NCBI RefSeq assembly: GCF_024204645.1
Contig: NZ_CP100351.1
Coordinates: 2,816,001 to 2,880,000, forward strand
Source: Desulfomicrobium sp. ZS1
Lineage (GTDB): Bacteria > Desulfobacterota > Desulfovibrionia > Desulfovibrionales > Desulfomicrobiaceae
Length of the DNA stretch: 64,000 nucleotides
Direction: 5' to 3'
The translations under genes and the position numbers were made by a program. Positions 1-64,000 of this stretch are shown piece after piece. The stretch's first letter is position 1. Each line of letters begins with the position of its first letter. The notes below the pieces were generated by a model. That model had not been told where the DNA came from, did no database searches, and saw only the letters and a list, made by a program, of their open reading frames with translations.

Positions 1-363
1 CGGATAGGCCTGACAGAGTTCACGGAAGAGGGCCGGATCTTCGAGCGCCACGGTGCCGATGATAAGGCGCGTCACCCCGGCTTCCAGATACTTGCCCGCG
101 ACATCAAGGCTCCTGATTCCGCCGCCGAGCTGCACGGGGATGGACACGGCGGAACACAGCTCGCGAATCAGTTCCATGTTACGCGGCGTGCCGCTGAAAG
201 CCCCGTCAAGATCGATGACGTGCAGCCATCTGGTCCCGGCCTCTACCCACTGCCGGGCCATGGCCACCGGATCGTCGGAAAAAACCGTGACCTGATCTTC
301 AGCCCCCTGACGCAAGCGCACGCACTTGCCATCCTTTATGTCCACCGCCGGAAATATGTTCAT
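1..363 (-). CDS. hisA: HisA, phosphoribosylformimino-AICAR ribotide isomerase (N-terminal part; cut by window edge)
   Basis: HisA catalyses the Amadori-type isomerisation of ProFAR in histidine biosynthesis and is a cytoplasmic TIM barrel. The 121 visible codons begin [20 protein letters not shown], the classic HisA start with the catalytic Asp in 'AVDI', followed by a DLDGAFSG segment and the phosphate-binding QLGGGIR segment. The start ATG shares a 4-bp ATGA overlap with the stop of the upstream lipoprotein gene, so the two are probably translationally coupled. The C-terminal half lies outside the window to the left. Confidence 0.93.
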
Positions 364-983
364 AAACCCAAAACCCTTGTCCCTTCTTCCAGTGCTTCGG
401 CCGCGATCTCCAGCGGAGTGATCCAGCGACCCTTGCGTTTAAAGAAACGGCCGCCCTTGAGCAGGTTTTCGGCCAGCCCCTGCTGCTCTTCCTCAAAATG
501 ATAACGGCGGACTTCTCCGCTGGCCGTCTTGATCAGATACAGGTCCAGTGTCACACTGGCCGGGCGGGTCACGCCCCATTCGCCGCCCTCGCGCTCCTGC
601 CACTGGGAAACATAGGGCACGAGCAGGTAGTCGGCCTTGATGCACGTGCCCACGCTCTTCCAGTACTCAAGGGTCTCGAAACGCGGACGCTCCTTTTCAG
701 CCTGCACGATTTCCTCGCAGCCCTGCACCGAGGCGGCATGCAGGACCGTGCGCAGGTCGCTTTTCTCCAGCAGGGCGGCCAATTGCCCGTCCAGGGCATC
801 CAAAGATTCCTGAGTGACCACCGAAACTTCCTCGGGCAGCACTCCGGCCATGAGTTCCCAGTCATGCTGCGGATGGACAAAATGCGCCACAGCCAGCGTG
901 ACCTGGGACTCAACCGCCGGCCAGGGCGTGGTACCGGCGCAGGCCGTACAGACAAGAAGCAAAGCCAGAATGATATATCTCAT
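360..983 (-). CDS. putative outer-membrane/periplasmic lipoprotein, 207 aa, between hisB and hisA
   Basis: The protein starts [17 protein letters not shown], a short signal peptide with a lipobox (V-C-T-A-C; lipidated Cys at about residue 15). The mature part is a mixed charged and aromatic domain that I do not recognise. It overlaps hisB by ATGA at its start and hisA by ATGA at its end, so it is embedded in the his operon. I see no catalytic motif. A lipoprotein has no obvious role in histidine synthesis, so co-transcription may only reflect operon packing. Confidence 0.75.
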
Positions 984-1570
984 GAGTCAAGACCTCCCTT
1001 GGTGCTGAGTACGTCTTCGCGTTCCACGCGCACGGCCTGACGCAAGGCCAGCCCGAGTCCCTTGAATACCGATTCCAGCAGATGATGACCGTTTTGTCCG
1101 TAAAGCATGCGCACATGCAGGTTCATGCCCGCCTTGGACGCCAGCGATTTCAGAAATTCACGCCACAGATCCTTCTCCTGCCCGGCGATGACGGCCGGCA
1201 AGACGTTTTCTTCATATACCAGATAGGGCCTTCCCGAAAGATCTAAACAGACCTCGGTCAAGGCCTCGTCCATAGGCACCTTTGCGCAACCGACCCGTGC
1301 GATGCCGCGACGCTCACCGAGGGCCATGTTCAAGGCGTTGCCCAGACACAATCCGATGTCCTCCAGAGAATGATGCGCATCGATATGCAGATCGCCCGTG
1401 CAGGAAATCTCCAGATCAAAACCGGCCCAATGCCCCAACAGATCAAGCATGTGATCGGCGAATCCGAAGCCTGTCCGCACGGAGCAGACGCCCTTTCCGT
1501 CGAGATTGACGACCACGGAAATCTGAGTTTCCCGGGTCTGGCGATCGATACGGCCTGTACGAGGATGCAT
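980..1570 (-). CDS. hisB: HisB, imidazoleglycerol-phosphate dehydratase
   Basis: This Mn-dependent enzyme converts IGP to imidazole-acetol phosphate in histidine synthesis. It is a monofunctional 196-residue protein, the usual length for the family. The two metal-binding His-rich motifs are present: HHSLEDIG near residue 66 and GHHLLES near residue 161. The start is supported by an AGGAGA box four bases upstream. Its stop overlaps the lipoprotein gene start (ATGA), and hisA follows that gene. Confidence 0.95.
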
Positions 1571-1586
1571 AGCGTCTCCTGCAATG

Positions 1587-1616
1587 AAAAGGCCAGGCTC
1601 ATGAACCCGGCCCTTT
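1587..1616 (-). terminator. Rho-independent terminator after tatC
   Basis: On the minus strand an AAAGGGCCGGG arm pairs with CCTGGCCTTT (two G-U pairs) around a short loop and is followed by T residues. It sits 2 bp after the tatC stop and separates tatBC from the his genes downstream. Confidence 0.7.
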
Positions 1617-1618
1617 GG

Positions 1619-2737
1619 TTATCCCTTGGCGTCCGCTGCCGCGTCCTCTTCCACCGGGGCCTCTTTGGGCTTCTTCTTCTTTTCGACTAGGTAGGCCACC
1701 CAAATGCCCACTTCATACAGCAGACACAGCGGTCCGGCCATGAGGCACTGCGAGACAACGTCCGGCGGGGTGAGCACAGCTGCGACGACAAAACTTCCCA
1801 GTATGGCGAATTTGCGGAATTTGCGCAATGTCGCGTGCTTCACAAGCCCCAAGGCCGAAAGAAAAAACATGAACAGCGGCAATTCAAAAATAAATCCGAA
1901 CGCAAAAAGCATGCTGGTCGAGAAGCTGAAGTACTCCTTGACCGAGGGCATGGGTTTGATGACATCGGAAGCATAACCCAGAAAAAACTGAAAACCAAAC
2001 GGGAAAACCACGTAATACCCAAAAAGTGCTCCGGTCACAAAACAAATGGCCGAGAACAACGCGATGGGGATCATGTATTTTCGCTCCCCTTCGTAGAGAC
2101 CGGGAGCGATGAACATCCAGAGCTGATAGAAAATGTAGGGGCTGGCCACAAAAAGGCCGGCGATGGCCGCGACTTTGAGGTGGGTAAAGAAGGCTTCAGG
2201 CAGGCCTGTGTAGATGAGCGCGCCGCCGGAAGGTTCGAGCAATGTAAGAAGCGGCTGCATGAGCAGCATGAAGAGCTGCTCGGCGAACGCGTAACAGGCC
2301 AAAAGGCCCACGAAAGCCGCGATGATGCAGCGCATCAGACGCACCCGCAGTTCATTCAGGTGCTCGGTGAACGTCATCTCATGCACGGGCTCCTGCTCTT
2401 CGGGCTCGTCCGCTGCGGCGGCGACGCCACCCTCGCCCTTGGCCGCGATGGCGGAAGCGCTTTCGGCCGCATCCTCCGTGTCCGAAATCTCGGTCGATCC
2501 GGTCTCGGAGTCAGAATCGTGCGCGGGCGAATCTTCAATCGGCTCGGATTCGCCATTCCCCGCATCATCCACAGAAGCGTCCCCCTGGCTCTCGCCAGGG
2601 AGATCTTCCGTCTCGGGAGAATCGAAAAGAGCGGGGTCTTCGGAATCGGGTTCTTCCTGACTCGCGGAAGATATTTCTTCCGCTTCAGCTCCCGCTTCGT
2701 CCTGAGTCCTGTCCCGATCGGCGCGCTCTTCGCTCAT
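1619..2737 (-). CDS. tatC: TatC, Sec-independent translocase channel subunit, with a 120-residue acidic N-terminal extension
   Basis: TatC is the inner-membrane receptor of the twin-arginine pathway. The family core begins at residue 121 (MTFTEHLNELRVRLM, with the conserved HL-ELR motif) and runs through six membrane helices to a Lys-rich tail (VEKKKK) and a short acidic C-terminus. The first 120 residues are dominated by Asp, Glu, Ser and Ala and have no membrane segment. The upstream start is supported by a GTG/ATG-proximal GGACAAGGC box and an ATGA overlap with tatB, so the extension is probably translated. Typical TatC is about 250 residues. Confidence 0.93.
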   Translation of the reverse strand: MSEERADRDRTQDEAGAEAEEISSASQEEPDSEDPALFDSPETEDLPGESQGDASVDDAGNGESEPIEDSPAHDSDSETGSTEISDTEDAAESASAIAAKGEGGVAAAADEPEEQEPVHEMTFTEHLNELRVRLMRCIIAAFVGLLACYAFAEQLFMLLMQPLLTLLEPSGGALIYTGLPEAFFTHLKVAAIAGLFVASPYIFYQLWMFIAPGLYEGERKYMIPIALFSAICFVTGALFGYYVVFPFGFQFFLGYASDVIKPMPSVKEYFSFSTSMLFAFGFIFELPLFMFFLSALGLVKHATLRKFRKFAILGSFVVAAVLTPPDVVSQCLMAGPLCLLYEVGIWVAYLVEKKKKPKEAPVEEDAAADAKG

Positions 2738-3075
2738 GCCTTGTCCTTTTCGCCCTGGGAGGGCTGCACGGCGGGTTCCTCGGCGGACTGCCCGGCAGGT
2801 TGATCGGGAGCTTGAGCCGCTGCAGCCTCGGGCTCGACAGGGGCTTTGGCGACGGTTTCAGGAAAGAGTTCTTTCTTGGCCTGCGCCGTCTTTTCCTTCT
2901 GCTCGGACTGCTCGGCTTCCATTTCGATGGTCCGCTTCACATCGGTGCTGACCCGGCGGAATTCGCCCAGGGCCTTGCCCAGCGACTTGGCCATTTCCGG
3001 CAGCTTGGCCGGCCCGATGACGATCAGTGCGACAATCAGAATAACTATAAGTTCCGTGGACCCAATTCCAAACAT
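2734..3075 (-). CDS. tatB: TatA/TatB-family translocase subunit (TatB-like)
   Basis: The protein starts MFGIGSTELIVILIVALIVIGP, a single N-terminal membrane helix ending in the conserved Gly-Pro hinge, followed by an amphipathic helix (KLPEMAKSLGKALGEFRR). The rest is a Glu/Gln/Ala/Pro-rich soluble tail to residue 113. Family members form the pore (TatA) or the receptor complex with TatC (TatB). The ELIVIL start and the ATGA coupling to tatC favour TatB, but sequence alone does not exclude TatA. A GGAGATG box lies upstream. Confidence 0.88.
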   Translation of the reverse strand: MFGIGSTELIVILIVALIVIGPAKLPEMAKSLGKALGEFRRVSTDVKRTIEMEAEQSEQKEKTAQAKKELFPETVAKAPVEPEAAAAQAPDQPAGQSAEEPAVQPSQGEKDKA

Positions 3076-3109
3076 AGGTTCATCTCCGTAAGAGGTGTGT
3101 TTTGGACGG

Positions 3110-4657
3110 CTATTCCCACTCGATCGTGCTCGGCGGCTTGGACGAAATGTCGTAGACCACGCGGTTCACCCCTTTGACTTCATTGATGATCCTGCTCGAC
3201 ATCCGTCCGAGGATATCTGTCGGAATCCTGCTCCAGTCGGCGGTCATGGCATCGATGGAGTCGACAATGCGCAGGGCGATGACGTGTTCGTAAGTCCGTT
3301 CGTCACCCATGACGCCGACCGTCTTCAGCGGCAGCAGCACGGCAAATCCCTGCCAGACCTTATAGTACCAATTGGAGGCTATCAGCTCGTGCTGCACGAT
3401 CTTGTCCGCCTGACGCAAAATCTCAAGACGCTCGTCGGTGATCTCACCGATGACCCGAATGGCAAGACCCGGACCCGGGAACGGATGACGCCAGACGATA
3501 AAATCGGGCAAGCCGAGTTCCTGGGCGACTTTGCGCACCTCGTCCTTGAACAATTCGCGCAGGGGCTCGACCAGGGCGAGGTCCATCTTTTCCGGCAGGC
3601 CACCGACGTTGTGATGGCTCTTGATCACCGCGGAGGGACCCTTGAAGCTGATGGATTCGATGACATCGGGATAAAGCGTGCCCTGGGCCAGATACTTGAC
3701 CCCGGGAATCTTCTTGGCCTCTTCCTCGAAAACCTCGATGAAGGTGTAGCCGATGATCTTGCGCTTCTGCTCCGGATCTTCGAGGCCCTCAAGACGGGAC
3801 AGGAATTTGTCCTGCGCCTTGATGTAATGCAGGTTCAGGTCGAAATGCTGGCGCAGGTAGCCGATGACCTCGTCGCCTTCACCCGCCCGCAGGAGCCCGT
3901 TGTCGACGAAAATGCAATGCAGGTTCTTGCCGATGGCCTTGTTTAGAAGCACGGCCACGACAGTGGAATCGATGCCGCCGGACAAGCCGCAGACCACCTT
4001 GTCGTCACCGATCTGCTCCGGCAGCGCCTGCAGCATGGAATCCACAAAAGAGGACATGGTCCACACGGATTTGAGCCCGACCACATGAAAAAGGAAATTT
4101 CTGAGTATCTCATCGCCCTGCTCGGTGTGCGCCACCTCGGGGTGGAATTGCAGCGCATACATCTTGCGGCTGACATCGGCCATGGCCGCGATCTCGATGT
4201 TCTGGGTCTTGGCCATGACCGAAAACCCCGGAGGAACTGCCAGGACATGGTCGCCGTGCGACATCCATACCGTCAGTTTGTCGACATCGGAAAGAGTCTC
4301 CCACAAGGGGCACTGCCCTTCGAAATGCAAGTCGCTGCGTCCATACTCGCGGTCCAGGGAAGGCGCGACCTTTCCGCCAAGCACATGAGCCATAAGCTGC
4401 ATGCCGTAGCAAATACCAAGGATCGGAAGCCCCCACTCGAAAATACAGGGATCGATGCCGGGCGAGTCGGGGCTGGACACGGAAGCAGGGCCGCCGGAAA
4501 GGATGATGGCGCTGGGCTGCAGGGCCTTGAGCTCTTGTGGAGTGATGGTGCACGGATGAATCTCGGAATAGACTCCGGATTCACGGGTGCGCCGGGCAAT
4601 GAGCTGGGTGTATTGGGATCCGAAATCCAGAATGATGACTTTTTCTTGTATATCCAT
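3110..4657 (-). CDS. guaA: GuaA, GMP synthase (glutamine-hydrolysing)
   Basis: GuaA converts XMP to GMP using glutamine and ATP. The class I amidotransferase domain comes first ([20 protein letters not shown] with the nucleophilic Cys; QFHPEV with the catalytic His). The ATP-pyrophosphatase domain follows ([12 protein letters not shown]-loop), and the C-terminal dimerisation domain ends PPSTIEWE, the usual terminus. I prefer the ATG at 4657 (MDIQEK) over one 12 bp upstream because GGAGG precedes it at the right distance. It lies just downstream of guaB. Confidence 0.97.
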
Positions 4658-4702
4658 TTTTTCCTCCATCCGTTGTCACGGATGGTTATAATCTCGAAAG
4701 TT

Positions 4703-6160
4703 TCAGTACGCGTCCACCCTGTAATTGGGCGCTTCCTTGGTGATGATCACGTCGTGGACGTGACTTTCGCGCAGGCCTGCGGCGGAAATCTCCACGAATT
4801 GGGCTTTTTCCTGCATGGCCTCGATGTCCTTGGCGCCCAGATAGCCCATCCCGGAGCGAACCCCGCCGACAAGCTGATCAATGGTTTCAAGCACGGACCC
4901 TTTGTAGGGAACGCGACCGACAATGCCCTCGGGCACGAGCTTCTGCGAACCTTCCTGGAAGTAGCGGTCGCTGCTGCCGTCCTTCATGGCATCGATGGAA
5001 CCCATGCCGCGGTAGATTTTGTAGGTCCGGCCCTGATACAGAATTTTTTCGCCCGGGCTTTCCTCGGTGCCGGCGAACATGGAACCCATCATGACCGTAT
5101 CCGCCCCGGCGACCAGGGCCTTGACCACATCCCCGGAGAACTTGACCCCGCCATCGGCGATGCAGCAACGTCCCGCTTCACGGCAGGCCCGCACGCATTC
5201 CATGATGGCCGTGATCTGCGGCACACCGACACCGGCCACGATGCGCGTGGTACAGATGGAGCCGGGGCCGATGCCGACCTTCACCGCATCGACTCCGGCG
5301 GCGATAAGGGCCTTGGCACCCTCGTAGGTGGCCACGTTACCGGCTATGAGTTGCACATCCGGCCACTCTGTCTTGGTGGCACGGACCGCGTTCAGAATAT
5401 TTCTGGAATGGCCGTGAGCCGAATCCAGAACAAGGACATCCGCGCCGGCCTTGACCAGAGCCTCGACGCGTTCGGCACGTCCGGCACCTACGCCCACAGC
5501 GGCACCGACACGCAGACGGCCCATTTCGTCCTTGCAGGCATTGGGGTACTTACGCACCTTGTCGATATCCTTGATGGTCAGCAGCCCTTTCAGTTTGTTG
5601 CCGTCGTCGACGACCAAAAGCTTCTCGATACGGTTGTCGTGCAGATGACGCTTGGCATCTTCCAGAGAAATGCCGACCGGCACGGTGATGAGCTTCTTGC
5701 TGGTCATGACTTCGCTGACCTTGGCGGCCATATCGGTCACGAACCGAACGTCACGGTTGGTGACGATGCCCACCAGATGGTCACCGAGAACCACCGGCAG
5801 ACCGGAGATCCGGTAGTCGCGCATGAGCTCCAGGGCGTGGCCGACGGTATCGTCGGGGGCCACGGTGATCGGGTCGACGATCATGCCCGACTCCGATTTC
5901 TTGACCTTGACGACCTCAAGAGCCTGCTGCTCGACAGTCATGTTCTTGTGCACGATGCCGATGCCCCCGGCCCGGGCCAGGGAAATGGCCATGCGCGACT
6001 CCGTGACCGTATCCATGGCCGCGCTCAAAAAAGGAATATTGAGCTCAATGGCCGGGGTCAGCCGTGTATTCAAAACGACCTGGTCCGGAGTCACCTCAGA
6101 GTACGCCGGAACAAGCAGGACATCGTCAAAGGTCAATGCCTTGCCTAGAAATTTATCCAT
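4703..6160 (-). CDS. guaB: GuaB, IMP dehydrogenase
   Basis: GuaB oxidises IMP to XMP with NAD, the step before GuaA. The 485-residue protein has the N-terminal [15 protein letters not shown] signature, paired CBS domains at about residues 90-205, and the catalytic loop [17 protein letters not shown] with the active-site Cys. A GGMGYLGA stretch near the C-terminus is typical. guaB and guaA form a two-gene purine operon on the minus strand, separated by 45 bp. Confidence 0.97.
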
Positions 6161-6210
6161 ATTTCATCTCTCCCGATGCTGGGGATTGGGTTGCAATTCA
6201 AATTTCGGGG

Positions 6211-6915
6211 TCAGATCCCCAAATAAGCCTTTTTGACATCTTCATTGGACAGCAGGGCCGCACCCGTGTCTTCAAGCGTTATGCGACCATTTTCCATGAC
6301 ATAGGCCCGGTGGGCGATCTTGAGTGCCTGGTTGGCGTTCTGCTCGACCAGAAAGACCGTGGTCCCTGATTCGTTGACCTTGCGGATGATGTCGAAAATT
6401 TGAGCGATGATGATCGGCGCGAGGCCAAGAGAGGGCTCGTCCAGAAGCAAAAGCCGGGGCCGGGCCATCAGCGCCCGGGAGATGGCCAGCATCTGCTGCT
6501 CGCCGCCGGACAGGGTCCCGCCCAATTGCTTACGGCGTTCGGCCAGAATGGGGAAGAGCGTGAACACATACTCCAGATCCTGGGCGATGCCGTTCTTGTC
6601 GTTGCGCAGAAAAGCCCCCAAATCCAAATTTTCCAAGACCGTCATTTCCGGAAAAATGAGTCGTCCTTCGGGCACCTGCGAAATGCCCATGCGCACGATC
6701 TTGTCCGCCTTGACCTCATGAATGGGCTGACCCTCGAACAGGATCTCGCCGCTTCTGGGGGGAACTCCGCCGCAGATGGACATGAGCGTGGTGCTCTTGC
6801 CCGCGCCGTTGGCGCCGATGAGGGACACGATCTCGCCCTTGTCGATGTGCAGGGAAATCCCGTGCAGGGCCTGGATATTGCCGTAGAATGTGCAGACGTT
6901 CCTAAGCTCAAGCAT
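6211..6915 (-). CDS. livF: LivF, branched-chain amino acid ABC transporter ATPase
   Basis: This is one of the two cytoplasmic ATPases of a HAAT-family importer. It has Walker [10 protein letters not shown], signature TLSGGEQQM, Walker [14 protein letters not shown] and the switch His region (FLVEQNA). I take the ATG at 6915 ([12 protein letters not shown]), which overlaps the end of livG by 8 bp. A longer in-frame ATG at 6987 would add 24 residues that overlap livG and look unlike the family. Confidence 0.95.
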
Positions 6916-7696
6916 GCGCTTCCTCCCCGAGGTAGGCTTTGATGACCCGAGGATCGCTGCTGATCTCGGACGGGGTGCCGCTTGCAATGAGGCAACCGTA
7001 TTCCATGACGTAAATCCGCTCCGAAAGACTCATGACCATGCTCATATCGTGCTCGATGAGCAGGATCGCCATGTCCATTTCATCTCGAATCTTGAAAACC
7101 AGGTGCTTGAGCGTCTCGGTTTCCTGCGGGTTCATGCCCGCTGCGGGTTCATCGAGCAGAAGAAGCGTCGGATCGGTGGCCAGGGCGCGGGCGATTTCAA
7201 GACGGCGCTGGGCGCCATAAGGCAGGTTGCAGGCCAGCTCTTTGTAGAATTTATGCAACCCCATGTATTTGAGCAGTTCGTAGCTACGGTCCACGATCTC
7301 CTTCTCTTCGCGAAGCACTCCGGAAGAACGCAGAAGCGCGCCCCATATGCCGGCCTTGGTCCGGCAATGACGGGCGATCATGACGTTTTCGAGCACGCTC
7401 ATGTTCTTGAAAAGACGGATATTCTGAAAAGTCCGGGCCATGCCGAGCTCGGTGACCAGATTGGGTTTGAGACCGTTGACCTTGGTCCGTGCTCCATCCC
7501 GGGGCGTAAACCAGACCTCGCCCTCGGTTGGCTCGTAGATGCTGGTGATGCAGTTGAAGAACGTGGTTTTGCCCGCTCCGTTGGGGCCGATAAGAGCTAC
7601 GATCTCACTCGATTGGACCTCCAACTGCACTTCGTTCAAAGCGCGCAGGCCTCCGAAATTCATGGACACAGCCGTGACGTCGAGTACCGGTTTCAT
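6908..7696 (-). CDS. livG: LivG, branched-chain amino acid ABC transporter ATPase
   Basis: LivG is the second ATPase of the importer. Walker A GPNGAGKTT, an ABC signature region around LPYGAQRRLEIARAL, Walker B LLLLDEPAAGMNPQE and a C-terminal HAAT-type extension are visible over 262 residues. It directly abuts livM (stop of livM at 7697) and overlaps livF. Confidence 0.95.
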   Translation of the reverse strand: MKPVLDVTAVSMNFGGLRALNEVQLEVQSSEIVALIGPNGAGKTTFFNCITSIYEPTEGEVWFTPRDGARTKVNGLKPNLVTELGMARTFQNIRLFKNMSVLENVMIARHCRTKAGIWGALLRSSGVLREEKEIVDRSYELLKYMGLHKFYKELACNLPYGAQRRLEIARALATDPTLLLLDEPAAGMNPQETETLKHLVFKIRDEMDMAILLIEHDMSMVMSLSERIYVMEYGCLIASGTPSEISSDPRVIKAYLGEEAHA

Positions 7697-8920
7697 CTAG
7701 ATACGTCCTCCATTGGCCGCGTTCAGTTCAGGATCGTCCACGGTGTAGGACCGCCCCTTGGCCGGGATCAGTCCCTGGGGCCGAAAGACCATCATCAGCA
7801 CCATGGCCGTGGCGAAAAGGATCATGCGGTACTCGGAAAAGGCGCGCAGATATTCGGGCAAAAGCACCAGAAAAGCGGAGCCGAGGATGACCCCGAGATT
7901 TGAGCCCATCCCGCCCAGAACGACAATGGACAAAATGATGGCCGATTCGAAAAAGGTGAAGCTGGCCGGGTTGATGAAGGTGGTCTTGGCTGCGAAAATG
8001 ACTCCGGCGAACCCGGCCCAGGCCGTGCCCAGTCCAAAAGCCATGACCTTCACTCCGACGCGGTCGATGCCCATTGCTTCGCACGCAATCTCGTCTTCAC
8101 GCAGGGCCTGCAGAGCGCGGCCGATGCGCGAATCCTTGAGGCGGGTCACGGCAATGATGGTAATGATGGCCAGCACCAGCACAATGTAATAGATGTAGAT
8201 ATTCGCATCCGCAACGGAGAGCTTGGCATCGAAAAGGCCCGGACGCGGGATATTCGAGATGCCCGAAGGTCCCCCCGTCAGATCGCTCCAGTTTTCCAGC
8301 ACCAGCCGCACGATCTCGCCAAACCCGAGGGTAACGATGGCCAGATAGTCGCCGCGCAGCCGCAGCACGGGAAAGGCCAGGGCAATGCCGGCCAGGGCCG
8401 CAATCACGCCGCCCAGAGGCAGCGCGACCCAGAAACCAAGGCCGAAATACTGGTTCAGGAGCGCGTAGGAATACGCACCGATGGCGTAAAAGGCCGCATG
8501 CCCGAGAAAAAGAAGTCCGGCCACGCCGACAATGATGTTGAGCCCAAGCCCGAGCACCACGTAAAGCAGAAAGGAAATGAGGATGTTGGTCTGATACGTG
8601 GTCACCAGCCAGGGGGTGACCAGAAAAACAACCAGAAACAACGCCCGGAAAGTAGTGGTCAGGGCTGGGTTATTGGCCATCTCCGCCAGTTTTCCGGTCT
8701 TCTTTTCTCCGGAAGCCGCCACCGCGTCTCCCGCTTCCTTGCGGCGCATGGCCCACCGCCACACAAAGGACAGCACAAAACTGCCGATCCCGATCCAGGC
8801 CATATTCTCCCAGCGCCAAATCACCGTCTTGTCGATGGTGTTGACGCGAATGACCATGAGGGGAAAAGTCAGAAACATAAACCACAGGCTGACCAGGATG
8901 GATTTTTTCAACTCGTTCAT
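7697..8920 (-). CDS. livM: LivM, branched-chain amino acid ABC transporter permease
   Basis: LivM is an inner-membrane permease with about ten hydrophobic segments and the family core 'GLNIIVGVAGLLFLGHAAFYAIGAY' region (about residues 130-155) and a GGMGSNLG loop near residue 340. I chose the ATG at 8920 (MNELKKSILV), which has a GAAGGG box upstream. An ATG at 8950 would add ten residues without a good ribosome-binding site. The N-terminal ~80 residues before the permease core form an extra hydrophobic region seen in many proteobacterial LivM proteins. Confidence 0.93.
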   Translation of the reverse strand: MNELKKSILVSLWFMFLTFPLMVIRVNTIDKTVIWRWENMAWIGIGSFVLSFVWRWAMRRKEAGDAVAASGEKKTGKLAEMANNPALTTTFRALFLVVFLVTPWLVTTYQTNILISFLLYVVLGLGLNIIVGVAGLLFLGHAAFYAIGAYSYALLNQYFGLGFWVALPLGGVIAALAGIALAFPVLRLRGDYLAIVTLGFGEIVRLVLENWSDLTGGPSGISNIPRPGLFDAKLSVADANIYIYYIVLVLAIITIIAVTRLKDSRIGRALQALREDEIACEAMGIDRVGVKVMAFGLGTAWAGFAGVIFAAKTTFINPASFTFFESAIILSIVVLGGMGSNLGVILGSAFLVLLPEYLRAFSEYRMILFATAMVLMMVFRPQGLIPAKGRSYTVDDPELNAANGGRI

Positions 8921-8957
8921 TATCGTGTCCGCCCTTCGATACGTTTGCATCCGCTGA

Positions 8958-9866
8958 TCATACTTTCTCTACCTTGGCCTTGCCCATGATTCCCGACGGC
9001 CGGAAGATCAGAAAGACCACCAGCAGGGTGAAGGCGAAGACGTCTTCATAGTCACTTGAAATGTAGCCGGTGGCAAAACTTTCCGACAAGCCCAGAAACA
9101 ATCCGCCGAGCATGGCTCCGGGGATGGACCCGATGCCGCCCAGAACAGCGGCCGTGAAGGCCTTGATGCCAGCCAGAAAGCCGATGGCGAAATTGACCAT
9201 GCCGACATGCGAGGCGATAAGCACGCCGCCCAGGGCCGCCAAGGACGAACCGAGGATGAAGGTGATGGAGATGACCCTGTCCGAATCGACTCCGAGCAGC
9301 ATGGCCATCTTGGGGTTCTGAGCCGTCGCGCGCATGGCCTTGCCCATCTTGGTGTACTTGATGAACAGGGTCAGCCCGGCCATGGAGAATGCGCTGGTGA
9401 CGACGATGACGAAGTCCGAGGACCCGAAGACGTGGGCAATGGGCTCAATGAAATCAAAATCCGGGATCAGGCGCGGAAATGGCAGAAAGTCGGAAGTCTG
9501 AGCCAGGATGATGTAGTTCTGCAGAAACAGGGACATGCCTATGGCGGAAATGAGCGGCGAGAGGCGGCCTGCCCCGCGTAGGGGCTTGTAGGCGATCTTC
9601 TCCATGGTATACCCGTATCCCGCGCAGTAGATGATCGCCACCACCGCGGCGATAACCAGGATGGCAGGCGCGGGAAAACCCATGATCCCGAGCACGCTGG
9701 CAATGATCAGGCCCACGAAGGCACCGAGCATGTAAACCTCGCCATGGGCAAAGTTGATGAGCTCGATGATGCCGTAAACCATGGTGTAGCCGATGGCGAT
9801 GAGAGCGTAGATGCTCCCTCGGGTCAAGCCGCCCAGAAAAAGTTCCAAGAAATATTGCCAGTCCAT
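8958..9866 (-). CDS. livH: LivH, branched-chain amino acid ABC transporter permease
   Basis: LivH is the partner permease of LivM. It begins MDWQYFLELFLGGLTRG and contains ALIAIGYTMVYGIIELINFAHGE, the hallmark of the family, plus the LGGIGSIPGAMLGG loop near the C-terminus. GGGG precedes the chosen ATG at 9866; a start at 9896 would add ten Arg-rich residues and is less likely. Confidence 0.94.
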   Translation of the reverse strand: MDWQYFLELFLGGLTRGSIYALIAIGYTMVYGIIELINFAHGEVYMLGAFVGLIIASVLGIMGFPAPAILVIAAVVAIIYCAGYGYTMEKIAYKPLRGAGRLSPLISAIGMSLFLQNYIILAQTSDFLPFPRLIPDFDFIEPIAHVFGSSDFVIVVTSAFSMAGLTLFIKYTKMGKAMRATAQNPKMAMLLGVDSDRVISITFILGSSLAALGGVLIASHVGMVNFAIGFLAGIKAFTAAVLGGIGSIPGAMLGGLFLGLSESFATGYISSDYEDVFAFTLLVVFLIFRPSGIMGKAKVEKV

Positions 9867-9918
9867 AATTCCCCGTCTGCTCCGGCTCCGGACCATTGCC
9901 TGCCGGTCTGTTGAAAGA

Positions 9919-9950
9919 ACCGAGGGACAGGCTATGCCCGTCCCTCGGTT
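9919..9950 (-). promoter_or_regulatory. intercistronic hairpin between livK and livH
   Basis: AACCGAGGGAC pairs perfectly with GTCCCTCGGTT around a 10-base loop. No T-run follows on the minus strand, so it is more likely an mRNA stabiliser or partial terminator, letting the binding-protein gene be expressed above the permease genes. That reading is inference. Confidence 0.6.
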
Positions 9951-9973
9951 AAAGCTGCATAGGAAGAGGGATC

Positions 9974-11086
9974 CTACTTCAGTTCCACGTAAGCGCCGCC
10001 CTGCACCTGGTACATGGAGAAACCTACGCCTTCGGCATCGCCACGGGCATCAAACTTGATCGTCCCGACAGTGGTGTCCACGTTTTCGCTGCGAAGCTTT
10101 TCCATGATCTTGTCGGAGTCGGTGGAGTCGGCCTTGTCGATGGCGTTGACCAGAGCCTGCATAGCTGCATAGGCTGCGTCAAAGAATGCGCCGGGCTCAG
10201 TACCGAATTCGGCCATATGAGCGGCCTTGGCAGCCTTATTCATTTCCAGGCCGCTGACGTCCTGGGGACCGGAAGCGTAAACGCCATCGGCATCGGCGCC
10301 TGCGACCTTGATGAAGGTATCGTCCTTGACGCCGTCATCGGAGATGAAGTTCACCTTGACGCGCTTCTTCTTCAGCTGGGAAACGATCTTGGAAGCTTCA
10401 GGATGGTAGCCGCCGAACATGACGGTGTCCGCGCCGGCCTGACGAACTTTCTGGACCACGGCGGAGTAATCCACGGCGCCGGGGGTCACGCCCTCAAAGA
10501 GGACAACTTCAGCCTTGCCGCCTTCCGTGATGAACTTCTGTGCGTACTCGGCGTAGCCCTTGCCGTAGTCGCCCTTGTCGTGCAGCACCGCAATCTTCTT
10601 GGCGCCCAGCTTGTCGATGGCGAAGTTGACGCCAAGCAGGGCCTGGGCGTCATCGGAAGCGATGGTACGAAAGAACGTGGGGTACTGGCCGCTCTGGGTC
10701 AGCTCGGGATTGGTGGCCGAAGGAGACATGGTCACGATCTTGGCTTCGGTATAAATGGGCAGGGCAGCCTTGGTAGCGCCGGAGCAAATGTGCCCAAGCA
10801 CGACGACAGCGCCGTCGGAAACGAGCTTCGTGGCCGCGTTGGTCGCCTTTTCAGGCTTGCACTCTTCGTCCTGAATCAACAGTTCGATCTGCTTGCCGTC
10901 GATGCCGCCCTTGGCGTTGATGTCCTGCGCCACGAGCTTGGCCGCATTCACCGTAGGCAGACCGTAGGAGGCCAAATCACCGGTGTGCGCTCCCGCCACG
11001 CCGATCTTGACGGTGTCGGCACCAAATGCCGTACTGGTCAGCAAAGTCAGGCACGTCGCAATCACGAGACCAGAAAAACGTTTCAT
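9974..11086 (-). CDS. livK: LivK/BraC-type periplasmic branched-chain amino acid binding protein
   Basis: This is the extracytoplasmic receptor of the Liv system. A Sec signal peptide (MKRFSGLVIATCLTLLTSTAFGA) precedes DTVKIGVAGAHTGDLASYG, the type I periplasmic-binding fold start. The mature chain of about 350 residues has the usual family length. The ATG at 11086 follows a GGAGGA box; the in-frame start at 11125 would place 13 residues before the signal peptide. It is the first gene of the liv operon. Confidence 0.95.
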   Translation of the reverse strand: MKRFSGLVIATCLTLLTSTAFGADTVKIGVAGAHTGDLASYGLPTVNAAKLVAQDINAKGGIDGKQIELLIQDEECKPEKATNAATKLVSDGAVVVLGHICSGATKAALPIYTEAKIVTMSPSATNPELTQSGQYPTFFRTIASDDAQALLGVNFAIDKLGAKKIAVLHDKGDYGKGYAEYAQKFITEGGKAEVVLFEGVTPGAVDYSAVVQKVRQAGADTVMFGGYHPEASKIVSQLKKKRVKVNFISDDGVKDDTFIKVAGADADGVYASGPQDVSGLEMNKAAKAAHMAEFGTEPGAFFDAAYAAMQALVNAIDKADSTDSDKIMEKLRSENVDTTVGTIKFDARGDAEGVGFSMYQVQGGAYVELK

Positions 11087-11210
11087 CAGTTCCTCCACAA
11101 TGTTCAAGTTTAGGATATGATTCATGGCCCGCCTAGGCAGGCCACTAAAGCTTGCGGAATCGAGGCTATTACCATTAGCCCCTTGGAGGTGTCAAACAGC
11201 AGTCGGACGG

Positions 11211-11798
11211 TTACTTACTGCCGAGTTCCCGCTGTGCGTTGCTGACGAGTCCGGGATCATCCGGCGCGGCGTCGATCACGGCCTGGAAATGGGCCACGGC
11301 CTTTTCCGGTTGCGTCAAATAATACTTGTAGATGACGCCCAGATTGTAGTGGGCATGAAAATTCTTCTGTTCAATGGCCAGCATGCGCTCGAAAAACTCT
11401 GCGGCCTCGGCGTATTTTTCGAGCTCAAAAAGGCAAAAGCCCTTTTGATTGAGAGCCATCACATCGTTCTCGCTCCGCTCCAGAATCATGTCCCAGAAAG
11501 ATATCGCCCTGTCCCAGGCCTGCATGTCCATGAACGACATGCCAAGGGCGCGCATGGCTTCGATATCTTCCGGGTTTTCCTGCAGTTTCTTCATCATGGA
11601 GGACACGGCGGCCATGTCTCCGCCCATCTGTTCCATGCCTCCACCGCCGGGCATCTCCCGGCGTTCCTCATGCTGCACGATGGACGGGTTCTCCACCCGG
11701 TAGTTCACTGCCGCAAAGAGCATGACGCCAAGGCAGGCCAGCAGGAAATACAGCGCCCGACGACGGGCGGCCTGGGGAAAAGCGTTATTCGTCTCCAT
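11211..11798 (-). CDS. membrane-anchored TPR protein at the end of the ccm operon (CcmI/NrfG-like)
   Basis: The protein starts METNNAFPQAARRR and has one membrane helix at about residues 16-34, then a periplasmic part with three TPR-like repeats (IEAMRALGMSFMDMQAWDRA, VMALNQKGFCLFELEKYAEA, FHAHYNLGVIYKY). Its start lies inside ccmD (14-bp overlap). By position and topology it may hold apocytochrome c like the C-terminal part of CcmI, but it is short and no CcmH is present here, so that role is inferred. Confidence 0.8.
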   Translation of the reverse strand: METNNAFPQAARRRALYFLLACLGVMLFAAVNYRVENPSIVQHEERREMPGGGGMEQMGGDMAAVSSMMKKLQENPEDIEAMRALGMSFMDMQAWDRAISFWDMILERSENDVMALNQKGFCLFELEKYAEAAEFFERMLAIEQKNFHAHYNLGVIYKYYLTQPEKAVAHFQAVIDAAPDDPGLVSNAQRELGSK

Positions 11799-11916
11799 CA
11801 ATGATCTCCAGTTGCCGTACGCGGCGTTCCAAAACACTGTGCTGCCGGGCCAGGAACAGGACGTATCCGCCCACGCCCAGCCAGATGCACACATTGGCGA
11901 TAAAAAGGTAATTCAT
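11785..11916 (-). CDS. ccmD: CcmD, small haem exporter accessory protein (43 aa)
   Basis: A 43-residue ORF starts MNYLFIANVCIWLGVGGYV and ends with a charged helix (LERRVRQLEIIDGDE). One N-terminal membrane helix followed by an Arg-rich cytoplasmic helix is the CcmD pattern, and the place right after ccmC is canonical. CcmD helps release haem-loaded CcmE from the CcmABC complex. It overlaps the TPR gene by 14 bp. Confidence 0.85.
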   Translation of the reverse strand: MNYLFIANVCIWLGVGGYVLFLARQHSVLERRVRQLEIIDGDE

Positions 11917-11926
11917 GCCTATCCCC

Positions 11927-12622
11927 TTATTGCAAGGTCTTTTCCTGGATTCTGATCAGAGCAGCCTCGACACGCCGCTTCAGACCAGCGCCGTGGTAAC
12001 GCGCCAGGACCAGAGTCCCGAACAGCGCCCCCCAGGCCAGGACATTGATCCACACCGCCGTCCACATCTGCGGCTCTAGCCCCCCACCCTTGGACGCGAG
12101 CACGGCCGGATGGATGGACCGCCAAAGCCTGGCCGACAAAAAAACCAGAGGCACATCCAAAAAGGCCACAATTCCGAGCACGGCCCGCACCTTCGCCCCC
12201 TTGGTCCCGCCCACGTCGGCGGAACGCAGGACCAGATAGCCGGCGTACACGAACCACATCACAAGCGTGGTGGACAGACGCGGGTCCCACGTCCACCATG
12301 TGTTCCAGGCCGCCCGACCCCAGAGGGATCCGGTAATGAGGGCCAGCCCGCTGAAGAGAACCCCGATCTCGGCCAGCACCCCGGCCAGAACGTCCCACCG
12401 TTCCTGGCCGGTCCACAGCACCATGACGCTTGCCACGCACACCCCGAAAAAGGCGACAAAGGACCACCACGCCAAGGGCAGATGGAAATAGAAGACCTTC
12501 TGCACCAGCCCCATGGTCATTTCCTCGGGGGCGTAAAACCAGATGGCGTATTGTCCCACAGCCATCAACGCCATGCTCACGCAGGCAAGAATCATGAGTA
12601 CTTTTGGATAGATGCGAAACAT
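11927..12622 (-). CDS. ccmC: CcmC, haem-handling protein of cytochrome c maturation
   Basis: CcmC loads haem onto CcmE at the periplasmic face. Six membrane helices are visible with the WWTWDPRLST tryptophan-rich WxWD motif (about residue 120) and conserved periplasmic His residues (FYFHLPLAWW; SIHP). I prefer the ATG at 12622 (MFRIYPKV): AAGGA lies six bases before it, but directly abuts the alternative ATG at 12628. Confidence 0.94.
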   Translation of the reverse strand: MFRIYPKVLMILACVSMALMAVGQYAIWFYAPEEMTMGLVQKVFYFHLPLAWWSFVAFFGVCVASVMVLWTGQERWDVLAGVLAEIGVLFSGLALITGSLWGRAAWNTWWTWDPRLSTTLVMWFVYAGYLVLRSADVGGTKGAKVRAVLGIVAFLDVPLVFLSARLWRSIHPAVLASKGGGLEPQMWTAVWINVLAWGALFGTLVLARYHGAGLKRRVEAALIRIQEKTLQ

Positions 12623-12632
12623 GCTCATCCTT

Positions 12633-13307
12633 TTATTCCCCTCTGAAGACATGAGGGAACAGAAAAAGTGCCGCGCCCGCAAAAACTGCGTCAAACGCCA
12701 TGACAAGTCCGAACCAATCCGCGACCCCGGCCAGGGCAGTTCCCTGCATCAGTCCGACCCCGATACGGATTCCGCCGAGAAGCAGCGGTATCTGCAACGG
12801 AAAAACAATGATGGTCAAGAGCGCGTCCTTGGCCCCCTGCCCCTGACCCATGGCCCCGATGAGCCCGCCCAGCACGCACAGACCGACGTCCACGCCCAGC
12901 ACCATGAGCACGAGCCCGCCCAGGTTGTTACCGGGGTCAAGACCGAGAAAGACAAGGGCCGCCGGAAAAAAGAAAACCTGGCACAGCAAAAGCAACAGTA
13001 GCCCCGCCAAAGTCTTGCCCATCCACAACCCCTGCACCGGCAGAGGAGACAGCAGCAGGGCCGTAGCCGTGTCGTTCTCCTCTTCGAAACGAAAAAGCAG
13101 GGAAAAAATAAGGACCACCCCGAAGGAGCTGCACAGCCAGAAAATGGCCATGGCCTGCTGCGCGGAAAAGCGTTCGCCCGGAGCTGCGGAAAGGCTGAAG
13201 ATGAAAACCAGCAAGAGCCCGAGCAGAACCGCCTGGACCGGACCCTGCCCACCGGCGAAGGCCAGACGCAGGTCTTTGCGGGCAATGGCCAGTGAAGACG
13301 AAATCAT
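12633..13307 (-). CDS. ccmB: CcmB, permease subunit of the Ccm ABC transporter
   Basis: This 224-residue inner-membrane protein has six hydrophobic helices, an N-terminal ARKDLRLAF segment and the RFEEENDTATALLLSPL motif typical of CcmB. It works with CcmA and CcmC to release holo-CcmE. Its start overlaps the end of ccmA by 4 bp. Confidence 0.93.
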   Translation of the reverse strand: MISSSLAIARKDLRLAFAGGQGPVQAVLLGLLLVFIFSLSAAPGERFSAQQAMAIFWLCSSFGVVLIFSLLFRFEEENDTATALLLSPLPVQGLWMGKTLAGLLLLLLCQVFFFPAALVFLGLDPGNNLGGLVLMVLGVDVGLCVLGGLIGAMGQGQGAKDALLTIIVFPLQIPLLLGGIRIGVGLMQGTALAGVADWFGLVMAFDAVFAGAALFLFPHVFRGE

Positions 13308-13963
13308 GGTCCCTCCGGAGAAAATCCCTGCGCCGGGCCAAAGTAGCTCATGCCCCGTCCGCCAAGACCCAGAACCATGTCGGCCCTTTTCAGGTCCCGA
13401 TCCAGATCGTGGGATATCCAGACAATACCAGCGCCCCGAGCCCGGGCGGCCTCCAGCTCGCCATGCAGCAAAGCCTGGGAAGCCGTGTCGAGACCGGTGG
13501 AAGGCTCATCCAAAAACACAAGCGCCGGCTCGACCAGGAGCACCCGCGCCAGGGACAGGCGCTGGGCCATGCCTCTGGAAAACGTGCCCGCCGCCTCCAG
13601 GGCGAAGCCCTTCAGGCCGACCCGATCCAGCAGGCCGAGCAGGGCTGCATCGTCCAGGCCCCGCCCGTAGACGCTGTTCCAGAACTCAAGATTGCCCAGG
13701 GCCGTGAGCGCCGGATAGACAAAGGTCTGGTGTCCCATGAAGGCCATGGCCCGATCCGGGACCGTGCGTTCCACCGTGCCCGCCCGGGGCGGGGTCAACC
13801 CGGCCATGATCTTCAACAGCGTTGTCTTGCCCGCGCCGTTGGGACCGGCCACGAGCATGATGCTGCCCGGCGCCAGGTCGCAGGACACGCCCTTGAAGAT
13901 CAACCGGGAGCCGAAAAAATGACTGACCCCGCGCAGAGTCAGCAGGAAACCTCGGTTCATCAT
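13304..13963 (-). CDS. ccmA: CcmA, ATPase subunit of the Ccm ABC transporter
   Basis: CcmA has Walker A GPNGAGKTT, a signature motif of the relaxed type (FSRGMAQRLSLARVL) and Walker B LVFLDEPSTGLD. The FSRGMAQR form is typical of CcmA rather than importer ATPases. Two tandem ATGs (13963 and 13960) overlap the ccmF stop; I annotate the first. Residues upstream of this in the same frame lie inside ccmF. Confidence 0.93.
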   Translation of the reverse strand: MMNRGFLLTLRGVSHFFGSRLIFKGVSCDLAPGSIMLVAGPNGAGKTTLLKIMAGLTPPRAGTVERTVPDRAMAFMGHQTFVYPALTALGNLEFWNSVYGRGLDDAALLGLLDRVGLKGFALEAAGTFSRGMAQRLSLARVLLVEPALVFLDEPSTGLDTASQALLHGELEAARARGAGIVWISHDLDRDLKRADMVLGLGGRGMSYFGPAQGFSPEGP

Positions 13964-15843
13964 CGGCGCTCGATCTTTCTCCAGCACAGGAAGGCGATCA
14001 GGCTGGACAGGGTGCCACCGATCCAGATCCAGTTGACCAGCGGGTTAACGCTGACCTTCAGGCTGACCGCGCCCTCTTCGTTGAAGCCGAGCAGCGTGGC
14101 GTATATTTCCTCGCCCAGGGACGGGATGACCGAGACCTCGGCAAAGGTTGACTGTTCGAAGTTGCGGTACAACCGCTTCTCAGGCGCAAGGCTGCCCACC
14201 GGCTTGCCGCCCTGGGTCACGGTCAGCAGGGCTGCGTGGGTGTCCATGGCCGGATTGTCGTGATCGTGGGTCAGCTCGTTGAACATGACCTCATACGAGC
14301 CGACGGTCATGGATTGGCCCTTGGTCAGCACAGCCTCCGCCTCCTCTTTGTAGGGCCCGGAAAAAGCCACGCCGATGACCATCAGCGCCACGCCCAGATG
14401 CACGCCGTAAGCGCCCCATGACGGCAGGAAAGCCCGGGCGCCCTTGTTGCGGATAAAGTACAGGGCGATGGAAACGATCATCATGAAACCCGAGGCCGCG
14501 GAAAAAAGGGCCAGCGGCTGCGAGTAGCCCAAGACGAACATGACCACCGCCGCTCCCGCTCCCGCGCCGAGCACCAGGCTTAAGACTGTCTTGTCGCTGA
14601 TTCCGCTTTTCTGCGAAAACCAGGGACAGATGGACATGATAAAGGCCAGCACGGCAAAAAGGGGCAGGCAGACCTTGTTGTAGAAGCCGGCGTCAAGGCC
14701 CACGGGATTGGCGCTCCACATGCTGCTAAGGACAGGCCAGAGCACGCCCAGAAAGACAATTCCGCCCAGGCACAAAAAGAGCCAGGAAGCCAGAAAGAGC
14801 ATGCCCGGACGGCTGGCGAAATCATCGATGTGCGCGGAGTCGTCCTTGCGCCCTATCAGACAGACATAGAGGGTCATCAGCAGCGTTGCGATCATGAAAG
14901 CCAGGAGCGGGACACCCATGCGACTGCCCCCGAAGGCGTGCAGGGAGTCGATCATGCCGCTGCGGACTACGAAGGTGGCGAAAAAACAGAGCAAAAAGGT
15001 CAAGGCGACCATGAACACGTTGGTGCGCAGCAGCGACTTGCGCGTGCGGCCGACAATGGCGGTATGGATGAAAGCGGTCCCGGCCAGCCAAGGAATGAGC
15101 GATGCGTTTTCGACCGGATCCCAGGCCCAGTAGCCGCCCCAGCCAAGCTCCATGTAGGACCACCAGGCCCCGAGGATGATGCCTGAGGTCAAAAATACCC
15201 AGGCCACGATGTTCCAGTTCCGGCACAGCTCCAGCCACTCGCGGCTGTTGCCCGACAGGCGCGAAGCCAGGGCCAGACAAAAGGGAATGGTATAGCCGGC
15301 ATAGCCCAGAAAAAGAAGAGGAGGATGAAATATCATGCCCGGATTCTGCAACAGGGGATTGAGTCCCCGGCCTTCCGCCGGAGCAGGATCGAGCTTCATG
15401 AAAGGGTTGCTCGGACCGGTCAGGGCGTACAGGAAAAAAATCTCGATCAGGAAAAAGAGCAGCCAGAAAAACACCTTTGTCCTGTTGTCCAGCCGGGAGT
15501 ACCCGGGGGTGTAAATCATGCACCAGCCCATCAAGGCCACGCACAGATACCAGAACAGGAAGGAACCGTTCTGCCCGGCCCAAAATGCCGTCGCGGCATA
15601 AAACAGGGGCAGAAAAGTGTCGGTGTAATCCCGTACATAGACGTAAGAGAAGTCGCGAACCACCAGGGCCTGCACCAGAACGGCAGAGACCGCCAGGACC
15701 ACCACGGTCAGCAGAATCTGCCCCTTTTCAAGCAGGGCGACGGTGTCAAAATCATCTTTGAGGGCCTTCATCCCGGCCGTCGCGGTCAAGCCCACGGCGG
15801 CCAGCATGCTCAGGAGCAGAGCGGTGAAACTGATGGCGTGCAT
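13960..15843 (-). CDS. ccmF: CcmF, cytochrome c haem lyase core subunit
   Basis: CcmF takes haem from CcmE and attaches it to apocytochrome c at the periplasmic face. The 627-residue protein has about 14 membrane helices and the WWSYMELGWGGYWAWDPVENAS tryptophan-rich WWD domain region around residue 225. In this cluster it probably acts without CcmG/CcmH, which are not seen nearby. It is coupled to ccmA by ATGA. Confidence 0.95.
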   Translation of the reverse strand: MHAISFTALLLSMLAAVGLTATAGMKALKDDFDTVALLEKGQILLTVVVLAVSAVLVQALVVRDFSYVYVRDYTDTFLPLFYAATAFWAGQNGSFLFWYLCVALMGWCMIYTPGYSRLDNRTKVFFWLLFFLIEIFFLYALTGPSNPFMKLDPAPAEGRGLNPLLQNPGMIFHPPLLFLGYAGYTIPFCLALASRLSGNSREWLELCRNWNIVAWVFLTSGIILGAWWSYMELGWGGYWAWDPVENASLIPWLAGTAFIHTAIVGRTRKSLLRTNVFMVALTFLLCFFATFVVRSGMIDSLHAFGGSRMGVPLLAFMIATLLMTLYVCLIGRKDDSAHIDDFASRPGMLFLASWLFLCLGGIVFLGVLWPVLSSMWSANPVGLDAGFYNKVCLPLFAVLAFIMSICPWFSQKSGISDKTVLSLVLGAGAGAAVVMFVLGYSQPLALFSAASGFMMIVSIALYFIRNKGARAFLPSWGAYGVHLGVALMVIGVAFSGPYKEEAEAVLTKGQSMTVGSYEVMFNELTHDHDNPAMDTHAALLTVTQGGKPVGSLAPEKRLYRNFEQSTFAEVSVIPSLGEEIYATLLGFNEEGAVSLKVSVNPLVNWIWIGGTLSSLIAFLCWRKIERR

Positions 15844-15899
15844 GAAGCGGGGTATCCTCGTGGGGGTTCGGGTTGTGAAAAAAAGTAAATGAACCGGGA

Positions 15900-16343
15900 C
15901 TAACCTGCGAATCCGGGAGGACGCATCTGGCCCTTTTCATTCTTTTCGTATTTGGACGGACATTTGGTCAACAGAGTGGTGGCTTCGAACACCCGGGTAT
16001 CGGCCGTGAACGAACCCTCAAGAATAACTTCGACGCCGGCCTTGAACGTATCGGGCACCGCCCCGCGGTAGTGAACGCGGATGGCCTTGCCCGGGTCGTC
16101 CTTGTCCAGGGCGTAAAAGGACACGCCCATGGCCGAAGGGTCATGCTCTATGTCCTTCTCTGCGACCATGCCGAAAAGCCTCGCCTGGGACAGCTTTTCG
16201 GCAGGCATGGCCAGTGCTTCGGAAACATTCAGAAAATACACGGAATTCTGGGACAGCCCACTGAAGACAAGATAGCCCACTCCGGCCCCCACAAGCAGGA
16301 CGGCAACGAGGTAGACCCATTTCTGATTTTTTGCTGTGCTCAT
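15900..16343 (-). CDS. ccmE: CcmE, haem chaperone, Cys (CxxxY) variant
   Basis: CcmE is a membrane-anchored periplasmic OB-fold protein that carries haem covalently. The anchor is at about residues 7-28. At the haem-attachment site the usual HxxxY is CPSKY, with Cys at residue 128 (TGT codon at 15960..15962). A CxxxY CcmE together with missing CcmG and CcmH is established for Desulfovibrio. I take the ATG at 16343 (MSTAKNQKW), preceded by GGAG at six bases; an ATG at 16361 is an alternative. Confidence 0.93.
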   Translation of the reverse strand: MSTAKNQKWVYLVAVLLVGAGVGYLVFSGLSQNSVYFLNVSEALAMPAEKLSQARLFGMVAEKDIEHDPSAMGVSFYALDKDDPGKAIRVHYRGAVPDTFKAGVEVILEGSFTADTRVFEATTLLTKCPSKYEKNEKGQMRPPGFAG

Positions 16344-16581
16344 TAAAATCTCCGGTTTCATTGTGGCCCGGCTCCTAGCACGAACCGCCGCCACCTGTCA
16401 CGACGCCTTGCGTGCTGGTACGAACGCGCATATCCACAACCAGACCAGTTTCGTCAACATTTTCGTATGCCGAATTTCAGCCAGCCGCCCTACGCAGACA
16501 GGGTGGCCGAACCGGTCCATTTCCTTTCTTGACCTTGCTGCGCATACCGATCAAAAAAGCCCATCTTCGGCAAGGACAAAT

Positions 16582-17196
16582 ATGGCCATCATAGACACCA
16601 TTCTACTCGACCGCGACGGGACCCTGATTGAAGAGCGCCACTACTTAAGCGACCCCTCGCAGGTCGCGCTCATCCCGGGCGTGGCCGCCCCCATGCGCAG
16701 GCTGGCGGCGCTCGGCTGCAACTTCTACCTGGCCAGCAACCAGAGCGGCATCGGGCGCGGCCTCTTTACCGTGGAAGACTACCAACAGGTGCACGCGCGC
16801 CTTGTAGAGCTGCTGCTGGCCGAAGGCATCGCCCTTGGCGGCGCCGCCCATTGTCCCCACTCGCCGCAGGATGAATGCGGATGCCGCAAACCCCGCATCG
16901 GGCTTTGGCAGCAGCTGGCGACAAATTTTAGCCTGTCTCCCGAAAAAACGGTCATGATCGGAGACAAGATCGCCGATATCCGCTTCGGCCAGGCCATCGG
17001 CTGCGCCGAAACAGTGCTGGTCCTGACCGGCCATGGTCTTGAAGCCGCCGGAAAGCTTGGTCTTGACCTGCCCGAAGGACCGCTGCTGCGGTGCGCCCCC
17101 GGCCCGGACCGGCCGACCTGGCTGGCGCGGGACCTTGGCTGCTATCTGGAGCATCTTGTGCAAAAAAAGGAACATGTGCATGCACATCGGATTTGA
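16582..17196 (+). CDS. gmhB: GmhB-like D-glycero-D-manno-heptose 1,7-bisphosphate 7-phosphatase
   Basis: This HAD-superfamily phosphatase makes heptose precursors for LPS core. Motif I is LLDRDGTLIEE (residues 7-17), the HAD motif II Ser/Asn region is YLASNQSGIGRG, the zinc loop is CPHSPQDECGCRKP (Cys-x-His...Cys-x-Cys), and motif IV is MIGDKIADI. Length (204 aa) suits GmhB. The ATG at 16582 follows AAGGA. It overlaps the next gene by 17 bp. Confidence 0.9.
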   Translation: MAIIDTILLDRDGTLIEERHYLSDPSQVALIPGVAAPMRRLAALGCNFYLASNQSGIGRGLFTVEDYQQVHARLVELLLAEGIALGGAAHCPHSPQDECGCRKPRIGLWQQLATNFSLSPEKTVMIGDKIADIRFGQAIGCAETVLVLTGHGLEAAGKLGLDLPEGPLLRCAPGPDRPTWLARDLGCYLEHLVQKKEHVHAHRI

Positions 17197-18310
17197 CGCC
17201 AAACGCTTCTTCCACAACCCCACAGGACTGGGCAACTACTCCCGCAGCACCATCTTCGGACTGGCGGAGCATTTTCCGCAGCACAGCTATACATTATATA
17301 CGCCGCGTCTGTCCGGTCCATTTTGCACATTGCCCGCCTGCCATGTTCTGCAAGTGCAGGAAGCATGCCCGCTTGGCCGCACCTTTCCGGCCCTGTGGCG
17401 CAGCCTGGGCATCCCCCGCGCGGCACGCGGTCATGGTCTGGACATCTACCACGGCCTGTCCCATGAGCTCCCGCTAACCTCGTTCGGACCGCGCACGCGC
17501 ACCGTGGTCAGCATGCACGACCTGCTCTTTCTGACCCATTCCCACCTCTATCCCTGGGTCGACCGCCAGCTCTATGCGTTCAAATACAGGCAAAGCTGCC
17601 TGCGCGCGGACATGGTCGTGGCCATCAGCCAAAAGACCGCCGACGACGTGCACGAACTTTTCGCCGTCCCCCGGGAGCGCATCCGGGTTGCCTATCAAAG
17701 CTGCTCCCCGGCCTTCGGCGTCACCAGAGACCAGAACGAAGCGCATAGGCTGCGCACAATTCACGGCCTGCCGGAGCGGTATGTGCTGTTTGTCGGCTCC
17801 CTCATCCCCCGCAAGGGCGCCCAGACGCTTATCTCCGCGCTGGCGCAATTATCCGGGGCCGACCGGCCGGACCTGGTCATCGTCGGCAAGGGCCCCTTGG
17901 AGACGGCCCTGCGCGAACAGGCCCGGGCCTGCGGCCTTGCAGGCCAAGTCCACTTTCTGGGACAGGTCGCGGACGCGGACCTGCCGGGCTTGTATCAACT
18001 GGCAGACCTGTTTGCCTATCCTTCGGTGGGCGAAGGCTTCGGCATCCCCATCCTGGAGGCCTTGAGCAGCCGGGTTCCGGTCATCACCTCCACCGGCTCC
18101 TGCTTTGCCGAGCCCGGTGGCGACGCCGCCCTGTACACCACGCCGGGCGACGCGTCCGCATTGGCCGAGGCTCTGGCCCGGGTCCTTCGCGACAGCGACC
18201 TGCGCCACGACATGATTGCCAAAGGCGTGCGCCACGCCCAGAATTTTCACATCTCGCGCACCTCGGCCGTCCTCATGCAGATCTACGCCGACCTCTGCGC
18301 ACAAAGATAG
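17180..18310 (+). CDS. GT4-family glycosyltransferase
   Basis: The 376-residue protein begins MHIGFDAKRFFHNPTGLGNYSR, with the Gly-rich loop of retaining GT-B enzymes, and ends with the donor-binding region GEGFGIPILEALSSRVPVIT (E-x7-E motif). Its neighbours gmhB and a GT9 enzyme suggest a role in LPS core or surface glycan assembly. The ATG at 17180 is chosen because AAGGA lies eight bases before it. The acceptor is unknown. Confidence 0.88.
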   Translation: MHIGFDAKRFFHNPTGLGNYSRSTIFGLAEHFPQHSYTLYTPRLSGPFCTLPACHVLQVQEACPLGRTFPALWRSLGIPRAARGHGLDIYHGLSHELPLTSFGPRTRTVVSMHDLLFLTHSHLYPWVDRQLYAFKYRQSCLRADMVVAISQKTADDVHELFAVPRERIRVAYQSCSPAFGVTRDQNEAHRLRTIHGLPERYVLFVGSLIPRKGAQTLISALAQLSGADRPDLVIVGKGPLETALREQARACGLAGQVHFLGQVADADLPGLYQLADLFAYPSVGEGFGIPILEALSSRVPVITSTGSCFAEPGGDAALYTTPGDASALAEALARVLRDSDLRHDMIAKGVRHAQNFHISRTSAVLMQIYADLCAQR

Positions 18311-18322
18311 GAGTCAATCCCC

Positions 18323-19330
18323 ATGCCCCTGCCCTTCAGCAATCAGGAATGCCTGACCGTGCGGCTGAGCGCCCTGGGCGACGCCATCCTGACCACGGGA
18401 GTGCTCGCGTACTGGCATGCACAGGCCGGGCTGACATTTCAGGTGCTGACCAAACCGGCCTTGGCCCCCGTCTTCGCCGGCCACCCGGCCGTGACCGGGA
18501 TCACGGCCGTCGGGGAGGAAGACCTGCACGGCGCGCGCTGGATCGCATTCTGCCGCAAGCTGGCCCGGGAATTCGGGCACCTGCCGCTCATCGACCTGCA
18601 CGTCAACCTGCGTACCCTGCTGCTGCGCGCCCTCTGGCCCGGTCCCACGCGGACCTACCGCAAATTTTCGCTGACCAGGCGGCTGTTTCTGGCCACCCGG
18701 CACCCGGTGTTCGCCGCCAGGCTCCGCCGCCTGAATGTCCCCCAGCGCTACTGCATGGCTCTTGACCCTGCGGCCGTGGATGCGAAGGCCCTACGACCCC
18801 GCATCTTTCTCGACGAGAAAGAAAAAGCAGCGGCCAGTGAAATGCTTTCACACCTGGGCTTCACGCGCCCCGTCGCCATCCACCCTTACGCCACACACCC
18901 GGCCAAAACTCCGCGCCCTGAAGTCTGGCGAAATCTGATCCGGAAACTGGAAGCTAAGGGCGAGCAGGTGCTCATCCTCGGTCGCCATGACCAGCCGCTC
19001 TGCCCGCAGGCCCCGCATGATCTGACCAACGCCACCGACCTGCGCGCAACCGCAGCCCTGTTGTCCCTATGCCGGGTCCTGGTGACCGGAGACTCCGGGC
19101 CCATGCACCTGGCCACGGGGGTCGATACGCCGGTCGTCGCCCTGTTCGGGCCGACGACAAAGGAATGGGGCTTTTACCCATCGGGACCGCATGACCGTGT
19201 CCATCAGAGTCCCTGCGCCAAGGCTCCCTGCTCCCTGCACGGCCAGGACGCATGCGTGCTTGGCAACGCCTGTATGAAAGACATTTCCGAAGAAGTGCTG
19301 CTGAATCTGCTTTCTTCTTTACCGACCTGA
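18323..19330 (+). CDS. GT9-family heptosyltransferase (WaaF/WaaC-like)
   Basis: Family 9 enzymes transfer ADP-heptose to LPS inner core. The sequence has the N-terminal VRLSALGDAILTTGVLAYW region and the C-terminal TGDSGPMHLATGVDTPVVALFGPT motif, which binds the nucleotide sugar. Length 335 is typical. It is the third gene of the gmhB run. The C-terminal Cys-containing stretch (CAKAPCSLHGQDACVLGNACM) is seen in many deltaproteobacterial members. Confidence 0.92.
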   Translation: MPLPFSNQECLTVRLSALGDAILTTGVLAYWHAQAGLTFQVLTKPALAPVFAGHPAVTGITAVGEEDLHGARWIAFCRKLAREFGHLPLIDLHVNLRTLLLRALWPGPTRTYRKFSLTRRLFLATRHPVFAARLRRLNVPQRYCMALDPAAVDAKALRPRIFLDEKEKAAASEMLSHLGFTRPVAIHPYATHPAKTPRPEVWRNLIRKLEAKGEQVLILGRHDQPLCPQAPHDLTNATDLRATAALLSLCRVLVTGDSGPMHLATGVDTPVVALFGPTTKEWGFYPSGPHDRVHQSPCAKAPCSLHGQDACVLGNACMKDISEEVLLNLLSSLPT

Positions 19331-19348
19331 ACTAACCCCGTCTTTTTG

Positions 19349-19390
19349 TTGACGGCATGCCATATTTTTAATAGTAACAATTATCAAAAT
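19349..19390 (+). promoter_or_regulatory. putative promoter and PerR-type operator upstream of perR
   Basis: TTGACG (19349..19354) is a good -35; a weak -10 lies about 17 bp on within an AT-rich stretch (TTTTTAATAGTAACAATTATCA) that loosely resembles a Fur/PerR inverted repeat. Autoregulation by PerR is usual for the family, but the palindrome is imperfect and the call is tentative. Confidence 0.35.
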
Positions 19391-19407
19391 TTGACAGAGG
19401 TACCGAC

Positions 19408-19821
19408 ATGAAAGAACTCCTGGGCAAAGACATGCGTCTGACCAACCAACGCAGGATCATCCTGGAAGAACTCAAAGCAGTGACCACCCACCCCACTGCC
19501 GATGAGATCTACGGCATGGTGCGTCAGAAGATGCCGCGCATCAGTCTTGGCACCGTGTATCGAAACCTTGAGGTTCTCAGCTCGCTCGGTCTGGTGCGCA
19601 AACTGGAAAACGCGGCCGGACAGAAACGTTTTGACGGCGACGTCTCGCCCCATCACCACATCCGTTGCGAAGTCTGCGGCAAGGTGGGGGACATCTTCGA
19701 CGCCCCGGACATCACGGGCATCGAGCACGGGCTTGACACGGATTTCCAGATCACCGGCGTCAGCCTGGAATTCTCGGGCATCTGCCCGCGCTGCCAGGCT
19801 GAAAAAAAGCTGGCCCAATAG
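19408..19821 (+). CDS. perR: PerR/Fur-family metalloregulator
   Basis: This 137-residue protein has an N-terminal winged helix (MRLTNQRRIILEELKAV; ISLGTVYRNLEVL recognition helix), the regulatory metal site HHHIRCEVCG, and a second CxxC (CPRC) forming the structural zinc site. It heads the superoxide reductase/rubredoxin/oxygen reductase block, which is why I favour a peroxide sensor over an iron-responsive Fur. Confidence 0.85.
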   Translation: MKELLGKDMRLTNQRRIILEELKAVTTHPTADEIYGMVRQKMPRISLGTVYRNLEVLSSLGLVRKLENAAGQKRFDGDVSPHHHIRCEVCGKVGDIFDAPDITGIEHGLDTDFQITGVSLEFSGICPRCQAEKKLAQ

Positions 19822-19924
19822 TCCCTTAGCGTCGAACATGTCGTAATTACCAAAATCACTGGAACAGCGAGCCGTTCCATGGTATGTGACCGGATAAATT
19901 CATACCACGAACATGGAGGAAGAA

Positions 19925-20305
19925 ATGGCGAAAAGACTCGAAGTCTACAAATGTGACCTGTGTGGCAATATCGTCGAAGTTATGCATGGCGGCGGCGGAA
20001 CCCTGGTCTGCTGCGGAGAGGACATGAAGCTGCAGGTGGAAGGCACCGTGGACGCGGCCCGGGAAAAACATGTGCCCGTCATCCACAAAACCTCCTCGGG
20101 CTACAAGGTCGTGGTCGGCGAAGTCGCCCACCCCATGCTTGACGCCCATTACATCGAATGGATCGAACTTGTCGCCGACGGCAAGGTCTATCGTCAGTAT
20201 TTAAGCCCCGGCCAGGCGCCTGAAGCCGAATTCTGCATCGAGGCCAAAAACGTCACGGCCCGGGAATATTGCAACCTGCACGGACAGTGGAAAATCGAAA
20301 ACTAA
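19925..20305 (+). CDS. rbo: desulfoferrodoxin (superoxide reductase, two-iron class)
   Basis: This enzyme reduces superoxide to peroxide without making oxygen. The N-terminal desulforedoxin centre is [12 protein letters not shown] plus a CC pair near residue 29. The catalytic Fe(His4Cys) site is visible as [13 protein letters not shown] and CNLHG. It is 126 residues. The ATG at 19925 gives [10 protein letters not shown], preceded by GGAGGAAGAA. Rubredoxin, its electron donor, follows 14 bp later. Confidence 0.97.
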
Positions 20306-20319
20306 AGGAGAGACTCAAC

Positions 20320-20481
20320 ATGGATAAGTATGTTTGCACCCTCTGCGGCTACGTTTACGACCCCGCCAGCGGCGATCCGGACAACGGCGTCGCCCCTGGA
20401 ACCAAGTTCGAAGACATCCCCGATGACTGGACGTGTCCTGTCTGCGGAGCCGGAAAGGAAGATTTCACCAAGGAAGATTGA
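20320..20481 (+). CDS. rub: rubredoxin
   Basis: A 53-residue rubredoxin with both iron-binding knuckles, [10 protein letters not shown] and [11 protein letters not shown], and the core PDDWTCP segment. It passes electrons to superoxide reductase and to the flavodiiron oxygen reductase encoded next. AAAGGAGAG precedes its ATG. Confidence 0.98.
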
Positions 20482-20490
20482 TTCTCCAAG

Positions 20491-20523
20491 GCCAGCCCGC
20501 ACGATCCGGGCTGGCTTTTTTTA
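20491..20523 (+). terminator. Rho-independent terminator after rubredoxin
   Basis: GCCAGCCCG pairs perfectly with CGGGCTGGC across a 7-base loop and runs into TTTTTTT. It separates rbo-rub from roo, 55 bp downstream. Confidence 0.9.
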
Positions 20524-20578
20524 TACGCTCAAGCTCCCCGCCTCGGGCGGGGTCATCACGTTGTAAGGACAATCCCCC

Positions 20579-21787
20579 ATGCCTGTTACCGAAATAAAAA
20601 AAGACATCTACTGGGTTGGAGTCGTGGACTGGAATATCCACGATTTCCACGGATACTCCAAAGCTCCCCAGGGAACGACATATAACGCGTATCTGGTCAT
20701 CGACGACAAGGTCACCCTTTTCGACTCCGTTCCGGCCAAATTCCAGATGGACCTGTATCACCAGATCCGGTCCATCATTGAACTGGAAAAAATCGACTAC
20801 ATCGTCTGCAACCACATCGAACCCGACCACTCCGGGGCCATGCCTTTCCTGATGGAAAAGATTCAGCCCGAAAAAGTCTTCTGCTCCAAGATGGGGCATC
20901 GCATGCTCCTCGACCATTTCCATCAGCCCGACTGGCCCTACCATCCGGTCCAGACCGGCGACTCCATCAGCCTCGGCAAACGCACGGTGCAGTTCATGGA
21001 GACACGCATGCTGCACTGGCCGGACTCCATGTTTTCCTACATCCCCGAAGACAAGCTGCTCATCTCCAATGACGCTTTCGGGCAAAACATCGCCTCCAGC
21101 GAACGTTTCGACGACGAGATCGATCTGGCCATGCTCATGGCGGAGGCCTCCCACTACTATTACAACATCGTCCTGCCTTTTTCCCCGCGGGTCATCGCGG
21201 TACTCGACGACGTGGCCAAGCTGGGCCTTGATATCGACATGATCGCCCCGGACCACGGCATCATCTGGCGCTCCAACGTGCCGCGGATCCTGGAGGCGTA
21301 CCGCGACTACGCCGAGCAGAAGCCGAACAAGAAGGCGGTCATCGTCTATGACACCATGTGGCACTCCACGGAAAAAATGGCCAAGGCCATTGCCGAAGGG
21401 CTCATGGAGGAGGGGGTCGCGGTCAGGATCATGCACCTCAAGCAGTACCACCACTCCGACGTCATGGGCGCGCTGGCCGACGCCACCGGCATCATCTGCG
21501 GCTCCCCGACCCACAACAACGGCATCATGCCGCTGATGGCGGACTTTCTGACCTACATGAAAGGCCTGAAACCCCTGGGACGCGTCGGCGCGGCCTTTGC
21601 CTCCTTCGGCTGGAGCGGCGAATCCCTCAATATCGTGACCGAGTGGCTCAAATCGGCCAAGATCGAGGTCGTCGAACCCGGCGTGAAGTGCAAGAACGTG
21701 CCGGATCACGCCAAGCTGGCCGAATGCAAGGAACTGGGACGACAGGTCGGCAAGGCTATCGTGGCCAAAGTGGAAGCAGAGGCGTAA
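20579..21787 (+). CDS. roo: rubredoxin:oxygen oxidoreductase (flavodiiron protein)
   Basis: This cytoplasmic enzyme reduces oxygen (or NO) to water using electrons from rubredoxin. The N-terminal metallo-beta-lactamase-like domain carries the diiron ligands HIEPDHSG (about residues 80-87), MLHWPDSMF and PDHGIIW. The flavodoxin domain starts at about residue 255 (KAVIVYDTMWHSTEKMA, FMN loop). Length 402 matches characterised Desulfovibrio enzymes. Confidence 0.96.
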   Translation: MPVTEIKKDIYWVGVVDWNIHDFHGYSKAPQGTTYNAYLVIDDKVTLFDSVPAKFQMDLYHQIRSIIELEKIDYIVCNHIEPDHSGAMPFLMEKIQPEKVFCSKMGHRMLLDHFHQPDWPYHPVQTGDSISLGKRTVQFMETRMLHWPDSMFSYIPEDKLLISNDAFGQNIASSERFDDEIDLAMLMAEASHYYYNIVLPFSPRVIAVLDDVAKLGLDIDMIAPDHGIIWRSNVPRILEAYRDYAEQKPNKKAVIVYDTMWHSTEKMAKAIAEGLMEEGVAVRIMHLKQYHHSDVMGALADATGIICGSPTHNNGIMPLMADFLTYMKGLKPLGRVGAAFASFGWSGESLNIVTEWLKSAKIEVVEPGVKCKNVPDHAKLAECKELGRQVGKAIVAKVEAEA

Positions 21788-21797
21788 GACCCGCATC

Positions 21798-22505
21798 ATG
21801 GCACGCAGCAGGGAAATCAAACGTCAGGTCCTGGACCTCCTGGCCAGCGATGGCTGGGAGGCAGGACTTGGCGATCTTGCGGATCTCGGACAACCGGCCG
21901 TGGCGCCGCTCTTTTCGGCGCTGTGCAACGCTGCGCCGCTGGTCCGCTGGCATGCGGTCACGGGGTTTGGAGTCGTCATCGCGGCCTTGGCAAACACGGC
22001 TCCGGAAAAGGCGCGCGTGGTCATGCGCCGCTTCATCTGGAGCCTCAACGACGAATCCGGGGGCATCGGCTGGGGCGCGCCCGAGGCCATGGCCGAGATC
22101 ATGACCACAAGTCCCCTGATCGCAGCCGAATACCACAACCACCTCCTGGCCTACATCCACGAAGATCACTGCCGACCCGACTGCTATCTGGAATACGCCC
22201 CCCTGCGCCGTGGGGCCGTATGGGGCGTTGCCCGGCTGGCGCAGGTCCGTCCGGATCTGGTGCTTAGGGCCGAACCCGATCTGCTCTGCGCCCTGGAAGA
22301 CTGCGACACGGTCATCCGGGGCCTTTCGGCCTGGGCCTGCGGATTGCTCGGACTGGCTTCCGCGCTGCCGAAACTCGGCGCCATGAGCCAGGACCAATCC
22401 ATCCTGGAATTATACCGCGACCGCGAACTTCAGGAAAAGACCCTGGCCATCCTGGCCGCGGAGGCCGTCTGCCGGATCACGGGCCACGCACCCGCACAAA
22501 ACTAA
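21798..22505 (+). CDS. HEAT-repeat-like protein of unknown function between roo and cydA
   Basis: A 235-residue soluble, mostly helical protein. Repeating helix pairs such as ADLGQPAVAPLFSALCNAAP, LRRGAVWGVARLAQVRPDL and VIRGLSAWACGLLGLASALP resemble HEAT/armadillo repeats. I see no catalytic motif; 'EDHCRPDCYLEYAPLRRG' is the most conspicuous conserved-looking stretch. It is 10 bp after roo and 12 bp before cydA, so it is probably co-expressed with two oxygen reductases. An assembly or scaffold role is speculation. Confidence 0.75.
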   Translation: MARSREIKRQVLDLLASDGWEAGLGDLADLGQPAVAPLFSALCNAAPLVRWHAVTGFGVVIAALANTAPEKARVVMRRFIWSLNDESGGIGWGAPEAMAEIMTTSPLIAAEYHNHLLAYIHEDHCRPDCYLEYAPLRRGAVWGVARLAQVRPDLVLRAEPDLLCALEDCDTVIRGLSAWACGLLGLASALPKLGAMSQDQSILELYRDRELQEKTLAILAAEAVCRITGHAPAQN

Positions 22506-22517
22506 AGGAGACTCACT

Positions 22518-23822
22518 ATGGATGTGCTCATGTTATCCAGGCTTCAATTCGCCATGGCTACCATGTTTCATTTCATCTTCGTCCCGCTGACCCTTGGTCT
22601 GTCCATCCTGGTGGCCATCATGGAAACCAAATACGTGCGCACGGGCGACGAGACATACAAGCGGATGACCAAATTCTGGGGCAAGCTCTTTGTCATCAAC
22701 TTCGTGCTCGGCGTGGTCACGGGCATCACGCTTGAATTTCAGTTCGGCACCAACTGGTCCCGCTATTCCGAATACGTCGGCGACATCTTCGGGTCCCTCC
22801 TGGCGATCGAGGCCACCACATCCTTTTTCCTGGAATCAACCTTTCTTGGCGCATGGATTTTCGGCTGGAACATCCTGTCCCCCAAAATGCACGCGGCCTG
22901 TATCTGGCTGGTGGCCATCGCCTCCAACCTCTCCGCCGCGTGGATCCTGCTGGCCAACGCCTTCATGCAGAACCCGGTGGGTTATGTGCTCAGAAACGGC
23001 CGCGCCGAACTGGACAACTTCTTCCAGGTGCTCCTGAACCCCTTTGGCTGGCAGCAGTACGTGCACACCTTGAGCGGTGCGTTCACCCTGGCCGGATTCT
23101 TCCTCATGGGCGTCTCCGCCTACCATCTGCTCAAAAAGCAGAACATCGACTTCTTTACCCGCTCCTTCAAGATGGGTATGATTTTCGCGCTGGTCTTTTC
23201 GGCGCTGGTCGCGCTTCAGGGCCATCATCACGCCCAGGAAGTGGGCCGTACCCAGCCCGCCAAACTCGCGGCCATGGAGTCCCTATGGGAAACCCGGGAA
23301 AGCGCACCCATGTATCTCTTGGTCGTGCCGGACGAAAAGAACGAAAAGAACGCCATCGAGCTTTTCGGCATCCCCGGCGGCCTTTCCTTTCTGGCCCACG
23401 GCTCCTTCACGACGCCTGTGCAGGGCCTCAAGGATTGGCCCGCAGATGAGCGCCCGCCCGTCATGCTGACCTTCCTCTCCTTCAGGGCCATGGTCGGCAT
23501 CGGCACGCTCCTGCCCATCCTCTGCATCTGGGCCTTTTTGCGCCGCAACAAGCTGACCGAAACGCCGCGCCTGCTGAGGGCCATGCTCTTTGCCATCCCC
23601 TTGCCCTACCTCGCCATCGAAGCAGGCTGGGTCGTGGCAGAGGTGGGACGCCAGCCCTGGATCGTCTACGGACTCATGAAGACCTCCGACGCGGTCTCGC
23701 CCATCGTCACATCCCAGGTTGCCTTCTCCCTGGTGGCCCTGACCCTGCTCTACGCGCTGCTTGGAGCCGTGGACATCTACCTGCTCTTCAAATTCGCCAA
23801 GAAAGGCCCGGCCGAGGCGTAA
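22518..23822 (+). CDS. cydA: CydA, cytochrome bd oxidase subunit I
   Basis: CydA is the haem-bearing, quinol-oxidising subunit of a high-affinity terminal oxidase. It starts MDVLMLSRLQFAMATMFHFIF with the high-spin haem His. The GLEFQFGTNW-type region (ITLEFQFGTNWSRYSEYVG) and the GRQPWIVYG segment are conserved. At 434 residues it lacks the long Q-loop of the E. coli enzyme, so it belongs to the short-Q-loop type. A good AAAGGAGA box precedes it. Confidence 0.96.
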   Translation: MDVLMLSRLQFAMATMFHFIFVPLTLGLSILVAIMETKYVRTGDETYKRMTKFWGKLFVINFVLGVVTGITLEFQFGTNWSRYSEYVGDIFGSLLAIEATTSFFLESTFLGAWIFGWNILSPKMHAACIWLVAIASNLSAAWILLANAFMQNPVGYVLRNGRAELDNFFQVLLNPFGWQQYVHTLSGAFTLAGFFLMGVSAYHLLKKQNIDFFTRSFKMGMIFALVFSALVALQGHHHAQEVGRTQPAKLAAMESLWETRESAPMYLLVVPDEKNEKNAIELFGIPGGLSFLAHGSFTTPVQGLKDWPADERPPVMLTFLSFRAMVGIGTLLPILCIWAFLRRNKLTETPRLLRAMLFAIPLPYLAIEAGWVVAEVGRQPWIVYGLMKTSDAVSPIVTSQVAFSLVALTLLYALLGAVDIYLLFKFAKKGPAEA

Positions 23823-23852
23823 ACCCGTTCGGATCACAAGGAGGATCGATTC

Positions 23853-24878
23853 ATGCTTGAAACCATATGGTTCCTACTCTGGGGTGTGCTCTGGGCCGTT
23901 TATTTCGTGCTGGACGGATATGATCTGGGCATCGGAACCCTGGTCCCGTTCCTCGGCAAATCCGACACGGACCGCAGGGTCATGTTCAACGCCATGGGCC
24001 CCTTCTGGGACGGCAACGAAGTCTGGCTGATCACCGCCGGCGGCGTGACCTTCGCGGCATTTCCCAAGGCCTACGCGGTCATGTTCAGCGGACTCTACAC
24101 ACCGCTCATGCTGCTGCTTTTCGCGCTCATCGTGCGCGGCGTGTCCCTGGAATTCAGACACCAGGTCGACAGCCCGGCCTGGCGCAGGGTCTGGGACTGG
24201 GGCGCGACGATCGGCAGTTTCCTGCCCGCGCTGCTTCTGGGCGTGGCCTTTGCCAACATATTCATGGGCCTGCCCCTGGATGAGAACGGCGTTTTCCAGG
24301 GCAACCTGCTGACCCTCCTCAATCCTTACGGCCTGGCCGGAGGAGTGCTCTTCGTGCTACTCTTCGCCATGCACGGCACCCTGTGGCTGACGTTCAAAAG
24401 CGAAGGCGACCTGCACCAGCGTGCCGCCGGACTGGCCCGCAAGCTCTGGCCCGTCCTGGTGGCGCTCATCGGCGTCTTCGTGGTCCTGACGGCCATCTAC
24501 ACCAACCTGCTGGTCAACTACCTGCTCAATCCGCTGATGCTCGTCCTGCTGGCGATTCCGGTTCTGGCGCTCATCCTCATGCGCCAGCAAATCGGCAAAG
24601 AGCAGTGGCTGACCGCCTGGGGGCTGTCCGCCACCCTGATCGCCGGCCTGACGCTCTTCGGCGTGGTCGGCCTGTACCCGGCGCTGCTGCCTTCGAGCAT
24701 CTCCCCGGATTATTCCATCACCATCGCCAACGCAGCCTCCAGCACCCTGACCCTGTCCATCATGCTGGGCGTGACCCTGGTCTTCATCCCCATTGTGGCG
24801 GCCTATCAGTTCTGGCTCTACCGCACCTTCTCCCACAAGATCACGGAAAAGGAACTGGCCCAGGATGGTGCGTACTAG
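23853..24878 (+). CDS. cydB: CydB, cytochrome bd oxidase subunit II
   Basis: This is the partner membrane subunit, with about eight to nine helices over 341 residues. It begins MLETIWFLLWGVLWAVYFVLDGYDLG, containing the LDGYDLG motif, followed by WDGNEVWL. An AAGGAGGAT box precedes the start. It is the last gene before a strong terminator. Confidence 0.96.
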   Translation: MLETIWFLLWGVLWAVYFVLDGYDLGIGTLVPFLGKSDTDRRVMFNAMGPFWDGNEVWLITAGGVTFAAFPKAYAVMFSGLYTPLMLLLFALIVRGVSLEFRHQVDSPAWRRVWDWGATIGSFLPALLLGVAFANIFMGLPLDENGVFQGNLLTLLNPYGLAGGVLFVLLFAMHGTLWLTFKSEGDLHQRAAGLARKLWPVLVALIGVFVVLTAIYTNLLVNYLLNPLMLVLLAIPVLALILMRQQIGKEQWLTAWGLSATLIAGLTLFGVVGLYPALLPSSISPDYSITIANAASSTLTLSIMLGVTLVFIPIVAAYQFWLYRTFSHKITEKELAQDGAY

Positions 24879-24900
24879 CATCCGGCGCTGCTAAGAAAAC

Positions 24901-24937
24901 AAAAAAAGGGGGGGCCGTTATGGCCACCCCTTTTTTT
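24901..24937 (+). terminator. strong bidirectional terminator after cydB
   Basis: AAAAAAAGGGGGGGCC pairs with GGCCACCCCTTTTTTT around GTTAT. A-run on one side and T-run on the other allow use in both directions; the downstream traB gene converges on it. Confidence 0.85.
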
Positions 24938-24980
24938 GTGTCGCTAAAACAAGTTGTTGCGATATGAAGTCATGCAGGAT

Positions 24981-25005
24981 GGATTCCCGCCTTCGCGGGA
25001 ATGAC
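24981..25005. repeat. REP-like palindrome, copy 1
   Basis: ATTCCCGC-cttc-GCGGGAAT forms a compact hairpin flanked by GG and GAC. This is the widespread 'cgtcattcccgcgaaggcgg' intergenic repeat family. A partner copy in the opposite orientation lies at 25175. Apart from this pair and the cydB terminator I see nothing in the 24879-25240 gap. Confidence 0.75.
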
Positions 25006-25174
25006 GGCACACGGAGGGCACGTGTGTGCGGGAAGGATGATCATGCCCCCGGCATTGCTCCATGCGGGTGCTCGTATGCGGGAAGAACACGTCGCCTGAC
25101 ATCATCTGCAGATGCGACCCAAGCCGACTTGCGCCCAATGCCGGATATGAGTGACAACTATCGCCATCATTCAC

Positions 25175-25200
25175 GTCATCCCCGCGAAGGCGGGGATCCA
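25175..25200. repeat. REP-like palindrome, copy 2 (inverted relative to copy 1)
   Basis: ATCCCCGC-gaag-GCGGGGAT within GTCATCCCCGCGAAGGCGGG. It is inverted relative to the copy at 24981 with about 170 bp between them, the pairing expected for a REP doublet or BIME that a REP-associated transposase could mobilise. Confidence 0.75.
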
Positions 25201-25240
25201 TCCTCTGCCCCTCGCGGAGACTGCGCCAAGGCCCGGACGC

Positions 25241-26425
25241 CTAGAACACCCGGCTCGCGATCCAGCTTCCGGAGACAAAGACGCCGATGGTCGCGCCCAG
25301 GTTGGCGAAGATGACCACCAGCAGGATGCGGCTGACCGGATTGATCCAGAACCCCTTGACCGTCATGACGCTCATGGGCAACTCTTCCAGATCCGAGACG
25401 GTGGGCTTCTTGACCCAGGCCTGGACAAGCCCGGCCACCCAGCCGGCAGCGATGAGCGGATGCAGCGTGGTAAAGGGCGCGACCAGAAAGCTTGAGAGCA
25501 CGGTCAGCGGATGTCCGAAGGCGGCCAGAGAGCCCAGAGCGGCTCCGATGCCGGTCACCAGCACCCAGATGGAGAGGGCGTCCATGGAGGCGTCAGCGCC
25601 GCCGCGGAAAAAACCGATGACCAGCAATACGACGAAAAAACCGGGCAATCCCCACTTCCAGAAGGCACCCCATCTGGAGGGCGGAGGAAGCTCTTCCAAC
25701 AGGGCCAGATCGATCTCCTGTCCAAAATATTTCTGCATGCCCGGCACGTGCCCGGCCCCGACCACGGCCACGATGTTCGTGCCCGGAGCCTTGCGGATCT
25801 TCTGCGCCAGATAGATGTCGCGCTCGTCGATGAGGCGCTCTTTTATCTGGGGGAAGTTTTCCGCAAAAGATCCCATGATGGCGGCCAGCTGGTCTTTTTT
25901 CTTCAGGTCCTCGATGAGCGCCTTGTCCACGTCATCGTCGACGAAGATGCTTGTCAGAAGCTGGCTCATGAGCTGCAACTTCTTCCAGAAACCAAGGTAG
26001 CCCCAGACACGCTTCAAGGTGACCTGCACATCGCGATCGGCCAGGACCAGGGTGGCGCCGGTCTCGCTGGCCAGCCGCACGCCTTCCATCATCTCGGCGC
26101 CGGGTTGCACGCCCAGCTTGTCGCCGATCTTGCGGTAAAAGGCTTGCAACACGAGTTGCACCATGAGAAAGACCGCCTTGCCTTCTTTTATGACCTTGTA
26201 GATGTCCATCCGCTTCCAGTCGTCGCGGCGGGTCATGGCCTGATGGCGGGCAGGGCAAAGTTCGACACAAATGGAATCGGGACGCACGATTTCCACGGTC
26301 CGGCGCACATCCTCGACACTTTCCAGGGAAACGTGGGCGGTTCCGACGAGAAAAAACCTTTTCTCGCCCTCTTCGACCACAGTCACGCTTTCAGGCAAAT
26401 TTTCAAAATCCACACTATACCTCAC
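25241..26425 (-). CDS. TraB/PrgY-family membrane protein
   Basis: The N-terminal TIKI/TraB-type domain has FLVGTAHVSLESVEDV, a Glu in SICVELCPARH, and VAVVGAGHVPGMQKYF; these are the conserved GxxH and GHVxG motifs of the TraB/PrgY clan (putative metalloprotease-like or pheromone-shutdown proteins). The C-terminal third (from about residue 250) has four to five membrane helices. The start is GTG. It converges with cydB. Its substrate is unknown; family function in bacteria outside enterococci is poorly defined. Confidence 0.85.
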   Translation of the reverse strand: MRYSVDFENLPESVTVVEEGEKRFFLVGTAHVSLESVEDVRRTVEIVRPDSICVELCPARHQAMTRRDDWKRMDIYKVIKEGKAVFLMVQLVLQAFYRKIGDKLGVQPGAEMMEGVRLASETGATLVLADRDVQVTLKRVWGYLGFWKKLQLMSQLLTSIFVDDDVDKALIEDLKKKDQLAAIMGSFAENFPQIKERLIDERDIYLAQKIRKAPGTNIVAVVGAGHVPGMQKYFGQEIDLALLEELPPPSRWGAFWKWGLPGFFVVLLVIGFFRGGADASMDALSIWVLVTGIGAALGSLAAFGHPLTVLSSFLVAPFTTLHPLIAAGWVAGLVQAWVKKPTVSDLEELPMSVMTVKGFWINPVSRILLVVIFANLGATIGVFVSGSWIASRVF

Positions 26426-26582
26426 GGGCCAGGGCCCTTTTTATTGACAAGAACCGCTTCGTTATCCGCAGCCTCACGGGAAAGCAAGCCCAGGTGTTCC
26501 CTGGCATCCGGCAGACACATTTGTGCTTGTCAAATCAAAGTCCCTGAAGCATTCCGACCCTGACAACCCACCCGGAGCAGAC

Positions 26583-27968
26583 ATGTCCCACAGTGATTTC
26601 AACCAGCGTATGCAAAGCGCTCCCTACGCGACCATCTGGAACCTGGCCTGGCCGCAGATAGTGATGATGTTCTTTCACTTCCTGATCGGCTTTGTGGACG
26701 TATGGGTGGCAGGCCGCATCAGCCGCGAGGCCCAGGCCTGCATGGGCGTGATGAGTCAGGCCATGTTCTTCTTCATGGTCGTGGCCGTGGCCCTGGCCAA
26801 CGGCGGCGTGGCGGCAATCAGCCAGAGCTCGGGGGCGGGTCTGCCGCGCCGTATCAAGCGCTTCGTGGGGCTGGGCGTGGGACTGGGTTTCGTGACGGGC
26901 CTCATCATTCTGGCCTTCGGACTCTGGTTCGACGAACGATTCCTGTTCCTGCTGCAGATTCCCGCCGATGTCATGCCCATCGCCGAGTACCTGCTGCAGG
27001 TCAGCCTTTACATCCTGCCCGCGTATTACCTTTTCACCGTCAGCAACGCCTTTTTCCGAGCCCAGAAGATCGTGACCCTGCCCCTGTACTCCATGATCCT
27101 GGTCACGGGCGTGAACACGCTGCTCGACCTCGGGCTCGGACTCGGCATGTGGGGACTGCCCAACCTCGGCTACAAGGGCATTGCCTGGGCGACCTTCGCC
27201 TCCATCCTGTGCGGCACCGTCTACAACTTCGTCATGATGCTGCGTTGCGGCCTGCTCTCCCGGCAAAGCCTTGCCCCGTGGCGCTGGGTCCGACTGGCCC
27301 TGCCCTACCTGATCAAGGTGGCCTGGCCGGCCGGGCTCATGCAGCTGGTGTGGCATTCGGCCTACATGGTGCTCTATGCCATCACGGCCAGCCTCCCCTT
27401 TGACAACGTCGTCGCCATGGCGGGCATGAGCGCTGGCATCCGCATCGAAGCCTTGCTCTTTCTGCCCGGCATCGCCTTCAACTTCACCGCCTCCATTCTG
27501 GTCGGCCACTACCTCGGCCAGGGTCAAAAAGAGGAGGCCAAGCGCATCGGCTACAAGATCATGCTCGTGGGCGTGATCACCATGAGCGTCATCACCGGCC
27601 TTTTGTGGCTGGTCATCGAACCGGTCATCGCCTTTGTCGCCCCGGACCTGCAGGTGCAGGACGAAGCCATACGCTACCTGGCCTGGAACATGGCCGCCAC
27701 GCCGCCGCTGCTCGCCGCCATGATCCTGGGTGGCGCCTTCACCGGCGCTGGCGCAACCATTTACCAGGCCGTCATCTTCGGCTCTGCGGCATGGCTGGTG
27801 CGTCTGCCGCTGGCCTACCTGCTGGGGCACGTGGTATTCCAGTCCGCCAACGGGATCTGGATGGCCATGTTCGCCTCCGTTCTGGTCCAGTGCGCCACGG
27901 CCCTGTATTTCTATCAGTACAAGGATTGGTACAAATTCACCCTGCGCAAAGACAGGAGAACAGCTTGA
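26583..27968 (+). CDS. MATE-family multidrug/cation exporter
   Basis: Twelve membrane helices over 461 residues, starting MSHSDFNQRMQSAPYATIWN and with the conserved WNLAWPQIVMMFFHFLIGFVD first-helix region. Internal two-fold repetition is visible (helix 1 and helix 7 regions both begin with Ala/Trp-Pro: AWPQ and AWPAGLMQ). I chose the ATG at 26583 after GGAGCAG; the preceding 20 codons in frame look unrelated. The substrate is unknown. Confidence 0.9.
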   Translation: MSHSDFNQRMQSAPYATIWNLAWPQIVMMFFHFLIGFVDVWVAGRISREAQACMGVMSQAMFFFMVVAVALANGGVAAISQSSGAGLPRRIKRFVGLGVGLGFVTGLIILAFGLWFDERFLFLLQIPADVMPIAEYLLQVSLYILPAYYLFTVSNAFFRAQKIVTLPLYSMILVTGVNTLLDLGLGLGMWGLPNLGYKGIAWATFASILCGTVYNFVMMLRCGLLSRQSLAPWRWVRLALPYLIKVAWPAGLMQLVWHSAYMVLYAITASLPFDNVVAMAGMSAGIRIEALLFLPGIAFNFTASILVGHYLGQGQKEEAKRIGYKIMLVGVITMSVITGLLWLVIEPVIAFVAPDLQVQDEAIRYLAWNMAATPPLLAAMILGGAFTGAGATIYQAVIFGSAAWLVRLPLAYLLGHVVFQSANGIWMAMFASVLVQCATALYFYQYKDWYKFTLRKDRRTA

Positions 27969-28261
27969 AATCCCTGCCCGGCCACTATCTCGGGTCCGTC
28001 GTCAACTATGCGGCGGACACTCCCTGGGACCTGGAATACTCCCTGGTGCTCGACGCCCTGGGCCACTACCAGTTCTTTTCACGCAATGGCGAAGGACTGA
28101 TCCGCCAGCGCAACGCCGGCACCTCCGGCCGGGCCTTTGCCCAGTTCGCGGTGCAGAACGGCTTCGATGCCGAGGAATTGCTGCGCGACCTGAGCTACAT
28201 CGACAGCGGATTCGCCGCCGACTTCGAAAATTTCCTCTCAAGCCGCAACAAGACGAGCTAG
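27965..28261 (+). CDS. conserved-looking 98-aa protein, coupled to the MATE exporter
   Basis: A TTG start at 27965 overlaps the exporter's stop (TTGA) and follows AGGAGA at five bases. The small soluble protein (SLPGHYLGSVVNYAADTPWD...) has an aromatic-rich N-terminal half and an acidic C-terminus. I do not recognise it. Tight coupling suggests a function linked to the exporter or simple operon membership. Confidence 0.65.
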   Translation: MKSLPGHYLGSVVNYAADTPWDLEYSLVLDALGHYQFFSRNGEGLIRQRNAGTSGRAFAQFAVQNGFDAEELLRDLSYIDSGFAADFENFLSSRNKTS

Positions 28262-28354
28262 CGGCCATACACGAAAAAGGCCGCAAATCCGTCCGGAAAA
28301 ACCCGTGTCCCGGCAATTGTCATCCACCGCATAACGCCCTGCCACGGCGCCGCA

Positions 28355-28387
28355 GGGGCGAAAAATTTTTCGCCCCTACATTTTTTT
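28355..28387. terminator. 22-bp perfect palindrome with T-run, probable terminator
   Basis: GGGGCGAAAAA is followed directly by TTTTTCGCCCC and then TACATTTTTTT. It lies between the 98-aa gene and the tRNA gene. The CGCCCCTACATTTTTT unit recurs immediately as TTTGCCCCTACG, so it may also be a mobile palindromic repeat. Confidence 0.65.
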
Positions 28388-28494
28388 GCCCCTACGCCTT
28401 TGGCATCGTCCCCTCCATACCCAGACCTGCCATCGCCGGAGGCCAAGAAAGAATTGACGCTCATGAGCCCCGTGTATATTTGAAAAACCTCCCT

Positions 28495-28581
28495 GCCCGG
28501 GTGGTGGAAGTGGTAGACGCCAGGGATTTAAAATCCCTTGACCTTCGGGTCGTGCCGGTTCAAGTCCGGCCCTGGGCACCA
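28495..28581 (+). tRNA. tRNA-Leu (UAA anticodon), CCA encoded
   Basis: Acceptor arm GCCCGGG pairs with CCTGGGC (one G-U), the D-arm region has GGTAGACGCC, the anticodon stem AGGGA/TCCCT holds loop TTTAAAA (anticodon TAA), a long variable arm TTGACCTTCGGGTCG is typical of class II Leu tRNAs, and the T-arm reads CCGGTTCAAGTCCGG. The CCA end is encoded. The 3' 58 bp are duplicated at 41024, showing use as an integration site. Confidence 0.97.
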
Positions 28582-28582
28582 A
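28525..28582 (+). repeat. attL: tRNA-Leu 3' end, left attachment site
   Basis: From the anticodon stem to one base past CCA, 58 bp match 41024..41081 with two differences. Both lie in the variable-arm stem and are compensatory (A-U here, C-G in the other copy), so either copy completes a functional tRNA. Confidence 0.93.
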
Positions 28583-28588
28583 TAAAAC

Positions 28589-28626
28589 AAAGGACTTAAA
28601 GCAATATGCCGCAAGTCCTTTTCTCT
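28589..28626 (+). terminator. terminator supplied by the element behind tRNA-Leu
   Basis: AAAGGACTT pairs with AAGTCCTTT across a 15-base loop and ends in T-rich sequence. It occupies the same place as the native-looking terminator now found beyond attR at 41091 (AAAGGCTTGT/ACAAGCCTTT), so the element provides a replacement. Confidence 0.75.
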
Positions 28627-28799
28627 TTTACCTTGATAATCAAAACAGTTTTGCCACTTCTTTGCCACTTTTGCGACTAGCGAAGGGCAAACCCCTTTAT
28701 TATTCCCTTGCCCCGACCTGAAAAAACCTGCGCCTTTCGTTGCTTCTTTCCTTGGCTTGCCCCCATGGTTTTGCTATGGGCGGACCGAAAGGGGGATAT

Positions 28800-29216
28800 A
28801 TGCGTAAATTTCTGATCGTGCTCTTCATTGCTGTCCTTGTCCTCGGGTGTGGAGCTGCTGGCAAGCGTTATGAGGCGGGACTGAAGTCACTTGAAGGAAA
28901 CCACGTTGACGAATTTTATAAGTCATGGGGACCAGCAACGGGAAAAGCAGATCTCTCTAATGGCGGATATATCTTGTCTTGGTCTAAAAGCCAGATGAAA
29001 AATGCGGGGACATACAACACGACATCTACAAAATCAGTAATGCTTCCAAGTGGATCACTTGTTAGTGTTCCAGTAACACAAACACATGGGGGCGGTTCAT
29101 ATACTCGCACCTATGAAGTCATTGTTGAATTTTCAAAAGAAAACCTTGCTCAAAACTTTTCATACCAAGGCGGCCCGGCATGTAGACGATGGTTTCCAGT
29201 TCCAGAAGTTAAATAA
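28800..29216 (+). CDS. small lipoprotein, 138 aa, next to attL
   Basis: MRKFLIVLFIAVLVLGCGAAG is a signal peptide with lipobox LVLGC. The mature part has a WGPATGKADLSNGGYILSW segment resembling the G-x-P-T...W/Y pattern of SmpA/OmlA-like small lipoproteins, then a Ser/Thr/Gly-rich stretch. The ATG at 28800 follows GGGGG. It reads away from the tRNA and directly abuts the next gene. Its low-key position at the element end suggests cargo. Confidence 0.7.
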   Translation: MRKFLIVLFIAVLVLGCGAAGKRYEAGLKSLEGNHVDEFYKSWGPATGKADLSNGGYILSWSKSQMKNAGTYNTTSTKSVMLPSGSLVSVPVTQTHGGGSYTRTYEVIVEFSKENLAQNFSYQGGPACRRWFPVPEVK

Positions 29217-29423
29217 ATGAAAAAACTATTAACCGGAACTATCCTTCTCTTCATCCTTTCCACTGGTTGCACCTGGCAGGACACGGCCAAGTTCACGGCC
29301 AACGCTGCCGTTTATAGTGCCATGATTGCCACGGGCAACGCGGGCGATTGGAACATGAACGCGGATCTTGCCGGACAAGCTGCGGAAGACTTTGCGGACC
29401 TGGCTTTCAACTGCACGGAATAG
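29217..29423 (+). CDS. small lipoprotein, 68 aa
   Basis: MKKLLTGTILLFILSTGCTWQ has a clear lipobox (LSTGC). The remaining 48 residues are Ala/Asn/Asp-rich with one more Cys near the end. The ATG immediately follows the stop of the preceding lipoprotein gene, so they are a two-gene unit. I do not recognise the family. Confidence 0.65.
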   Translation: MKKLLTGTILLFILSTGCTWQDTAKFTANAAVYSAMIATGNAGDWNMNADLAGQAAEDFADLAFNCTE

Positions 29424-30266
29424 CCCCCGGCCAGGGGTAGCTTTTCACTCCGGAAACTCTTGCCGTTTCGGTCGGGAAACTCCGCCCCGCCTTGGTTCAA
29501 CCATTTGAATTTCAGGAGTTTTGTGCAAGATAATTTCCCGACCGTAGCCGCCTGGTCACAAGCCCCGAAACTCGGTCAGAAAACCCCCGCTTTTTGTGTC
29601 AAATAACTCCCGCCCACTTGCGCCCTAGCCGTTGGATTTTCTGAACAATCCCGCCTTGAGTTTTTAGACATTGCCCGGCCTGAATTTCTTTACCGCAAAC
29701 CCCCTAATCTTGGTGCGGAAACTCCCCCCATATTTGACGGGAAGCCTTGCCCCTGGCTAACTCCCAGCCTTGAGTTTTTGCACACTCCCTCGCGCGTGCG
29801 CGCGTACTGGTTAGCTAGCCCCTTTAGCTGTCAAAAATGTCACTAACGCACTCCCGGCAATCCCGCTGCCCCTGTGTGTCATCACTGTGTAACCGCATCC
29901 CCATAATGCCCTTTTTTGCTGGGGAAACCTGTAGCAGGATAGGACTTTTTCACGGAAGGGGGGTCTTCCTTCCCGCGATACCTTGGAGAAAGAACCACCG
30001 ATAACTTGCAACACGGTTTCCCCTTCGCGTGCGCGTACTGGTGCGGTCCCGTGGTGCCATGCGTGTCACTTCCACTATTGGTAGGGGCAAGGCGCTTCTC
30101 TCGCGCGTGCGCGCGTACTGTTCACCTGGCTAGTTTACTGACAGGTCACTGACACCTGAAAGCGGGTCGGAAATAAACACATATCTGACACCTAGCGGGC
30201 GGGGGTTACAATCCACTTACACCTAGCCGCGCCCTGTTTCTGGCCTGTATTTTCAGGGGCGGGAAA
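29424..30266. other. long non-coding stretch of the element, candidate replication origin
   Basis: About 840 bp with no convincing gene. It contains repeated short motifs: AACTCCCGCC-like words near 29478, 29604, 29726 and 29759, 'GCCTTGAGTTTTT' twice (29653 and 29769), GACACCTAGC-type words near 30150-30220, and three alternating CG repeats (separate entry). The element encodes a primase-helicase but no other recognisable origin, so this is the best origin candidate. That is inference. Confidence 0.45.
29790..30120. repeat. three copies of an alternating CG repeat (TCGCGCGTGCGCGCGTACTG)
   Basis: Copies at 29790..29810 and 30101..30120 are identical over 20 bp; a shorter copy lies at 30025..30041 (TCGCGTGCGCGTACTGG). 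The alternating purine-pyrimidine runs could adopt Z-DNA, and each copy ends in GTACTG. Similar sequence follows copies 1 and 3 (CTAG..TTT..TGACA/TGTCA..GTCACT), so the true repeated unit may be about 60 bp. Confidence 0.8.
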
Positions 30267-30290
30267 TGAAAAAGCCCGGTTGCCCGGGCT
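30267..30290 (-). terminator. terminator at the end of the element's minus-strand operon
   Basis: On the minus strand AGCCCGGGCAACCGGGCTTTTTC forms a stem (AGCCCGG/CCGGGCT) with a T-run, 8 bp after the stop of the Gly-rich protein gene. Confidence 0.85.
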
Positions 30291-30297
30291 GTTGTGG

Positions 30298-31278
30298 TTA
30301 TCTGCCAAATCCGGCGTTTCCTGCCGTATCGCTGTTTCCGTCATTGGAGCCAAAGCCCCCGGAGTCCCTGCCACCAGATCCGCCACCGCCCCCGCCGTAG
30401 CTTGAGGGATTGCCGATTCCAAGCCCGGCAAAGCCGCCCATGCTCCGACCATAAGCGGAATCCATTGAACGGGCACCGCCTACAGGTCCACCCATGGAGC
30501 CCCAGCCCCCATAAGAAGATCCCGAGGGATTGCGCCCGGCCATGGCCTTGCTTGCATCGCGGTTGCTCATTCCCCTGGCCAGGTCCGTGGGTCCATAGCC
30601 GTAATCTTGTGCCATTTTACCGAGGGAGCCAAAGCCGCCCACCGTTGCCATGGCGTCAAAGTCCCGCGCTGCTGCCCTTCCTCCAAAGGTGCCATGCGCG
30701 CTTTCAAGGGCGTCCCTGTGCTTCTCATCACGGCGGGAATCGGTTGCATCCCCCAGGGCGTCCGCAACGAACGGAGCCGCGAAGGAATAGCCAAGCCCGG
30801 CCAGGGGGCTCATAAGTCCAAGCCCCATAGCCACCACGGGATTGATTGCACTGGCAACGCGGCCCACTGCCCCGGTCGGGTTCGTGAAGCCCGCCGCCTT
30901 CGCTGCTACGTTCCCAGCAAGGCCCGTTATGTTCCCAGGGGAAGCAAGGTTCCCCGCAAGGTTTCCCATAACGTCACCGAAGCTAGGAGAGAAGCCCGCC
31001 GCCAATGCCGCGCCCGTTCCAAGGGCTGTTCCGCCAAGGGCCTTTGCACCGTACCCGCTAAACATATCCGCCAACTCCCGCGCGTTCACGCGGCCCGTTG
31101 CGGTTGTGGGGGCATTGTTCGGCGTCGTGGCCTGGGAGCCGTAAGGACCACCCCCGAGGGAGTAGCCACCGCCGCCCCCTATCCATGACGGGACGTTCGG
31201 CGCTGCCGGGGGCAACGTGCCCGCCGGGGGGCTTGCACCCCATGCCGTGTTCCATGAGTTATTCCAAGGTGAGTTCAT
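30298..31278 (-). CDS. Gly/Ala/Ser-rich protein, 326 aa, unknown
   Basis: The protein begins MNSPWNNSWNTAWGASPPAG and ends in a Gly-Ser-Asn-rich low-complexity tail. A middle part (about residues 75-190) is Ala/Gly-rich and hydrophobic, with LMSPLAGLGYSFAAPFVADAL as a possible membrane helix, followed by a charged segment (DSRRDEKHRDALESAH). GGAGG precedes the ATG at 31278. Such composition is seen in phage structural or injection proteins and in membrane-active peptides, but I cannot assign it. It is the last gene of the minus-strand operon. Confidence 0.7.
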   Translation of the reverse strand: MNSPWNNSWNTAWGASPPAGTLPPAAPNVPSWIGGGGGYSLGGGPYGSQATTPNNAPTTATGRVNARELADMFSGYGAKALGGTALGTGAALAAGFSPSFGDVMGNLAGNLASPGNITGLAGNVAAKAAGFTNPTGAVGRVASAINPVVAMGLGLMSPLAGLGYSFAAPFVADALGDATDSRRDEKHRDALESAHGTFGGRAAARDFDAMATVGGFGSLGKMAQDYGYGPTDLARGMSNRDASKAMAGRNPSGSSYGGWGSMGGPVGGARSMDSAYGRSMGGFAGLGIGNPSSYGGGGGGSGGRDSGGFGSNDGNSDTAGNAGFGR

Positions 31279-31431
31279 GTTTTTACCTCCACGGGGCGGC
31301 CCTTGGAAAAGCCACCCCATGCTTTAGCGTTCCACTTTTTGCACTCCACTAGCCACCAAGCCAGGACGGGGGGCGGACGCGGAAACAATCCGACTATCCC
31401 GGGATATGGCCGGGGCGTTGGGCCTGCGTGC

Positions 31432-31647
31432 CTAGCTGTCCGCCTGCTTCTCTTCCTTCGCCCCGCTGCCAAGCCTGAAACGGTAAAGGGGGCAATGCGT
31501 TGTCGGACACAAGCGGACTTCCTTGCGGGAATTGCACATGCAATCCAAACAATACCGCCTGACTGCACGCGGGGGGGTATCCCAATTCCGTTTTGACCTG
31601 GCCACCGCTTCACCCTTTTCCACCTGTACGGCCTGTGCTTCGCTCAT
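31432..31647 (-). CDS. small Cys-rich phage-type protein, 71 aa
   Basis: MSEAQAVQ... leads into RRYCLDCMCNSRKEVRLCPT and a following CPLYRFRLG segment: five Cys and one His arranged like a small zinc knuckle. Similar small Cys-rich proteins ending in a 'CPLYxFRxG' pattern are familiar from prophages of this group. GGCGGAAACC precedes the ATG. It overlaps the upstream gene by 38 bp. Confidence 0.7.
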   Translation of the reverse strand: MSEAQAVQVEKGEAVARSKRNWDTPPRAVRRYCLDCMCNSRKEVRLCPTTHCPLYRFRLGSGAKEEKQADS

Positions 31648-31813
31648 GGTTTCCGCCTTGCGCCTTTCGCGCTGTATTGGGTTCCTGGGTTCCTGCCCGT
31701 AAATTCTCGATTGCCTGCCACAAGGTCCGCGTGCGTGAATCAAGCATGGATTCCAACGCGGCTAATTCGTCTTCAAGGATCTGGACACGCTCTTGAAGGT
31801 CCGGCCTGCTCAT
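31610..31813 (-). CDS. small coiled-coil protein, 67 aa
   Basis: MSRPDLQERVQILEDELAAL starts a single predicted coiled coil (heptads of Leu/Ile through about residue 40) and a basic Gly-rich tail. The start overlaps the preceding gene by ATGA, and a GGGGG box is present. Function unknown. Confidence 0.6.
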   Translation of the reverse strand: MSRPDLQERVQILEDELAALESMLDSRTRTLWQAIENLRAGTQEPNTARKAQGGNHERSTGRTGGKG

Positions 31814-32160
31814 GGTTCGCCCCCTGGGTAGGGCTCTTCCCACCACGCGCGGTTGACCTTCCAGCAAAAGTCACCGCCCCCGGGATGGTACCAAGGGCAG
31901 GCAAAGCACCCCTTCCACCACTGCGGACAATCGCGGGGATGAAGTAACTCTTCGGGATCGGGAGACGGTCCCTCGAAGTCCGTAATTTGTTGCATCGTTG
32001 AATTTTCGGTCCGGTCGCTCCGGTCGGTCGGGTTAGCCCTTGTTTCACCTGGGTTTTGCTGACCCGACTTGTCATTTTCGCAATTCCGGTCGCTCCGGTC
32101 AGGGCGCTTTTCACCGTGCTTCCCGCTGGCCAGTTCAAGCAGGCGCTCCGTGTTCAGCAT
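31810..32160 (-). CDS. small protein with charged N-terminus and Cys/Trp-rich C-terminus, 116 aa
   Basis: The first half is rich in Asp, Arg, Ser and Asn with a twice-used DRSDR word; the second half has CPQWWKGCFACPWYHPGGGD and one more Cys, a possible four-Cys metal site. The start overlaps the primase gene end by 7 bp and follows GGGGGG. The overlap with the next gene (ATGA) supports it as a real coding frame. An internal start at Met56 cannot be excluded. Confidence 0.6.
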   Translation of the reverse strand: MLNTERLLELASGKHGEKRPDRSDRNCENDKSGQQNPGETRANPTDRSDRTENSTMQQITDFEGPSPDPEELLHPRDCPQWWKGCFACPWYHPGGGDFCWKVNRAWWEEPYPGGEP

Positions 32161-34604
32161 GATTGCCCCCCTTCATCATCCGGCATGTTCACGGCATAAA
32201 CCCCGACCTTGCCCAAATCCGGAAGCGACACGCGGACTTTCAAGCCCTTGTCGTTTTTGTGGAGCATCCCGGCACGGTCCAAAGCCTTGGCCGCCGTGGT
32301 CGCGTTTAGTCCACCCAGCACCGCATTGAACTGGTCGGAAGTGAATAGAAACTGGGCTTGCCCGTTCAAGGTTCGGCGGAATCCTGCCCGGTCCAAGATC
32401 CGGTCTTCCGCGCCGGGGTCAATGCTTTGGAAGCGGCTGGACCCAAAGCGGGCAATGAAGGCCCGGACCGTTTCCGCTGCCCTTCGGTCTTCCTGATCGC
32501 CCGTATTTCCCCGACTTTCGAGCCATGATTCCAGGCACCCCTTGGCGGCGGCCAGTGATTCACCTTCGGCCCAAGGGACAAGCCCGAAAGCCACCGCGAG
32601 TTCCCCGGCAAGCCCTGTCAGGGCAAAGCGCTGAACCACGCGGCGGACCTGTCCGGTTGCATCCTTCGGGGACCAAGCGCATTGCACGGCGTTAATTTCC
32701 TGGGGAAGGGACAACTCACCACGGCGGCGGGTTAGCGCATCAAGAAAGGCCCGCCCCAACGTGCCATAATTTACATGGCTTGCGGCGTTGATAGCGTCCG
32801 AAAACTGGCCTGGCGTTTCATGCCCGTGGAGTTCCTGCCAACTCCCCAGCCCTGCCCCTGCATCCGCTGACAGGTCGATAATGCGGACTTCCTGCCCGGC
32901 CCGGATCTGCTGGCCGTCTTCGCGCATCTTGTCGGCAAGAGTCATTTCACCGTTGGATAGAATCGGAATCCGCCAGGACTTAAGCGCCCGCGCGGACCCA
33001 TCAACCTGGGATCTACTTTTCCCCTGGCCGTTCGCAATCAAATACGCGGCTTCACCAACTACCTTGCCCGGCGCTTGTCCTATTTCATCCAGGCATAGCA
33101 GGGCGTCATTATGGAGAGCGCTGATTGATTCCAAAGCATTTGACGTTGCGCGCCATGTCCGTACCCCAGAGCGCACCCCCCAAACAGACCACGCGGCCCT
33201 TATCAACGTGGTCTTGCCGGAACTGCTCTTGCCGTGAAGGTGAAAGCCCCCGGAATCCATCCCGGCCAGGTCGAGCAATGGCCCGGACAAGGCGGCACTG
33301 ATTGCAAACATAAGCAAGCGGTTTCCCCTGGCCCATGCGCCCATGGTAGCGTTCCACTCTTCAAGGGTTCTTGCCTGCCTGAAGGGGTTCACAGCCAAGG
33401 ATGATTGGAGCACAAGCCGTTCTTCGCCCTGCCCATAAACCGCATCCGGCAACACAAAAGCCGGACCATGCCAGCCCGTGCAGTCAACACACCGCGCCCG
33501 GCTGTGAACTGTCACCGTGGCTAATAGCTGGGCAAGCAAGCCCTTTGCCCTGCTCCCGATCCCGCCCCGCCAACCACCATGAAGCAAGGTTGAAAGCCAA
33601 CTCTGCTTGGTATCGTAAAGCAATGACGCGGGCATGGCCCACCAGTGCGGCACGTTGTCCAGGTCATGCCACCCCAGATAAAGCCCCCATGCTTCTGATT
33701 CGCTGTTTCTGGTCCTGGCCAGGAAATGAAGCGCTTCACCCAGCCACGTTTTTTCCGGTTCTTCGGAGCCGTCCGACTTCGCAACATGCCAAAGCCCCTT
33801 GGCGTTGATCGCGTATCCTTCGGGCAAAATGGCGTTATCCGTGGGCTGACCCGACCGACCGGAATTGTCATTTTCACTAGTCGGGTCGATAAAACCCCCG
33901 TCATTCGTGGGCTGACCCGACCGACCGGAGCGACCGGAATGGTTTTCATAGGATTGCAAACTGTCTTGGGGGGCTTGCCTGGGTTCGGTCATGCCCTTGG
34001 CTAGGGCGTCTTCAATCGTGTCCAAGGTCTTGTCTTCGGATTCCGCGCCTGTATTCCATGATTCCACGGCTTCCATGATTGCGGCCCGGGCTTCCTGCTC
34101 CACCACTTCACCGCCTGAAATGAGCCCACCCAAGGCGGCCACGCTCTTGAATAGCTGGTCATGCCGCTGGCCTGCTGGGGCGTCGGCAATGGCCCTGCAC
34201 TCTTCCACCAACGCGGTCTTGCCGTAGGGCGTCGATAGCGTAGCGGTTATCCTGGGGCAGGGCTTGGCTTCAGGCGTCGGCTTCGGCTTCCTGGCTAGGC
34301 GCTCTTTCCATGCTTGGGGAAGCGGGGCGGGCTGTAGGCGGTTCAACCATTCATAAGCCCCGTCTTCGTTGCGCGAAGGGGCAACCACAACATATCCCCC
34401 GGCGCTGCGTATATCGATACCAGGGGCAACCTTGCCCACGCTGCAAGGGATCTCCACGCCGTCCGGGAACTGAAAGAATAGCTGGTCCCCACCGCTGCCC
34501 GTGCGCTGCTGTAGCGTTGCGGGAAGGGGTCCAAGATCCGCTTCCAGTTCCTTGCATGAGGCTATACCGTCCACCCCATGCTTGCGGTCACGGTCGATAA
34601 CTAG
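32154..34604 (-). pseudogene. primase-polymerase/DUF927 helicase gene, 3' part (split by IS21)
   Basis: This is the larger fragment of a gene whose 5' part is at 37190..37395. It resumes with L-V-I-D-R-D-R-K-H-G, the catalytic DxD of archaeo-eukaryotic-type prim-pol domains, then a helical linker, and a DUF927-like helicase domain with Walker A HGKSSSGKTT and surrounding FHLHGKSSSG. A GTG at 34574 could still give an 806-residue protein lacking the prim-pol start. Removing the IS and one copy of the 5-bp duplication restores an 884-codon frame (including stop). Confidence 0.88.
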
Positions 34605-34701
34605 TGTTGATCAGCACCCTAATGGAGCCACCGATCGGCACCCTAATGAAGCCAGCAAAAGTGAGAGATTTTCGCTCGGACGACCTCGTCTAGTTATGTG
34701 T

Positions 34702-35460
34702 TTATGAGTCGCCTCTGCAAGGAGAAACATCCATGCGAGGAGTCCTGTAGCTCTTGCCGTCCAGCATGATCTGATAGGCGCCGTGCTTGATCCGGTCGAG
34801 AGTGGCTGCCCCCAGCAGTTTGTTGTGGAAGGCGTCGTTCCATTCCGAGAAGTCCAGATTGCTCGTGATGATCGTTGGCCGCCGCTCGTAGCGATCCGCG
34901 ATGACGTCGTGGAAGTCTTCGTCCTGCCCGGGGCGCATGGGCTTGAGACCGAAGTCGTCGATGATGAGCAGGTCTGCCTTGGTCAGTGCCGCCAGCTTGC
35001 GCTCGAAGTTGCCCACGGCCCGTGCTGAGGCGAGCTGGCCCAGCAGCTTAGCATGGGAGGCAAACACGGTGTCGTAGCCGCGACGTACGGCGATGTGGCC
35101 CAGTGCCTGGGCAAGGTGGCTCTTCCCGGTGCCGCAGGGGCCGACGATGAGCACCGGGACCTTCTCCTCCAGGTAGCGACAGGTGGCCAGATCCATGATC
35201 TGCGCCTGGTTCACCCCGAGGTTGAAGGTGAAGTCGTAGCTTTCGAGCGTCTTCTGCGCGTTGATGCCGGCCCGGCGCTGCCTCATGACGAGTTTGCGCT
35301 GCTCACGGCGGGCGATCTCGTCTTCGATGAGCAGGGCCAGGAAATCGGTGTAGGCGAGCTTCTGTTCCACGGCTTGACGGTTGCGGATCTCCAGGGAGTC
35401 CAGGATGCCGGAGAGGCGGAGTTGTTTCAGGTGCGGCGTGAGTTGAGGCATGGGGTTCAT
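34702..35460 (-). CDS. istB: IstB, IS21 transposition helper ATPase
   Basis: An AAA+ family ATPase of 252 residues. It begins MNPMPQLTPHLKQLRLSGIL, has Walker A VGPCGTGKSH, Walker B LLIIDDFG and a C-terminal DRIKHGAYQIML segment typical of IstB. I use the ATG at 35460, seven bases after AAGGA; the longer frame upstream runs into istA. IstB directs IstA to target DNA. Confidence 0.96.
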   Translation of the reverse strand: MNPMPQLTPHLKQLRLSGILDSLEIRNRQAVEQKLAYTDFLALLIEDEIARREQRKLVMRQRRAGINAQKTLESYDFTFNLGVNQAQIMDLATCRYLEEKVPVLIVGPCGTGKSHLAQALGHIAVRRGYDTVFASHAKLLGQLASARAVGNFERKLAALTKADLLIIDDFGLKPMRPGQDEDFHDVIADRYERRPTIITSNLDFSEWNDAFHNKLLGAATLDRIKHGAYQIMLDGKSYRTPRMDVSPCRGDS

Positions 35461-35470
35461 TGCTGTGTCC

Positions 35471-37000
35471 TTAGTTGAGCAGGTCAGAGTTGCGGGTGAA
35501 GCGGGACGTTCCGCCGTAGGCATCAGGCAGGGCGATTGGCAGGGAGAGGTTTTGTTGGTCCAAACCCTTCTCCAGGATATTCTTCACGTTGCGGTACGTT
35601 CCGGCTCCGTGATCCAGGGCTCTGGCGCAGGCCGCCTCCAGTCGTCGTTTGCCGTAACGACCCTGAAGTTGCAGCAGACCTTGAACAGCTCGCAGGTTGT
35701 CGAGGACGCGGTGGGTAAAGAGATCATGGACCAGTTCCAGGCAGCGTTCTCCGATTTTTTCAGCCTGAGCCAAGCACCACTGCGGATCACGCATCAGGTA
35801 AGCCGTGGCTTCCGGCGGCAAATGGTCCTGCACCGTGCTGCGTGCGCCAGGTTTTGACAGCCGGGGATGAGTAGCCACGAGTTTTTGTTCATGGAAGATC
35901 TGCACGGTCTTCTCCGTGGCACGCAGCCAGAGAGACTTGTGGACCAGCGTGAATGGGGCGGAATAGAAGGCTTTTTCGAACTGGACATGGCAGTTGCCAT
36001 GCAACTTCACCGATGCCCATGCTGCCAGTTCGGGCGCGATATCCGGCAGGGGACGCAGGAAATCCTTCTCCATCTCGGCGAAACGAACCAAGGGCTTCTG
36101 CTTGGTCGTGCCGTGAATGCGGTTTCCGGCTATGCCCATGACCCATTCGTGGAGTTGGCGGTTGGCGTCAGCCAGACTGCGGAACTCTCGCAACTTTGCG
36201 AAGCTGTTTTTGACGTATTTGATGTTCGATTCGACGACGCCCTTTTTTTGCGGGTCACGCGGAGGGCATGCGGAGACCAGGAAGGAGTACCCCTCGGCAA
36301 ACTCGGCATAAGCCCGCTGGACTTCTGGCTCGTAGTAACAGGCGCGGGTGATGGCGCACTTGGGGTTGTCGATGACTGTCTTGAGTGGCGTGCCGCCGAA
36401 ATGTTCGAAAGCCCGGCGATGGCAGCCCAGCCAGGTTTCCACGCGCTGGTTGGTGACCAGCTCGGCGTACATGTGCTTACTGCACGGGAGCGTCATGACG
36501 AAGAACCACGTCTTCATGACCTCGCCGTTATGGACGTCGGTGATGACGGGGCCTGCGCCAAAGTCGATCTGGGCGGTCTCGGCTGGAGGATGATCAAGGA
36601 AGACAGTGGCTACCGGCGCTGACTTCTGGTGGCTCTTGAGCAGGCGTCGCACCGAGTCGTAGCTTCCAGTGAAGCCGTAACGTTCGACCAGAGCCTGATG
36701 GATCGTCGTGATCTGTATCCCCTCGTCGGCCCATGTGCAGATCTGGTCGACAAAGGGCTTTGCCAGGGACTGTGATGGTTGCGTTCTCCTTGGGAGCTGA
36801 AGCAGGGATTCCAGGACATCGTTGGGCGGGAGGGGTTGACTGCGGTCCAGCCAGCCTTGCTCCAACGCCAGGACGCGAAGCTGCGCGGCTTTAGGCCGCC
36901 CCATTGCGCCTGCGCGGGCAATATCCCGGTCAGACTCGCCTAGTCGCATCCGGGCGATGACGTGACGTATTTCGTGCATTGCGAACCTCCTGTTGGCCAT
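35471..37000 (-). CDS. istA: IstA, IS21 transposase
   Basis: A 509-residue DDE transposase. An N-terminal helix-turn-helix (MHEIRHVIARMRLGESDRDIARAGAMGRP) is followed by the rve integrase core: first Asp in QIDFGAG, second Asp in VIDNPKCAI, Glu in KGVVESNIKYVK. The C-terminal Mu-type domain follows. AAGGAGGA precedes the ATG at 37000. The stop lies 10 bp before istB. Confidence 0.96.
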   Translation of the reverse strand: MANRRFAMHEIRHVIARMRLGESDRDIARAGAMGRPKAAQLRVLALEQGWLDRSQPLPPNDVLESLLQLPRRTQPSQSLAKPFVDQICTWADEGIQITTIHQALVERYGFTGSYDSVRRLLKSHQKSAPVATVFLDHPPAETAQIDFGAGPVITDVHNGEVMKTWFFVMTLPCSKHMYAELVTNQRVETWLGCHRRAFEHFGGTPLKTVIDNPKCAITRACYYEPEVQRAYAEFAEGYSFLVSACPPRDPQKKGVVESNIKYVKNSFAKLREFRSLADANRQLHEWVMGIAGNRIHGTTKQKPLVRFAEMEKDFLRPLPDIAPELAAWASVKLHGNCHVQFEKAFYSAPFTLVHKSLWLRATEKTVQIFHEQKLVATHPRLSKPGARSTVQDHLPPEATAYLMRDPQWCLAQAEKIGERCLELVHDLFTHRVLDNLRAVQGLLQLQGRYGKRRLEAACARALDHGAGTYRNVKNILEKGLDQQNLSLPIALPDAYGGTSRFTRNSDLLN

Positions 37001-37189
37001 CCCTTCCTCCTTGTGTTTCAGGAGGTCCGGGATAGGCGGTGAGGAAGTCCGAGCGAAGTGTTTTTATGGCTCTCTCAAAATCAAGGTGGCTCCATTAGGG
37101 GTGCACACCAAGTGGCTCCATTAAGGGTGCCGATGAACTGGCTCCATTAGGGTGCCGACGTTTTGGCTTCATAGGGGTGCTGATCAACA

Positions 37190-37395
37190 ACTAGCAAGCC
37201 GCTTACTGGCCCGGTCGGTAAGCCTATTCCTGCCACCCCTGGCCGGGAGAACATTTCTTTGATTGTGTCAGGGTCGGTTGTCGCGTCCTTGAACCCGTTG
37301 GGGGTCAAAGGCGCTTTCTTGATATTCACCGGAAAGACAGGCTTCCCCTTCGCGGCTATGGCAAGGGCTGCGCTTAATAGCGCCTGGCTATCCAT
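37190..37395 (-). pseudogene. primase-polymerase gene, 5' part (68 codons) cut by IS21
   Basis: Starts MDSQALLSAALAIAAKGKPV and contains the prim-pol N-terminal pattern (GKPVFPVNIKKAPLTPNGFKDA; GIGLPTGPVSGLLV). Translation runs into the IS and stops after about 82 codons. The sequence continues in frame at 34604 after removal of the IS. The start codon shares one base with the stop of the upstream gene (TAATG). Confidence 0.88.
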
Positions 37396-37535
37396 TAGCG
37401 CACCTTCCCGGCTACCGGATCCGGAGCTTGACTATCAGCCCCCTTTGTGAAACATTCCCCGCAACACACACACCGTTTCACGCGCCCCGCTTCATGGTCT
37501 TGCCCGGCCTTGGCGGGGTTCTCTTTTTGCTTCAT
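37395..37535 (-). CDS. 46-aa protein with a CxxC-type Cys cluster
   Basis: MKQKENPAKAGQDHEAGRVK leads to RCVCCGECFTKGADSQ, four Cys in eight residues, likely a metal-binding knuckle. It is coupled to the primase gene by TAATG. An upstream in-frame start at 37577 would overlap the HTH gene. Small size makes this a moderate call. Confidence 0.5.
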   Translation of the reverse strand: MKQKENPAKAGQDHEAGRVKRCVCCGECFTKGADSQAPDPVAGKVR

Positions 37536-37543
37536 GCTACCCC

Positions 37544-37798
37544 CTAGCCCTGGATTTCCAAGCGGTTCAGAAACCAATCAATAAAGGGTTCCCGAAGGTA
37601 GCCCACCTTGGTCTTGCCCATCTTGACCTTGCCACCGGGTCCGGTGCCGTCGCTGTCCCTGTTTGCAAGTGTCCGCCCGTCGATCATTCCCCCCGTAAGC
37701 TCTTTGACCTGCTGCCGGACAAATACCGCCGGAAGGGCCGCCAAAAGTTCCCGCTTCAAGTCCTCTTTCCGCTGTCTTTTGATTTCGACTTTATTCAT
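37544..37798 (-). CDS. small HTH DNA-binding protein (AlpA/excisionase-like), 84 aa
   Basis: MNKVEIKRQRKEDLKRELL is a basic helix, followed by AVFVRQQVKELTGGMIDGRTLANRDS and a KTKVGYLREPFIDWFLNRL segment. The layout (helix-turn-helix, wing ending in an aromatic 'R...F..WF..R') resembles MerR-like excisionases/AlpA regulators of integrated elements. GGAGTG precedes the ATG. Likely a regulator of excision or of the operon, by inference. Confidence 0.65.
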   Translation of the reverse strand: MNKVEIKRQRKEDLKRELLAALPAVFVRQQVKELTGGMIDGRTLANRDSDGTGPGGKVKMGKTKVGYLREPFIDWFLNRLEIQG

Positions 37799-37929
37799 TC
37801 AAAACACTCCACTCGTTAGGGTTAGTGAATGAATGTGTTATCGCTGATATTTAAGGCTATTCTGTAGGGCGGATTTTCGAATAACTGGCAGGATTTCAGG
37901 TAGGATTTTCAGATTTTTCGAAGGGCAAC

Positions 37930-37950
37930 AAAAAACCGGGTTTCCCCGGC
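37930..37950 (-). terminator. terminator after the 283-aa gene
   Basis: Reading the minus strand, GCCGGGGAAACCCGGTTTTTTG forms a CCGGG/CCCGG stem with a T-run, 17 bp past the stop at 37967. It splits the element's minus-strand genes into two transcription units. Confidence 0.8.
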
Positions 37951-37966
37951 TTGCTGAATCAATCTT

Positions 37967-38818
37967 TTATGACTGTTTTTTCTTAATCGGCCTAGGCTTA
38001 CCCAAAAGGCCGTAATGGACCCGTTCAGTATAGCTGCTGTTCAGGCGGTCTTTTTCTGCCTGGGCGTTTCGGCCTGGAAGCGGCTGACCCGTGGCTATGG
38101 CCATTGCTGCGTAATTCGTGACCTTGCCCCATTTCCCTTGGGCGTTCCGAATCATATAGGCCCGGGCTGCTTCGTCACTAAATCCGCGCTCTATCAACTG
38201 TTCATTGTATTCCTTGGTCGTCGCGGGCAACGCTTCCGGCGGGTCCACCTGCGGAATCCCTACCTGTTGCCCGTTGCCTGTGGTGGCCGTGTGCGACGTT
38301 GTGGCGGGCTTCATCCCGTGGACTTCGATTTCAGCGGCCTTGACCATGCGGGCTACCATTTCCGCGTCTGTGATCCCGGCTGCCCGGAGAGTTTCGGCCA
38401 GGGCTTCGGCTGTGTCTGGCTTGTGGGGAAGCGGCCCTAGCCCGTGGGCTTGTTCATAGGCTTGGACTTCAGAAATATTGAAACATAGCCGTTTCACAAA
38501 ATCAATTCGCCAATAGTCACGCCCACCATCTGCCATTTCCCAGTCAACACTACTGCAAAGAACATCTTCATCAGAATAGGGATCTTCCCAAAAGGTATTA
38601 TAGCAAACTGGATTATCCCCTAATTTAGTGCAAAAAAAACACTGCGCTACGCTATTCTGAGGTGTTCGACGGTCGGTTTCTTTCCATTCGAATCGTTTGC
38701 CTGTGCCTAGGTCTACTGCAGTCAGTCCTTTTGAAAGAACAACCCCTACAAATTCAAACGGCGCTGCCTGCCACCGCTCTAAAATCTCTTCACCCGTAAT
38801 CCACCGCTTTTCCACCAC
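37967..38818 (-). CDS. 283-aa protein of the integrated element, unknown
   Basis: A GTG start gives MVEKRWITGEEILERWQAAP, a helix common in element-encoded proteins with a 'wHTH-like' N-terminal region. The middle has a Cys-containing segment (AQCFFCTKLGDNPVCYN), and the C-terminal third has an Ala-rich helical region ending KPRPIKKKQS. The ITGEEILERW start also resembles AlpA-like 'element' proteins, but no catalytic motif is visible. No functional call. Confidence 0.6.
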   Translation of the reverse strand: MVEKRWITGEEILERWQAAPFEFVGVVLSKGLTAVDLGTGKRFEWKETDRRTPQNSVAQCFFCTKLGDNPVCYNTFWEDPYSDEDVLCSSVDWEMADGGRDYWRIDFVKRLCFNISEVQAYEQAHGLGPLPHKPDTAEALAETLRAAGITDAEMVARMVKAAEIEVHGMKPATTSHTATTGNGQQVGIPQVDPPEALPATTKEYNEQLIERGFSDEAARAYMIRNAQGKWGKVTNYAAMAIATGQPLPGRNAQAEKDRLNSSYTERVHYGLLGKPRPIKKKQS

Positions 38819-38931
38819 GTCACTGCCCCTTTGCCCCCGTTGAGAAGATCCAGGGCCAGGCGCAACCGGGGCAGGTCATGCGCTTTTCGGTCGGGGCAAT
38901 TACTCCCGGCCTAGGCCCTGGGAATTTTGAG

Positions 38932-39117
38932 CTATGCCCTAGCGCGTTCAGAGATAGCCGCGTCAACCATAGCGCCGAAAAACTCCATCATCTTGAGTCG
39001 CTGTTCCTGCTCCATGCCGTCAATCACGGGTGCCAAGGTCGCCATGCCTACCACAATCTTGCCAAGCAAGTCTTGATTGTTGTTTTTGTCCGTGAACTGA
39101 TTTGCTGCTGTTCCCAT
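38932..39117 (-). CDS. 61-aa helical protein, unknown
   Basis: MGTAANQFTDKNNNQDLLGK is followed by an amphipathic helical part rich in Met, Glu and Ala. An excellent GGAGGTG box seven bases before the ATG supports expression. It starts 2 bp after the stop of the 141-residue gene, suggesting co-translation. Confidence 0.6.
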   Translation of the reverse strand: MGTAANQFTDKNNNQDLLGKIVVGMATLAPVIDGMEQEQRLKMMEFFGAMVDAAISERARA

Positions 39118-39119
39118 GA

Positions 39120-39545
39120 CTACACCTCCCCCGGCATGGCTAGTTCCACAACCTCGGCCAGTTTATCCGCGCCGGGCTTGCCTGCAAAAACCGCCTTTGC
39201 TCCCCGGAGCAACGTGCCCACCACCTTGTCCTTACGGGCCTCTTCAATACGTTCCGCTTCGGTCGGGTGCAAATAGTTCTTGAAGTCTTCCGCCTCAACA
39301 TGCGCCCGGAGCGTTTCCACCTGGGCCACTGTGCGGGACATGAGCCGATGCCATGCGTCAACGTCAAACTCGTAATCATTCCAACTCAAAGCCTTCCATG
39401 CCTGCGTCATCACGTCGAGTTCGTCGTGAATCCGGCCTAGTTCGCTTTCCGTTTCGGATACAAGTTTACGCATCCCTTCATAAGCGGCGCGCGGGTCGGT
39501 AAGGTTGCCTGTTGTCGTGTTGGTCTGTACTGCCTGCATAGCCAT
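39120..39545 (-). CDS. 141-aa helical protein, unknown
   Basis: The ATG at 39545 (MAMQAVQTNTTTGN) follows GGGGG; an in-frame ATG at 39629 would add 28 residues without such a site. The protein is mostly helical with heptad-like spacing (RAAYEGMRKLVSETESELGR onward) and a Gly/Ala-rich C-terminus. It lies between the integrase and the 61-residue gene. No family recognised. Confidence 0.6.
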   Translation of the reverse strand: MAMQAVQTNTTTGNLTDPRAAYEGMRKLVSETESELGRIHDELDVMTQAWKALSWNDYEFDVDAWHRLMSRTVAQVETLRAHVEAEDFKNYLHPTEAERIEEARKDKVVGTLLRGAKAVFAGKPGADKLAEVVELAMPGEV

Positions 39546-39645
39546 GATGAACCCCCTAGGTTCGTTTGTGGTAGGCATGGCCGGGAAGGCGCAATCTTCC
39601 CGCCGTGCCGTTTTAACCCCGGCACCCATTGCCAGGGTCAGAAAT

Positions 39646-40887
39646 TCATTTCTTCCCGCCGTGGATCTCTATCACTTTCGCGGGCTCAGTCTGCATCATC
39701 CCTTCCAAGGCGCTCATGGCCCGGCGGCGTCCGGCGTCCCCACTGTGCTGATAGCGTAGCGCCATGGCAGGCGTCTTCCATCCGGCCAGGTCCATCATAT
39801 CCCGAAGCGGCGTGTTCAACTGGCCAAGCCTTGTTGCCCCTGTATGCCGCAAGGAATGGAATACAACCTTGTCACGCTTATCCCGCCCCGCGTTTAGCCC
39901 CAGATCATCGGCCACGTCACGAAATGACCGGGGGGCTTGCGTGTAGGGTTCACCCTTTGCCCCAAGGAACACAAGGCCCGTCTTCGGGTTCATATCCTTG
40001 AGCATGTCCACCAATGCCGGGGAAAGCGGAATGGTTCGGCTTGTCCCGTTCTTGGTATCGCGGAAGGTCGCTTGTGTGTTGGCAAGATCCACGTCCCGCC
40101 ACTCCAACTTGAAGGCTTCCCCAGCCCGGCAACACGTCATGGCGCAAAACAAGGTCAACCTGTAGGCGTGCTGGTCACGTCCGGCCAGGGCTTCAAGGAT
40201 GGCCTGCAATTCCTCGCTCGTAAGCGTCCGCGTCCGGCGGTTACTTTCAGGCTTCAGGACCGCGCCAACGTGCTTACCCCTGGGCGGGGCTTCCGTGATG
40301 ATCTTCCGCATAAAGGCGTGATCCATAATTTGCCGCAAGGTCAGGGCTATGTATTGCCTTGTTCGTGGAGCAAGCCCGGCGTCCGTCAAAGCCTTAATCA
40401 GAAAGTCCCACTGTGCCAGGCCAATTTGCCGCAAGGGGATATGCCCTAGCAACGGTTCAAGCCAGTTCTTGAAGTGACTTTCTTCCTTATCCCAAGACTT
40501 GGCCTTTTTCTTCTGTTTGGCGGTCCCCAAGTATTCCGGCCAATAGTCGGCAAGGGTCACAAGCTCCGTTTCCTGTAGGCGCTTCAGGCGTTCGGCTTCG
40601 GCCTTCTCTTGCTCTTCCGCCTGGATCTCTTCGGCCTTTGTTCGCGGCCCTTGCGTGATACCCTTGGCGGCCTTGGTATATGCAAGGCGTCGAGACACCG
40701 CCTCTTCCTGGGTCATGCCATCGGAAGCCCACCCAAGCCCCTGCGATTCCATCTTGCCGTCAACGGCATAGCGGATGCTGAAATATCTATCGTAACCTTT
40801 GCCATGCTTCCGGCTGGGATCAATTTTGACCCGCACCCCCCGCGCAACCGTTACCCATTTTTCTTCCATCCCTTGCCCCTTTGCCAT
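39646..40887 (-). CDS. int: tyrosine site-specific recombinase (integrase) of the element
   Basis: A 413-residue phage-type integrase. The N-terminal arm-binding domain (KWVTVARGVRVKIDPSRKHG) is followed by a core-binding SAM-like domain (ADYWPEYLGTAKQKKK...) and the catalytic domain with Arg in CCRAGEAFKLEW, HSLRHTGAT (H-x-x-R) and the Tyr in ALRYQHSG. I use the ATG at 40887 (MAKGQGMEE). It lies 137 bp from attR and drives integration into tRNA-Leu. Confidence 0.95.
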   Translation of the reverse strand: MAKGQGMEEKWVTVARGVRVKIDPSRKHGKGYDRYFSIRYAVDGKMESQGLGWASDGMTQEEAVSRRLAYTKAAKGITQGPRTKAEEIQAEEQEKAEAERLKRLQETELVTLADYWPEYLGTAKQKKKAKSWDKEESHFKNWLEPLLGHIPLRQIGLAQWDFLIKALTDAGLAPRTRQYIALTLRQIMDHAFMRKIITEAPPRGKHVGAVLKPESNRRTRTLTSEELQAILEALAGRDQHAYRLTLFCAMTCCRAGEAFKLEWRDVDLANTQATFRDTKNGTSRTIPLSPALVDMLKDMNPKTGLVFLGAKGEPYTQAPRSFRDVADDLGLNAGRDKRDKVVFHSLRHTGATRLGQLNTPLRDMMDLAGWKTPAMALRYQHSGDAGRRRAMSALEGMMQTEPAKVIEIHGGKK

Positions 40888-41023
40888 TGCCAGTTTTTTG
40901 CCACTTTTGCCACTGAAAAGCAATTATTGCCAGTTAAAGCTAGTGACAACACACTAGGCGTAAACTACTGACACGTCAAGGATATTGTGTGATTTAATGA
41001 AGGTAAATGAAGCCTTTCAAAGA

Positions 41024-41081
41024 GATTTAAAATCCCTTGCCCTTCGGGGCGTGCCGGTTCAAGTCCGGCCCTGGGCACCAA
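41024..41081 (+). repeat. attR: duplicate of the tRNA-Leu 3' end
   Basis: 58 bp matching 28525..28582 with two compensatory differences in the variable-arm stem (CCC/GGG instead of ACC/GGT). The 5' half of the tRNA is missing, so it is a remnant, not a gene. It is followed by what was probably the original tRNA terminator. Confidence 0.93.
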
Positions 41082-41090
41082 ATGATAATC

Positions 41091-41126
41091 AAAGGCTTGT
41101 TGCAAACGCGACAAGCCTTTTTTTTA
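41091..41126 (+). terminator. probable original tRNA-Leu terminator
   Basis: AAAGGCTTGT pairs perfectly with ACAAGCCTTT around TGCAAACGCG and ends in TTTTTTTT. It now stands beyond attR, uncoupled from the tRNA gene. Confidence 0.85.
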
Positions 41127-41499
41127 GACCCGCTACCCCGTCCCTGCCTTTCCCGCTGCCTTTGTCGCCATCTCCCCTGCTGCCGCCGTCGCTGCCTTTC
41201 CCGCTGTCTCTGTCGCTGCCTTTATCGCTGCCTTCCCCGCTGCCTCCAGCCCTGCCCCCCATTGCATAAAAAAAGGCGGGATAAACCCGCCTGAAGCTTT
41301 GAAACCAGTCCTGTCCGATCAGACACCGAGAAGGAGTGGTGAATGGAGGGAGGGGGATAAAAATGGGGATGGGAAGAGGACAAAGGCAGGGACAGGAAAA
41401 TATCCTCGCCTCTATCGATGCGTTTATCGCAGCCTCTGTCCCTGCTCCGTCGCTGCCTTTCCCACTCACCATTCACCAATCACTATTCACCAAGAAGAA
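41127..41499. repeat. intergenic purine/pyrimidine arrays and GTGAATGGT-type repeats (set 1)
   Basis: No gene. From 41130 to 41260 a pyrimidine-rich array of units like GCTGCCTTTGTC; from 41333 a purine-rich arm starting GTGGTGAATGGAGG and ending near 41398, then its inverse (CCTCGCCTCTATCGATGCG ... CACTCACCATTCACCAATC) to 41492. The second block is a large imperfect inverted repeat with GGTGAAT-type words at its outer ends. Confidence 0.8.
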
Positions 41500-42099
41500 T
41501 CAAACTATCTGCCTCCTGCGCAACCCGACCAGTCCGAGCAAGCCGGACCCGAAGAGGATGGCCGCGCCGGGGAGGGGGACGGCCCGGGCAGCGAAGACGA
41601 GGTCATCGTAATCCAAGTCGTCTCCGCCCGGGTCTTCGAAACCGAACAGGAACATGCCCGCCGAAAGGCTGACCTCGTTGATCATGACCGCAGTATTGAG
41701 TTGATAAATATGTACGGGCTCAAGAACACCCGCCTGAGACGTCGGCCAAATATTGATCGCATACTGCGTACTGCTAGATCGGGTCAAATCCTTGAGATAC
41801 AGCGTACCTATATCAAGATTATTTGCCGGAAGATTTGAATCGTCCTTGTTATTGAAAATTGTAGTTGATGTTGAGTCAACCAACTCGAAAAGAATATTTT
41901 CATCGCCAGCTTCCGAGCCAACGTAAACAAAATCGAACAATCCGGACAGCTGCGTTCCTTGCCAAGAAGTGACTGCACCACTTGTCAAGATGCTGGAATC
42001 AGAACTCAAAATCCCATCAATCCTATAATCCGTCGCCTGCGCCTGACCGGCCAGCAGCATGAACAGACCAACCACAAAGACCTTGATTCCCGTTTTCAT
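41500..42099 (-). CDS. secreted protein with VPLPGA-type C-terminal sorting signal
   Basis: A Sec signal peptide (MKTGIKVFVVGLFMLLAGQA) precedes a beta-rich, Ser/Thr/Asp-rich 150-residue domain. The C-terminus is AVPLPGAAILFGSGLLGLVG followed by LRRRQIV: a PEP-CTERM-like tripartite signal (short motif, hydrophobic helix, Arg-rich tail) expected to be cut by an exosortase. The ATG at 42099 follows GGAGCGGG. The gene is divergent from a second such protein at 42494. No exosortase gene is in the window. Confidence 0.85.
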   Translation of the reverse strand: MKTGIKVFVVGLFMLLAGQAQATDYRIDGILSSDSSILTSGAVTSWQGTQLSGLFDFVYVGSEAGDENILFELVDSTSTTIFNNKDDSNLPANNLDIGTLYLKDLTRSSSTQYAINIWPTSQAGVLEPVHIYQLNTAVMINEVSLSAGMFLFGFEDPGGDDLDYDDLVFAARAVPLPGAAILFGSGLLGLVGLRRRQIV

Positions 42100-42493
42100 T
42101 TCCCGCTCCTGTCGCTGGAGGATTTTCGCGTTTCGTTGAAAAAAACAACCAACCCGTTTTAGCAATATCCATTCCCAACAGCAGTCCGACCGGACAAGAC
42201 TGGCGCGTGATTGGTGATTGGTGATTGGTGAATGGAGGGGATAAAGGCGGGACAGCCCGCTTTGTGTTCAAAAACAATCTCGTATGGAAAAGTGAACGGT
42301 GAATAGTGAATGGATGGGAGGGGACAAAGGCGAGTGGAGCGCCTTTTGCAATGCATGCCCAGCACCAGGATTGTCTTGAGAAGTCGGACTCGCACCCACA
42401 GACTCCGCCATCTCGGCAACCAGGCTCTTTTCTCGACAGGATGTAATACTAAAACGCTACGCCAGAAACAAAGCAGTCTTCACAGGGGCACTT
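42100..42493. other. divergent intergenic region with two GTGAATGGT-type repeat blocks
   Basis: Between two divergent sorting-signal proteins. Contains GTGATTGGTGATTGGTGATT at 42208 followed by GGAGGGGATAAAGGCGGGAC, and a second block AGTGAACGGTGAATAGTGAA at 42294 followed by GGGAGGGGACAAAGGCG. An inverted-looking stretch GACTCGCACCCACAGACTCC (42387) was examined as a tRNA remnant but does not fold convincingly. Promoters for both genes must lie here; I cannot place them. Confidence 0.6.
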
Positions 42494-43039
42494 ATGAAAA
42501 AACGTATTGCAGCAATTTTCTTTTCTGGAATTTTTGTTTTGCTCTCTTCATTTTCTGCCATGGCGAGCAGTCCTCTTTTTACCAGTACAATTGACTTAAA
42601 TACATCAATTTCTGATTATAATGCAAATAACATTTTTTATATTGATAATTTTACATTCAGCCCAAACATGAATATTGATTATTTCTCAGTAAATATTAGC
42701 TACTCAGGCGTCAATATGGGCAACGAAAGATGGTATGTCACGCCTTTTGATGTAAATACTTTAACAGGTAACCAATACGCGCTTTCCGCGAGCGGAAACG
42801 AGCAGCCTTTTAAGTTCACTGCTGATTTTCTGGGCGATTATTTCGATATTTTCAAAAACGCTGGATCCTTTGCTCTTGGATTCTATGAAACTACCAATGG
42901 CCTTGACTCCTTCACCCTAAATTCCGCAACCCTCACCATCTACGGCACCCCCGCCGCAGTCCCCATCCCCGGAGCCATGTTGCTCTTCGGAACCGGCCTG
43001 CTGGGTCTGGTGGGTTTGCGGCAGCGGCAGATACGCTGA
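42494..43039 (+). CDS. secreted protein with VPIPGA-type C-terminal sorting signal
   Basis: Signal peptide MKKRIAAIFFSGIFVLLSSF precedes an Asn/Ser/Thr/aromatic-rich beta domain (AT-rich codons, unlike the GC-rich neighbours). The C-terminus AVPIPGAMLLFGTGLLGLVG plus LRQRQIR matches that of the protein at 41500. Such proteins are usually anchored or exported with exopolysaccharide through exosortase systems, which fits the polysaccharide genes downstream. Ligand or role unknown. Confidence 0.85.
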   Translation: MKKRIAAIFFSGIFVLLSSFSAMASSPLFTSTIDLNTSISDYNANNIFYIDNFTFSPNMNIDYFSVNISYSGVNMGNERWYVTPFDVNTLTGNQYALSASGNEQPFKFTADFLGDYFDIFKNAGSFALGFYETTNGLDSFTLNSATLTIYGTPAAVPIPGAMLLFGTGLLGLVGLRQRQIR

Positions 43040-43061
43040 TCCCCCCGACCGCCCAAAAAGA

Positions 43062-43097
43062 AAAAGCCGCCTGCGTTCAGCGCAAGCGGCTTTTGTT
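43062..43097 (+). terminator. terminator after the 42494 gene
   Basis: AAAAGCCGC-C-TGCG pairs with CGCA-A-GCGGCTTTT around TTCAG, then TTTTG. Located 22 bp after the stop. Confidence 0.85.
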
Positions 43098-43145
43098 TTG
43101 AAAATTCGATCCGCATATCAGCGGAACCATGACTCTGCGCAAATA

Positions 43146-43262
43146 AAAACCCCATGCCTCTATCGCTGCCTTTGTCGCTCTCCCGTCGCTGCCTCCGTCG
43201 TTGTCTCTGTCGCCTCTGTCGCTGCCTCCATCCCAGCCTCCATCCCCGCCTCCCTTGACCAA
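43146..43262. repeat. pyrimidine-rich 12-bp-unit array (set 2)
   Basis: Degenerate repetition of GCTGCCTCCGTC-like units from the end of the terminator region to just before the toxin-antitoxin pair. Frames across it are open only because the unit length is a multiple of three. Confidence 0.8.
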
Positions 43263-43312
43263 GGATGCCCGCTTCACTAGAGATAATAGATACCGCTCAG
43301 TCTGGAGGAAAC

Positions 43313-43519
43313 ATGGTGACAATGACGGACAATACGGTGCTGAAAGAAGCATTTAAAGATGCAATCCGGGAAATCGTTTTTGAGAACAAGGAGTTTCTGC
43401 ATGAAATCCTGGTGGAGGCCATGGAGGATGTTGCCATGAGCCATGCCATAGAGGAAGGGGAAAAATCCGTAGCGGTGGACCCAAAGGTTGTTTACGATCT
43501 GCTTGACTCTGCAAAATGA
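43313..43519 (+). CDS. antitoxin of a RelBE-type pair
   Basis: A 68-residue acidic protein (MVTMTDNTVLKEAFKDAIRE...) with a helical core and an acidic C-terminus ending VVYDLLDSAK. GGAGG precedes the ATG at 43313. It overlaps the toxin gene by 4 bp (ATGA). The N-terminus does not show a clear ribbon-helix-helix, so DNA binding is not certain. It probably neutralises the RelE-like protein. Confidence 0.75.
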   Translation: MVTMTDNTVLKEAFKDAIREIVFENKEFLHEILVEAMEDVAMSHAIEEGEKSVAVDPKVVYDLLDSAK

Positions 43520-43785
43520 AAATCGAATTCAAGTCTTCCTTTCAAAAGGACCTGAATTCGCTTCAGCGTGACGAAAAGCTTTTTGCTCGGATCAAAGAAA
43601 TCATTCTCTTGGTCGAATCCAGCAATTCCATCGAAGCCGTCGGAAACGTCAAAAAACTCAAATCCGACGGACTGTATTACCGCATCCGAATCGGTGACTA
43701 CAGAATGGGCATGATCGTTGAAGGAGACACGGCAATTTTTGTTCGCATCCTCCATCGAAGCAGAATATATCGCTATTTTCCCTAA
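43516..43785 (+). CDS. RelE/ParE-superfamily toxin
   Basis: An 89-residue basic protein, MKIEFKSSFQKDLNSLQRDE, with the RelE fold signature: VKKLKSDGLYYRIRIGDYRMG (beta strands with conserved Arg) and a terminal FVRILHRSRIYRYFP with His-Arg. Members cut ribosome-bound mRNA or inhibit gyrase. Paired with the preceding antitoxin. Confidence 0.85.
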   Translation: MKIEFKSSFQKDLNSLQRDEKLFARIKEIILLVESSNSIEAVGNVKKLKSDGLYYRIRIGDYRMGMIVEGDTAIFVRILHRSRIYRYFP

Positions 43786-43789
43786 GTAT

Positions 43790-44176
43790 TCCACACGCCC
43801 GTCGATGCCTCTCCCGCTGCCTTAATCGCTACGCCGTCGCTGCCTTTCCCGCTGCCTCTGTCGCTGCCTCTCCCGCTGCCTCTGTCGCTGCCTCTATCCC
43901 TGCCTCCGTCCCTGCCTCCGTCGTTGCCTCTCCCGCTGCCTCTATCGCTGCCTCTATCCCTGCCTCCGTCCCTGCCTCTATCCCAGCCTCCGTCCCTGCC
44001 TCTATCCCAGCCTCCGTCCCTGCCTCCGTCCCTGCCTCCGTCGCTGCCTCCGTCCCTGCCTCTATCCCTGCCTCCATCCCAGCCTCCATCCCTGCCTCTC
44101 CCGCTGCCTCCATCCCTGCCTCCATCCCTGCCTCCATCCCTGCCTCCGTCCCTGCCTTTCCCGCTGCCTCCAAAAA
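43790..44176. repeat. large pyrimidine-rich array, 12-bp unit (set 3)
   Basis: About 30 tandem degenerate units of the type GCTGCCTCTGTC / CCTGCCTCCGTC / CCAGCCTCCATC fill the gap to the sulfurylase-kinase gene stop. The opposite strand is almost pure purine at alternate positions. Open frames of more than 110 codons occur in several frames on both strands but encode only simple repeats (for example EAGM/EAGT), so I do not call a gene. Confidence 0.9.
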
Positions 44177-45862
44177 TCACCTCAAATACCCCTGCTCCTC
44201 CAGATACAAGAGAATCATCTGCGCCGCTTCCTGCGGGGTCATCTGGGTGGTGTCGATGGTCACTTCGGGGTTCACGGGCGGGATGTAGGGGTCGTCGATG
44301 CCGGTCACGCCCTTGATGATCCCGGCCCTGGCCTTGGCGTAGAGGCCTTTGCGGTCGCGCTGTTCGCAGACGCTGAGCGGCGTGTTCATGTACACCTCCA
44401 CGAACCCGCCGTAGGCGCTGATCAGCTCGCGGTTGTGGCCACGGGCTTCGGGGTAGGGGGCGATGGGGGCGCAGATGGCGATGCCGCCGTTCTTGGTGAT
44501 CTCGCTGGCCACGAAGCCGATGCGGCGCACGTTGAGTTCGCGGTGCTCCTTGGAAAAATTGAGTTCGCTCGACAGGTTGCGGCGAACGATGTCGCCGTCG
44601 AGTAAGGTCACAGGCCGGTCGCGCATCTCAAGGAAGCGGGCCAGCAGCACCTTGGCCACCGTGGACTTGCCCGCCCCCGAGAGGCCGGTCAGGAAGACGG
44701 TTATGCCCTGCCTGCTGCGCGGCGGGTGCGCCCGGCGCAGCTCCTCCACCACGTCCGGAAAGGAAAACCAGCTCGGAATGTCCAGCCCGTGCTCAAGGCG
44801 TCTTTTCAGCTCCTGCGATGAAATGGAGCGCACGTTCATGTCCGGCTCCACCTCGTCCTGGGGCAGATACTCGCCCCGCTCCTCCACGTAGACCATGCCG
44901 CGCATGGGCACCATGGTGATGCCCGTCTCGGCCTCGTGGGCGCTGATCAGCTCCTGGGCAGCGCCTTGCGGGTAGAAAAGCCTGTCCCCTTCACAAAACG
45001 GGTCGGCGTGGTCCCCGGCCACCAGAAAATGGGTGCAGCCGTAGTTGCGCCAGACCAGGGCCTGCAGCAATGCCTCGCGCGGCCCGGCCTTACGCTGGTA
45101 CAGGGGCAAGAGCCCAAGGCAGATGGTGTTGCGCGGAAATTGGCGCACAAAGGCCTGATAGGCGCGGATGAGGGCGTACTGGTCAAGGTCGCCGTTCAGC
45201 TGCACGCCCACGGCCGGTTGCAGCAGGATGGATGCGCCCGCCTCGCGCGCCGCGCGGGAGATCATCTCCTTGTGGGCGCAGTGCAGGTGCTCCCCGCTCT
45301 GGAAACCGATGACCCTGCGCCAGCCGTTCTGGGTGAAACGGCGATGCAGTTCCGAAGGCGCCAGGCGCAGCTCCTGAAAATCGAAATGCAGGGGCAGGGA
45401 CAAGCCTTCCAGCGTCCCGCCCACGTACCATTTGCCGACCTTGCTGAGGAGAAAGCGCACCGAAGGATGCGCGTCCGGGTCGTCCGTGCCGTAGACCGCC
45501 AGGGCCTCGCGGCGCAGATCGGGCTGCCACACGTCCGAGACCGTGAGCACGGCCAGCAGAAACCCTTCCTTGTCCCGCAGGGCCAGACGCTCGCCCTCTT
45601 GAAGACGTTCGCCAAGCTCCGGCCCCACATCGAGGCAGACCGGCATGGGCCAGAGTTCACCCGTGGCAAGGCGCATCTTCTCAAGCACCGATTCATAATC
45701 GGCCTGTCCCATGAAACCGGACAAGGGATAGAAGGCGCGGGTCAGCAGCAGCTCCAGGTCGCAGAGCTGGCGAGTCTTGAGATTAAGGGAAGGCAGGGTC
45801 ACCGCCTCCTGACGAAGCGGCTCGGCCCGCTGGAAATGGACAAGAAGGGATTCGCTGTACAT
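44177..45862 (-). CDS. fusion of a degenerate ATP sulfurylase to APS kinase
   Basis: Residues 1-380 are an ATP-sulfurylase-like region; residues 385-561 are an APS kinase that makes PAPS. The kinase looks intact: P-loop FLTGLSGAGKST (390-401), LLDGDIVRRNL, and FVEVYMNTPLSVCEQRD. In the sulfurylase part the QxRNPxHxxH motif is Q-S-G-E-H-L-H-C-A-H (188-197), keeping both His but losing Arg and Asn, and GRDHAG is AGDHAD (282-287), losing Arg. The N-terminal part may therefore be inactive or altered. With cysQ and sulfotransferases nearby, PAPS supply for sulfation is the likely role. Confidence 0.9.
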   Translation of the reverse strand: MYSESLLVHFQRAEPLRQEAVTLPSLNLKTRQLCDLELLLTRAFYPLSGFMGQADYESVLEKMRLATGELWPMPVCLDVGPELGERLQEGERLALRDKEGFLLAVLTVSDVWQPDLRREALAVYGTDDPDAHPSVRFLLSKVGKWYVGGTLEGLSLPLHFDFQELRLAPSELHRRFTQNGWRRVIGFQSGEHLHCAHKEMISRAAREAGASILLQPAVGVQLNGDLDQYALIRAYQAFVRQFPRNTICLGLLPLYQRKAGPREALLQALVWRNYGCTHFLVAGDHADPFCEGDRLFYPQGAAQELISAHEAETGITMVPMRGMVYVEERGEYLPQDEVEPDMNVRSISSQELKRRLEHGLDIPSWFSFPDVVEELRRAHPPRSRQGITVFLTGLSGAGKSTVAKVLLARFLEMRDRPVTLLDGDIVRRNLSSELNFSKEHRELNVRRIGFVASEITKNGGIAICAPIAPYPEARGHNRELISAYGGFVEVYMNTPLSVCEQRDRKGLYAKARAGIIKGVTGIDDPYIPPVNPEVTIDTTQMTPQEAAQMILLYLEEQGYLR

Positions 45863-45952
45863 GTGTCGGTCCTTGATAAGGGCTCACGGTAAAAAAGCTA
45901 ACTGGCCGTAGAAAAACTTACACTCATAAATTGCACAGAATATTGGAAACAA

Positions 45953-45984
45953 AGTGAATAGTGAATGGTGAATAGTGAATGGGT
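45953..45984. repeat. GTGAATGGT-type repeat block
   Basis: AGTGAATAGTGAATGGTGAATAGTGAATGG: four 9-bp direct units between the sulfurylase-kinase and cysQ genes. Same family as blocks at 41334, 41465 (inverse), 42208, 42294, 61957 and 63886. Confidence 0.85.
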
Positions 45985-46012
45985 TTTTTGCTGACGCCGC
46001 AATCGCCGTTTT

Positions 46013-46825
46013 TCAACGGTCTCTTTCCACGATGAAGAACGGATTGAGCAGGGACTGCTTGTTGTAGTGCAGAGGCTCGCCCGTATCATGACGGTTGACC
46101 CTGCACCCCGCATGTACGGCCACGGCCTGACCGGCGGCCGTGTCCCACTCCATGGTCGGCCCGAGGCGCGGGTACACGTCGGCGGCACCTTCGGCCACCA
46201 GACAGATCTTGAGCGAACTGCCGATGGAACGCACATCGACCTGACCGTGGATTTTCGTCATCTCTTCCGCAAAGGCCGCGAGCTCCGGTGACGGATGCGA
46301 GCGGGAACCGACAATGGTGTACGGCCGGGGGGCCGAAACCGCGTCTTGATCCGGCAGGCTGGTCGAAACCGCCAGCAGCTCGTCCAAAAACGCCCCCTCA
46401 TGCCGCGAGCACTGCTCCAGCTTCCACGCTCCAAGCCCCTTGGCCCCGAAATAGAGCGTGCCCAGCACAGGGGCAAGCACCACGCCAAGCACAGGCGCGC
46501 CGCCCTCGATGAGCGCGATGTTCACGGTAAATTCGCCGTTGCGCTTGATGAACTCCTTGGTCCCGTCCAGAGGATCAACCAGCCAGAACCGCTCCCACTG
46601 CCCGCGCTCGGCATAGGCAATGTCCCGCCCCTCTTCGCTCAGGATTGGGATGCCCGTTTGGGACAGGGCTGCGAAGATGATCTCGTGGGAGGCGCGGTCG
46701 GCGCGGGTCAAGGGGGAGTTGTCGGATTTGGTTTCGATGCTGAAGTCGGAAGAGGCGTAGATTTGGAGGATGGCCTTGCTTGCGGCTTGGGCGGCGGGGA
46801 TGGCCAGGGAGAGAAGGGTTTTCAT
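46013..46825 (-). CDS. cysQ: CysQ, 3'(2'),5'-bisphosphate nucleotidase
   Basis: CysQ hydrolyses PAP, the by-product of PAPS-dependent sulfation, to AMP. The inositol-monophosphatase fold is shown by the metal motif FWLVDPLDGTKEFIKR (about residues 79-94), SEEGRDI, and the second site MEWDTAAGQAV (WDxAA). Length 270 is typical. Located between the APS-kinase fusion and the flippase, it fits PAP recycling for the sulfotransferases in this cluster. Confidence 0.93.
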   Translation of the reverse strand: MKTLLSLAIPAAQAASKAILQIYASSDFSIETKSDNSPLTRADRASHEIIFAALSQTGIPILSEEGRDIAYAERGQWERFWLVDPLDGTKEFIKRNGEFTVNIALIEGGAPVLGVVLAPVLGTLYFGAKGLGAWKLEQCSRHEGAFLDELLAVSTSLPDQDAVSAPRPYTIVGSRSHPSPELAAFAEEMTKIHGQVDVRSIGSSLKICLVAEGAADVYPRLGPTMEWDTAAGQAVAVHAGCRVNRHDTGEPLHYNKQSLLNPFFIVERDR

Positions 46826-47001
46826 GGGTCACCGTTATTATGTTTTTTGGGGGCGCGGAAGGAATGCCGATTATCCCCCCGAAGAGCCGTAATTTTGTAT
46901 GGTTCTTATCTTGAGTATGTGGAGTTTAATGGCAACCATTGCCACGCATGCACCACCGCATTTTTCACCAGAATCTGGATCTAAGCGGAAATCAACTAAC
47001 T

Positions 47002-48297
47002 TCACTCATTATTTACAACCGGATATGTCCGCCTGACCGTCAACAAGACCGAAAACGAGGCCGAAATTAATCCGGTCAAAGCCATTGCAATTGACGCAGC
47101 CATGATCCCCTGCCCAGGGACTAACAAAAGCATGCTCGCAAGCCCAACAACGATCTTGAACACCGCCAGCCATACAACATCGCCAGGCTTCGGCCCATTC
47201 TGGATAAGGGCGATGCACGATGTTGTCACGGACATGAATATGATCTGCAGCAACACAACCCCGATGATATCGACGGATGGTCCGAAACCGAGGCCGAAAG
47301 CGACGCCAATGATAGGTTCCCGGAGAACGTAAACGAATATGGCCGCCAGCAACTGGACACCAAAATACATGACGCTCCGCATTATGTATTTTCGGAACGC
47401 TCGACGGCATGTAAAAGCGCTCGCGGCATGTGGCAACAAGACTATAGAGGCCGCAGCTGAAAGCATTGACACGACCAACCCCAACCTAACCGCTGCACCA
47501 TAATATCCGAGCGCCTCAAGCCCCAGGAAGTATTCCACAAGATATATGTCAAATCGGTTGGAAGAAATCGTTAGCAAAGAAGCACATAAGAAAATGATCG
47601 AGGTCTTGCCTATAGCCATCATGCCCTGGCGATTCGGGTACCTGACTGGAGCTGTCAACCGAACGATGTATAATGACCCAACCGCGCAAAGCAGAATTGA
47701 AGACGATAGATAAACTATCGAGACATGGTAGAGACTGATCGAAACGCCAATAAAGAGAAGTTGGGATATCAGCAAAAGCGACAACGCATTGAATGATGGC
47801 TTGGTTGCGGCAACGATTAAAAAATTATGCTTTTGCTGAAAGAATGCCTGCAACGATATAAACACGCTGTACAGACCACCCGCGAGAACTCCAGACGACA
47901 ACAGCAATCCATAGCCAACATCACCCTTAACCGTTGCGCAGTAGGCGTAGAAAAGCAAGGCAAAAATTAAAGAAGCCAATAGATACACATATTTATAGAA
48001 AACGGTTGCCTTGAAGCTTTCAAGGGGACTCAATCCCAACAGGCTCTTTTCGGAGTAACGTATAAAGACCCTGTCAAATGAGTTGGACGCATCGGATACT
48101 ATCAAGAATGATGTGGAAATAACTATAAACTCTCCGTATCCATCAGCCCCCATGAGGCGGGCTAGCATTACGCCGAAAACGAACATCAACAACCGGGAGA
48201 CCACCAACCCGGCTGAAACGACGGCAAACCCCGTAAAGAATTCCTTTACGAGTCTTTGCAATCTGGCGCGCGAGTCATTATTCTCTTGTTCTTTCAA
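47002..48297 (-). CDS. Wzx-type polysaccharide flippase
   Basis: About 12-14 membrane helices over 431 residues, with the RLLMFVFGVMLARLMGADGYGEF first-helix region typical of the MOP/PST superfamily (Wzx). It would flip lipid-linked repeat units to the periplasm. The annotated start is TTG at 48297, overlapping the glycosidase gene by 20 bp, without a strong ribosome-binding site, so the exact start is uncertain. It is the last gene of the long polysaccharide run. Confidence 0.87.
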   Translation of the reverse strand: MKEQENNDSRARLQRLVKEFFTGFAVVSAGLVVSRLLMFVFGVMLARLMGADGYGEFIVISTSFLIVSDASNSFDRVFIRYSEKSLLGLSPLESFKATVFYKYVYLLASLIFALLFYAYCATVKGDVGYGLLLSSGVLAGGLYSVFISLQAFFQQKHNFLIVAATKPSFNALSLLLISQLLFIGVSISLYHVSIVYLSSSILLCAVGSLYIVRLTAPVRYPNRQGMMAIGKTSIIFLCASLLTISSNRFDIYLVEYFLGLEALGYYGAAVRLGLVVSMLSAAASIVLLPHAASAFTCRRAFRKYIMRSVMYFGVQLLAAIFVYVLREPIIGVAFGLGFGPSVDIIGVVLLQIIFMSVTTSCIALIQNGPKPGDVVWLAVFKIVVGLASMLLLVPGQGIMAASIAMALTGLISASFSVLLTVRRTYPVVNNE

Positions 48298-50515
48298 ACA
48301 GCACCCACGGACTATCGATATCTTTCAGGTCCAACACCAAAACACGCTTTCCAATCTCATCGTCCCTCGCTTCAACCGAGAGTTTACGGGTACGGCCATC
48401 CGGGTAAACGATAAAACATCGCCACTGCGCGTCATGGGATACGCTCAACTCCACCTTGCACCTCAAAAACCGCAAGGTCGCCTTTCCACCATCTGCCCGA
48501 ACAAAAGAATACCTGTCTTCTCCCATCTCCATCGCCGAAACGGCCGTCAGCAGCATTCGCTCTGAATGCGCGATTTCCTCGCCATCTAGCGCGACAAGGG
48601 TAACAGCCCCGGCTTCCTGGACTTCGACACCGAGTCCGTTCAGTCGGACCGTGGCGGCCTGCTCGGTAAAAAAAGCTTTGAATCGTTCCGCATCGACAAT
48701 GAACTCGCCGCCCAATTCAGGCGAGTATCGCCATTCAATCTGCCGGGTATCAGAAACGACCGACTGAGCGCCCCCACCCACTCCGTTGTTTGGCACTAGG
48801 ACCGCCGCTGTATCACCGAGCAGCCTCGTTCGTACCTTCCGCTTCAGAAACAGTTCGAAACCGTAGTCCCGCGTCCCGTGCTGACGTTCATTGCGGGCGT
48901 CTAAAGCAAATTTATAATAAGCATCCCAATCGTCCGCCATCGGTAGAAAAATCGGGTCTGAAGATTCGTCTATGTACCCATTTAGAAAGGCTACGGAAAG
49001 ACTTGGCGACAACGCCAAAAAAACAGGGTTGGTTCCCAGCGCGAAGGCCGTCTTAGGCACGGACGTCATCCAGTCCCCGTTTGGATACGCCATCCACGTA
49101 TGTGCACTCAGGCCAGAATATCCCTGCAGCGAGGCATAGGCCGCCATCATTATGGGCCCCTCGAACGCATAGGGGCTCCAGGCCGCATGATTCCATTCGC
49201 TGATGATGACAGGCAACCCTTCCAGGGACTGGATACGGATCTTCACAAATGGAAAGGAGAAGTCCTTCATCAACGATGAGCGATCCAGCAACAAAGGAAG
49301 AAACGGTCTGCCGCTGATAACCTTGTTCACCGGATGGTCGAAGTACCCATGCATGTCGGTATAGGTATTGACCTTGCTTGCAGCCAACAGCGCCCCGAAT
49401 CCATACCAATTATTCGTAGCTGAAAACAGGCCGCGATATCCTGCCTCGGTGAGTCTTGCGTGAATCCTACGGGCAAACTCCACATCGATAGAAACGAGAA
49501 AATCGAGCGTGTCCCTTCTCCGTTCATCGGAGGCCCGCCGCAGTTCACCCGGCGGCAGAACCCGCACGGACCCCTGCGCATATTCCCGGTCAAGGGACAT
49601 CGTCTCGCCCCATGCACTCCTCAATTCCGGCAGCGAAGCGTACTTCGCGGCAAGATACTTGAAGAACAGTCTATTGCAGAGGGCAATCCCGGACTGGCTC
49701 ATCGACCTAAAGTCTCTATTGTACGTAGCGAATATCGAATCCTCATTCACCGCTACCACATAAACATTATACGGATCCTCAGCATAACTGAGGCCCGTAT
49801 ACTGATTCTCCCGGGTAAAGAAATCGCCGTACCAACGCAACTGGGTTTCGATGAACTCCTCATCCAACAACCGGATATGATGGAAACGCCGCCAAGGTTC
49901 CACAGTCGCATCAACCAATCCACGCCTGTCCTCAAAAATATACATTCCCGAATTGTTGATGGAGAATGAATAGCAAATACCATTGTTACGAAGGACCGAA
50001 ACCAAATAGTCGAGGCGATCAAGGTGAGGGGACTGCAGATACCCATTTTTCCTCCATCCCAGGGCAATATCGCCAAGCGTATTGTCGATACCCACAAAAC
50101 GCACATGATTGATTCCGTAACGAATGAGTCCTTTCACGAACGTCGCAACATCCTCTTTTCTTGGAGGAAAAAGAGAAGACGGTTCGGCAGAAAAAGTCAG
50201 GCCGACCCCCCAGAGACGTGCAGATGCGCCATCGGGATAGATCAATTGCCCTTTTTCAACGCGTAGCGGTCCGTCGCCAACACCCAATTTGAACCTAGTT
50301 AAAGCTGCCACATCTACCGGGGAAGGCCCCAGATGCGTCCACCCGGGGTCAAAAACATAGGAAGCTCCCATGGCGGCGTTGAGCGGCAGCAACGTCCAGT
50401 ACGCAAGCAACAGGACAAACATGGTCAATCCCGAAAGCGACCGGCGGGCCGTCACCCATCGCACGGAAGCCGTTTGTTTGCTGCAACACGCCCCACTTAT
50501 GGCACGCTTCGTCAC
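48278..50515 (-). CDS. exported glycoside hydrolase-like protein (clan GH-A type)
   Basis: A 745-residue protein with a long N-region and hydrophobic segment (SLSGLTMFVLLLAYWTLLPL) ending near ALA-type NAAMGA; an RR pair in TARRSLSG precedes the helix, so Tat export is possible. A TIM-barrel-like region follows: GINHVRFVGIDN, YVVAVNEDSIF (candidate acid/base Glu after Asn) and LPVIISEWNHA (candidate nucleophile Glu). The C-terminal 200 residues are beta-rich. The start is GTG, sharing GTGA with the upstream gene. It may trim or edit the polysaccharide. Exact family unassigned. Confidence 0.8.
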   Translation of the reverse strand: MTKRAISGACCSKQTASVRWVTARRSLSGLTMFVLLLAYWTLLPLNAAMGASYVFDPGWTHLGPSPVDVAALTRFKLGVGDGPLRVEKGQLIYPDGASARLWGVGLTFSAEPSSLFPPRKEDVATFVKGLIRYGINHVRFVGIDNTLGDIALGWRKNGYLQSPHLDRLDYLVSVLRNNGICYSFSINNSGMYIFEDRRGLVDATVEPWRRFHHIRLLDEEFIETQLRWYGDFFTRENQYTGLSYAEDPYNVYVVAVNEDSIFATYNRDFRSMSQSGIALCNRLFFKYLAAKYASLPELRSAWGETMSLDREYAQGSVRVLPPGELRRASDERRRDTLDFLVSIDVEFARRIHARLTEAGYRGLFSATNNWYGFGALLAASKVNTYTDMHGYFDHPVNKVISGRPFLPLLLDRSSLMKDFSFPFVKIRIQSLEGLPVIISEWNHAAWSPYAFEGPIMMAAYASLQGYSGLSAHTWMAYPNGDWMTSVPKTAFALGTNPVFLALSPSLSVAFLNGYIDESSDPIFLPMADDWDAYYKFALDARNERQHGTRDYGFELFLKRKVRTRLLGDTAAVLVPNNGVGGGAQSVVSDTRQIEWRYSPELGGEFIVDAERFKAFFTEQAATVRLNGLGVEVQEAGAVTLVALDGEEIAHSERMLLTAVSAMEMGEDRYSFVRADGGKATLRFLRCKVELSVSHDAQWRCFIVYPDGRTRKLSVEARDDEIGKRVLVLDLKDIDSPWVLFERTRE

Positions 50516-51732
50516 CTTTCCACCTCTTTCATCAAAAACTCATTGAATTCATTCAAGATGGCTTTTTTCGAAAAATGCTGCAGCGCATACTGAAAAGCAT
50601 TGTCGCCTTTTTCCCGCAAGCGCTCGTCTCCATAGGCGGCCAGCAGGGCCTCCCGGAGTCGGTCGGAGTTCTCCGGTTCACAGAGATAGCCTGAACCGGA
50701 ATCGACAATAACCCTTCCCAACTCGGTGTCCTCAGTTGTCGTCACCACACTGGGTCGCCCCGCCATCATGATGTTCATCAACTTTGATGGAAAGACCAGA
50801 GTACTCATCACTTCCTTCTGGATAATCAAGCAAACGTCTGCAGCCCGAAGCATAGCCGCGAGACACTCCTTTGGCTGCAAATCAATAAAAAGGACGTTGC
50901 TGACGTCCATATTGCCAGCAAGCCGTTTCAACTTGGCTATGTTGGCGCCGTTTCCAGAAATGACGAACTGAATATTCGGGTCAGATATCTGCGCTGCAGC
51001 ATGGATGACATGCTCGAGCCCCTGCTTTTCACCAATATTACCAGAATAAAGAAATACAAATTTGTCTATCAATCCGTATTTCTCACGAAACATATATGAT
51101 GTGATCGAGTCAGAAATGCAATCTATCGTAATCCAGTTCCGCAAAAGGAACAATTTTTTTTTAGATAATGATTTATCAATGAGTTTTTGCATCATGGAAT
51201 AACTAATAGTAGATACGTAATCCGCATTTTTGTATATAATTTTTTCAATATACCGCAAAAATAAAATAGCATTACTGTTTTTTAGCATTCCAAGATCAAT
51301 TGCAGCATCTGGCTGCATATCTTGAATATGAAAAATAAATGGCATCCGTTTAATCTTAGATATTATATATGCAATTATACCAAGTCCAAGTGGAGGAGAA
51401 ATTACAAGCATGACATCGGAGCGTCGACTAAAGCACAAAGAGAAAAGCGAACTTATGAGAAAACTAGATTCATGGATAATGCGCTTAATCGGAGTGATGT
51501 TTTTGGCCACGTATAAATAACACCGTTTGACCGTCACTCCGGCCAAACGCTCCCTAGCATACAGTCTTGCAGAATATTTTTTAGGAATTTCCCATTCGGG
51601 ATAATACGGAAAACCAGTGGTCACCTCGACATCGTGCCCCTTTTCCGCCAGAAATTCACACAGATCTGTTGTATAGACGGCAATCCCCGTCAACTCCGGG
51701 GCATAATTAATTCCTAAAACCGATATTCGCAC
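50512..51732 (-). CDS. GT4-family glycosyltransferase (WbuB/WcaI-like)
   Basis: 406 residues. The N-terminus is MRISVLGINYAPELTGIAVY, with the PEL-TGIA loop of the WbuB/WcaI group that often adds fucose or FucNAc. The C-terminal domain has a NIGEKQGLEHVIHAA motif and a donor site region around MMAGRPSVVTT. The start is GTG after GGAGGAAAG. The middle (51.1-51.5 kb) is strongly AT-rich compared with neighbours, a sign of separate ancestry. Confidence 0.88.
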   Translation of the reverse strand: MRISVLGINYAPELTGIAVYTTDLCEFLAEKGHDVEVTTGFPYYPEWEIPKKYSARLYARERLAGVTVKRCYLYVAKNITPIKRIIHESSFLISSLFSLCFSRRSDVMLVISPPLGLGIIAYIISKIKRMPFIFHIQDMQPDAAIDLGMLKNSNAILFLRYIEKIIYKNADYVSTISYSMMQKLIDKSLSKKKLFLLRNWITIDCISDSITSYMFREKYGLIDKFVFLYSGNIGEKQGLEHVIHAAAQISDPNIQFVISGNGANIAKLKRLAGNMDVSNVLFIDLQPKECLAAMLRAADVCLIIQKEVMSTLVFPSKLMNIMMAGRPSVVTTTEDTELGRVIVDSGSGYLCEPENSDRLREALLAAYGDERLREKGDNAFQYALQHFSKKAILNEFNEFLMKEVER

Positions 51733-51770
51733 CTTTCCTCCGGGAAATCAGTCGAACAAAAACCGACCGA

Positions 51771-52622
51771 TTAGACTGGCAGACCGCGACTGCGTCTTTC
51801 CAACTCTACAGACTTGCAGCCAATCAGATACTCATAAAACAACTTCAGAAAACAAAACATCAATCCTGCTCTACCGTCGAGAAAACCGCCACAAACGATA
51901 TAACGTGCAACCCACATATACCATGGGAATCCTGGGATTGAATAAACAGCCTGTTTCATCCACTTTCTGCGCTTCACAGGATCTTCTGTCTTCACTGCGA
52001 GGGTCAAGCAGCGAAAAAAACCTGAAGTATCAGGAAGCAATTCCGCCTCCATCGAAGAGTATCTATTGTGCTTTTCCACCCATGCACTTATGCCATTGTT
52101 GAATGGATAATGCTCCAATGCGCCATCAAGATCTTGGATTACACCATCAGTTTGATATTCTTCATTGATCTCCCGCTCAACCCACACACGTCCCAGCCGC
52201 ATCAATCGTCCGAACCACACTGAAGAATAATTGGTGCAGTGTTTAAGCCATGTACCCATCAAATAATCTTTCCGGCGCATCCGAAACAGAGTCGTGTCTG
52301 CCGAAGCGTTCGCAACAACAATTGCCATCTCGCCCATCAGGCTATCTGGAACCAGTTCATCGGCATCGAGCATCAAAATCCACGCATTCCGATAAACGAT
52401 ATCCTGAAGAGCATGGTTTCTCTGGCGGGCGTAATTATCAAACCGTCGGTATTCGATCCTAGCGCCCTTTTCCTCCGCAATCCGACAGGTATCGTCCGTA
52501 CTGTGAGAATCCAACACTACGACATCATCGGACCAACGTACAGAATCGAGGCAACGTGCGATGTTGACACCTTCATTGTATGTCAGAATAACAACGGAAA
52601 TCGGTATACTCATGTCGTTCAT
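51771..52622 (-). CDS. GT2-family glycosyltransferase (WaaE/KdtX-like)
   Basis: MSIPISVVILTYNEGVNIAR is the GT-A start, followed by DDVVVLDSHSTDDT and the DxD-like LDADELVPD metal site (about residue 95). This arrangement, with WKH/HY-rich tail segments, is typical of LPS core WaaE-like beta-1,4-glucosyltransferases, but members of this family also act in polysaccharide units. The ATG at 52622 overlaps the kinase stop (TGATG); the one at 52613 (MSIPIS) is equally possible. Confidence 0.87.
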   Translation of the reverse strand: MNDMSIPISVVILTYNEGVNIARCLDSVRWSDDVVVLDSHSTDDTCRIAEEKGARIEYRRFDNYARQRNHALQDIVYRNAWILMLDADELVPDSLMGEMAIVVANASADTTLFRMRRKDYLMGTWLKHCTNYSSVWFGRLMRLGRVWVEREINEEYQTDGVIQDLDGALEHYPFNNGISAWVEKHNRYSSMEAELLPDTSGFFRCLTLAVKTEDPVKRRKWMKQAVYSIPGFPWYMWVARYIVCGGFLDGRAGLMFCFLKLFYEYLIGCKSVELERRSRGLPV

Positions 52623-53254
52623 CACAATCTCAACATTGCCCTTATCTGATCTTTAGCATCATCCAACGCACCGTTATTGTTGACAACTCTCCAACCTTTC
52701 AATCTTGCAAGGTCACTATACAAGTCAATCCTCAACCCCAGCTTGCCGTCATGCACCAACTCCGGACGGTGTGTGAGTATATTTTCGCGAGATCGGGAGA
52801 CATAGATTGTCAGCGTATCCTTGGGCAACATGAGTGTGTAAGCGCTGCCAAGACATGACTCTGGGAGCCACGCGAGTCCTGTATCCGAAGTGACGTCAAC
52901 AAGCGTGTCCCACGGGCACCTTTCACAGATGACCAACCCGTCATCACAACGGCGACGAATACGCGCCCACGCAGCTATATTCACATCGACCGCCTGTAAT
53001 GCTGCAAACAACTCCCTGTAGCCGACGAGATTTTCAAAATTATGAAAACCGAATCTAGTCCCGTCGTGATTCGAGTAATAGTTATGTCCCGACAGACGCG
53101 TCAGGGCCAGCAAGGGCTTTGAAAAATAATTCATGAATCGCGACCAGACAATTTCCGACTTCACGCCCCGCTCAGCCAGGAACTCTTCTAACCACCGAGA
53201 AAGAGTCGTCTTGCCGCTGCCGTCCGCCCCCACAATGGCCACGCAAGAAGGCAA
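52622..53254 (-). CDS. thymidylate-kinase-like P-loop protein in the polysaccharide cluster
   Basis: I place the start at a TTG (53254), seven bases after TAAGGAG; this gives MPSCVAIVGADGSGKTTLSR, with P-loop GADGSGKT at residues 9-16. Length is about 210 residues. A DGLVICERCPWDTLVD segment matches the DR(Y/W) region of TMP-kinase-like proteins. Homologues occur in glycan clusters and may phosphorylate a sugar or polyprenol, but no substrate is evident. The C-terminus overlaps the GT2 gene. Confidence 0.75.
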   Translation of the reverse strand: MPSCVAIVGADGSGKTTLSRWLEEFLAERGVKSEIVWSRFMNYFSKPLLALTRLSGHNYYSNHDGTRFGFHNFENLVGYRELFAALQAVDVNIAAWARIRRRCDDGLVICERCPWDTLVDVTSDTGLAWLPESCLGSAYTLMLPKDTLTIYVSRSRENILTHRPELVHDGKLGLRIDLYSDLARLKGWRVVNNNGALDDAKDQIRAMLRL

Positions 53255-53264
53255 GTTTATCTCC

Positions 53265-54395
53265 TTAGAGGGCTGCAAAGACGGCCTCCCATTGTCCCAC
53301 AACCTGATTCCAGTGAAGCATTTTGTCCCGCTGGTCTTTGCATCCGGCCTTCCACGCATCCCGCACGGACGCATCCGCGCCGAACAGGTCGATCGCCTTC
53401 GCCAGAGCATCGGAACTTCCGTGGGTCACCACAGTCCCGGCAGGTCCGATCGCCGACGGTAATCCGTCTATCCTGCTACCGATGACAGGTGTCCCACAGG
53501 CTATCACTTCCATGGCGGTCACGGGAAACTCCGATGGCACAAGCAGGAACGGTTGCAGAACGATATCAGCGGTATGAATCTCTTTGATCAATTCCTTCCG
53601 CTCTATCCAGCCACCGACGATACTAACCTTCTTGCCCCCTGTTATATGCAATACCCGCTCCTTGATGAACTTTACCTTCTCTTCGTCCGCGCCACGGGCC
53701 AAGATGCGAAACTCTAATGAAGCGATCTTAGATATGCTGACGGCCTCTACGGCCAGATCGAATCCACGGATCGCTGTTGCCGCCCCGAGATATAAAATTC
53801 GGAGTTCCCTTCCCACATCTTTTCGGCAGTACGGCCAGTGAGCAAGGTCTATTCCGGCCGGAATCGGATACGTCCTTAATCCCCCCCCGATCATTTGCCG
53901 TATGCGATTCGCAGTTGTCTCAGACTGGGCAATCACCGCATCCAGCTTTTTCCTCATGGCCATCTTCCAGATGAAGCCTGGTATTAGGGCATGACGCAGA
54001 TACTCTTTGATCACCCTGAACGAGAGTTGCTTCCAAGCTCGAAGCAACTCAATGCGGGAATAAAACGGATAAGAGGCGAACCCCACAACTTTGCATCCAG
54101 CCACACAATTCAGCCAGTTGGATGTCGCGATGTTGAGTGGGGTCGGAAGGCAGACCAAGATGTCAGGCCCGATCTCCCGCAGCAATCGCTGCAACTGCGC
54201 ATCGTTTGTGCCGCGAAAAGAGGTGACAACATGCAATCCCACCCCATCCAGCCGGACCGGCGATGCCGCGTCCGTCACAATGTGGACACTATGTCCCCTG
54301 CCAGTAAGTCCCTCGGCAAGCATCTTTATTGTCAGCCATGGTTGCAGCGGGAGGTTATCATCAGCGAAATCGTAGATGCAGAAGACGATCGTCAT
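53265..54395 (-). CDS. GT4-family glycosyltransferase
   Basis: 376 residues from MTIVFCIYDFADDNLPLQPW (ATG at 54395, coupled by ATGA to the upstream gene). The C-terminal part has the donor-site pattern FLLVPSEFPVTAMEVIACGT with E-x-x-x-x-x-x-E-like spacing, and a RILYLGAATAIRGFDLAVEA core strand. It acts on an unknown acceptor in the cluster. Confidence 0.87.
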   Translation of the reverse strand: MTIVFCIYDFADDNLPLQPWLTIKMLAEGLTGRGHSVHIVTDAASPVRLDGVGLHVVTSFRGTNDAQLQRLLREIGPDILVCLPTPLNIATSNWLNCVAGCKVVGFASYPFYSRIELLRAWKQLSFRVIKEYLRHALIPGFIWKMAMRKKLDAVIAQSETTANRIRQMIGGGLRTYPIPAGIDLAHWPYCRKDVGRELRILYLGAATAIRGFDLAVEAVSISKIASLEFRILARGADEEKVKFIKERVLHITGGKKVSIVGGWIERKELIKEIHTADIVLQPFLLVPSEFPVTAMEVIACGTPVIGSRIDGLPSAIGPAGTVVTHGSSDALAKAIDLFGADASVRDAWKAGCKDQRDKMLHWNQVVGQWEAVFAAL

Positions 54396-55537
54396 CTGTT
54401 CCGCTCCATGACGTCCTCCAGCCATCCGACCAGTTTCCCGATCATGACCTCTTCCGTGAATTCCTCATGAAAACGCTCGTAGGCCGCCTTGCTGAGTCTC
54501 TCTCGCAACGACCGATCGTCCAACAAGCTGTTCAACGCCATCGCTAGACTGTCCACATCGGCGGGTGGGACAATCAGACCTTCCATTTCGTTTCTAACGG
54601 ATTCCGTGTTCCCTCCCACGTCTGTGGCGACAATGGCCAACTTCGCCCGCATGGCCTCGAGCAACCCGAACGAATGGTATTCAGCAAGCGACGGCAGTAC
54701 GAAGATGTCCAGGGCGGCTAGGCATTCAGGAACGTCGCTCCGCATCCCGGCAAAGACCACCTTGGCATCCAGGCCAAACTGCTTGACCTGCCTTTGTAAA
54801 TCGTTGCGCAGGGTGCCTTCGCCCATGAGCACGAGCCGCGCGGCATCATGTTTGCCTGCCACCACCGCGAACGCCTCCATCAAGTAGGCGAGTCCCTTGA
54901 CTGGATCCAGGCGGGAAGCGATGCCTATGAGCAAATGGTCTTCGCCGATCCCCCATTCCCCTCTGATCTTCCTCCGCGAATCTGGATGCGCCACATGGTC
55001 CTTAATGCCATTATGGATTGTGGCTAGCTTTTCGGGAGGAACGCCGTGCTGCCGCAGGAAATCAGTGCAATAATCGGCCACGCACACCACGCTGGCAACC
55101 TTGTTTCTCAAGAACCAATGTGTGAAGCCATTGTACAGGGGCTGAATGCTCTTCCGCAGAAGAGTGGTCGCATGATACCCGCCATGATAGGACGCGATCT
55201 GGAGAGAAAAATTCCGCTGAAAAACGCACGAGATAAAATTAACCAGATGCCCGTTGAAACCGTGACTCATCACGAAAGTGGGCTCTTTCTCGCTGATCAT
55301 GGACCTCACTTTGCGCAACCATGAAAAATCCCATACAGAGTCAACGACGATCTCGGTATGGTCGATCTTGGACATCGTCAACGCATCGATGGCTCGATCT
55401 TGCGTCAGAATGCACACGGAATGAATAGCCATATCCATACCTTCGCAAATCCGCTCCAGTTTCTTCGCGTACTTGGCCACTCCGCCCAAGGAAAACCCGA
55501 AATGTATGCTGAGTATCCATTTCTTACCGCCGCCCAT
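54392..55537 (-). CDS. GT4-family glycosyltransferase
   Basis: Retaining GT-B enzyme with N-terminal ILSIHFGFSLGGVAKYAKKL and C-terminal FVLPSLAEYHSFGLLEAMRAKLAIVATDVGGN (donor-binding Glu pair) regions. Two starts are possible: ATG at 55537 after AGGAGA, which I use, or ATG at 55603 overlapping the previous stop, also with a plausible AAGGA; the former fits the family's usual N-terminus. Confidence 0.87.
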   Translation of the reverse strand: MGGGKKWILSIHFGFSLGGVAKYAKKLERICEGMDMAIHSVCILTQDRAIDALTMSKIDHTEIVVDSVWDFSWLRKVRSMISEKEPTFVMSHGFNGHLVNFISCVFQRNFSLQIASYHGGYHATTLLRKSIQPLYNGFTHWFLRNKVASVVCVADYCTDFLRQHGVPPEKLATIHNGIKDHVAHPDSRRKIRGEWGIGEDHLLIGIASRLDPVKGLAYLMEAFAVVAGKHDAARLVLMGEGTLRNDLQRQVKQFGLDAKVVFAGMRSDVPECLAALDIFVLPSLAEYHSFGLLEAMRAKLAIVATDVGGNTESVRNEMEGLIVPPADVDSLAMALNSLLDDRSLRERLSKAAYERFHEEFTEEVMIGKLVGWLEDVMERNR

Positions 55538-55602
55538 TGCGTCTCCTGTCGGCCGTGACGCACAAGCCACGACCCGATTTCTCTCAGTTCCCCCGTTCAA
55601 CA

Positions 55603-56334
55603 TCAATCGTCCTTACCCTCGGGGTTGAAGAACGACTGTTCCATGAACGGGTAATCCCGCAGGAAATAGAATCGCGGCATTCCTCCTGTCAGCCGTCCTC
55701 CAACATCCTTCAGCACTAGAGGTGATTCGCCCTCGTCTATGTCACGAAAGAATCCCTGGCGGTATGTATACAACTCGATCGGTATGCACTGGAAAAAGGC
55801 CAGCACCCTCTCCCGGAGGCTTATCGAGTAGGCGATGAACGCCGAGCCGCCAGCAGCCGGCACAAGAATGATGTCCAGATCAGAATACGTACCGAAGCGC
55901 TCCCGTGCCAAGCTACCGAACAGGACGCATCCTTCGATGTGCCTGGATCTTAAAACGCGTCTCTCCAACGCCTCCAGATAGTTAACGATCCGATTCGGCG
56001 TATTGGCAACCAACCGATGCTTCCGAGATATCTCCAAGGCCCAAAAATGCGACGTGACGAGCCAGAGCAACGTGTGGGACACGAGAAAGGGGAGCAAGAT
56101 GTGGATTTTCCCCGAGAACAGCCGAAATGCGACCGCCACCAAAAGGAAGGCAACGATTTCGACGCTCGCCCTAAACAACAATTCGCCCCGCTCCATATAC
56201 AGGGTGCCCTGGAACAGCCAACTGCGAAACAGCTTCAGGGCGGGAGAGTTGAACGTCTCCTTTGGGATAATGGTATATATCCATCGCTTCAGACGTTCTA
56301 GTATGTCGAGATGTTTAACGTTGTATTTTGCCAT
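55603..56334 (-). CDS. membrane-anchored MNT-type nucleotidyltransferase
   Basis: Two to three hydrophobic helices occupy about residues 58-105 (ASVEIVAFLLVAVAFRLFSG; LPFLVSHTLLWLVTSHFWAL). The C-terminal half has the minimal nucleotidyltransferase core GCVLFGSLARERFGTYSDLDIILV, the GSxx...SDxDL motif with two acidic metal ligands. Such a fusion in a glycan cluster could modify a lipid-linked or envelope component, but there is no direct evidence for substrate. Length 243. Confidence 0.8.
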   Translation of the reverse strand: MAKYNVKHLDILERLKRWIYTIIPKETFNSPALKLFRSWLFQGTLYMERGELLFRASVEIVAFLLVAVAFRLFSGKIHILLPFLVSHTLLWLVTSHFWALEISRKHRLVANTPNRIVNYLEALERRVLRSRHIEGCVLFGSLARERFGTYSDLDIILVPAAGGSAFIAYSISLRERVLAFFQCIPIELYTYRQGFFRDIDEGESPLVLKDVGGRLTGGMPRFYFLRDYPFMEQSFFNPEGKDD

Positions 56335-56382
56335 GTATCACTGCGCGATCAAAATAAAGGTGTTTCGTGCCCCGAGGCGGTA

Positions 56383-57144
56383 TCAGTCCGCAACGCGGGA
56401 AGGGATGGCGGCAAACCTGTCAAGTTCGGCATACAGACCATCAAGCCTATCCTGATAGATCCGCTTGCCGATGCGATAATACAATGATGCCAGCCAATTG
56501 ACTTTTGTTTTACTGGATCTCATATGCTTCGGGTGATAGACTTGATCATACGAAGAGGAAAACTCGCGGCCCAGGTTTTCCGATAGAACTCTGGCCCCCG
56601 CTTCCCAGTCCCGGTTGAAGGCCCCTATGTTGATGAGGCAGTATCGCCCATCCTCGCTCTGGATGAAGCGCAGCAGGCTCTCGTTGTACCGCAGCCATGA
56701 CTTGAACGGCATAAACGGAGTAAGAAAATACCGTCGTTTCAACCGCCTGTACATGGAGTTGATCACCTCATAGGGATCCCTGTACAACAATACGAAATGC
56801 GCTTCCGGCAGCTCTTTCGCCCAGTAATGCAAAAAAAGCGTCGTCCTTGGCTCCTTCCATCCCCAGTCGCCACCCTTTGCCTTGCGCCGCGCTAGGATAT
56901 CGGTGAGCTGTTGCCTATGACACTCGAACAAGGACAGGTCGTTTTTTGGCACCATCTCACTCGTGGCGTTGGATTCAAGGATGTCCCTGTGCAAGCCGAG
57001 AATTTCGCGATCCTCGAAGTGACCGAAGATATTCCCTTTTCCAGCCCCCACCAGATCGTCGCCCATGGAAATACCGCACAGTTGAAAAAAACTCGCCATG
57101 AGCGAAGTCCCCGATCGATGCATTCCTGCGATTATCGCGATCAT
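56383..57144 (-). CDS. sulfotransferase (PAPS-dependent), short type
   Basis: The 5'-phosphosulfate-binding loop is MIAIIAGMHRSGTSLMASFF, with the conserved Arg-Ser-Gly-Thr (residues 10-13). A 3'-phosphate-binding segment FVLLYRDPYEVINSMYRRL lies near residue 120. Such enzymes transfer sulfate from PAPS to a sugar hydroxyl. Length 253. Next to a second sulfotransferase and close to the PAPS-making fusion and CysQ. Confidence 0.87.
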   Translation of the reverse strand: MIAIIAGMHRSGTSLMASFFQLCGISMGDDLVGAGKGNIFGHFEDREILGLHRDILESNATSEMVPKNDLSLFECHRQQLTDILARRKAKGGDWGWKEPRTTLFLHYWAKELPEAHFVLLYRDPYEVINSMYRRLKRRYFLTPFMPFKSWLRYNESLLRFIQSEDGRYCLINIGAFNRDWEAGARVLSENLGREFSSSYDQVYHPKHMRSSKTKVNWLASLYYRIGKRIYQDRLDGLYAELDRFAAIPSRVAD

Positions 57145-57204
57145 AAGTAAACAGCCATTCTCATGGCCAACAACAACAGATTATTCATGTCAATCAACCC
57201 TCTG

Positions 57205-58191
57205 TTACTTGATCAGCCGATTGGCAAAATATTTGAACAGGCTTCCGCCGTAGCGCGCCTTCAGAACGGGGTAGACTCGAAGGCAATAGACGGGGAGAGT
57301 GACCACCGCACGCAGCAGGGACAGGGCCATGGACCAATTGAAGTCCACCTTTTCATAGCCGTATCTTTCTATTTCCTTGCGGCATAGGAACCCGCAGACC
57401 TCAGTCTCCCAGGTATCCAGACTCTTCTTTGACTTGCGGAACGAAGTGTTCGATCCCTTCGGCAATTGGACAGGCGCCACCTGATCAGCCCCGATGAACT
57501 GGAATATGGTCTTGGCCGATCTTTCGACATCATTCACGACATCTTCGAATCTTACTTCCAGACACCGGCCTGCCCCCTTACCTTCGCTGAAATGGGCAAA
57601 GGAGCGAACCGATTGGCGCCAGTGGGCGCTAGTGGCCAGAGGGTGGTAGAGACGCTTGGCGCAATCCGGATTCCTCGCCCCCTTCACGGCCCACGCATAT
57701 TTGTACGACCGGAGGAAATTACGGGGATCCCGGACCACATGGACGAATTGCGCATCGGGGAAATCCCCTAGGATGTTACTCAAATAATAGACATGGCCCG
57801 GGGTTTTTTCGCCCCATCGCTGTTTCCCCTGATGTCGAGCCGTGATGCTCAAAAAACAGTTGAAGATGTCCACATGGTCGCAAGCTTGGCCATTGGATTC
57901 GAACCATTCACCGAATTCCTTACTGATTGATGCAACGTCCGACTCGGTCAGAACACATCCGAATCCGCTGTCCACTTCCTTGACGGAAGCAAAACGCAGC
58001 TTTTGCGACAGGAACTCATAGACTTTGCGGCGGAACGTTACGCCCTCTTCGTCCTCACTGAGCGATGCCGAGAGGTAATCATAAAAGACGGTTTCATTGT
58101 AGACGAACAATTCGCTGTACGTGCTCAACAGCTGAGAAACAAGGGTCGTCCCGGAACGAGGCGCACCAACAATGAATACAGGACTGTTCAT
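57205..58191 (-). CDS. sulfotransferase (PAPS-dependent), longer type
   Basis: Begins MNSPVFIVGAPRSGTTLVSQL with the PAPS loop GAPRSGTT (residues 9-16); the 3'-phosphate motif VHVVRDPRNFLRSYKYAW lies near residue 155. The 328-residue size and sequence resemble heparan/chondroitin-type and bacterial surface sulfotransferases. The ATG at 58191 is preferred to a GTG six bases earlier because GAGGTG precedes it by five bases. Directly follows the polymerase gene. Confidence 0.88.
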   Translation of the reverse strand: MNSPVFIVGAPRSGTTLVSQLLSTYSELFVYNETVFYDYLSASLSEDEEGVTFRRKVYEFLSQKLRFASVKEVDSGFGCVLTESDVASISKEFGEWFESNGQACDHVDIFNCFLSITARHQGKQRWGEKTPGHVYYLSNILGDFPDAQFVHVVRDPRNFLRSYKYAWAVKGARNPDCAKRLYHPLATSAHWRQSVRSFAHFSEGKGAGRCLEVRFEDVVNDVERSAKTIFQFIGADQVAPVQLPKGSNTSFRKSKKSLDTWETEVCGFLCRKEIERYGYEKVDFNWSMALSLLRAVVTLPVYCLRVYPVLKARYGGSLFKYFANRLIK

Positions 58192-58198
58192 GATCACC

Positions 58199-59566
58199 TC
58201 ACATCTTATTTTCTGCTTCTAACCATTTGATTTCGACGAAGAGTGCCAAAAAGAACATCAGGGACCAAGAATGATTCAGCATCACCGATCCTGTAAATGA
58301 TCTGGCCACTAAGGGTATGCAGGCTACAAAAACCTTCATGGCCATATACTTCTTATGATCAGTAGGGTCCTTAATTTTCAACGATGACCAGAACCTGCGG
58401 AAAACCCTGAAAAGGATCGTCCACAAAAACAGGAACCACGGAATGAAACTCAATATTCCACTGTTCGCGAGGACCTGAAAATAGGAGTTGTGGAGATGGC
58501 CAAAATGGCTCGTCTCCGAGAACCTCACGCCGACATCGAATCCGGCCCCGAACCAAGGAGATTCCTGCACGAGTTCGAGCCCCAGTCCCATCCACAAAGA
58601 AAAGCGACCGTAGAGGGTTTCCAACCCACTCTGGTTCTGCCCCCTTTGCAAATACTGAACGAGAGGGGAAAGCAGTTCTTGGTTGCGAAGTTCGCTGACT
58701 AGCACGACAAATGAGCACAGAAAAATGGCAAGAAAAGAAAACACTATGAACCGGAGTAGATGTCGACGTCCCGAGAATACGAATATGATCGGAATGCCAA
58801 TAGCGGTCGCCACGATGGCAGTCCTCGATTGCGCCAGAAACAGGACTATTGCGGACATAACGAGGACACTCCCGTTCATCAGCCTGCTACGCAGATCATC
58901 GATCATCATGAAATGAACGAAAAAGACCAGAAACCCCATCGACGCAAGCATGCCCAACTCGTTGGCATGTAAAACCGGAAAAAGTCCGAACAGCATGACA
59001 CCAAGGGGTCCAGGATTGGCCTTGAACGCAGCAGATGGCAACACGAACGCCCCAAGTAGAGAGCCGAACAAAGAACAGACAGCGAAAATCGTCAAGGCAT
59101 CGAAAATGGGATATCTAGTCTTCTTGGCATACTGCCACCCCACCGTCGCGGCCAGCAAGAAACAGTCGATGAACACCAGGCTGATCTTGTACACTGCCAG
59201 ATCAATCTTCGGAGATAATATTGAGCTAATTAAACCAAAAAAAGCATAGATAATAAGCAGATGAAATGTGAAATCTTTGAACCCATAGTCTACAGAATTA
59301 TTAATCAAGTAGGAAAGTAGCGAAAGGATCGCGAGTGCGACAAAAACAAGCTGAACGATGGGAGAGGAATAGTCCGGCTCAAAAACACTAACTTGAAAAA
59401 AATTAATTACAAAAATCGTTTTCGCCAAAAACAGAAAAAACCAAGTCAGTCCAATTGACCTATTGCTTTTTATCACATCAACAACGGCATCGTATGCACG
59501 TGACCTTCCTGCGATCAAAAAAAGCAGAAAAAAACTAATTCCCAACAGGGACAATGTTCTTACCAC
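58199..59566 (-). CDS. O-antigen ligase/polymerase-family membrane protein
   Basis: About 11 membrane helices over 455 residues, a large periplasmic loop near residues 320-360 with GLETLYGRFSLWMGLGLELVQ and HNSYFQVLANSGIL, the H-N-x-x family signature of Wzy_C ligases/polymerases. It joins or transfers polysaccharide units. The start is a GTG at 59566; other starts nearby are possible. Confidence 0.87.
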   Translation of the reverse strand: MVRTLSLLGISFFLLFLIAGRSRAYDAVVDVIKSNRSIGLTWFFLFLAKTIFVINFFQVSVFEPDYSSPIVQLVFVALAILSLLSYLINNSVDYGFKDFTFHLLIIYAFFGLISSILSPKIDLAVYKISLVFIDCFLLAATVGWQYAKKTRYPIFDALTIFAVCSLFGSLLGAFVLPSAAFKANPGPLGVMLFGLFPVLHANELGMLASMGFLVFFVHFMMIDDLRSRLMNGSVLVMSAIVLFLAQSRTAIVATAIGIPIIFVFSGRRHLLRFIVFSFLAIFLCSFVVLVSELRNQELLSPLVQYLQRGQNQSGLETLYGRFSLWMGLGLELVQESPWFGAGFDVGVRFSETSHFGHLHNSYFQVLANSGILSFIPWFLFLWTILFRVFRRFWSSLKIKDPTDHKKYMAMKVFVACIPLVARSFTGSVMLNHSWSLMFFLALFVEIKWLEAENKM

Positions 59567-59626
59567 ATCTGTATCCCAGTCGAGGCATGGGGGGGCAAGT
59601 CTGCCTTTGACTTTACTCTTGAAAAC

Positions 59627-60637
59627 TCACCCATCACATCTCCCCCCACCATCCAAAAACCACCGATAAGCCCCTCCCACTCCCTCTTCCAACCCAATCC
59701 CAGCCTTCCAACCAAGCCCGGTCAGTCTCGAAACATCAAGAAGCTTCTTCGGCGTTCCGTCCGGCTTCTCAGCATCTAAAACCAGCTTCCCGTCATAGCC
59801 CACAATCCGGGCCACGGTCTCGGCCAGTTCGCGGATGGTCACGTCCGTCCCGCATCCCACATTCACGAAACAGGGCCTTGAGTAGGACAAAAACTCTTCT
59901 TTGAGGGTGCCCGGCTCCAGATTCATGACAAAGAGGCAAGCCTGCGCCATGTCGTCCACATGCAAAAATTCCCTGCGGGCTTTGCCCGTACCCCACACAA
60001 CCACCTCGCGTGCCCCGCTCTCCTTGGCCTCATGAAACCGCCGCATGAGCGCAGGCAACACGTGCGAATTCACGGCATGAAAATTGTCCCCCGGCCCATA
60101 GAGATTGGTCGGCATCACGGCCACGAATTTGGTGCCGTACTGCCGATTGTAGGACTCGCACATCTTGATCCCGGCGATCTTGGCCAGGGCATACGGTTCG
60201 TTGGTCGGCTCCAGGGGGCCGGTCAGCAGGTGCTCTTCGCGCATGGGCTGCGGGGCCAGCTTGGGGTAGATGCAGGACGATCCCAGAAAAAGCAGACGAT
60301 CAACGCCTGATTCATAAGCCGAATGGATGACATTCGACTGGATGACCAGATTGTCGTGGATGAAGGACGCCGGGTAGGTGTTGTTGGCATGTATCCCGCC
60401 CACTTTCGCGGCAGCCAGAAACACGTGCTCCGGACGCTCGCGCTCGAAAAACGCCTTTACCCCCCGCTGATCCAGCAGATCCAACTTTTCCAGCCGCACC
60501 CGCGCCCCAAAATCCGGTGCAGCGTTGTGAATGGTGCCGACAATATTCTGAAAACCCTGCGCCAAAAGAGCGCGGATGATCGCGCTACCGACCATCCCGG
60601 CGGCACCGGCGATGAGGATTTTGTCTGTTGTTTTCAT
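59627..60637 (-). CDS. fcl: GDP-L-fucose synthase
   Basis: The bifunctional epimerase/reductase that turns GDP-4-keto-6-deoxymannose into GDP-fucose. The NADP-binding loop is [19 protein letters not shown], the catalytic triad is in [20 protein letters not shown] and [12 protein letters not shown] (Y-x-x-x-K). Length 336 (E. coli enzyme about 320). It works downstream of gmd, transcribed in the same direction. Confidence 0.95.
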
Positions 60638-60649
60638 AGTTTTTAAAAG

Positions 60650-60847
60650 GATAAAGGCGTGGATGGGAGGGGGATGGGAGGAGGATGGAGGCAGGGACTA
60701 GATCCCCACACTATCCCCGCATTATCCTCGCATCTATCCTCGCATCTATCCCCGCATTATCCCCGCATTATCCTCGCATCTATCCCCGCATTTATCCCCG
60801 CATTATCCTCGCATCTATCCTCGCATTATCCCCGCATTATCCCCGCC
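60650..60847. repeat. purine array followed by inverted pyrimidine array (set 4)
   Basis: Between fcl and gmd: GGATAAAGGCGTGGATGGG and repeats of GGGATGG at 60650-60700, then about 12 units of CCTCGCATCTAT / CCCCGCATTAT (60720-60847). The second arm is partly the inverse of the first and extends to the gmd stop. Confidence 0.85.
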
Positions 60848-60850
60848 CCA

Positions 60851-61939
60851 TCACTCTTGCGGCGTGTTCACGCAAAACCCCGCCCGCACACACAACTCCT
60901 CGCGCTTGGACTCTTCCAGATCCGCACGCACCATCTCCGCCACCAGTTCCTCAAATCCTACCTTGGGACTCCAGCCCAGCTTGGCCTTGCCCTTGGACGG
61001 GTCGCCGAGCAGCGTCTCCACTTCCGTGGGGCGGAAATAGCGCGGGTCCACGGCCACCACGGTCTTGCCGTTGGCCGGGTTCACGCCCTTCTCGTCCAGG
61101 CCTTCGCCTGAAAACTGAATGGTCATGCCCAGCTCCTTGGCAGCGGCCTGCACGAACTCGCGGACGGAATGCTGCTCCCCGGTGGCGATGACATAGTCGT
61201 CCGGAGTGTCCTGTTGCAGCATGAGCCACTGCATTTCCACGTAATCCTGGGCATGGCCCCAGTCGCGCAGGGCGTTCAGGTTACCTAAGTGCAGGCAGTC
61301 CTGCAGGCCAAGATGAATCCGGGCCAGGGCGCGGGTGATCTTGCGGGTAACGAAGGTCTCACCGCGTAGAGGTGATTCATGGTTGAAGAGGATGCCGTTG
61401 CAGGCATACATGCCGTAGGCCTCGCGATAATTGACCGCGATCCAGTAGGCGAAAAGCTTGGCGCAGGCATAGGGCGAGCGCGGATAAAAGGGCGTCTTCT
61501 CGGTCTGGGGGACCTCCTGCACCAGGCCGAACAGCTCCGAAGTGGAAGCCTGATAAAAACGCGTCTTCTTCTCCAGGCCCAGGATGCGGATAGCCTCAAG
61601 AATACGCAGCGTACCCAGGCCGTCCACATTGGCCGTGTACTCCGGCGTATCGAAGGACACCTGCACGTGGGACTGCGCGGCAAGGTTGTAAATCTCGTCG
61701 GGCTGAACCTGCTGGATGATGCGGATCAGGTTGGTGGCGTCGGACAGATCTCCGTAATGCAGAAAAAAAAGCCGTCCGGTCTCGTGCGGATCCTGATAAA
61801 GATGATCGATGCGGTCGGTGTTGAAGAGTGAAGCCCGGCGCTTGATGCCGTGTACCTCGTACCCTTTCTCAAGAAGAAATTCCGCCAGATAGGCGCCATC
61901 CTGACCGGTGATGCCTGTGATGAGAGCAACTTTATTCAA
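60851..61939 (-). CDS. gmd: GDP-mannose 4,6-dehydratase
   Basis: Makes GDP-4-keto-6-deoxy-D-mannose from GDP-mannose. The Rossmann loop is [20 protein letters not shown]; the catalytic region has STSELFG and [15 protein letters not shown] (Y-x-x-x-K). The [18 protein letters not shown] motif is family-specific. 362 residues, usual length. It reads in the same direction as fcl, forming a GDP-fucose pathway. Confidence 0.96.
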
Positions 61940-61955
61940 TGGAAAATCCTTGCAG

Positions 61956-61984
61956 GCAGTGATTGGTGAATGGTGAATGGTGAT
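61956..61984. repeat. GTGAATGGT-type repeat block upstream of gmd
   Basis: CAGTGATTGGTGAATGGTGAATGGTGATCG, three to four 9-bp units, 17 bp from the gmd start codon and followed by a purine stretch GGAAAAAGGCAACGGG. This block sits in the gmd promoter/leader. Confidence 0.85.
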
Positions 61985-62077
61985 CGGAAAAAGGCAACGG
62001 GATCAGGAGCCGACTCTTCGTCAGCACCCTGCCCTGAAGTCGGACACGTATCTTTCCGGATTCTCACCTAAAAACGC

Positions 62078-62114
62078 AAAAGGGTTTACAAGACCCGTGC
62101 CATGAACCCTTTTT
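62078..62114. terminator. bidirectional-looking terminator between gmd and the four-helix-bundle gene
   Basis: AAAAGGGTT pairs with AACCCTTTTT around an 18-base loop. A-run and T-run on either side allow use in both directions. The gene whose end it serves is unclear; the nearest stop in the right orientation is that of the 62411 gene, about 300 bp away. Confidence 0.6.
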
Positions 62115-62194
62115 ACTCCACACCCCGATAAGCCCCGCCAGACGTGGCTTTTCTTGTTGTACCCGGTAGCGATGACGAGAAAGGGGATGTCTGA

Positions 62195-62390
62195 TATTGT
62201 TGGACAGGGAGGGGGAGGAAGGATGGAGGCAGGGATGGGAGGTGGATGGGAGGTGGATGGGAGGTGGATGGGAGAAGGATGGGAGAAGGATAACGCATTC
62301 TCGGTCCTCGCCTTTATCCTCGCCTTTATCCTAGCCCCATCCCCGCCTCCATCCCCGCATCCATCCTCGCCTCCATCCTTTTTGCGCCAG
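62195..62390. repeat. purine array followed by inverted pyrimidine array (set 5)
   Basis: GGAGGGGGAGGAAGGATGG and GGGATGGGAGGTGGAT units (62200-62285) are followed by CCTCGCCTTTATCCTCG and CCATCCCCGCCTCC units (62300-62385). The 61940-62410 gap otherwise holds only the terminator and the gmd upstream repeat. Confidence 0.85.
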
Positions 62391-62410
62391 CCAGGCGGAG
62401 ATAAGGCAGC

Positions 62411-62779
62411 TTACCTTTGTCCCTTTCCCGCCGTCGTCTTCACATATCCCACAAGCCCTCGGATTGTGACCCGCAAAGACTGACAGCGGACGAAGAGGTC
62501 TGTGTCCTCCGGAAGGTAGCCCAGGCGTTTGGCGATGATCATTTGGGTTTCGGCTTCGGCGAGGGAGCCAAGCGCTATGTGGAGGTACTGCGTGAATTCC
62601 TTGGTGGAGTTCCTGGCAGAGCCTTCGGCGATATTGCTCGGAATGCTGACTGCCGCCCGCCGAATTTGGTTGGTCAATCCATGCAGTTCATGTTTCGGAA
62701 AATGCGAAGAAAGTTCGTAGATAAGGACAACAAAATCGATGCCGAGTTTCCATGCCTGAAGATGTTTATGATTCATCAT
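62411..62779 (-). CDS. four-helix-bundle protein (23S rRNA intervening-sequence-type)
   Basis: About 122 residues: HKHLQAWKLGIDFVVLIYEL is the conserved first helix (LxVWK/AWKxG pattern), then IRRAAVSIPSNIAEGSARNS, the family's second signature, then a third helix with IALGSLAEAETQMIIAK. These proteins are often encoded in rRNA intervening sequences and elsewhere; function not established. Start uncertain between two adjacent ATGs at 62779 and 62776. Confidence 0.87.
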   Translation of the reverse strand: MMNHKHLQAWKLGIDFVVLIYELSSHFPKHELHGLTNQIRRAAVSIPSNIAEGSARNSTKEFTQYLHIALGSLAEAETQMIIAKRLGYLPEDTDLFVRCQSLRVTIRGLVGYVKTTAGKGQR

Positions 62780-62854
62780 GCAACGCATTATGAGAGAAAG
62801 GGCTCTGGGTAACAACGCTACTTTTGCGGCAAGGTACCTACTAACCTCCTCCCA

Positions 62855-63090
62855 TAAAGACGGGGATTAAGAGCGGGATAAGACGTTGATAATACAGGGA
62901 TAAGGCGGAGATAATACGGGGATAAGAGCGGGATAATACAGGGATAAGGCGGGAGATAATGCGAGACATCTGCCTCCATCCTCCTCCCATCCTCGCCTCC
63001 ATCCCCCTCCCATCCTCGCCTTTATCCTCCTCCCATCCCCGCTCCATCCCTGCCTCCATCCCCCTCCCATCCCCGCCTCTACTCCTGACC
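62855..63090. repeat. purine array followed by inverted pyrimidine array (set 6)
   Basis: From 62855 GGGATTAAGAGCGGGATAAG-type units (GATAAGGCGG, GATAATACAG) run to about 62955, then CTGCCTCCATCC, CCTCCCATCCTCG and CCTCCCATCCCC units run to 63090. The rest of the 62780-63271 gap has no gene that I can support. Confidence 0.85.
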
Positions 63091-63271
63091 CAGCCCAAAT
63101 ACGTACCTGGCCGAATTTCCACACAAAGCGGAATCTGGTAACTCCCGCCTCCGGCATGAGCGCATTGACGCGCTAAAAGCACAGCTCAGAAGATATGGCG
63201 TGGTCGGTTATGTGGTTTTCATTCAAGCAGGGCATCGGCTTTGACAGCCATAACCAACATGGTTACAAACA

Positions 63272-63550
63272 ATGATAAAGACATTCGCACACAAGGGGCT
63301 TGAAGCCTTTTTCCGAACCGGAACCACAAAAGGAATTCAGGCCAAACATGCCAGTAAGTTGCAAGACATTCTTGACCTTCTGGATGCTGCGCGGGATCCG
63401 CAAGACATGAATTTTCCGGGTTCAGCCCTCCATCCGCTCAAAGGCTCACTGGCGAATCACTGGGCTGTAAAAGTGTCAGGCAATTGGAGGGTTACCTTTC
63501 GGTTCGAAGGAAGCGACGTCTACGTTATCAACTATCTCGACTATCACTAG
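63272..63550 (+). CDS. higB: HigB-type toxin (RelE superfamily)
   Basis: MIKTFAHKGLEAFFRTGTTK is the HigB start; LHPLKGSLANHWAVKVSGNW (GxxxxxWAVxVSGNWR) is the family signature, with the C-terminal DVYVINYLDYH. Toxin-first order with the HigA gene 8 bp later is the usual HigBA arrangement. HigB cleaves ribosome-bound mRNA. Confidence 0.93.
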   Translation: MIKTFAHKGLEAFFRTGTTKGIQAKHASKLQDILDLLDAARDPQDMNFPGSALHPLKGSLANHWAVKVSGNWRVTFRFEGSDVYVINYLDYH

Positions 63551-63558
63551 GAGGCCAT

Positions 63559-63888
63559 ATGCAGAACAGAACCCGCAAGCCAAGCCATCCCGGAGGCATT
63601 TTGCTCCGGATGTACCTGGAACCGTTGAAGCTGACCGTCACGGCAGCAGCTGGACACTTGGGCGTTTCTCGCAAGCATCTTTCCAACCTGGTCAACGAAA
63701 AGGTCGGCATCACCCCGGACATGGCCATGAGGCTTTCCCGTGCCTTCGCCACTTCGCCGGATCTGTGGATGAACATGCAGAAGACGCGGGATCTATGGGA
63801 AGCGGAACACGAGCGCACCGGCTGGGAAGCGGTGACACCTTTGCCCGGCGTGCAAGATGTTGGCGGCGTTGATGCGGCAGCTGATTAG
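63559..63888 (+). CDS. higA: HigA-type antitoxin (XRE helix-turn-helix)
   Basis: 109 residues starting MQNRTRKPSHPGGILLRMYL; the XRE DNA-binding core is LTVTAAAGHLGVSRKHLSNLVNEK, then RLSRAFATSPDLWMNMQKTRDLW typical of HigA. AGGAGG precedes the ATG by five bases. It binds HigB and represses the operon. Confidence 0.93.
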   Translation: MQNRTRKPSHPGGILLRMYLEPLKLTVTAAAGHLGVSRKHLSNLVNEKVGITPDMAMRLSRAFATSPDLWMNMQKTRDLWEAEHERTGWEAVTPLPGVQDVGGVDAAAD

Positions 63889-63984
63889 TGAATGGTGAAT
63901 AGTGATTGGAGAAAGGATGCGACAAAGGCAGCGGGAAAGGCAACGACCTGAGAACGACAAAGGCAACGGGAAAGGCAATCCAGA
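63886..63984. repeat. GTGAATGGT-type block plus purine array at the window end
   Basis: TAGTGAATGGTGAATAGTGA just after the higA stop, then GAAAGGATGCGACAAAGGCA and AACGGGAAAGGCAA units toward the window edge. It shows the composite order (9-bp units then purine array) seen elsewhere. Confidence 0.85.
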
Positions 63985-64000
63985 TAGGGGGTGTCTGTCG

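Follow-up and report, generated by a model that had tools for sequence, protein, structure and literature searches.

A tRNA-Leu-integrated element of probable phage-satellite type in Desulfomicrobium, split by an IS21-family insertion and carrying an int-alpA RNA with a loop complementary to a Shine-Dalgarno sequence

What kind of mobile element sits in the tRNA-Leu gene of Desulfomicrobium sp. ZS1, bounded by att repeats and coding for an integrase and a primase-helicase among a string of unfamiliar small proteins? The window analysed is a stretch of 64,000 nucleotides (contig NZ_CP100351.1, positions 2,816,001 to 2,880,000), and coordinates are given within it. We believe that the locus is probably an integrative element of phage-satellite type, 9.9 kb long before an IS21-family insertion split it. 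Phage satellites are elements packaged in the particles of a helper phage; a satellite lifestyle following PICMI/PICI-like logic is the best reading of the locus, and packaging and transfer are what we infer from it.

The target gene, tRNA-Leu(TAA) (28495–28581, plus strand; ARAGORN and Rfam), is intact, and its 3′ part recurs as a 61-nt direct repeat, 95% identical, at 28522–28582 on the tRNA side and at 41021–41081 on the integrase side (both plus strand). Evidence for an empty site comes from the sister genome G015, which the two window flanks match continuously when they are fused at the repeat (85% over 188 nt). The att ends lie 12.5 kb apart, or 9.9 kb after subtraction of the IS21-family insertion (2585 bp, 34605–37189), which is present in the genome as three 100% identical copies, contains istA (35471–37000) and istB (34702–35460), both on the minus strand, and is flanked by a 5-bp target duplication, ACTAG, at 34600–34604 and 37190–37194. 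The insertion interrupts the primase-helicase gene, the 5′ part of which (37190–37395, minus strand; 74% to L028) and the 3′ part (32154–34604, minus strand) rejoin to an open reading frame of 883 aa with Prim-Pol (PF09250) and DUF927 (PF06048, 4.7e-70) domains in Pfam. Because the primase reads through once IS21 is removed, the damage is recent. The window copy is probably crippled by it: with the primase split it could probably still excise, while replication and spread would be poor. The same tRNA-Leu is a hot spot in the genus: large islands with related integrases occupy it, among them a BREX-like one in genome G002.

Two lipoprotein-like genes form the end cargo beside the tRNA, on the plus strand: one of 138 aa (28800–29216), matching PHROG 3716 of unknown function at 4.8e-8, and one of 68 aa (29217–29423), with a homologue (35%) at the corresponding end of the G001 element. 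The remaining genes are on the minus strand. At the far end are the tyrosine integrase (39646–40869; PF00589, 1.6e-23), a 141-aa helical protein that serves as a family marker (39120–39545; 68–72% in G001, G009 and a second element of the host, and present in 4 of 199 genomes of the order) and a 61-aa protein (38932–39117; 57% to L033, 56% to L110). They are followed by a 283-aa protein (37967–38818), with homologues in L033, L036 and L028 and an N-terminal resemblance to the protein encoded behind the RNA in L148, and by an 84-aa AlpA/excisionase-like protein (37544–37798), which has no Pfam match of its own and was recognised by an hhalign probability of 74% to sibling AlpA/HTH_17 profiles. 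A Cys-containing protein of 60 aa (37395–37577; 42% to L028) precedes the primase, and beyond it lie a Cys-rich 116-aa protein (31810–32160; 44% to L028), a 67-aa coiled-coil-like protein (31610–31813; 52% to L034, 41% to L027, 50% to the second host element) and a Cys-rich 72-aa protein with a homologue in the G001 element (31432–31650). The slot after the small coiled-coil gene is filled by a Gly-rich protein of 326 aa (30298–31278), whose sole homologue is in the G001 element (65%, pN/pS 0.44) and which has no relative among phages or in IMG/VR; a supposed third homologue in G117 was rejected, since that sequence is the antisense of an unrelated gene. Terminator-like hairpins, from a consensus scan only, follow the 283-aa gene (37933–37952) and the Gly-rich gene (30273–30290), both on the minus strand. 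Beyond the latter gene comes an 830-nt stretch without convincing genes, in which an iteron-type origin was considered and rejected (only three copies of one 10-mer, with no sibling counterpart).

The small proteins, including the 283-aa, Cys-rich and Gly-rich ones, have no Pfam match; the 283-aa, Gly-rich and 141-aa proteins gave no match in scans of genome contigs and viral contigs, and AlphaFold confidence was low for the Gly-rich (pLDDT 35) and 141-aa (pLDDT 54) proteins. With pN/pS of 0.33–0.78 against their homologues, these reading frames are nevertheless genuine, as judged from coding-sequence divergence, and under purifying selection. Neither portal, terminase, tail nor relaxase genes were found in the element, the relaxase having been sought in Pfam, PHROG and NCBIfam scans.

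Much of an initial annotation of this locus thus stands. An integrative element does occupy tRNA-Leu between att repeats, visible structural and transfer genes are indeed lacking, and the Cys-rich, 283-residue and Gly-rich proteins proved as unfamiliar as they had seemed. The size of about 10 kb is right for the element without IS21 and wrong end to end, the insertion having been missed; likewise the listed contents (integrase, primase-helicase, small proteins) are present with the split in the primase unnoticed, and the mostly single-strand layout applies to most genes, the two lipoprotein genes lying on the opposite strand. A structured RNA, described below, was overlooked.

Four relatives of 9.2–9.8 kb, each with both of its matching ends located, came to light: one at another place in the host genome (9.5 kb) and three in sister species, at tRNA-Arg, ssrA and other sites, namely L027 (9.5 kb, in tRNA-Arg), L034 (9.2 kb, in ssrA) and L033 (9.8 kb). 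L034 carries an HK97 capsid gene (PF05065, 2.9e-64) and L033 a head protease and a capsid gene (7.3e-37), both without portal, terminase or tail; the 67-aa protein links the window element to L034, and the 61-aa and 283-aa proteins link it to L033. DUF5681 is carried by L027 and the second host element; MT836812, a match to it, was rejected as a packaged relative, being a phage tail-gene fragment. Judged by shared genes, the nearest relatives of the window element are att-bounded elements of 9–10 kb, which fits a family of satellites in sulfate reducers. The proposal of an undescribed satellite family therefore gains these siblings, two with a lone capsid module, and lacks a helper: none was found in the host, where neither PF05065 nor terminase gave a match and the sole phrog_2 match, rejected as a helper trace, is RecD. 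Phage records contain none of the family's marker proteins, and two exact patterns for its int-alpA RNA had no match in IMG/VR.

The outcome that would have counted against the satellite proposal, that close homologues would be full prophages or ICEs and the locus a decayed remnant, did not occur. That complete phages such as MT835519 encode DUF927 primases, and that a terminase piece lies behind the DUF927-type primase at the sister-genome locus L030, would suit a full prophage that has lost its structural genes; we consider such a remnant very improbable, given relatives that are equally short, att-bounded and at independent sites, genes under purifying selection, and a primase intact until the recent IS21 insertion. 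Related elements at at least four different sites show the family to be mobile, which also makes quite doubtful a non-transferring genomic island kept for its cargo, for example with the two lipoproteins as phage exclusion genes. The large islands at the tRNA-Leu hot spot and the split primase would favour such an island, whereas the cargo here is minimal and a defence-library search of the element gave no match.

Taken alone, the integrase-AlpA-DUF927 backbone does not identify a satellite, because relaxase-bearing mobilizable elements of the Desulfovibrionales (L037, L092, L093) have it too. An oriT-only mobilizable element, excised by its own integrase, replicated by its primase and transferred from an unrecognised oriT with the aid of a conjugative helper, would be in keeping with this and with the 830-nt stretch, and oriT-only integrative elements are a known class (PMC11389934). 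We nevertheless regard it as unlikely, since neither the window element nor the gene lists of its four closest siblings contain a relaxase or coupling gene, phage head genes are present in two of the siblings, and size is uniform at 9.2–9.9 kb.

By gene content, the element agrees with phage satellites in general: it is without genes for an autonomous particle and appears able to integrate and, its primase being intact apart from IS21, to replicate. In PICMI satellites, excision and replication rely on the core of integrase, AlpA and primase (PMC10803314). Upon infection or induction of a helper, the integrase and the AlpA-like protein would excise the element, the primase-helicase would replicate it, and the helper would then package it; the downstream slot, with capsid and protease in some siblings and the Gly-rich protein here, may adapt the helper particles.

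Between the integrase and AlpA-like genes lies an int-alpA RNA (RF02996; 38837–38921, minus strand), a three-way junction scoring 41.4 bits against a gathering threshold of 35.8, with a folding z of −2.8. The RNA occurs in 7/7 elements of this family examined in the genus and in 65 of 297 Desulfovibrionales genomes. Its apical P3 loop, CUGCCCC (38868–38874), is complementary to two sites on the same minus strand, GGGGCA (38832–38837), directly 3′ of the RNA, and GGGGCAG (38823–38829), which is the Shine-Dalgarno of the 283-aa gene, so that the window pairing would span 7 nt (CUGCCCC/GGGGCAG). Across 20 diverged copies the loop shows complementarity to two sites further downstream, one of them the Shine-Dalgarno of the gene that follows, with z of 6.6–7.3 (0 of 5000 permutations), compared with about 1 for a control loop, and the Shine-Dalgarno lies within a hairpin loop in 14 of the 20 (3.8 expected), that of the window not being within a hairpin.

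This match between loop and Shine-Dalgarno suggests a C4-like switch from loop to ribosome site for the int-alpA RNA: by pairing there it would control the 283-aa gene, in the way that the C4 RNA of phage P1 acts at the ant ribosome site. Loop divergence was also considered as a specificity of incompatibility or immunity and found no support, since loops differ no more between co-resident elements than between pairs drawn at random (cross score 8.58 against 7.81, with 2928 of 3000 shuffles at or below). More tentatively, and with somewhat less than even confidence, we propose that the int-alpA RNA is a loop-to-Shine-Dalgarno switch replacing a protein repressor and the marker of a satellite superfamily, large and so far undescribed, in which the integrase-RNA-AlpA-primase core is kept in common while one structural slot of phage origin is exchanged (a capsid, or the Gly-rich protein here).

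The loop-target complementarity is the main new point, which the original description of the int-alpA RNA may already note; the covariation of loop and target gives this RNA, a family of unknown function, a specific and cheap test. A literature search for phage satellites in Desulfovibrio or Desulfobacterota yielded no paper. With several elements of uniform size and common core, two within a single finished genome, helper and packaging become directly testable. Elements with a lone capsid gene would represent a stage between plain and capsid-forming satellites.

Among known systems, P4-like satellites share with this element an integrase in a tRNA gene, a primase-helicase, an AlpA-like gene and a similar size, and differ in primase family; of their markers, Psu (PF07455), Sid, delta (PF04606), epsilon (PF10554), alpha (PF03288), AlpA (PF05930) and integrase (PMC8628076), a Pfam scan of the element matches the integrase only, with no Psu, delta or epsilon found. 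Related DUF927 proteins are present in records of satellite size, among them that of the known satellite SaPIpT1028 (PT1028; primase-helicase identity 25%) and the 10.2-kb Pseudomonas phage vB_Pae_U10 (PP003922; 33%), which has integrase, primase, excisionase and P2-type capsid genes and differs in its other gene families and in having a C4 antisense RNA in place of the int-alpA RNA. PICIs are defined by a gene for packaging redirection or capsid size together with helper induction, and capsid-forming PICIs by having all the head and packaging genes themselves. The order of integrase, AlpA, primase and then a downstream module (capsid and protease in siblings) is alike; no redirection or capsid-size gene is recognisable in the window, which has no head or packaging genes, and the siblings have only a capsid with or without protease, and no portal, terminase or connector.

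Similar in logic are the PICMIs of the Vibrionaceae, small elements defined by integrase, AlpA and a DUF3987/DUF5906 primase inserted at fis (PMC10803314), with the same active core; the sibling L034 even has a primase with DUF3987. The window element, in tRNA-Leu and with a Prim-Pol and DUF927 primase, falls outside that definition, and the family differs further in its tRNA or ssrA sites, its 9–10 kb size, its int-alpA RNA and the capsid genes of siblings. The RNA itself can be compared with the C4 antisense RNA of P1/P7 (RF01695), whose loops are complementary to target sites including the ribosome binding site of the target gene (PMC12197685). RF01695 matches U10 and phiAH14b and has no match in the window, where the RNA has a different fold and Rfam family and both target sites lie 3′ of it. 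What the two appear to share, on sequence complementarity in the 20 diverged copies, is one of the traits that define C4-type regulators: a loop that could pair with the ribosome site of its target gene.

The element (28522–41081) begins in tRNA-Leu(TAA) (28495–28581) and is closed by a copy of the 3′ part of that gene (61 nt, 95% identical; 41021–41081), the two copies of the repeat lying 12,499 nt apart. In the sister genome G015, which is without the element, the element's two flanks, joined at the repeat, align as a single stretch (85% over 188 nt). The tRNA repeat and these uninterrupted flanks bear out the position proposed in the initial annotation, and the gene content agrees with its account of an integrase, a regulator, a primase-helicase and small proteins; what it overlooked is an IS21-family insertion in the primase-helicase gene and a structured RNA. 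Within the genus, the tRNA-Leu(TAA) gene is a hot spot for insertions. In a sister species (L061/L062; G002:C21, C32) it is occupied by a large island in which BREX-like genes accompany a related integrase. The right flank of the window element carries 12-nt tandem repeats of GCCTCTGTCGCT type (41131–41256 and 43803–44000) beside PEP-CTERM-like genes, and similar repeats are found in G015.

The IS21-family insertion (34605–37189) is bounded by short inverted repeats at its termini and has duplicated 5 bp of target sequence (ACTAG). Its removal in silico gives a single 883-aa open frame, which aligns with the uninterrupted relative in L028, and leaves an element of 9.9 kb. Three full copies, 100% identical, are present in the host genome, and the insertion into the primase gene is therefore recent. 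In PICMI satellites, deletion of the primase reduced replication and transduction, and excision was not abolished (PMC10803314); by analogy, the window copy may excise yet spread poorly. A terminase large-subunit gene at a contig edge in G002 (L030:13251–14094; C45) is apparently cut by the same IS21 end.

Size is uniform among the five elements whose ends are identifiable: the window element, L027 (G001; 9.5 kb, in tRNA-Arg(TCT), 90-bp repeats), L033 (L033:7685–17478, G014:C210; 9.8 kb, 19-bp repeats), L034 (L034:1–9219, G008:C32; 9.2 kb, in ssrA, 23-bp repeats), and a second element in the host (L108/L109; G000:C1, about 691,101–700,600; 9.5 kb, 21-bp repeats), flanked by genes that we take from their sequences to be mdoG and mdoH. 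The second host element carries the structured RNA, a 720-aa primase, and a DUF5681 gene. Gene sets overlap in part: the 141-aa protein is common to the window element, L027, the second host element, and L110; the 67-aa protein to the window element, L027, L034, and the second host element; the 61-aa and 283-aa proteins to the window element and L033; and DUF5681 to L027 and the second host element. An HK97 capsid gene is present in L034, and a capsid gene together with a ClpP-type head protease in L033. Each of the two has a Mor-like late activator, and they have in common a small conserved gene for a zinc-ribbon-like membrane protein, which in L033 lies at the far end; no portal, terminase, or tail genes were found inside the att boundaries of either. 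Two further elements of another family in the order measure 13.8 kb (L089) and 9.2 kb (L102). L097, L102, and L111/L112 are related elements that encode an ERCC4-type nuclease; L097 and the G088 locus also have a DUF5681 gene.

The small genes of the window element are, on comparative evidence, real genes, because most have homologues in sister species and are under purifying selection (pN/pS 0.33–0.78). The Gly-rich gene occupies the same downstream slot in the window element and L027, adjoining the 67-aa and Cys-rich genes. Its product is rare, with one homologue (G001, 65%) among 247 genomes of the order and none in phage records or IMG/VR; a third match was rejected as spurious.

On balance, we think the window element is probably satellite-type, its primase recently split by IS21. 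Relaxase, portal, terminase, and tail genes were looked for in it and none found. Its integrase-AlpA-primase core resembles that of PICMI, which serves excision and replication, the rest being supplied by the helper (PMC10803314). Satellite-sized records also contain related DUF927 proteins; one such record, of 10.2 kb, has a P2-type capsid gene, and another is PT1028, a studied satellite. The core by itself is no proof of a satellite, because similar cores occur with relaxases (L037, L092, L093) and DUF927 primases are also found in complete phages. The former would suit an oriT-type mobilizable element, which is unlikely here: we found no relaxase gene in the window element, and the genes in common with capsid-bearing siblings link it to phages. 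The latter would suit a prophage remnant, which we regard as very improbable. No helper phage was found in the host genome, which is weak evidence against the satellite reading because the phages that mobilised one satellite under study were foreign to its strain (PMC11389934). A stationary island would be compatible with a broken primase, but sits poorly with the sibling elements at other sites and is quite doubtful.

The structured RNA, int-alpA RNA (RF02996; 38837–38921), is located in the stretch that separates the integrase gene from the AlpA-like gene, scores 41.4 bits against a gathering score of 35.8, and folds better than shuffled sequences (z −2.8). All seven genus elements of this family that were examined carry it (window, L027, L028, L033, L034, second host element, L110), as do L097 and L102, which are related elements from another family; at the gathering score it is absent from L029 (which has a sub-threshold match), L030, L031, L038, L061, L063, L089, and L096. 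A search of 297 genomes of the order found it in 65 (above the cut-off in 59), and a search of 14 control genomes in none. Alignment of nine copies shows two-sided changes at 14 of the 18 predicted pairs.

The most interesting part is a new and directly testable observation: the loop of hairpin P3 is complementary to two sites, both 3′ of the RNA, one directly after it and the other coinciding with the Shine-Dalgarno of the gene that follows. The window copy has the loop CUGCCCC (38868–38874), which matches GGGGCAG (38823–38829), and the GGGG of this target ends 7 nt upstream of the GTG with which the 283-aa gene starts. Matches exceed those of permuted loops over 34 copies and over a diverged subset of 20 (>3 edits apart in the P3 arm), in which the mean longest match is 5.1/5.4 nt at the two sites versus 3.7/3.9 when loops are reassigned at random between elements (z 6.6 and 7.3; 0/5000). 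Permutation removes relatedness incompletely; the diverged subset and the P2 arm, a control with z about 1, argue against relatedness as the cause. Loop and target change together, as in GTCTC/GAGAC (L027), CTCCTCA/TGAGGAG (L131), CCTCT/AGAGG (L135), CTCCCA/TGGGAG (L121), CCCTTA/TAAGGG (L102), and GCCTG/CAGGC (L033). The Shine-Dalgarno lies inside the loop of a small hairpin in 14/20 copies, where shuffled sequences lead one to expect 3.8 and none of 300 shuffles exceeded 9; this suggests that the pairing may be loop-loop; the window copy is without such a hairpin. Behind the RNA lies the 283-aa gene in the window, its homologue in L033, and in L148 one with a very similar N-terminus; in other copies different proteins follow. 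An immunity role would require non-matching loops in co-resident elements, and is unsupported, since their loops are no more different than those of random pairs.

The corresponding region is filled by C4 antisense RNA in the satellite-sized records of Pseudomonas phages vB_Pae_U10 (L042:2158–2360) and phiAH14b (L043:3839–4043); the a1/b1 target RNA of C4 is above the cut-off in U10 and weak in phiAH14b. The c4 RNA of phage P1 blocks the ant ribosome site (PMC12197685), a manner of action comparable to that proposed here for int-alpA RNA.
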